Shown here: in pieces, positions 1-21,916 of the stretch
Numbering within the stretch: the first letter of the stretch is position 1
Layout: every line of letters starts with the position of its first letter
IMG/VR virus record: IMGVR_UViG_3300031972_000143
Coordinates: 1 to 21,916 of that record
Origin: a virus
Direction: 5' to 3' (one strand)
Length of the DNA stretch: 21,916 bases
Notes under the pieces: generated by a model
Told to the model about the DNA's origin: nothing
Database searches by the model: none
Seen by the model: only the letters and a program-made list of their open reading frames with translations
Translations under genes and position numbers: made by a program

Positions 1-24
1 GTTTGGTATCAGCTTGTTGGAGAG

Positions 25-246
25 ATGATGATCCATCTGCACGTCAAAAAGATAGCTCCAGATTATAAGGATGGTTTTGCATCAGAGCCAGTAATGCTAG
101 ATCCTGATGAATGGCTACAGTTCCTGGAATACCAGCAAGTTAAACATTATCCAGATTGTCCAAACAAAGAATTATTCAAAAAAAAATTAAACGAAGATCA
201 GAGAGCCAACAGGAGGAAAGCATTTGCGTCAATTCTATATAAGTGA
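25..246 (+). CDS. Hypothetical protein, possibly 5'-truncated
   Basis: I do not recognise this 73-residue protein. It is charged and probably soluble, with a Pro/Asp-rich middle (MLDPDEW) and a Lys/Arg-rich C-terminus; no signal or membrane segment is visible. The reading frame is open back to base 1 with no stop, so the true gene may begin outside the window. The two consecutive ATG codons at 25 and 28 have a GGAGAG just upstream, which sits too close to base 25 for an ideal ribosome site. Its 3' end overlaps the next gene by 23 bases, so the two are likely co-translated. It probably closes an upstream early or replication module, but that is inferred from position only. Confidence 0.6.
   Translation: MMIHLHVKKIAPDYKDGFASEPVMLDPDEWLQFLEYQQVKHYPDCPNKELFKKKLNEDQRANRRKAFASILYK
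211..217 (+). promoter_or_regulatory. Strong Shine-Dalgarno AGGAGGA fixing a TTG start
   Basis: AGGAGGA lies seven bases before TTG at 224. No equally good site precedes the in-frame ATG at 269, so this motif supports the TTG as the true start of the next gene. The motif lies inside the coding sequence of the upstream gene. Confidence 0.7.
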
Positions 247-592
247 TCCTAAAATATTTGATCTTAAAATGTCAGCATTTGATTTCAAATTATATTCTTA
301 TCTTTGCAAGAACTATGATCTTAAAAGATTAACTCCGTATGTAAGAATGATTGATTGTGCGGACCACATGATTGTTCCATTGCCAAAAATAAAAGAAGCT
401 CTGCAACGCCTGGCGCTTTTAAATATAGATTACAAACCGCTGATTACACATAATAATTTTACTTACTTTGATATGCCAAGATACAAAGCTTTTCTTGAAA
501 GCATAAGGTTTACCAAGAACTATTCCAACAAAGGTTTTAACAAAGTAAAACAAAATATTTATACTTATCAAAACGGTAACTATGACAGCTGA
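224..592 (+). CDS. Winged-helix-like putative DNA-binding protein (TTG start)
   Basis: A 122-residue protein beginning at TTG, preceded by a near-perfect ribosome site at 211-217. Residues about 15-70 (MSAFDFKLYSYL, then a helix containing MIVPLPKIKEALQRLALL) look like the winged helix-turn-helix found in phage regulators and replication initiators of the RepA/DnaD type: a first helix, then a conserved-looking recognition helix, then a strand-rich wing. The C-terminal third is Asn/Lys/Tyr-rich without recognised motifs. It overlaps the upstream gene by 23 bases and the downstream DUF6362 gene by 11 bases, so it belongs to the same transcript. A role in transcriptional control or replication initiation is inference from fold impression only. 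Confidence 0.7.
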   Translation: MRQFYISDPKIFDLKMSAFDFKLYSYLCKNYDLKRLTPYVRMIDCADHMIVPLPKIKEALQRLALLNIDYKPLITHNNFTYFDMPRYKAFLESIRFTKNYSNKGFNKVKQNIYTYQNGNYDS

Positions 593-1049
593 GTTACAAA
601 TACAAAAAGAAGTCTTTGCGTTATCTAATATTATTAACTTGATAGACGAAGCTGCAAGAACTGAAAGATTTTTATCTGGTCCAAAACCGCCTATGGCTGC
701 TAGTATGTATAATCTGTTAGAGACAACGTATATGCAAGGAGACTGGGCTTACTACGAAAAGAAATTACTAAAACTTAGAGCTACACCAAAACAAATAACT
801 AGATGGGAGTTTGCTATAGAATGTTTAACCAGCATTGAGCAAGACATATCAGAAGATCCTATTCTTGATAGACAAATAATTTGGATGAAAGCACAACGTT
901 TTAAGTGGACACAGATTGCAAAGCATTATGGTTTTACAAGACACCAAGTCAAAAATAGATATGAGAAAGTCCTAAGTAAGTTGTGTAATAAAATTAAAAT
1001 AAATAATAAAAAGTATTGCAAACTTAACAGAATATTGTACTTAATTTGA
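582..1049 (+). CDS. DUF6362-like helix-turn-helix protein
   Basis: A 155-residue protein that I recognise as resembling DUF6362, a family common in alphaproteobacterial prophages. Matching marks are the N-terminal helix IDEAARTERFL (about 21-31), the middle segment with RATPKQITRWEFAIECL (66-82), and a C-terminal block DRQIIWMKAQRFKWTQIAKHYG followed by FTRHQVKNRYEKVL (96-131) that reads as a helix-turn-helix like sigma region 4. Residues beyond about 135 are Lys/Asn/Ile-rich and probably disordered. In other phages this family often sits near HGGxSTG and terminase genes, as here. The molecular role is unknown; DNA binding or transcription control is inferred from the helix-turn-helix. The stop codon lies in an AT-rich hairpin (1048-1079). 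Confidence 0.72.
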   Translation: MTAELQIQKEVFALSNIINLIDEAARTERFLSGPKPPMAASMYNLLETTYMQGDWAYYEKKLLKLRATPKQITRWEFAIECLTSIEQDISEDPILDRQIIWMKAQRFKWTQIAKHYGFTRHQVKNRYEKVLSKLCNKIKINNKKYCKLNRILYLI

Positions 1050-1230
1050 TATTCTTAAAATCTTTTTAAAAAAAATATCTCTCCTATAAATAAAATTAAA
1101 ATATATTAATGGATTATCTATCCAGGCGTATTATAATCATAACTATGGAGCTTGTACTTAAAACCGTACTAGAACGGATTTAAAAAGTATAATTTTTTTT
1201 TCTCTTTTTTTTTTAATCCTAAAACCGTTT
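1050..1230. other. AT-rich noncoding break between early-type and packaging genes
   Basis: This 181-base gap has no credible gene. It holds an AT-rich nested inverted repeat (GATATT at 1048 with AATATC at 1074; TTAAAA at 1055 with TTTTAA at 1064), a short hairpin TGGAT/ATCCA (1110-1124), two exact TATAAT hexamers (1132, 1188) without good -35 boxes, a direct repeat TAAAACCGT (1159 and 1220), and a 22-base pyrimidine tract (1193-1214). It most likely separates transcription of the regulatory module from the late genes. Confidence 0.5.
1164..1214 (+). terminator. Possible intrinsic terminator with 22-base T-rich tract
   Basis: CCGT (1164) and ACGG (1173) can pair around a short loop, extended by AAA/TTT with a bulged A. 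An uninterrupted pyrimidine tract of 20 T and 2 C follows at 1193-1214. The stem is short and the T tract starts about 16 bases after it, so this is a weak match to a classical terminator. The tract itself could instead be an unwinding or binding element. Confidence 0.3.
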
Positions 1231-1458
1231 ATGGCTGCAAGACACAAATACAGACTGCAATGTCAGACAATTAATAAACAGAATAAACTTCCTTGTAAGG
1301 CTTCTGGAATATTGATGAAGAATGGTAACATTAGATGCAGAATGCATGGTGGCTGGAGTACAGGACCTAAAACACCTGAAGGTAAAGCGAAAGCATTACT
1401 GAATTTAAAACAGAATAATAATGACCAAAAAACTAGAATTAACAGTACAGATAGCTGA
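1231..1458 (+). CDS. HGGxSTG-domain small protein, putative zinc-binding
   Basis: A 75-residue basic protein carrying the HGGWSTGPKTPEGK signature at about residues 39-52, the hallmark of the HGGxSTG family often encoded beside phage terminase small subunits. Cys11, Cys22, Cys36 and His39 (C-x10-C-x13-C-x2-H) are spaced so that they could hold one zinc ion, which would fit a small nucleic-acid-binding fold. The biochemical role is not established to my knowledge. It starts at ATG two bases after a TAAAACCGT repeat, with no ribosome site I can see, and its 3' end overlaps the terminase small subunit by 38 bases, so the two are likely co-expressed. A link to packaging is inferred from that neighbour. 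Confidence 0.72.
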   Translation: MAARHKYRLQCQTINKQNKLPCKASGILMKNGNIRCRMHGGWSTGPKTPEGKAKALLNLKQNNNDQKTRINSTDS

Positions 1459-1840
1459 TGATATTGAGCGTATGTTGATGAATGGTACTCCTTTAACTAC
1501 CATTTGCCAAAACAAAGATGCGCCAAGCTTATCTAAAGTTTATGACTGGATCAGATCCGATAAGGAATTTGCGGACAGAATACTGACTGCTCGTAAGATA
1601 GCAGCTCAAACATATCTTGATAAGATGATTACTGAATTAGAGAATGCTGACAACAAAAGCATTGCAGTAACAAGAGAGAAGTTAATTCATTATCGATGGA
1701 TGGCTAGTAAGCTTGTTGCAATCTATGGAGACAAACAACAAGTCGAAATAGATCAGAAGGTTGAGATAACCTGGAATGATCCTGACGTTGATAAGACTTA
1801 TGAGAATGAGATTAAGAATGTTTCAGAGTTGGGTAGCTAA
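1421..1840 (+). CDS. terS: Terminase small subunit (Sf6 gp1-like)
   Basis: A 139-residue protein with the pattern of Sf6-type terminase small subunits. An N-terminal helix-turn-helix (about 9-50: IADDIERMLMNGTPLTTIC, a Pro/Ser turn, then VYDWIRSDKEFADR) is followed by a helical oligomerisation region (REKLIHYRWMASKLVAIYGDK, 85-105) and a short acidic tail. The family recognises the viral packaging site and feeds DNA to the large subunit, forming an oligomeric ring. The gene overlaps the HGGxSTG gene by 38 bases and is followed, after 263 noncoding bases and two small genes, by the large subunit. No strong ribosome site precedes the ATG, so translation may depend on coupling. This is not the T7 gp18 type, which fits a packaging module exchanged relative to the T7-like head genes. 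Confidence 0.85.
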   Translation: MTKKLELTVQIADDIERMLMNGTPLTTICQNKDAPSLSKVYDWIRSDKEFADRILTARKIAAQTYLDKMITELENADNKSIAVTREKLIHYRWMASKLVAIYGDKQQVEIDQKVEITWNDPDVDKTYENEIKNVSELGS

Positions 1841-1913
1841 CACACAAACATAGTTCTCGCACACGACATGAGGTTCGAATGATTCTAATGTGCAGACAAT
1901 ATGTAGGAGTTAG

Positions 1914-2073
1914 TACCGATACCGTACAAGAATTTAAATAAGCTATTGTTTCTACCGTAGAGCGATTGCCTGACGTGCAATGTCGTTTACTTTTACAGCA
2001 TTTGTTCAACGTTTTTTGCAGAGGACCATACCCCAAAAAGTAGCCGCCAGGTCCAATACATAAACTATCGGTA
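1914..2073 (+). ncRNA. Candidate structured RNA closed by an 8-bp stem
   Basis: TACCGATA at 1914-1921 is the exact reverse complement of TATCGGTA at 2066-2073. Inside lie two further stems: ATTGC/GCAAT with a 7-base loop (1965-1981) and GGACC/GGTCC with a 22-base loop (2023-2054). The nesting resembles a multi-branched RNA, but such short stems can occur by chance. The strand is assumed from transcription direction. Confidence 0.22.
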
Positions 2074-2080
2074 AGTTAAA

Positions 2081-2101
2081 CAAACAGACGGACAGACAAA
2101 C
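2081..2101. repeat. Near-perfect mirror repeat, T-free, just before a start codon
   Basis: Arms CAAACAGAC and CAGACAAAC flank GGA, giving mirror (not inverted) symmetry with one mismatch. The tract contains no T and occupies the place where a Shine-Dalgarno would be expected for the ATG at 2104. It would make an unstructured A/C-rich leader. Confidence 0.5.
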
Positions 2102-2103
2102 CT

Positions 2104-2292
2104 ATGACTAAATATATTAAAGATAAATATAAGAATGTTACCGCCATCAGTTTCAAAGCATACGATAATGATTTGATTATTAATTTTTCAGGATTTGAAA
2201 ACGAAGAAGATGTTGAGGACTTTTGCGAATTTGTCTTTAACAGAATTTATATGAGATCTAACTTTGGAGATAATCCACCAACGGTTCACTAA
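2104..2292 (+). CDS. Hypothetical acidic small protein
   Basis: A 62-residue protein I do not recognise. It has alternating hydrophobic residues at 14-30 (AISFKAYDNDLIINFSGF) suggesting beta strands, followed by an acidic helix (NEEDVEDFCEFVFNRIY) and a short disordered tail. There is no membrane segment. The ATG has no Shine-Dalgarno; an A/C-rich T-free leader precedes it instead. It sits between the structured noncoding block and a micro membrane protein, upstream of the terminase large subunit. Codon use and composition match its neighbours, so I accept it as real. Function unknown. Confidence 0.6.
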   Translation: MTKYIKDKYKNVTAISFKAYDNDLIINFSGFENEEDVEDFCEFVFNRIYMRSNFGDNPPTVH

Positions 2293-2294
2293 GT

Positions 2295-2405
2295 ATGATG
2301 AATTTCATAAATGAATTAAGATTTAAAATAGAATGTCTTTGGCTTGATCATCCTTTGGTAATGATTTTTGCACTCGGATTTATATTAGGTGCAATTATAT
2401 TTTAA
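2295..2405 (+). CDS. 36-residue single-span membrane protein
   Basis: Reading ATG ATG from 2295 gives 36 residues: an amphipathic N-terminus (MMNFINELRFKIECLWLDH) and one hydrophobic stretch of about 17 residues (PLVMIFALGFILGAIIF) running to the C-terminus, with a small-residue GxxxG motif that could help packing in the membrane. The stop codon overlaps the terminase large subunit start by one base (TAATG), so translation of the two is probably coupled. It begins two bases after the previous stop. I do not recognise the family; small phage membrane proteins include holins, spanin-like parts and envelope modifiers, and none can be chosen on sequence alone. Confidence 0.55.
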   Translation: MMNFINELRFKIECLWLDHPLVMIFALGFILGAIIF

Positions 2406-3676
2406 TGAAAATCCAAATTCCGTACACGCCACGAAAGCATCAGGCATACATACATCAAGAATTAGACAAGTACAGATACGCTGTGCTTTGCTGTCATAGA
2501 AGATTTGGCAAGACCGTTATGGTTTTGAACCATTTAATTCGTGCAGCCTTAACAAATAAAAATCATGCTCCAAGACTAGCTTACATTGCTCCAACTTATA
2601 AACAGGCAAAAAGCATCGCTTGGGATTACTTAAAATTTTATACTAAAAATATTCCAGGCACGAAATGGAACGAAAGTGAGTTAAGATGTGATTTAGTTAA
2701 TGGCTCTAGGATAACCTTATTATCTTCAGAAAATTTTGACAGTATAAGAGGAATTTACTTAGACATGGTTGCAATCGATGAACTTGCTCAGGTTTCGCAA
2801 GGATTGATTGATGAGGTAATCACACCAGCTTTATCAGACAGAAAAGGCAAAATGTTTCTAATAGGTACGCCTAAAGGAATGAACAACATATTCTATGATT
2901 ATTATAATAAAGCTCAGGCAGATCCTAAATGGTTTCTATATAAAGCTAAAGCTTCTCAAACAAACATTGTTGACGAAGATGAGCTAGACGCTGCTTTGTC
3001 CGTAATGGGTAAAGCTAAATTTGACCAAGAATATGAATGCTCATTTATTGGCAATATAGAAGGCTCTATCTATGGCGAACTAGTCCAGGATTTAGATGAC
3101 GATGGTAAGATAGGATCTGTTCCTTATGATCCAAGTTTACCAGTAAATACTGCTTGGGATATTGGCTATAACGATAGTACCTCTATTATTTTTTTCCAAC
3201 TGCTAAACCACCAGATTAATATCATTGAGACGTATGAGGATGATAACGAAGCGTTACCTCACTATATAAAATTTTTACAAGACAAAGATTACATTTATGA
3301 CACTCACTATGGACCATTTGATTTGGACCAGACGGAGTTTAGTAACGGTAAAACAAGAAGAGAAATAGCAGCAGCTCTTGGAGTTAGATTTAGATTAGCG
3401 CCAAGACTAGCATTAGAAGATGGCATTCATGCGGTTAAGATGTTGTTGCCAAGATGCAGAATAGATAGTGATAACTGTTCGGATCTACTTTTATCTCTCA
3501 GACATTATCATAGAAAGTTTAATGATAAGGAAAGAATTTTTAAACCAAAACCCGTTCACGATTGGAGTTCACACATGATGGATGCTCTGAGATGTCTTGC
3601 AACTGGAATTGAAGAAAATAAAGCAACTAACAAAAACCTACAACGTATAGCCGATAGTAACTATCAAATTATATAA
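2405..3676 (+). CDS. terL: Terminase large subunit
   Basis: A 423-residue packaging motor. The N-terminal ATPase shows Walker A HRRFGKT (31-37), a Q-motif-like QAYIHQ region before it, Walker B MVAIDE (121-126) with the catalytic Glu, and the coupling motif FLIGTPKG (151-158). The C-terminal RNase H-like nuclease shows AWDIGYNDSTS (250-260) with its first metal-binding Asp252 and the terminal HDWSSHMMDALR (385-396) carrying the last acidic residue. The protein drives DNA into the prohead through the portal and cuts the concatemer. It is clearly shorter than T7 gp19 (about 586 residues) and has the length and nuclease ending of headful-type P22/Sf6-like terminases, matching the small subunit found here. 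Translation probably couples to the 36-residue membrane protein through TAATG. Confidence 0.95.
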   Translation: MKIQIPYTPRKHQAYIHQELDKYRYAVLCCHRRFGKTVMVLNHLIRAALTNKNHAPRLAYIAPTYKQAKSIAWDYLKFYTKNIPGTKWNESELRCDLVNGSRITLLSSENFDSIRGIYLDMVAIDELAQVSQGLIDEVITPALSDRKGKMFLIGTPKGMNNIFYDYYNKAQADPKWFLYKAKASQTNIVDEDELDAALSVMGKAKFDQEYECSFIGNIEGSIYGELVQDLDDDGKIGSVPYDPSLPVNTAWDIGYNDSTSIIFFQLLNHQINIIETYEDDNEALPHYIKFLQDKDYIYDTHYGPFDLDQTEFSNGKTRREIAAALGVRFRLAPRLALEDGIHAVKMLLPRCRIDSDNCSDLLLSLRHYHRKFNDKERIFKPKPVHDWSSHMMDALRCLATGIEENKATNKNLQRIADSNYQII

Positions 3677-3687
3677 GGAGATAAAAA

Positions 3688-3789
3688 ATGTACGGAAAAA
3701 GTAAACTAACAAAAAAACAAAAAACTTTACCTTCAGCATTAAAGAAAAAAATTATGAAGTCTAAGTCTAAAATGAAAAAGAAGAGATAA
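3688..3789 (+). CDS. 33-residue lysine-rich microprotein
   Basis: ATG at 3688 follows AAGGAG (3675-3680) by seven bases, a good ribosome site, and codes for 33 residues, of which 14 are Lys and one Arg (MYGKSKLTKKQKTLPSALKKKIM then a Lys/Ser tail). There are no acidic residues. Similar tiny Lys-rich genes near the portal of marine podoviruses are familiar to me, without a known role. The strong charge suggests nucleic-acid binding, perhaps in the head. It is followed after two bases by the next small gene. The good ribosome site supports that it is translated. Confidence 0.6.
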   Translation: MYGKSKLTKKQKTLPSALKKKIMKSKSKMKKKR

Positions 3790-3791
3790 TT

Positions 3792-3944
3792 ATGGATTAT
3801 ACAAAAAATAAAAAAAAACCAATTATTGTTAAACTAAGTCCAGAGAATGAAAAAAATATCGGATATAGAATTGTAAATGTTGGTCCTGGTGGAAAAGAAA
3901 CTGTCGTAAGACAACATAATTTTGTTTTAAATAAAAAGAGATAA
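3792..3944 (+). CDS. 50-residue hypothetical protein
   Basis: ATG at 3792 gives 50 residues: a Lys-rich N-terminus (MDYTKNKKKPII), a central part that reads as beta strands with a GPGG turn (YRIVNVGPGGKETVVR) and a basic end (LNKKR). I do not recognise a family. It is packed two bases after the previous stop and two bases before the next start, so it belongs to the packaging and head operon. The start has no ideal Shine-Dalgarno beyond AAGAGA in the previous gene. Its plus charge resembles the surrounding microproteins. Confidence 0.5.
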   Translation: MDYTKNKKKPIIVKLSPENEKNIGYRIVNVGPGGKETVVRQHNFVLNKKR

Positions 3945-3946
3945 TC

Positions 3947-4189
3947 ATGTCATTCATTGCTAGACTATTCATGCCGAAGATGCCTTCGATGCCAGTAATT
4001 AAATTTCCAGAACCAGCGGAAGTTCCTAATTACGATGATGAGCAAAGAAAGATTGATGCAGCAAGAGATGCAAAAGAAGCTGCAAGAAATAGAAAAGGAA
4101 GAAGATCAACAATACTAACTACATCAGCTGGATTAAATGAAATCGATGATGAAGAATTAAATCAAAAGACATTACTAGGAGGTAATTAA
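3947..4189 (+). CDS. Small virion-type protein, RGR-STxLT family, copy 1 (T7 gp6.7-like position)
   Basis: An 80-residue protein with an N-terminal hydrophobic/Met-Pro segment (MSFIARLFMPKMPSMPVIKF), a charged helix (DDEQRKIDAARDAKEAARN, about 30-48) and a C-terminal motif KGRRSTILTTSAGL ending in KTLLGGN. The next gene repeats this plan, so the two are paralogues. T7 has two small ejected virion proteins, gp6.7 and gp7.3, at exactly this place in front of the portal gene, and those also carry a basic Gly/Arg-Lys segment near the C-terminus. I therefore infer a minor virion or tail-tip/ejection protein. This is inference from position and motif; no domain hit could be run. Confidence 0.65.
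   Translation: MSFIARLFMPKMPSMPVIKFPEPAEVPNYDDEQRKIDAARDAKEAARNRKGRRSTILTTSAGLNEIDDEELNQKTLLGGN
4177..4183 (+). promoter_or_regulatory. Strong Shine-Dalgarno AGGAGGT for copy 2
   Basis: AGGAGGT sits seven bases before ATG 4191 and is embedded in the last Gly-Gly codons of copy 1. This suggests strong independent initiation for copy 2. Confidence 0.7.
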
Positions 4190-4190
4190 A

Positions 4191-4424
4191 ATGGGCGGAT
4201 TTGTAAGAAAATATATTCAAAGAAAACCAAAAATTTTTGAACAACTTCAAAAAACAGCAGTCAAACAAGCACCTAAAGGTCCAACTGCAGCTGAGATGGA
4301 AGAAGAAAGAATTAAAAAAGCTTCACTTGCTAATAAGCGAAGAGGAAGAAAAGCAACCATGCTTACTGGTTCATCTGGTTTAGAAGATCAGATTGCTTTA
4401 AGCAAAAAAAGTATGCTGGGGTAA
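4191..4424 (+). CDS. Small virion-type protein, RGR-ATxLT family, copy 2 (T7 gp7.3-like position)
   Basis: A 77-residue paralogue of the previous protein. It has a basic N-terminus (MGGFVRKYIQRKPKIFEQL), a charged helix (TAAEMEEERIKKASLANK, 32-49) and the shared C-terminal motif KRRGRKATMLTGSSGL ending KKSMLG. The strong AGGAGGT site predicts good expression, as expected for a virion part. In T7 the gp7.3 protein is needed for tail assembly and host adsorption and lies immediately before the portal gene, as this gene nearly does; only a 50-residue basic gene intervenes. The functional match is inferred from synteny and motif style, not from proven homology. Confidence 0.65.
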   Translation: MGGFVRKYIQRKPKIFEQLQKTAVKQAPKGPTAAEMEEERIKKASLANKRRGRKATMLTGSSGLEDQIALSKKSMLG

Positions 4425-4427
4425 TCA

Positions 4428-4580
4428 ATGGCTAAACGAGGATTATACGCAAACATCCATGCAAAGCGTAAAAGAATTAAAGCTGGATCTAAAGAGAAGA
4501 TGAGAAAAGCTGGAGCTAAAGGCAGACCAACTGCTAAGCAATTTAGAAGAGCAGCTAAGACAGCAAAAAAAAGAAGATAG
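4428..4580 (+). CDS. 50-residue highly basic protein (GLYANIHAKRKRI type)
   Basis: ATG at 4428 gives a 50-residue protein with 21 Lys/Arg and a single acidic residue. The opening MAKRGLYANIHAKRKRIKAG followed by KMRKAGAKGRPT is a pattern I recognise from small conserved proteins of marine cyanophages and related phages, where it has no assigned role. The composition suggests binding to DNA, RNA or an acidic protein surface. It begins three bases after the stop of copy 2, and its own TAG stop abuts the portal ATG directly, so it is part of the head operon and may be coupled to portal translation. Confidence 0.65.
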   Translation: MAKRGLYANIHAKRKRIKAGSKEKMRKAGAKGRPTAKQFRRAAKTAKKRR

Positions 4581-6203
4581 ATGCAACCACAAGAATTAAG
4601 AAAACTAGCAGCAGATCTTAAAAATGATCTAGCTAGATTAGTTGAAAAAAGATCTAACTGGGAAATCCATTGGCAAGAAGTAGCTGATTATATGCTACCT
4701 AGAAAAGCTGATATTACGCTGGAAAGACCTAAAGGCGATAAAAGACATACAGTTATCTATGATGGTACTGCAATACATTCTTTAGAATTATTAGCTAGTT
4801 CATTACATGGAATGCTAACATCATCAGTTAATAGATGGTTTGCTTTAAGATTTAAAGAAACAGCAGTTAATGAGGATGATGAAGCTAGAGAATGGTTAGA
4901 AAATGTACTTGATAAAATGTACATAGCTATTTCAAGATCTAATTTTCAACAGGAGGTGTTTGAAACTTACTTCGATTTAATTGCCTTCGGTACTTCTTGT
5001 TTACAAATTGAAGAAGATAAAGACGACATCATACGGTTTTCATCAAGACATATAAAAGAAATTTATATTTCAGAAGATGCAAAAGGAATGGTTAATTGCA
5101 TCTATAGAAGATTTAAGATGTCTGCTAAGGCAACTGTAGAAAAATTTGGTATAGATAATATTAGTCTTAAAACTTTAAATACATTTAAGAAAACTCCATT
5201 TGATGACATTGATTTAGTTCATGTTGTTAAACCGAGAGATATTTATAATCCACAAAAAATGGATCAGCAAAATATGCCATTCACTTCAATTTATTTTGAA
5301 TATGATAGTGGACATATTATTTCTCAAGGTGGTTTTAAAGAATTTCCTTATGTAGTTCCAAGATACCTAAAAGCATCAAACGAATTATATGGAAGAAGTC
5401 CAGGCATGAATGCTTTACCAGATGTTAAAGTTTTAAATAAAATGGTTGAAGTTGGAATGAAGGCTGCACAAAAGCAAGTTGATCCACCTTTACTTGTACC
5501 TGATGACAGTATGTTAATGCCAATTAGAATGTCTCCAGGATCAATTAACTACTATAGAAGTGGAACACGTGACCGTATAGAAACATTAAACATTGGTGCA
5601 AACAATCCATTAGGTTTAAACATGGAAGAGCAAAGACGACAAGCTATTTCCCAAACGTTTCATGTAGATCAATTATTAATTACAGAAAATCGTAACATGA
5701 CAGCAACAGAAGTTGTCCAACGTAACGAAGAGAAGATGAGAATACTTGGTCCAGTATTAGGAAGATTACAATCTGAATTACTACAGCCAATGATTATTAG
5801 AATTTTTAATATTATGCTTAGAAATAATTTATTACCTGAAGCTCCAGAGATTTTATTAAATCAAGAAATTGATGTTGAATATGTATCTCCAATGGCTCAA
5901 GCACAAAGAGGACAAGAGTTATCTTCTATTGTAAGAGGTTTAGAATTGTTTGGACAAATAGGTCAAGTAGCGCCAGTTAATGATTACATAGATCCTCAAG
6001 GATTAGTTAAACACTTAATTAAAATATTAGGACTACCAGCTAGAATGATTAGATCAGACAGCGAAGTAGAAGAGATTGCACAACAGAAAGCCGAAGCACA
6101 ACAACAACAAATGCAAATGCAACAACAGATGGCTGAAAGCGAAATGGCTAGAAATGTAGCACCAGCAGTACAAGCGGTATCTAATGCAGAACGAGAACAG
6201 TAA
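4581..6203 (+). CDS. Portal protein (T7-type head-tail connector)
   Basis: A 540-residue portal of the bacteriophage head-to-tail connecting family, close to the 536 residues of T7 gp8. Typical signs are the N-terminal WEIHWQEVADYMLPRKAD block (27-44), IYDGTAIHSLELLASSLHGMLTSSVNRWFAL (59-89, with the Leu-rich helix before the WF), the YGRSPGMNALPDVKVLNKM helix in the stem/wing region, and NMTATEVVQRNEEKMRILGPVLGRLQSELLQPM before the crown. The C-terminus (about 503-525) is a Gln/Met-rich disordered or coiled tail. Twelve copies form the vertex ring through which DNA passes and to which the tail attaches. The ATG immediately follows the stop of the basic microgene, and the 3' end overlaps the Bbp19-like gene by 20 bases. 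Confidence 0.95.
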   Translation: MQPQELRKLAADLKNDLARLVEKRSNWEIHWQEVADYMLPRKADITLERPKGDKRHTVIYDGTAIHSLELLASSLHGMLTSSVNRWFALRFKETAVNEDDEAREWLENVLDKMYIAISRSNFQQEVFETYFDLIAFGTSCLQIEEDKDDIIRFSSRHIKEIYISEDAKGMVNCIYRRFKMSAKATVEKFGIDNISLKTLNTFKKTPFDDIDLVHVVKPRDIYNPQKMDQQNMPFTSIYFEYDSGHIISQGGFKEFPYVVPRYLKASNELYGRSPGMNALPDVKVLNKMVEVGMKAAQKQVDPPLLVPDDSMLMPIRMSPGSINYYRSGTRDRIETLNIGANNPLGLNMEEQRRQAISQTFHVDQLLITENRNMTATEVVQRNEEKMRILGPVLGRLQSELLQPMIIRIFNIMLRNNLLPEAPEILLNQEIDVEYVSPMAQAQRGQELSSIVRGLELFGQIGQVAPVNDYIDPQGLVKHLIKILGLPARMIRSDSEVEEIAQQKAEAQQQQMQMQQQMAESEMARNVAPAVQAVSNAEREQ

Positions 6204-6405
6204 CAAAAAAATTAAAGATTTAATTAAACACTACAAAGCGACTTTTGGATCAGACGATGGCAAAGCAGTCATGGATGATCTTGAAAAAAGATGTTTCTAC
6301 CACACATCAACATTTAGTAGGAACGAACCAAACGAAACCGCTTTTTTTGAAGGACAGAGAACAATTCTGTTATTTATAAAAAGCATGATCAATCATAAGG
6401 AGTAA
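6184..6405 (+). CDS. Bbp19-like small phage protein
   Basis: A 73-residue protein resembling the Bbp19-like phage domain: a helix with YKATFGSDDGKAVMDDLEKRCF (17-38), then THR/SER-rich STF with NEPNETAFFEGQRTILLFIKSM (44-69). The FGS-DG and the A-x-FxEGxR-x-hhh patterns are the family hallmarks. Bbp19-like proteins typically lie between portal and scaffold or capsid genes in podoviruses, as here; their role is not established. The gene starts inside the last 20 bases of the portal gene and is followed by the scaffold gene after three bases. Confidence 0.75.
   Translation: MQNENSNKKIKDLIKHYKATFGSDDGKAVMDDLEKRCFYHTSTFSRNEPNETAFFEGQRTILLFIKSMINHKE
6397..6402 (+). promoter_or_regulatory. Shine-Dalgarno AAGGAG for scaffold gene
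   Basis: AAGGAG lies six bases before ATG 6409, inside the last codons of the Bbp19-like gene. It supports strong initiation of the scaffold. Confidence 0.65.
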
Positions 6406-6408
6406 TCT

Positions 6409-7269
6409 ATGGATCAGACAACTGAGCAAAATGCTCAACCTGATGTAACGCAGACAACTACTACGCTTACAGCAGAACCAACACAAACAACAGCAACGGA
6501 AACACCAGCTGTTGATTTTCAATCTTTAATTCCAGCGGAATATAAAGAAGAAAAGTCATTACAAAATTTTACTAAAATGGATGACTTTGTAAAATCATAT
6601 CTACACTCACAGAAGATGGTAGGTTTAGATAAAATACCAGTACCCAATAAACACGCAACCGATGAAGATTGGAAGGAAGTCTATAAACGATTAGGTAGTC
6701 CAGAAGCTGCTGATGGTTATAAATATTCTTTACCAGAAGATCATGCTGTGCCTGAAGATACTTTAAAAAGTTTTTCTGAAGAAGCTGTTAAGTTAGGATT
6801 ACTTCCTAATCAAGCAGATGGTATTATGAAGTATTATAATGAAGTTATCAATCAAGGTATGAATGAACAAAACATTCAAGCTGAAGAAGCTAGAACTAAA
6901 GCTGAACAAGAACTTAGAAATGAGTATGGTTCAACTTATGATAATAAAATAACTGGTGCTAAAAATTTAGCCACAGCTACTTTAGGTTCTGAGTTTTTAA
7001 ATTCTACTATTTTACAAGATGGCAGTAAGCTTGGAGATAATCCACAAATCGTAAAAGCTTTTGCTCAACTTTCAGAAAAATTATCTGAAGATGATATTGT
7101 TAAAGGAGATACTACATCTTACTTAACAACTAATGAGATAACAAAACAAATTGCAGCATTACAACAAAAAGGCTCAGCATACTGGGATAAGAAACATCCA
7201 GCACATGCTGTAGCTGTTGAAGAAGTTGCAGCATTAATTCGTAAGAAGAATAACGAAGTAGATGCTTAA
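6409..7269 (+). CDS. Capsid assembly scaffolding protein
   Basis: A 286-residue acidic protein placed between portal and major capsid protein, the place of T7 gp9 (about 307 residues). It begins with a Thr/Gln/Glu-rich disordered segment (1-35), continues with a globular-looking part (SLIPAEYKEEKSLQNFTKMDDFVKSYLHSQKMVG, then KRLGSPEAADGYKYSLPED, about 90-110), a long charged helix (NEQNIQAEEARTKAEQELRNEYG, 153-175) and a basic C-terminus with LIRKKNNEVDA, as expected for the part that touches the capsid shell. The NFTKMDD-KSY and LGxPExxDGYxxxxP signatures are typical of podovirus scaffolds. It guides shell assembly and leaves before DNA fills the head. Confidence 0.88.
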   Translation: MDQTTEQNAQPDVTQTTTTLTAEPTQTTATETPAVDFQSLIPAEYKEEKSLQNFTKMDDFVKSYLHSQKMVGLDKIPVPNKHATDEDWKEVYKRLGSPEAADGYKYSLPEDHAVPEDTLKSFSEEAVKLGLLPNQADGIMKYYNEVINQGMNEQNIQAEEARTKAEQELRNEYGSTYDNKITGAKNLATATLGSEFLNSTILQDGSKLGDNPQIVKAFAQLSEKLSEDDIVKGDTTSYLTTNEITKQIAALQQKGSAYWDKKHPAHAVAVEEVAALIRKKNNEVDA

Positions 7270-7332
7270 CAGTTTTGCTTAACTTCGGTTTGGCAAATAA
7301 AATCAAAGACAATCCACAAGACCTTTGTTGAC

Positions 7333-7394
7333 GTTAGGAAAGACTAACATCTGAATGATGTAAATTTCAGGAAGATCCGCAAGGATAATCATCC
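7333..7394 (+). promoter_or_regulatory. Hairpin-rich leader of the major capsid gene
   Basis: Three small stems lie in a row in the 168-base gap: GTTAG/CTAAC (7333-7348, loop GAAAGA), CTGAA/TTCAG (7351-7370) and ATCC/GGAT (7375-7386) with a GCAA tetraloop. The last GGAT can alternatively pair with ATCC at 7391-7394, so two hairpins compete. Possible roles are mRNA stability or processing. A TTGACG (7328) without a good -10 box is present but weak as a promoter. Confidence 0.35.
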
Positions 7395-7423
7395 GTTTAA
7401 ATAACACTTAAAATAACACACAG

Positions 7424-7430
7424 AGGAGGA
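7424..7430 (+). promoter_or_regulatory. Consensus Shine-Dalgarno AGGAGGA for the major capsid gene
   Basis: AGGAGGA with a seven-base spacer to ATG 7438 is the best ribosome site in the window along with those at 211 and 4177. This fits the high output needed for a capsid protein. Confidence 0.8.
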
Positions 7431-7437
7431 ACTTATT

Positions 7438-8313
7438 ATGAGTTCACAAATAACAACTTCATTCGTTGAACAATATTCTTCGAATGTAACTTTACTGTCT
7501 CAACAAATGGGCAGTCATTTAAGAGCTTCTGTTGATGAGGAAAGTGTCGTTGGAAAAAATGCCTTTTTTGAACAAATAGACAGCACAGCTGCTGTTCTAA
7601 GAACTTCAAGACATGGCGATACTCCGCAAATCGATACACCGCATAGCAGAAGAAGAGTATCACTTGCTTCGTATGAATGGGGAGATCTTATTGATGATAG
7701 CGATAAAATTCGTGCATTAGTAGATCCGACTTCAGCTTACGCAAGAAATGCGGCAGCAGCAATGAATAGAGCAATGGATGATGTAATCATCACAGCTATG
7801 AATGCTTCTGCTTCAACTGGTGTAGCTGGTGGAACATCAACAGCTTTGCCTTCAACTCAAAAGTTCGCAACATCAAATCAATCAGATGGTTTAACTGTTG
7901 CTAAACTTTTAGCTGCGAAGAAAAACTTTGACAACAACAGCATAGATCCTTCAAGAAAAAGGTATCTAGTCTGTGGACCTCAACAAATTGCTGATCTATT
8001 AGCTGTTACAGAAGTAACATCTTCAGACTTCAATACTGTTAAGGCTCTAGCTCAAGGCGATATTAATTCGTTCTTAGGTTTTGAATTTATTATGTCAAAT
8101 AGATTACCTTTGGATGCAACTAACACAGATGACAGACTTGTTTTTGCTTATACTGAAGATGCTATTAAATTAGCAATCGGTAAAGACATTAAAGCAAACA
8201 TTTCTGAAAGAGCTGACAAATCTTACTCTACGCAAGTTTACTACTGCATGGATTTAGGAGCAGTTCGTATGGAAGAAAAAGCAATTTTTCAAATTCCATG
8301 TCATGAAGCATAA
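7438..8313 (+). CDS. Major capsid protein
   Basis: A 291-residue phage capsid protein. The conserved centre reads FFEQIDSTAA (43-52), then SRHGDTPQIDTPHSRRRVSLASYEW (57-81), DLIDDSDKIRALVDPTSAYARNAAAAMNRAMDDVIITA (83-120), and the AIGKDIKANISERADKSYSTQVYYCMDLGAVRMEEKAI end (246-284), all typical of the short podovirus capsid family found in alphaproteobacterial and marine phages. It lies after the scaffold as in T7, but is shorter than T7 gp10A (about 345 residues). It builds the icosahedral shell with the HK97-like fold expected of this family. Expression should be high: an AGGAGGA site precedes the start and a structured leader lies upstream. Confidence 0.93.
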   Translation: MSSQITTSFVEQYSSNVTLLSQQMGSHLRASVDEESVVGKNAFFEQIDSTAAVLRTSRHGDTPQIDTPHSRRRVSLASYEWGDLIDDSDKIRALVDPTSAYARNAAAAMNRAMDDVIITAMNASASTGVAGGTSTALPSTQKFATSNQSDGLTVAKLLAAKKNFDNNSIDPSRKRYLVCGPQQIADLLAVTEVTSSDFNTVKALAQGDINSFLGFEFIMSNRLPLDATNTDDRLVFAYTEDAIKLAIGKDIKANISERADKSYSTQVYYCMDLGAVRMEEKAIFQIPCHEA

Positions 8314-8333
8314 TCAAATAGGAGTATATAATT

Positions 8334-8813
8334 ATGGGAACTAAAAACACAGACTTAGTGGCTAACTTTGAAGCTAGTCCTCAAGTCCTTAATAATGCTG
8401 CTGAACTTCATGGTGTACTAAGAACTGCACATGGAACAGTAGAATTAGCTGCTGGTGATAGTGATGATAACGATATTGTTATGTTAGCACCTATTCCTTC
8501 TAATGCTGCTGTACCAAGTTTATTTATTGGTTCAGACAACTTAGGTGGATCGTGTACTTTCAATGTTGGAATATACACTTCAGCTGGCGTAGTTAAAGAC
8601 GAAGATGTATTCGCAAGTTTAGTAGCTGATGCTGCTGCAATGGCGGATGTTCGTTTTGAAGCTGCAAACATAGATACTGCTGGTAAAAAAATGTATGAGT
8701 TAGCTGGAGATAGTACAGATCCAGGCGGTTACTACTACATCGCTGCTACAATGGCAGCTGATGGTCAAACTGCTGGAACTATGTCTTGGAACATTTCATA
8801 CGTTGTAAACTAA
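8334..8813 (+). CDS. Probable capsid decoration or minor virion protein
   Basis: A 159-residue Ala/Gly/Asp-rich protein with predicted beta content throughout and no membrane segment or signal. Notable are TAHGTVELAAGDSDDNDIVMLAPIPSNA (31-58), a VGIYTSAG strand pair and a GGYYYIAATMAADGQTAGTMSW end. It lies 20 bases after the capsid gene, with GGAG nine bases before the ATG, and before the strong stem-loop at 8823-8862, so it shares the capsid transcript. Genes of this style and position in marine phages are often virion proteins that decorate the head; that role is inferred. No family could be confirmed from sequence alone. Confidence 0.65.
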   Translation: MGTKNTDLVANFEASPQVLNNAAELHGVLRTAHGTVELAAGDSDDNDIVMLAPIPSNAAVPSLFIGSDNLGGSCTFNVGIYTSAGVVKDEDVFASLVADAAAMADVRFEAANIDTAGKKMYELAGDSTDPGGYYYIAATMAADGQTAGTMSWNISYVVN

Positions 8814-8822
8814 GCAAATAGA

Positions 8823-8862
8823 ATTGAGAGGCGTGGAAGCGAGAGTGGAAACGCCTCTTAAT
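8823..8862 (+). terminator. Strong 12-bp stem-loop downstream of the capsid genes
   Basis: ATTGAGAGGCGT (8823-8834) pairs with ACGCCTCTTAAT (8851-8862) through 12 base pairs including one G.U, around a 16-base purine-rich loop. It is by far the strongest hairpin I see in the window. No T tract follows, so it may act as a non-canonical terminator, an attenuator or an RNase III processing and stabilising element. In T7 the late terminator lies at the same place, after gene 10. Confidence 0.6.
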
Positions 8863-8872
8863 GTAATCATAA

Positions 8873-9148
8873 ATGGCTAAAGCAATTTCAAGAAATAAAA
8901 GAAATTATAGACCAACCAAGTCTGGAGCTGGGATGACCAGACGTGGAGTAAAAGCTTATAGAAAAGCTAATCCTGGATCAAAATTAAAAACCGCAGTAAC
9001 TGGTAAAGTTAAAAAAGGATCAGCTGCTGCAAAAAGAAGAAAATCATATTGTGCTAGATCAGCTGGTCAACTGAAAAGAAGTTCAGCAAAAACTAGAAAT
9101 AATCCAAACTCAAGGATTAGACAAGCAAGACGAAGATGGAAATGTTAA
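8873..9148 (+). CDS. DUF6321-like highly basic protein
   Basis: A 91-residue protein with 31 Lys/Arg and no Asp or Glu. The pattern GAGMTRRGVKAYRKANPGSKLKTAVTGK (18-45), KGSAAAKRRKSYCARSAG (48-65) and the ending RIRQARRRWKC matches my recollection of DUF6321, a family of marine phages with conserved RRKSFCAR and RxWxC elements. Cys60 and Cys91 are conserved-looking. The extreme charge suggests nucleic-acid binding or an internal head role, but no function is known to me. It starts ten bases after the strong stem-loop, has no clear Shine-Dalgarno, and is one base from the next gene. Confidence 0.75.
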   Translation: MAKAISRNKRNYRPTKSGAGMTRRGVKAYRKANPGSKLKTAVTGKVKKGSAAAKRRKSYCARSAGQLKRSSAKTRNNPNSRIRQARRRWKC

Positions 9149-9149
9149 A

Positions 9150-9368
9150 ATGAAGTATCTTTTAATTTTATATGTTTGCAGTTATGCAACAGCAGAAACT
9201 AAATGTAATAACAGCAGTATTGTTGGAGCATTTAACGAATGGTCTGCTTGTATAAATCAAGGCTATAAACAATCACATTTCTTATTAAACGAACTTTACA
9301 AAGAAGATTTTGAAGATGAAAAATTAGCAATAAGATTTTCATGTGAAGAACAAGGAGAACAAACATAA
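9150..9368 (+). CDS. Small secreted Cys-containing protein
   Basis: A 72-residue protein with a short putative signal peptide: MKYLLILYVCSYATA with a likely cleavage after Ala15, giving a mature part of about 57 residues with Cys19, Cys34 and Cys65. The NEWSACINQGY segment (29-39) and the closing LAIRFSCEEQ fit a small family I have seen in pelagic phages and metagenomes, of unknown role. Export to the periplasm is inferred from the signal. It overlaps the following micro membrane gene by one base (TAATG). The mix of an export signal and a location in the tail gene cluster is unusual. Confidence 0.65.
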   Translation: MKYLLILYVCSYATAETKCNNSSIVGAFNEWSACINQGYKQSHFLLNELYKEDFEDEKLAIRFSCEEQGEQT

Positions 9369-9466
9369 TGAAAAAAATAAAAAAATATTGGAATAGTAGA
9401 AGTACAAAAATTAAAATAGCTTCTGTTGCAATTATTGTAATTATTATAATTAGTGTAATTGTATAA
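9368..9466 (+). CDS. 32-residue single-span membrane protein
   Basis: ATG at 9368 gives 32 residues: a positively charged N-terminus (MKKIKKYWNSRSTKIK) and a hydrophobic stretch IASVAIIVIIIISVIV to the end, one membrane span with the N-terminus predicted inside. It shares one base with the gene before and one with the tail tubular A gene after, so all three are probably co-translated. Family unknown. Tiny phage membrane proteins can serve as holins or anti-holins, but the tail cluster is an unusual place for one; an envelope role during tail assembly or entry is another option. Confidence 0.6.
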   Translation: MKKIKKYWNSRSTKIKIASVAIIVIIIISVIV

Positions 9467-10044
9467 TGGCTAGTGTTGTAAATATGTGCAATAGTGCGCT
9501 CAACCTTTTGGGTGCTAGTACCATATCAGCATTAACTGACGATACTAAAAATGCCAGATTATGTAATCAAAGATATGAGCCAGTAAGAAATAGAGTATTT
9601 AGATCTCATGCTTGGAATTGTTTACACAAAAGAGTTCAACTTGCTCAAAATTCTACAGCTCCAGTAATAGAATATGATTATGCTTATTTGTTACCTAGTG
9701 ATTGTCTAAGAGTATTAAAAATTCACAATGGAACTACAGATAGTATTCAAACAGCTTTAGATTATAAAATAGAAGGAAGAAATATCTTAACTGATATAGA
9801 TACGATTTATTTAATTTATATTGCTTTAGATACAGATCCAAATAACTACGATACTTATTTAAGAGAAAGTATTTCACATCAATTAGCTGCCGATATTTGT
9901 TATGCAATAACTAACAATGCAACACTTGCTAATCAATATATGACTAGAGCAGATGAAAGATTAAGAGAAGCAAGATTTATTGATGCTACAGAAAATAGTT
10001 TAGGAACAGTTGAGGCAAATGAATTTACTGATGCGAGATTGTAA
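9466..10044 (+). CDS. Tail tubular protein A (T7 gp11-like)
   Basis: A 192-residue protein, close to the 196 of T7 gp11. The N-terminus MASVVNMCNSALNLLGASTISALTDDTKNARLCNQRYEPVRNRVFRSHAWNCLHKRVQL (1-58) shows the helical bundle typical of the family, with the conserved N-x-R-x-F-R-x-H-x-W-x-C/F element, and residues 68-84 (EYDYAYLLPSDCLRVLKI) give the conserved YxYxLPxDCLR strand. The C-terminal helices (TYLRESISHQLAADICYAIT, ADERLREARFID) complete it. This adaptor forms a ring below the portal and receives the nozzle. One-base TAATG overlaps join it to the genes on both sides. Confidence 0.92.
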   Translation: MASVVNMCNSALNLLGASTISALTDDTKNARLCNQRYEPVRNRVFRSHAWNCLHKRVQLAQNSTAPVIEYDYAYLLPSDCLRVLKIHNGTTDSIQTALDYKIEGRNILTDIDTIYLIYIALDTDPNNYDTYLRESISHQLAADICYAITNNATLANQYMTRADERLREARFIDATENSLGTVEANEFTDARL

Positions 10045-12821
10045 TGCCAAGAACTACAGCAGCATTAAATAGTTTTGTATCAGGAGAATTTTCTGCCAAG
10101 ATGGATGGTAGAACTGATTTTGAAAAATATGCTTCAGGCTGTAAAACATTAGAAAATATGTTGGTGCATCCTCAAGGTGCAGCAGCTAGAAGAGTAGGCA
10201 CTCAGTTTATTGCAGAAGTTAAAACATCTTCTTTAAAAACAAGATTAATACCTTTTGAATTTTCTACAACTCAAACTTATGTTTTAGAATTTGGTAATAC
10301 TTATATCCGAATGTTTAAGGATAAAGGTCAAATTACCGAAAGTGATGTAACTGTTTCTGGAATTACTAAAGCTAATCCAGCTGTGGTTACAGCAAGTAGT
10401 CATGGGTTTTCTAATGGCGACTTTGTAATATTATCTTCTGTTGTTGGAATGACAGAGGTTAATGGTAAAACTTTTAAAGTAGCTGACAAAACTACTAACA
10501 CCTTTGAATTACAAGATGTTGATGGAACAGATATAAACTCTTCATCTTTTACAGCATATTCATCTGGTGGAGATGCTAATAGAATATATGAAATATCAAG
10601 TCCGTACTTAACAGCTGAACTATTTGAATTGAAGTTCGCTCAAAGTGCTGATGTTATGTATATCACTCATCCAAACCATGAAGTGATGAAGTTAAGTAGA
10701 ACTGGGCATACATCATGGACATTAACTGAAGTTGAATTTACAGACGGACCTTATTTATCTGAAAACACTACAACAACTACTTTAACACCAGCTCAATCCG
10801 CAACTGGAACTGGAGTAAATATAACCGCTTCAGCTATAACTGGAATAAATGGTGGTGCTGGATTTCAAACAACTGATGTTGGAAGAATAATATCTTTCAA
10901 TGGCGGTAAAGCTAAAATTACAGCTAGGACCAATACCACAGTTGTTGTTTGCACAATTACTACCGCTTTCACTAATACAAATGCAACAGCCTCTTTTAAG
11001 CTTGGAGCATTTTCAGATACAACTGGACATCCTTCTTGTGTATCATTCTTTGAACAAAGATTAGTATTTGCTGGAACTAGTGATGAGCCACAAACTTTGT
11101 ATTTCTCTAAATCTGGAGATTACGAAAACATGACTACTGGTACAAACGCAGATGATGCTATGGTTTACACAATCGCTAGTAACCAGGTTAATAAAATTAG
11201 ATATTTAAAAGCAGTAAGAACTTTATTGATAGGAACTACTGGAGGAGAGTTTACTGTATCAGCAGATGGAACAGATGCAGCAGTAACACCAACAAATATT
11301 CAGATTAGGAGACAGAGTTCTTTTGGTGCTGCTAATGTTGATGCTCAACCAGCTGGTAATGCAATATTATTTTTACAAAGAGCAAAAAGAAAAATTAGAG
11401 AACTAGCTTATAACTACGATACAGATGGTTATATCGCACCTGATCTTTGTATATTAAACGAAACTGTAACTGATAGTGGCGTTAATGAAATGGCTTATCA
11501 ACAAGCACCAGATAGTATTTTGTGGGCTGTTAGAGATGATGGAGTTTTATCAGGATTAACTTATCAAAGAACTGATAATGTTGTTGCCTGGCACAGACAC
11601 CTTATCGGAGGAAAAGCAGATACTACTAAAAATATTATTCAACAAGAAATTTCATTTACTGCAAATACAACAGTTGTTAATGGAACGAATAATACAATTA
11701 CATTATCTTCTCATGGATTATCGACTAACGATCCAGTTTATTATTATGCTGCTGCTAATCCTATTACTGGAATAACCAGCGGTAAACTTTATTATGTAAT
11801 TGCTTCAGATAGTAATACTATTAAACTTGCTTCATCTGCTGCTAACTCTGCTGCTGGTACTGCAATTAGTTTAACTGGACCAAGTACAGCATCGACACAA
11901 TATATTTATCAAGGTGTAAATATTGCATCAAACGTAATTTATTCAGCGGCACATGGATTTAAAACTGGCGATAAAATATTTTACGATAATATTGGAACTG
12001 CTATTGGTGGATTAAGTGAAAATGTTGAATACAACGTTTCAAGAGTAGATGATGATCAATTTAAATTATATTCAGATAGCAAACTAATTAATGTTGTATC
12101 ATTAACTTCAGCTCATAGTTCAGAACAAACAGATAATATTTTACAAAATACAAAAGTTGAAAGTGTTGCAACTATATCTGGAGATCTTAACGAGGATGAA
12201 CTGTGGATTATAAGTCAACGTTGGGTTAATGGAGCTGTCAGACGTTATGTTGAATGTTTTTCTAATTTTGATTTTGATGAAACTGCACCAGAAGATTTTA
12301 AGTTTGTAGATAGTCATTTATCTTATTCAGGTGTAGCTGTTAGCTCATTATCTGGACTAGATCATTTAGAAGGCGAAACAGTATCAATACTAGCAGATGG
12401 TGCAACTCATGCTAAAAAGACAGTATCAAATGGATCTATTTCTTTAGATAGAGCCTCAAGAAAAGTTACTGTTGGTTTACCTTATAACTCCGTTTTACAA
12501 ACAATGAGAATAGAAGGTGGAGCTGGACAATTAGAAGGAACAGCTCAAGGTAAAATAAAAAGAATTTCAAAAATAGTTTTAAGATTATTTGAAACAGTAG
12601 GTGCTAAAGTTGGTCCTTCGTTAGATAACTTAGAAACCGTACCATTTAGAACAACATCAGGTGCAATGGATTTACCAGTATCAACATTTATAGCTGGAGA
12701 TAAAGAAGTAGAATTTTCGGATGATTATAATACAGATGGATTTATATTTGTTAAACAAGATCAAGCATTACCATTAACGGTACTAGCATTATATCCGACT
12801 ATTGTTACTAACGATGGCTAG
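10044..12821 (+). CDS. Tail tubular protein B / nozzle (T7 gp12-like) with inserted beta modules
   Basis: A 925-residue protein following the gp11-like gene, against about 794 for T7 gp12. Its N-terminus (SFVSGEFSAKMDGRTDFEKYASGCKTLENMLVHPQGAAARRVGTQF, 10-55) is typical of the nozzle family. Residues about 103-176 (ITKANPAVVTASSHGFSNGDFVIL, then VVGMTEVNGKTF and the FELQDVDGT ending) match the FCCH-like domain often annotated in such phage proteins. Two further modules with the HGLSTNDPVYYY and HGFKTGDKIFYDN signatures lie at about 537-610 and 620-682. The rest is the beta-propeller-like nozzle body (e.g. FEQRLVFAGTSDEPQTLYFSKSGDYENM). These extra modules likely face outward and may shape fibre docking or host contact. 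It overlaps the next gene by eight bases. Confidence 0.92.
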   Translation: MPRTTAALNSFVSGEFSAKMDGRTDFEKYASGCKTLENMLVHPQGAAARRVGTQFIAEVKTSSLKTRLIPFEFSTTQTYVLEFGNTYIRMFKDKGQITESDVTVSGITKANPAVVTASSHGFSNGDFVILSSVVGMTEVNGKTFKVADKTTNTFELQDVDGTDINSSSFTAYSSGGDANRIYEISSPYLTAELFELKFAQSADVMYITHPNHEVMKLSRTGHTSWTLTEVEFTDGPYLSENTTTTTLTPAQSATGTGVNITASAITGINGGAGFQTTDVGRIISFNGGKAKITARTNTTVVVCTITTAFTNTNATASFKLGAFSDTTGHPSCVSFFEQRLVFAGTSDEPQTLYFSKSGDYENMTTGTNADDAMVYTIASNQVNKIRYLKAVRTLLIGTTGGEFTVSADGTDAAVTPTNIQIRRQSSFGAANVDAQPAGNAILFLQRAKRKIRELAYNYDTDGYIAPDLCILNETVTDSGVNEMAYQQAPDSILWAVRDDGVLSGLTYQRTDNVVAWHRHLIGGKADTTKNIIQQEISFTANTTVVNGTNNTITLSSHGLSTNDPVYYYAAANPITGITSGKLYYVIASDSNTIKLASSAANSAAGTAISLTGPSTASTQYIYQGVNIASNVIYSAAHGFKTGDKIFYDNIGTAIGGLSENVEYNVSRVDDDQFKLYSDSKLINVVSLTSAHSSEQTDNILQNTKVESVATISGDLNEDELWIISQRWVNGAVRRYVECFSNFDFDETAPEDFKFVDSHLSYSGVAVSSLSGLDHLEGETVSILADGATHAKKTVSNGSISLDRASRKVTVGLPYNSVLQTMRIEGGAGQLEGTAQGKIKRISKIVLRLFETVGAKVGPSLDNLETVPFRTTSGAMDLPVSTFIAGDKEVEFSDDYNTDGFIFVKQDQALPLTVLALYPTIVTNDG

Positions 12822-13263
12822 TGAGATAAAAGATTTTAAACCAGAACACGCAGACAAAATTATTTCTTTTGGCATGAACTCTAAGCTAATGGAAATAGAT
12901 GCAAGTTATTCCGATAACAGAATTTGTAACTATTCAACTAAAGGCAATGCTTACACAATGTTTGTCGATGACAATCCAGTTTTTGCAATAGGAATTGTTT
13001 TATTGTGGGATGGTGTTGCTGAAGGCTGGGTACTAGCATCACAAAATGTTTTTGAAATGAGATTTTTAGCAGCCAAGACAATGAAAGAATTAACAGATGA
13101 GATGTGTAAAAAAAATAAAATTAAAAGATTACAAACATCCGTTAAGGCTGATTTTAAACTAGGTGTCAGATTTGCTACTTGGCTTGGTTTAGAAATTGAA
13201 GGATTAAAAAAAAGTTATGGTCCAGATGGATCTGACTATTATCAACTGGGGAAAATTTATTAA
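12814..13263 (+). CDS. GNAT-like internal virion protein A (T7 gp13-like)
   Basis: A 149-residue protein from the ATG at 12814; an upstream in-frame TTG at 12802 is less likely because the ATG opens MASEIKDF like other genes here. It shows the acetyltransferase-like order IKDFKPEHADKII (4-16), a strand pair with FVDDNPVFAIGIVLLWDGVAEGWVL (50-74), a helix FEMRFLAAKTMKEL and the C-terminal WLGLEIEGLKKSYGPDGSDYYQLGKIY. T7 gp13 (138 residues) is a GNAT-fold assembly protein at the same place in gene order. Catalytic activity is doubtful: I cannot identify the classic acetyl-CoA binding R/Q-x-x-G-x-G/A. It overlaps tail tube B by eight bases and the next gene by one. Confidence 0.8.
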   Translation: MASEIKDFKPEHADKIISFGMNSKLMEIDASYSDNRICNYSTKGNAYTMFVDDNPVFAIGIVLLWDGVAEGWVLASQNVFEMRFLAAKTMKELTDEMCKKNKIKRLQTSVKADFKLGVRFATWLGLEIEGLKKSYGPDGSDYYQLGKIY

Positions 13264-13724
13264 TGGCTTTTATAGGAAATATATTCGGTGCTTACGGTGC
13301 AAGACAGATTGCAAATTTTAATGCTAATCTTTATGCTAAACAAGCAGAACTAGCTAGAAAGAATGCAGAGATTAAAAGAACAACATTTGAACAAATTACA
13401 TTACCAAGATTAAAAAAGGATCAAGAAAGATTTAGATCAAATCAATTTGTTAATCTTTTAAAAAGTGGATTTGATGTAGATAGGATAGGAGAGACACCTT
13501 ATCTAATTGGTTTAGAGCAATCTATAGAAGATGCTTTTGAAATATCAGTACAAAGTTTTAATTCTACTGTTGCTGTTCAAAATGAAATTAATAACGCATC
13601 ACTTTTACAAGCTAAAGGTCAAGGCGAAAGATTTAAAGGAGATATACAATTTAGAACTGGATTGATGAAAGCTGGTGGAGATATTTTTCTTAATCAGGAT
13701 AAATACAGGAGCTTATTAGGATAA
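13263..13724 (+). CDS. Internal virion protein B (T7 gp14-like)
   Basis: A 153-residue, mostly helical protein in the gp14 position (T7 gp14 is about 196 residues). The N-terminus MAFIGNIFGAYGARQIANFNANLYAKQAELARKNAEIKR (1-39) is the Gly/Ala-rich helix that in gp14 homologues is thought to reach the outer membrane, followed by a charged helical region and the acidic/polar SIEDAFEISVQSFNSTVAVQNEIN (86-109). The final part has GERFKGDIQFRTGLMKAGGDIF. It is stored in the head core and ejected with DNA in the T7 model. The assignment comes mainly from gene order and the N-terminal pattern. One-base overlaps join both neighbours. Confidence 0.75.
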   Translation: MAFIGNIFGAYGARQIANFNANLYAKQAELARKNAEIKRTTFEQITLPRLKKDQERFRSNQFVNLLKSGFDVDRIGETPYLIGLEQSIEDAFEISVQSFNSTVAVQNEINNASLLQAKGQGERFKGDIQFRTGLMKAGGDIFLNQDKYRSLLG

Positions 13725-15385
13725 TGGCAATAATTAAAATAAGAAGATCTCAAAGTAATATAGCAAATGTTCCAACTCCTAATGTAACAGCATTAAGATT
13801 AGATAGTAATTTAGCTTTAGCTCAAGGTAATGCTATATCATCTATTGGTAAAATAATTGAAGATACAAAAGCTAAAACTAAAAAGACTGAAGATAAAAAC
13901 GAATTACAAAGATTAATAACTGAGACTTTACCTGAAATTACAAAAAGAACTCAAGCTTATAATAAAAGTACAAATATTGATGATGCAAATAATTATTTAG
14001 CATCAATGGATATTAAAGAATTTGAACCTTTTTTACAAAATTCTAATAAAGAAGTTAGAGAATTATTTAAAAATCATTTATTTAAAGAAACAGTAAGTGG
14101 ATATAAACACGTTCATACTGGTATTTTATCAAATCATATTAAAGAAACTAAACTTCAACATAATAATAATTGGAATGAGCTAACTAAATTAATGGCTGCC
14201 AATGATACTGGCACAGCTTCTAATGCAGAAATCGAGTTTGAAGCAACTTTTAATGATCCTGATGTTGTTAATAAATATACAGAGCAAGAACTAAAAAAAA
14301 TTAAAGAAGATAAAAAATTACAAGCAATACAACTCCGTTATTATAATAGAAATAGAAATAACCCAGTTGATACACTTGCTAGAGGAAAAGAAATTACTGC
14401 AAAGTTTGGTGTTAAAGAAGCTAAAAGAATATTAGATGATGCAAAAAATGTTTTAGTTAGTCAAGTGGCTGAAAAAGATTTAGATGCTATTAGATTAGAG
14501 AAAGCAGATAAAAATCAAAAGATTGCAAATTTTACAGATATATTATTAAAGATACAATTAGATGATGGTACTGCACCAGACTTAGATTATATAACAGATT
14601 TATTTAAAGCAGATCAAATTAACTCTGCACAAAGAAACACATTATTTAAAATTAAATTACAAGGACCAGTATTAACTGATCCAATGGTTTTAGATTATAT
14701 TAATGGTCAATTATCTATTGCTGAAACTATTGAAGATATAGATGCGATCGAAGAACAAGTTTTATTTACTGCTGGTTTTGCTGACAAGCTTGGTATTGAA
14801 AGTATTGAGAATATTAAACACATAAAAACATTATTCACTAAAGATAGACCAGCGTTTCAAGAATATAAATATTTTGAAAATATGCTTAAAACTGATCTTG
14901 GAAATATAGATGGTGGTATGACGATGTTTAAAAATTTTGGTAGTTCAGAAAAAACTGATCAAAAGAAAAGATATAACGGAATAGAAAGATACCAAACTTT
15001 AGTTAGAGAAGGTATGAATGCTGAAGATGCGTATGTAACAACTGTTAGAGATTTTTTAAGTAAAGAAAATATGCCATCTATATTTGAAGTGGCTATGCCT
15101 AGAACTGTAAAATTAGAAAAACCAATTAAAGGTACAAAACCAGAAGATTATTTTAATAGCATAGAAAATAAAATGATAGAAGCTTATGCTGCTAATCCAA
15201 AAGATGTTCAAGCATTTACAGAAGATTTTGAAAGATTAGATACCATAAGAGATTTGTTTGATGTTAGATTGAAAGCTTTTGAAATTGGAAATACTGGCGA
15301 TAAGAAAAAATCAACTCAAGAACTTATAGATTTAGCCTTAGGATCAACAAAAGCTAAAGGTGGATCAGGAGATACTGATAAATAA
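13724..15385 (+). CDS. Internal virion protein C (T7 gp15-like)
   Basis: A 553-residue, Lys/Asn-rich and almost fully helical protein, shorter than T7 gp15 (about 747 residues). It opens with the basic, low-complexity MAIIKIRRSQSNIANVPTPNVTALRLD (1-27) and continues with long charged helices (for example KAKTKKTEDKNELQRLITETLPEITKRTQAYNKSTNIDDANNYLASM, 47-93). No enzymatic motif is visible. In T7 the homologue forms part of the ejection core and the periplasmic tube. The call is from position between the gp14-like and the large core proteins. It overlaps both neighbours by one base at TAATG. Confidence 0.75.
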   Translation: MAIIKIRRSQSNIANVPTPNVTALRLDSNLALAQGNAISSIGKIIEDTKAKTKKTEDKNELQRLITETLPEITKRTQAYNKSTNIDDANNYLASMDIKEFEPFLQNSNKEVRELFKNHLFKETVSGYKHVHTGILSNHIKETKLQHNNNWNELTKLMAANDTGTASNAEIEFEATFNDPDVVNKYTEQELKKIKEDKKLQAIQLRYYNRNRNNPVDTLARGKEITAKFGVKEAKRILDDAKNVLVSQVAEKDLDAIRLEKADKNQKIANFTDILLKIQLDDGTAPDLDYITDLFKADQINSAQRNTLFKIKLQGPVLTDPMVLDYINGQLSIAETIEDIDAIEEQVLFTAGFADKLGIESIENIKHIKTLFTKDRPAFQEYKYFENMLKTDLGNIDGGMTMFKNFGSSEKTDQKKRYNGIERYQTLVREGMNAEDAYVTTVRDFLSKENMPSIFEVAMPRTVKLEKPIKGTKPEDYFNSIENKMIEAYAANPKDVQAFTEDFERLDTIRDLFDVRLKAFEIGNTGDKKKSTQELIDLALGSTKAKGGSGDTDK

Positions 15386-16266
15386 TGTCTGAAGGATTTA
15401 ATATATTAGAAGATTATAGTAATTATCTTAATGAAACTGGTAAGTATAATTCTAGTGCTTACAATGCTTTAAGTAAAAACAAAATAGATCAAAACGAATT
15501 AGTAGGTATTGAAAAAGATCCAGATGCTGAAAATCTTAAATTAACTTACCAAGATGATAAAGTTAAAGAACAAGAAGGTTATGATTGGGCTAAAGGCTTT
15601 GCAGATTTTGCAAAAGATTTACCAGAAAGTACCTACAGATCAGTCTCTAATGGTTTAATTAATGCTATGGATGTTGGCGTAAATTTAGCTCCATTAGGTT
15701 TTAAAATGATTGATGCTATTACACCTGGAGATTTGTCAGGACCACAAAAAGACTTTCAAAAGAAAATGAAAAATGTTTCTGAATTACTTGCTAAACCAAG
15801 AGAAGAAAATAATCAGGCATTAGAAGCTAATAGTGGAGCTGCAAATTTTGTTAGTATGGTATTTCAAGATTTACCAGCTGCTGTTCCTATTTATAGAAAA
15901 CTTAAATCTATTGGTGTTCCACCAACTTTTGCAATTCCTATATCCGCTGGAGTAGGTGGATCAGTTATGTATTCAGACGATATGAGTTTATTTCTTAATA
16001 GTGAAACTATGAAAGAATTTAAAAATTATATTGGTGTTATTGAAGATACTCCAGAAGAAGAATTATATGATTTAACTTATAAAGCTTTTGAAGGAACTGG
16101 TTTAGCTTTTGCTTTACCTGGTATTTATAAAGCAGCTAAATTTATAAAGAAAAATATTCCAGCATTTACTAAACCACAAAGCACAATAAGTGTAGGTGGT
16201 GCAGCAACTACTGGAGCTGTAGTAGATAGCATAGGAAACAATACTATTTCAAATCTAACAGAATAA
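15385..16266 (+). CDS. Putative internal core protein, N-terminal part of a divided gp16-like unit
   Basis: A 293-residue protein with a soluble acidic N-terminal half (1-80), a central helix rich in Ser/Asn (SVSNGLINAMDVGVNLAPLGFKMIDAI, 86-112) and three hydrophobic segments: FVSMVFQDLPAAVPIYRKL (155-173), IGVPPTFAIPISAGVGGSVMY (176-196) and GTGLAFALPGIYKAAKFI (238-254), the last followed by Lys-rich residues, plus a Gly/Ala/Val end (SVGGAATTGAVV). Such segments would fit a protein that inserts in a membrane after ejection. Together with the next gene it totals about 1226 residues, near the 1318 of T7 gp16, so it may be the split front of that protein; this is inference. No lytic transglycosylase motif is seen. 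Confidence 0.6.
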   Translation: MSEGFNILEDYSNYLNETGKYNSSAYNALSKNKIDQNELVGIEKDPDAENLKLTYQDDKVKEQEGYDWAKGFADFAKDLPESTYRSVSNGLINAMDVGVNLAPLGFKMIDAITPGDLSGPQKDFQKKMKNVSELLAKPREENNQALEANSGAANFVSMVFQDLPAAVPIYRKLKSIGVPPTFAIPISAGVGGSVMYSDDMSLFLNSETMKEFKNYIGVIEDTPEEELYDLTYKAFEGTGLAFALPGIYKAAKFIKKNIPAFTKPQSTISVGGAATTGAVVDSIGNNTISNLTE

Positions 16267-16275
16267 TCATAAATA

Positions 16276-16305
16276 GAGAGTATCTTCGAATATTCTCAAC
16301 TTTTT
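16276..16305 (+). terminator. Hairpin plus T5 between two internal-core genes
   Basis: GAGAGTAT (16276-16283) pairs with ATATTCTC (16290-16297), including one G.U, around loop CTTCGA; TTTTT follows at 16301-16305. It resembles a weak intrinsic terminator or a stabiliser, in the only sizeable gap (59 bases) in the internal-protein cluster. AAGGA at 16311-16315 is the ribosome site for the next start. Confidence 0.45.
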
Positions 16306-16325
16306 AAATCAAGGAAATATCAATT

Positions 16326-19127
16326 ATGGCAATAATGACTGTCGGAGGTAAAGTAGCTGCAAAAGAATTACTAGACCAGGCACAAAAAATTATAAAAACT
16401 GGAAAGACTAAAAAAAGAGAAACTTTAGTAGATAAGAAAAAAGTAAAACAAATTCAGATTGAAGAAGCAAAAAGCAAGATTAAAGAAACAGAAACTGATT
16501 TAGTTGCTAACGAAGCACAAATTAAAGTTGATCAAAAAGATATAAAGCTAAAAAACAAACCAGAAGTTAATGTCGATCAAGCAGATGATTTTTTATTTAA
16601 TTTAAAAAATTCTAAAGTTCCACCTAAAGTATTAAAAGATTTTAACATTAATAATATTTCTACTAGAGGAGATATGTTAAAGTTAATTGAAGAAACTTCA
16701 AAGTCTTTTAAAGGTAGTATTACCAAACAAAAAAGAGGTGTCATGACTTTTGAAGATACAAGAGGATTAGCAGATTTATTGCAAACTAATTCAAAAAAAT
16801 TATATAAAGTTCTTTTAGATTTATCTCCAGGAGACACACTTAATGCAGAATACCTTTTAGCTGCAAGAGAAGTATTAGGAGCTGGTATGGCTCAACTAGA
16901 TGATCTTGCTAAAAAGGCTGCAACTGGGAATGAAAAAGATCTTTTAAAATTTAGGCAACATTTTGCCTTGATGGGCGAGTTCCAAAAAACTCTTATTGGT
17001 GTCAAAACCGAAACCGCAAGAGCATTAAGCTCAATGAGAATACAAACTCAAAAAACTGGTGGTTTTAAAAATATTGATATTGATGATCTTAATAGAAGCA
17101 ATTTATTATTAGAGTTAGGTGGAGAAGAAAATATCAGAGGTGTTGCTAAACTTTACATTAGTAAAGCAATGGATGGTAAAGCTAAATTTGATGTAGTTAA
17201 AAAAGTAGGAACATTAACTAAATTTTCTGATGCTACTGCTGAAGTATTTATAAACGTTATTTTATCTAATCCAGTAACACATATTAGAAATACTGCTGGT
17301 AACTGGCTTTCAATGAGTATTAATAATTTTGAAAGAAAGATGGCATCAAGATTTTATGGTGGCAAAGAAAAAGGCGGTGTTGCAGCTTATGAAGATGTTG
17401 CAAAAATTTATGGTAAACAACAAGCTTCAACAGAAATGTTGGCAGCTTTATCTAAAGTTTGGAATGAAGAAGGAACTTTAAAATTTGCACAAAAGTTTGA
17501 TGAAAGAATACCAGCTAATTTTGGTGGTACAAGTAAAGTAGAAGTAAGAGCAAACAGATTTGATGCTTTTGATATAGAAAATTCTGCTGGTGCTTCTGCT
17601 ACTCACATGTTGGGTAGAATTTTAACAATGGATAGAGTTCCAACAAGATTTCTTTCAGTAATGGATAATTACTTTAAGAATATGGAATATAGATCTGAGT
17701 TATACGCATTAGCTTATAGAGAAACTATTGAAGCAGTAAATACTGGTATTGTTAAACAAGCAGACGCTGCTGATTATCTTGCAGATCTAGTTGTTAATCC
17801 AACTAAATCATTTACACAAAAAGCTTATGATGCTGCACACTATGTAACGTATCAAACAAAATTAAATAACAGACATGATAGATTAGGATCTATTCATCAT
17901 ATACAAAAATTAAAAAATAATAGTGGTCCATTTAGTTTTTTATCAAACTACTATTTACCATTTATTCAAACACCGACAAATATTTTAGGTTTTGTTTCAG
18001 AACGTACTCCAGGTCTTGCTCAAGTTTTAACAAGATATAATGCTGATATAGCTGAAGGCGGAGCTAAAGCACAAATGGCTAGAACAAGATTAGCTTTAGG
18101 ATCTATGTTTTATATGGCAACTATGCCATTAGGTTATTATGGAGTAACTGGTGGATCAGACATAGATCTTCCTAATAATATGAGAGGCTCTAAATCTATA
18201 ATGATGAAAGCCATAGGTTATCAACCTAATTCAATAAGATTTCCAGATCCAAGACAAGAAGGAAAATATGTTCAGGTTAATACTACTGGCTTAGATCCTT
18301 TTAATATGATGTTAAGCACATCTGCTAATACTGGAAAAATACTTGGTATGGTTATGGATAATCATGACCAAGCTCAAGATATATTAAGTCATTTACTTGC
18401 TTTTACTTTAGCTATTGGAGAACAAATGTCAGACAGTACATATCTTGCTGGTATCTCAAAAGGCATGAATGATATTCAAACATTCAAAGCAGTTGGAGCT
18501 GTTGAAGGTGCTTATCGTTGGGGTTCTAAATTTTCAGCATCATTTGTACCAGGTGTTGTTAAACAAGTTGGAAAAGCATTCAACGATGACTTTAACAAAA
18601 TTAACACCGAGTTTAATGAGTATATGTTGAAGAATGTTAATGAAAGCAATCTTGAATATGACTACAGCATTCTAGGAGATCGAATAGAAAAGTTTGGTCA
18701 TTTATCTAGTTTTGAAATGACACCAGTTAAAGAAGAATTGTTAAATGTTCTTCCGACATTTACATCTATTGATAAGAAAATTTCTTATAACTTTGGTCCA
18801 GGAATGAATGTGTCCATTCCATTAACTTCAGAAGAGTTAAGATTTTACAAAAAAAATTCAGGACAATTATTTAAACAAGGAATGGAAGAGTTAATAGAAA
18901 ATGAAAATTATATTAATGAAACGAACGCAATCGTTAAAGAAGCAATGATTAAAGATACATTATCTCAAGCAAGAGGAATGGCTAAAGAATTTTTATTAAA
19001 CGAAGATAATCCATTTTTAGAGGACATTAGAGTAAGAGGAGAAGATTTAAGAAACAAAAAAATAATAACCAGACAAAGAGGAGAGCCTTTAACTGCTGAA
19101 ACAGAAGAGGCATTAGGAATGCAATAA
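16326..19127 (+). CDS. Large internal virion protein (T7 gp16-like position)
   Basis: A 933-residue protein in the place of T7 gp16. The first 80 residues are a Lys/Glu coiled coil (KKRETLVDKKKVKQIQIEEAKSKIKETETDL) and not a transglycosylase. A motif with VFINVILSNPVTHIRNTAGNWLSMSINNFE (307-336) is shared with large virion proteins of other podoviruses. Hydrophobic stretches around 533-560 (SNYYLPFIQTPTNILGFVSERTPG), 590-608 (LALGSMFYMATMPLGYYGV) and 688-700 (LLAFTLAIGEQM) could contact membrane after ejection. In T7 the homologue forms the inner-membrane part of the DNA conduit. The start is supported by AAGGA 10 bases upstream. The next gene starts one base after its stop. Confidence 0.8.
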   Translation: MAIMTVGGKVAAKELLDQAQKIIKTGKTKKRETLVDKKKVKQIQIEEAKSKIKETETDLVANEAQIKVDQKDIKLKNKPEVNVDQADDFLFNLKNSKVPPKVLKDFNINNISTRGDMLKLIEETSKSFKGSITKQKRGVMTFEDTRGLADLLQTNSKKLYKVLLDLSPGDTLNAEYLLAAREVLGAGMAQLDDLAKKAATGNEKDLLKFRQHFALMGEFQKTLIGVKTETARALSSMRIQTQKTGGFKNIDIDDLNRSNLLLELGGEENIRGVAKLYISKAMDGKAKFDVVKKVGTLTKFSDATAEVFINVILSNPVTHIRNTAGNWLSMSINNFERKMASRFYGGKEKGGVAAYEDVAKIYGKQQASTEMLAALSKVWNEEGTLKFAQKFDERIPANFGGTSKVEVRANRFDAFDIENSAGASATHMLGRILTMDRVPTRFLSVMDNYFKNMEYRSELYALAYRETIEAVNTGIVKQADAADYLADLVVNPTKSFTQKAYDAAHYVTYQTKLNNRHDRLGSIHHIQKLKNNSGPFSFLSNYYLPFIQTPTNILGFVSERTPGLAQVLTRYNADIAEGGAKAQMARTRLALGSMFYMATMPLGYYGVTGGSDIDLPNNMRGSKSIMMKAIGYQPNSIRFPDPRQEGKYVQVNTTGLDPFNMMLSTSANTGKILGMVMDNHDQAQDILSHLLAFTLAIGEQMSDSTYLAGISKGMNDIQTFKAVGAVEGAYRWGSKFSASFVPGVVKQVGKAFNDDFNKINTEFNEYMLKNVNESNLEYDYSILGDRIEKFGHLSSFEMTPVKEELLNVLPTFTSIDKKISYNFGPGMNVSIPLTSEELRFYKKNSGQLFKQGMEELIENENYINETNAIVKEAMIKDTLSQARGMAKEFLLNEDNPFLEDIRVRGEDLRNKKIITRQRGEPLTAETEEALGMQ

Positions 19128-19128
19128 T

Positions 19129-21462
19129 ATGACTATATCAACTACAATTATTAAAAATAGCTTTAGCGGAGATGGATCTAACTTAGATTTTACCTATACA
19201 TTTAAAATATCTGCGGATAGCGAAATGTTAGTTATTATAAGATCTGCTGCTGGAACAGAGACTACAAAAACTTTAACTACTAATTATACAGTTAGTGGTG
19301 CTGGAGATGCTGGAGGTGGTACAGTTAGTTTTGTTTCTGGTCAAGCACCAGCCTCAACAGAAACAGTTATTTTAAGAAGAAATACTACACAAACTCAAGC
19401 CTTAGATTTAATTGAAAATGATAACTTACCAGCTAACTCTTTAGAAACCGCTTTTGATAAAAACTTAGCTATTGCTCAAGAATTACAAGAACAATTAGAT
19501 AGATCATTTAAAGTATCAAGAACAACTACTATTACGACACCAGAATTTACAGAAGATGCCGCTACAAGAGCATCAAGAACTTTAGGTTTTGATAGCACAG
19601 GAAATGTACTTCAAACTGTTGCTGACTTCTTACCAGCTGGAGGAGATAGTGCTATGTTTACTTACTCCACAACTACTGCTGATGCTGATCCTGGTTCAGG
19701 AAAATTTAGATTAAACAACGCAACAATCTCTAGTGCAACTGAAATGTACATTGATGATTTAGAATTTAACTCTACAGATGTTTCAGCATGGGTTCAATCT
19801 TGGGATGATGTTAGCGGAAATGATACTAACAGAGGAAGAATAAGAATTTCAAAAGCAAATACATTAGACACTTGGATGGTATTTAAAGTAACTGGTGCTA
19901 TTACAGACGCATCTGGTTATTCAAAAGTAAGTTTAACTTATATTGATAATGCTGGAACTTTTGCTGATACTGATAAAGTATTTATATCTTTTGTAGCATC
20001 TGGAGAAGATGGAGCAATACCTGGATATTTTTATAAATTTGATACTGGCACATCTGATGCAGATCCTGGAGCTGGAGAAATAGCATTTAATAATGGAACT
20101 TATGCTTCAGTTACAGCAATCTATATTGATGATGCTGATGCAAATGGAGCAACATCTTCAGCCGATGTATTAACTTGGGATGACAGCACATCATCAATTA
20201 AAGGTTATCTTCACATTGTAGATATTAACGACAGTTCAACATACGCAAGATTTTCTATAACTGGTTCATCAACCGATGCGTCAGGATATAATAAATTAGC
20301 TGTTACTCATTTAGTTTCAAATAATACTTTTTCAGCAGCAGATGAATTATCTGTTCACTTTACAAGAGTTGGAGACAAAGGCGATACTGGATCGACTGGA
20401 AGTACAGGATCAACTGGAAGCACAGGCTCAACAGGAGCATCAGGTACTAACTCACAGCTTTCAATGACATTTAATAATTCAACTTCAGACGCAGATCCTG
20501 GAGCTGGTAAAATTGCTTTTAACAATGGTACACTATCAAGTGTTTCAATTTTATATGTAGATGATGCAGACGATGCTTCAGCTGATATATCTAGTTTTGT
20601 TCAAAGCTGGGATGATATTTCAAATTCTTCTGCAAGAGGAATTGTTACAATTACTAAAGAAGGAACTGCCTCTACTTACGCAACTTTTAAAGTAACAGGA
20701 GCTGTAACAGATGCTTCTGGTTATACAAAAGTTCCAGTAACTCACATTGTATCAAGTGGTACATTTTCAAATACTGATGGAGTAGGAGTACACTTTAGTT
20801 ATTCTGGAGCTGATGGCTCTGGAGATATGTCGGATGTAGTTGATGACACTTCTCCTCAACTTGGTGGTAATTTAGATGTAAATGGACAAGACATAGTTTC
20901 TACGTCAAATGCTGATATAGATATTATTCCTAATGGAACAGGAGATGTAAATCTTGGTGCAGATACAGTACAAATTGGAGATAACAATGCTAACGCCACT
21001 CTAACTACTCAAGGTACTGGCGATCTTATTTTAAATACAAATAATGGCACAAACGCTGGAAACATAACTTTAGAAGATGGTGCTAATGGTCATATCCAGT
21101 TTACTACAAATGGAACTGGAACCATTAAATTTAACGATCTAGCTTACATTCCTCAACAAGCATTAACCTCATCATCAAATGCTATTGCTTGGGATACACA
21201 AGCTAAACCAAACGCATATCATCTAACAACAGAAAGCACTACTTTCTCTGCTCCAAGTAATGCAGTTGAAGGAGCGTTCATCTGTGTTGAGATTAATTAC
21301 AATGGTTCGCACACTATAGCTTGGAACACAGTATTTGAATTTGCTGCATCAACTGCTCCTACTGCAACAAGTTCAGACGGTAAAACAGACATATTAGTAT
21401 TCAGATACAATGGAGCTGTATGGCAAGAAGTAGGCAGAACATTAAATTTAAGTGAGAGTTAA
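19129..21462 (+). CDS. Modular tail fibre with collagen-like linker
   Basis: A 777-residue receptor-binding fibre. Residues 1-130 resemble the T7 gp17 N-terminal domain that docks to the tail (SGDGSNLDFTYTF, then TNYTVS, VILRRNTTQTQALDLIENDNLPANSLETAFD, QELQEQLDRSF). Next come three related beta modules at about 175-295, 300-414 and 445-560, each with a SDADPGxG opening, an xIYIDDAD strand, a SWDD turn and a closing FKVTGAVTDASGY element. A collagen-like run of Gly-x-Thr triplets (415-439) separates modules 2 and 3. The stretch 570-670 (SPQLGGNLDVNGQDI onward) is a Gly/Asn/Thr-rich beta repeat, and 680-777 is a beta tip with a WNTVFEF and DILVFRYNGAVW signature found at many phage fibre ends. 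It is trimeric in related phages. Confidence 0.88.
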   Translation: MTISTTIIKNSFSGDGSNLDFTYTFKISADSEMLVIIRSAAGTETTKTLTTNYTVSGAGDAGGGTVSFVSGQAPASTETVILRRNTTQTQALDLIENDNLPANSLETAFDKNLAIAQELQEQLDRSFKVSRTTTITTPEFTEDAATRASRTLGFDSTGNVLQTVADFLPAGGDSAMFTYSTTTADADPGSGKFRLNNATISSATEMYIDDLEFNSTDVSAWVQSWDDVSGNDTNRGRIRISKANTLDTWMVFKVTGAITDASGYSKVSLTYIDNAGTFADTDKVFISFVASGEDGAIPGYFYKFDTGTSDADPGAGEIAFNNGTYASVTAIYIDDADANGATSSADVLTWDDSTSSIKGYLHIVDINDSSTYARFSITGSSTDASGYNKLAVTHLVSNNTFSAADELSVHFTRVGDKGDTGSTGSTGSTGSTGSTGASGTNSQLSMTFNNSTSDADPGAGKIAFNNGTLSSVSILYVDDADDASADISSFVQSWDDISNSSARGIVTITKEGTASTYATFKVTGAVTDASGYTKVPVTHIVSSGTFSNTDGVGVHFSYSGADGSGDMSDVVDDTSPQLGGNLDVNGQDIVSTSNADIDIIPNGTGDVNLGADTVQIGDNNANATLTTQGTGDLILNTNNGTNAGNITLEDGANGHIQFTTNGTGTIKFNDLAYIPQQALTSSSNAIAWDTQAKPNAYHLTTESTTFSAPSNAVEGAFICVEINYNGSHTIAWNTVFEFAASTAPTATSSDGKTDILVFRYNGAVWQEVGRTLNLSES
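19651..20808 (+). repeat. Three tandem beta-module repeats in the tail fibre gene
   Basis: Three copies of a module of roughly 115 codons (19651-20013, 20026-20370, 20461-20808) share the motifs SDADPG, YIDD or YVDDAD, WDD and TGAxTDASGY. Copies 2 and 3 are the closest. The collagen-like linker splits copies 2 and 3. Confidence 0.75.
20371..20445 (+). repeat. Collagen-like Gly-X-Thr tract
   Basis: Eight Gly-X-Y triplets (GDK GDT GST five times GAS) are encoded by imperfect short tandem repeats around GGATCAACTGGAAGCACA. Collagen-like tracts give a stiff trimeric stalk in phage fibres. The repeats could change copy number by slippage. Confidence 0.75.
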
Positions 21463-21465
21463 AAT

Positions 21466-21916
21466 ATGTACGCATTAATAAAAGACGGATCAATTTCAAA
21501 ATATATCAACCATCCAAAATCTTTAGTAATAGGAGATGTTCAATATCCAGCTAAAATATTTCAACTGTGGTCGCAATCAGAATTAAATGCAATAGGTATT
21601 TATGAAGTTATAACTGATACAACTAATTACAAAGACGAAGCATATTACATTAACACTAACGAACAATATAACTTTGCAGATGGTCAAGTTACTAAATCTT
21701 GGGGAACTGCTACACCTAAAAAATTAAATGATGAAAACGCAGTAGATGAAGATGGTAATAATTTATTAGATGATGATGGCAACCAAGTAATTAACTATGG
21801 TTTAAAAACCGAAAAGAAAAGAATAGTAAAACAACAAGCATCAGGATTACTAGCACCTACTGATTGGTATGTAGTTAAATCAACAGAGGTAGCTGACTAT
21901 GATGTTCCAGCAAATG
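21466..21916 (+). CDS. Fibre-adjacent protein, 3' end cut by window
   Basis: An open frame from ATG at 21466 runs to the window edge (150 residues visible, no stop). It opens with MYALIKDGSISKYINHPKSL and continues with IFQLWSQSELNAIGIYEVI (32-50), a pattern of a small beta domain commonly found just after tail fibres in marine phages. The final visible part, KKRIVKQQASGLLAPTDWYVVKSTE, is like the C-terminal piece of tail-fibre-associated or fibre chaperone-like proteins. A role in fibre assembly is inferred from position and pattern. It starts three bases after the fibre stop. Confidence 0.65.
   Translation, partial: MYALIKDGSISKYINHPKSLVIGDVQYPAKIFQLWSQSELNAIGIYEVITDTTNYKDEAYYINTNEQYNFADGQVTKSWGTATPKKLNDENAVDEDGNNLLDDDGNQVINYGLKTEKKRIVKQQASGLLAPTDWYVVKSTEVADYDVPAN

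Follow-up and report, generated by a model that had tools for sequence, protein, structure and literature searches.

Comparison with described packaging sites

The closest described systems are the cos sites of lambda-like phages, which, in the available part of the source, span about 200 bp and combine repeats bound by the terminase small subunit (TerS) with a cut region of 12 nt that is variable in its right half (PMC4669245). The cohesive ends of lambda and of PaP3, a podovirus with a small TerS, are G+C-rich, and a 20-mer PaP3 cos oligonucleotide is itself bound by TerS, as stated in the available part of that report (PMC9611059). In headful packaging of the Sf6/P22 type, the excerpts of the literature at hand place the P22 pac site, a 22-bp sequence, within the TerS gene.

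The locus analysed here, a gap between TerS and the terminase large subunit (TerL) gene of a pelagiphage, shares with the lambda-like cosQ-cosN-cosB arrangement its size and position beside the terminase genes, repeats at a set distance from a G+C-rich region of about 12 nt, and letters in that region that vary between relatives (PMC4669245 and PMC9611059, available parts). Unlike lambda-like cos, the pelagiphage site follows TerS and precedes TerL, its core is far more variable and a cut there is proposed, and its repeats are shorter, tandem, about 11–12 bp apart and free in sequence. In PaP3, also a podovirus, TerS is small and the cos sequence rich in G+C, but there the cos oligonucleotide itself is the TerS ligand. 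The pelagiphage TerS belongs to the Sf6 Pfam family, and headful packaging would suit the circles into which related isolates assembled, but in contrast to P22 pac the site lies outside the gene and consists of repeats and a variable core. No published description of the site was found among the open-access papers searched. In kind it belongs with packaging or control sites already known, as a variant of them, and the combination of a self-matching but free repeat pair with a swapped G+C-rich core is unusual.

The window and its host

The window, the whole 21,916-base stretch of DNA that was analysed, is a virus record classed as linear. On one strand it carries the genes for TerS and TerL, one for a head-tail connector, and structural genes that by eye form a T7-like set. 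It is a relative of the HTVC010P-type pelagiphages; its TerL shares 68.8% identity with that of Pelagibacter phage HTVC028P and 57.4% with that of HTVC010P (57–69% across HTVC010P-type TerL). The features referred to below are as follows.

1421..1840, plus strand: gene for TerS, the terminase small subunit, an Sf6-type protein of 139 aa (PF20901, E 2.1e-20; PHROG 1482)
1841..2103, no strand assigned: noncoding gap, the whole site, without a conserved ORF and kept across relatives
1858..1877, plus strand: element A, near-invariant block CGCACACGACATGAGGTTCG (alignments, pattern search; unique in the window at no more than 3 substitutions)
1874..1888, no strand assigned: TTCGAATGATTCTAA, one mismatch from the palindrome TTAGAATNATTCTAA of isolates' gaps (motif search)
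1913..1927, plus strand: tandem direct-repeat position GTACCGATACCGTAC (GTAC at 1913 and 1924), weak here and strong in relatives
1933..1942, plus strand: A+T-rich block TTTAAATAAG (alignment)
1958..1964, plus strand: TAGAGCG block (alignment)
2023..2039, plus strand: conserved left flank of the core, GGACCATACCCCAAAAA (alignments)
2040..2053, no strand assigned: hypervariable G+C-rich core GTAGCCGCCAGGTC, proposed cut region (core statistics)
2055..2074, plus strand: conserved right flank AATACATAAACTATCGGTAA (alignments)
2080..2103, plus strand: CA-rich leader ahead of the 62-aa ORF (alignment)
2104..2292, plus strand: 62-aa ORF, kept in relatives, without Pfam or PHROG match
2405..3676, plus strand: TerL gene (terminase large subunit, 423 aa; PF03237, E 9.7e-13)

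Within the genome collection, a single contig, CACJRE010000020.1, has the 18-nt heart of element A; its source, the SAR11 single cell AG-447-N17, agrees with a SAR11 host for the window. The contig is of phage origin, and a host promoter motif was rejected as a reading of element A. It is a close relative of the window (loci L263/L264) inside the single-cell genome, and its ends form a perfect 2870-bp inverted repeat, probably an amplification chimera.

A conserved, noncoding gap of fixed order

The preliminary description, made from the letters alone, had singled out a noncoding block of elevated G+C content, and this part of it holds: the 263-base gap runs from the TerS stop at 1840 to the next ORF at 2104, is the longest in the window by gene calls, and has a G+C content of 40.7% (40.0% over 1861–2100) against 32.9% for the window, where 2.9% of 240-nt windows reach 40%. 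The claim that it contains no gene also stands, since the sole inside ORF of at least 50 aa, on the minus strand at 1812–2036 (74 aa), has stops or frameshifts that break it in those relatives that were inspected. The TACCGTA repeat that had been noted is present as copies at 1920 and 1953. Beyond these points, comparison brought out the conserved segment 1858–1877, self-matching direct repeats at a fixed distance from the core, and the variable core itself.

Relatives were collected through an IMG/VR TerL search (80 loci of 269 confirmed), a TerS search (73 loci) and a pattern search with element A (55 stretches). Their alignments show a fixed order of TerS stop, element A, tandem repeats, A+T-rich block, TAGAGCG block and the C-run/A-run GGACCATACCCCAAAAA, followed by a core of 12–14 nt, a conserved AATACATAAA...CG flank, the CA-rich leader, the 62-aa ORF and TerL. 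On these comparative grounds, the gap is a conserved modular cis-acting DNA control site of HTVC010P-type pelagiphages.

Element A lies close behind the TerS stop and is intact even next to a TerS of about 36% identity. The palindrome TTAGAATNATTCTAA was found with at most one mismatch in 7 of 12 records searched (the window, HTVC010P, HTVC035P, HTVC100P, HTVC203P, HTVC204P and Lederberg), always in the noncoding region upstream of the 62-aa ORF. We take it to resemble the alphaproteobacterial Irr iron-response box. Fur and Irr are both encoded by a SAR11 host genome, according to the available part of PMC2864753. Inverted motifs of the GATAA...TTATC type just ahead of the 62-aa ORF, and a CTANATNTAG-like palindrome directly upstream of it, were seen by eye as common to isolates, including HTVC024P, HTVC100P, HTVC203P, Greip, Lederberg and others.

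The 62-aa ORF has a homologue in HTVC100P, gp62 (L161:1936-2127), that is annotated as a DNA N-6-adenine-methyltransferase; the window's ORF has no Pfam match, and the label therefore looks like a misannotation. Several loci carry insertions between the CA-rich leader and this ORF, namely a C5-cytosine methylase (PF00145, L007:3783-4829), which by eye the insertions in L011 and L035 resemble, an MT-A70 adenine methylase (L036:347-778), and in L253 a gene without family assignment.

Tandem repeats that match within a phage

Past element A, the relatives carry two tandem direct repeats of about 8 bp, about 11–12 bp apart, that are alike within a phage and unlike between phages. Direct repeats of 8 nt with a 10–12-bp period in the 75 nt past element A exceed dinucleotide shuffles across 49 cluster representatives (Fisher 1.6e-21), and the excess has p below 0.05 in 21 of the 49, representatives that are not fully independent of one another. 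Two loci, L089 and L092, were removed as wrong TerS matches before these tests and before repeat typing. A self-match test, with the repeat position set by core distance (126–138 bp upstream), covered the 25 cluster representatives with a mapped core and left out the other 24 of the 49; copy 1 agreed with copy 2 at 6.72 of 8 positions in the same phage and at 4.59 of 8 in other phages (0 of 10,000 permutations). The fraction of pairs with at least 7 matches was 0.68 at 126–138 bp and at most 0.08 in ten other offset windows, none of which showed self-match.

Units among those seen are GTACC, GCACC, GTTACC, GTTAAC, TTGAACCA, TTCACTA, TGCACCA, TGTCACA and ATGGTAC. The distance from repeat to core is 127–135 bp in 33 of the 36 loci with a clear repeat, several of them near-identical; the window's own pair, which is weak (4/8), sits 127 bp before the core by coordinates. 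Element A lies at a variable 139–184 bp from the core (46 loci, again several near-identical). In the group with TerS identity of 36–41% (L168, L183, L194, L198, L199, L201 and L204), the repeat pair is found 151–154 bp before the end of the C-run.

TerS sequence does not set the repeat type by any simple rule. Hand-assigned types differ between near-identical TerS pairs: L004/L026 (97.8% identity), L183/L194 (96.7%, with TerL at 98.8%) and L125/L129 (96.3%). A gene exchanged along with the repeats was likewise sought by comparing G001 with G002; these genomes diverge mainly in tail genes, and no swapped regulator was seen.

A hypervariable core between conserved flanks

The core of 12–14 nt averages 67% G+C, compared with 32% and 31% in the two flanks (48 rows matched by regular expression), and 30 of 32 distinct cores have at least 60% G+C; L200 and L204 were dropped from the distinct-core statistics as wrong matches. 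Identity between cores is near-random, at 0.51–0.53 against 0.43 for shuffled cores, while the flanks are 50–80% identical. Even at flank identities of at least 90%, cores are at most 50% identical in 20% of pairs. The window and L002 illustrate this, having near-identical surroundings and different cores, GTAGCCGCCAGGTC and CCAGGCGGAGAGG respectively. The cores of cultured isolates are less G+C-rich (42% in HTVC024P, and low by eye in HTVC100P).

Two modules in cultured isolates

All 11 isolates searched have a TerS-family match, 9 of them above the Pfam cut-off. By coordinates, TerS lies about 2–3 kb from the gap, behind opposite-strand genes, in 10 of the 11, and it is adjacent to the gap in HTVC028P. 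The 10 isolates with a distant TerS retain the C-run, the core and (TA)n, and none of them has a clear repeat pair (at most 6/8 at 118–134 bp upstream). Element A was found in 0 of 11 isolates at no more than 3 mismatches over 19 bases; HTVC028P carries a shorter exact form of it, GCGTCATGAGGTT, together with repeats and the adjacent TerS. Since element A and the repeats are missing where TerS is distant and the core is kept, element A and the repeats appear to travel with an adjacent TerS and the core with the TerL side.

Alternative functions of the gap

The preliminary description had proposed a packaging site or a small structured RNA. Of these, packaging best fits the comparison in position, repeats, core and the link to TerS, and no test supports the RNA. 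A small structured RNA or RNA leader would suit a gap that is noncoding, conserved and G+C-elevated, and L168, of the group with TerS identity of about 36%, has the best local hairpin, a 7-bp stem with p 0.057. The long-range 8-bp stem that had been described does exist as the complement of TACCGATA (1914–1921) and TATCGGTA (2066–2073), but at chance level, as 33% of 1000 letter shuffles show; it is missing in close relatives, for example L010, where the 3' arm reads TTACCGATAA. The structure that had been suggested is not borne out otherwise: 6-mer inverted pairs give p=0.13, and as RNA each strand folds less well than its shuffles, of which 190 and 195 out of 200 equal or surpass it (z +1.56 and +1.66). 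Nor is pairing conserved across aligned relatives, the RNAalifold consensus of 23 sequences reaching −1 kcal/mol with 5 pairs, none compensatory, and the best strict inverted repeat was significant in 0 of 49 relatives. Rfam gave no match to the window at the gathering score, and a tRNA was likewise looked for and not found. The folding, covariation, inverted-repeat, Rfam and tRNA results together largely refute a structured RNA, which we consider highly improbable.

Two DNA-level alternatives bear on the same elements. In a late-operon control region, the chief alternative to packaging and one that we regard as possible if doubtful, the core and its flanks would hold the promoter that drives the rightward operon (made up of the 62-aa ORF, TerL and structural genes), while activator sites upstream of it would be formed by the repeats and element A. 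In isolates, small genes that read leftward lie on one side of the gap and the rightward late operon on the other, and a promoter that faces right is to be expected between them. Isolates that have no element A or repeats still keep the core, the C-run and (TA)n, and the unrelated methylase genes of L007 (PF00145) and L036 (MT-A70) stand just past the leader, first in the operon. Against such a function, no conserved sigma-70 −35/−10 pair was seen by eye in the alignments around the core, and the repeats and element A accompany an adjacent TerS, not the operon. To our knowledge, promoters also do not usually have a spacer that is hypervariable and G+C-rich, or an activator site at a set distance of about 130 bp. 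Packaging and late-operon control could both be true at once. A replication origin, in which a phage initiator would bind the repeats as iterons and an A+T-rich block after them would unwind, is unlikely: such a block does lie 5–8 nt downstream of the tandem repeats, and HTVC010P has a perfect DnaA-box-like TTATCCACA downstream of the core (by eye), but 10 isolates have no repeats, no gene was found exchanged with the repeats between G001 and G002, and cumulative GC skew turns 2–3 kb upstream of the gap, at the switch of gene direction (G001, G006), which leaves an origin at the gap unsupported by skew.

A candidate packaging-initiation site

We therefore tentatively favour a cos- or pac-like packaging-initiation region, in which the repeats would serve as the recognition site and the core as the cut region, a reading that we put at slightly below an even chance. 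TerS from the adjoining gene is predicted to bind the tandem direct repeats through neighbouring HTH domains one helical turn apart, perhaps aided by whatever reads element A. The fixed spacing of about 130 bp could then act as a ruler that places TerL on the core, which TerL would cut between the two conserved flanks. On this view the core would call for G+C without any set sequence, which is what ends that anneal should show. Binding by TerS, cutting by TerL and the preference for cohesive (cos) over headful (pac) cutting are all putative.

Several observations argue for packaging: the site lies between an Sf6-type TerS and TerL, the repeats match each other at one distance only from the core, the core is variable, G+C-rich and swapped between near-identical flanks, and element A and the repeats are missing where TerS is not adjacent, as in 10 of the 11 isolates. 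Against it stand the repeat type, which is not tied to TerS, the weak pair in the window and the isolate cores that are not G+C-rich. In the available excerpts of the literature, moreover, Sf6-type TerS proteins come from headful packagers and their binding in vitro is weak or nonspecific.

Contig ends, too, give no clear signal of packaging from the core. Most contigs run across it, and left ends within 5 kb of TerL (a tally of 61, or 60 contigs once L076, not a true contig end, is set aside) show no pile-up there and a mild excess near the TerS end. Among 58 contigs retrieved with the 62-aa ORF, none starts directly after the core. The right ends of L125 and L132 coincide exactly after TACAT, and the left ends of L005 and L253 fall 20–22 nt before the core, two cases each and too few to count. 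Related isolates were assembled as circles, and for one group the available part of PMC10504331 reports a 125-bp end repeat elsewhere, both of which weigh against a cut at the core; circular assemblies are compatible with headful packaging, and equally with cohesive ends that became joined in the library. In Skadi-1 (OP131302), the 125-bp terminal repeat, as given in the part of the report available, falls inside TerL and may be an assembly overlap, not a physical end.

SAR11, the host of HTVC010P-type phages, ranks among the most abundant bacteria of the sea. A defined candidate site of 260 bp makes packaging testable in cultured relatives, above all HTVC028P. Repeats that are alike within a phage and free between phages pose a puzzle for how terminase chooses its DNA. 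One answer, which we consider rather unlikely, is a freely changing packaging 'code', in which repeats that match each other and have no set sequence stand at a fixed distance of about 130 bp from a swapped 13-nt G+C-rich core cassette. If so, specificity would come from the agreement of the two repeats and from the spacing, and not from a set sequence that terminase recognises, and exchanges of the core could serve as markers of phage lineages in the ocean.
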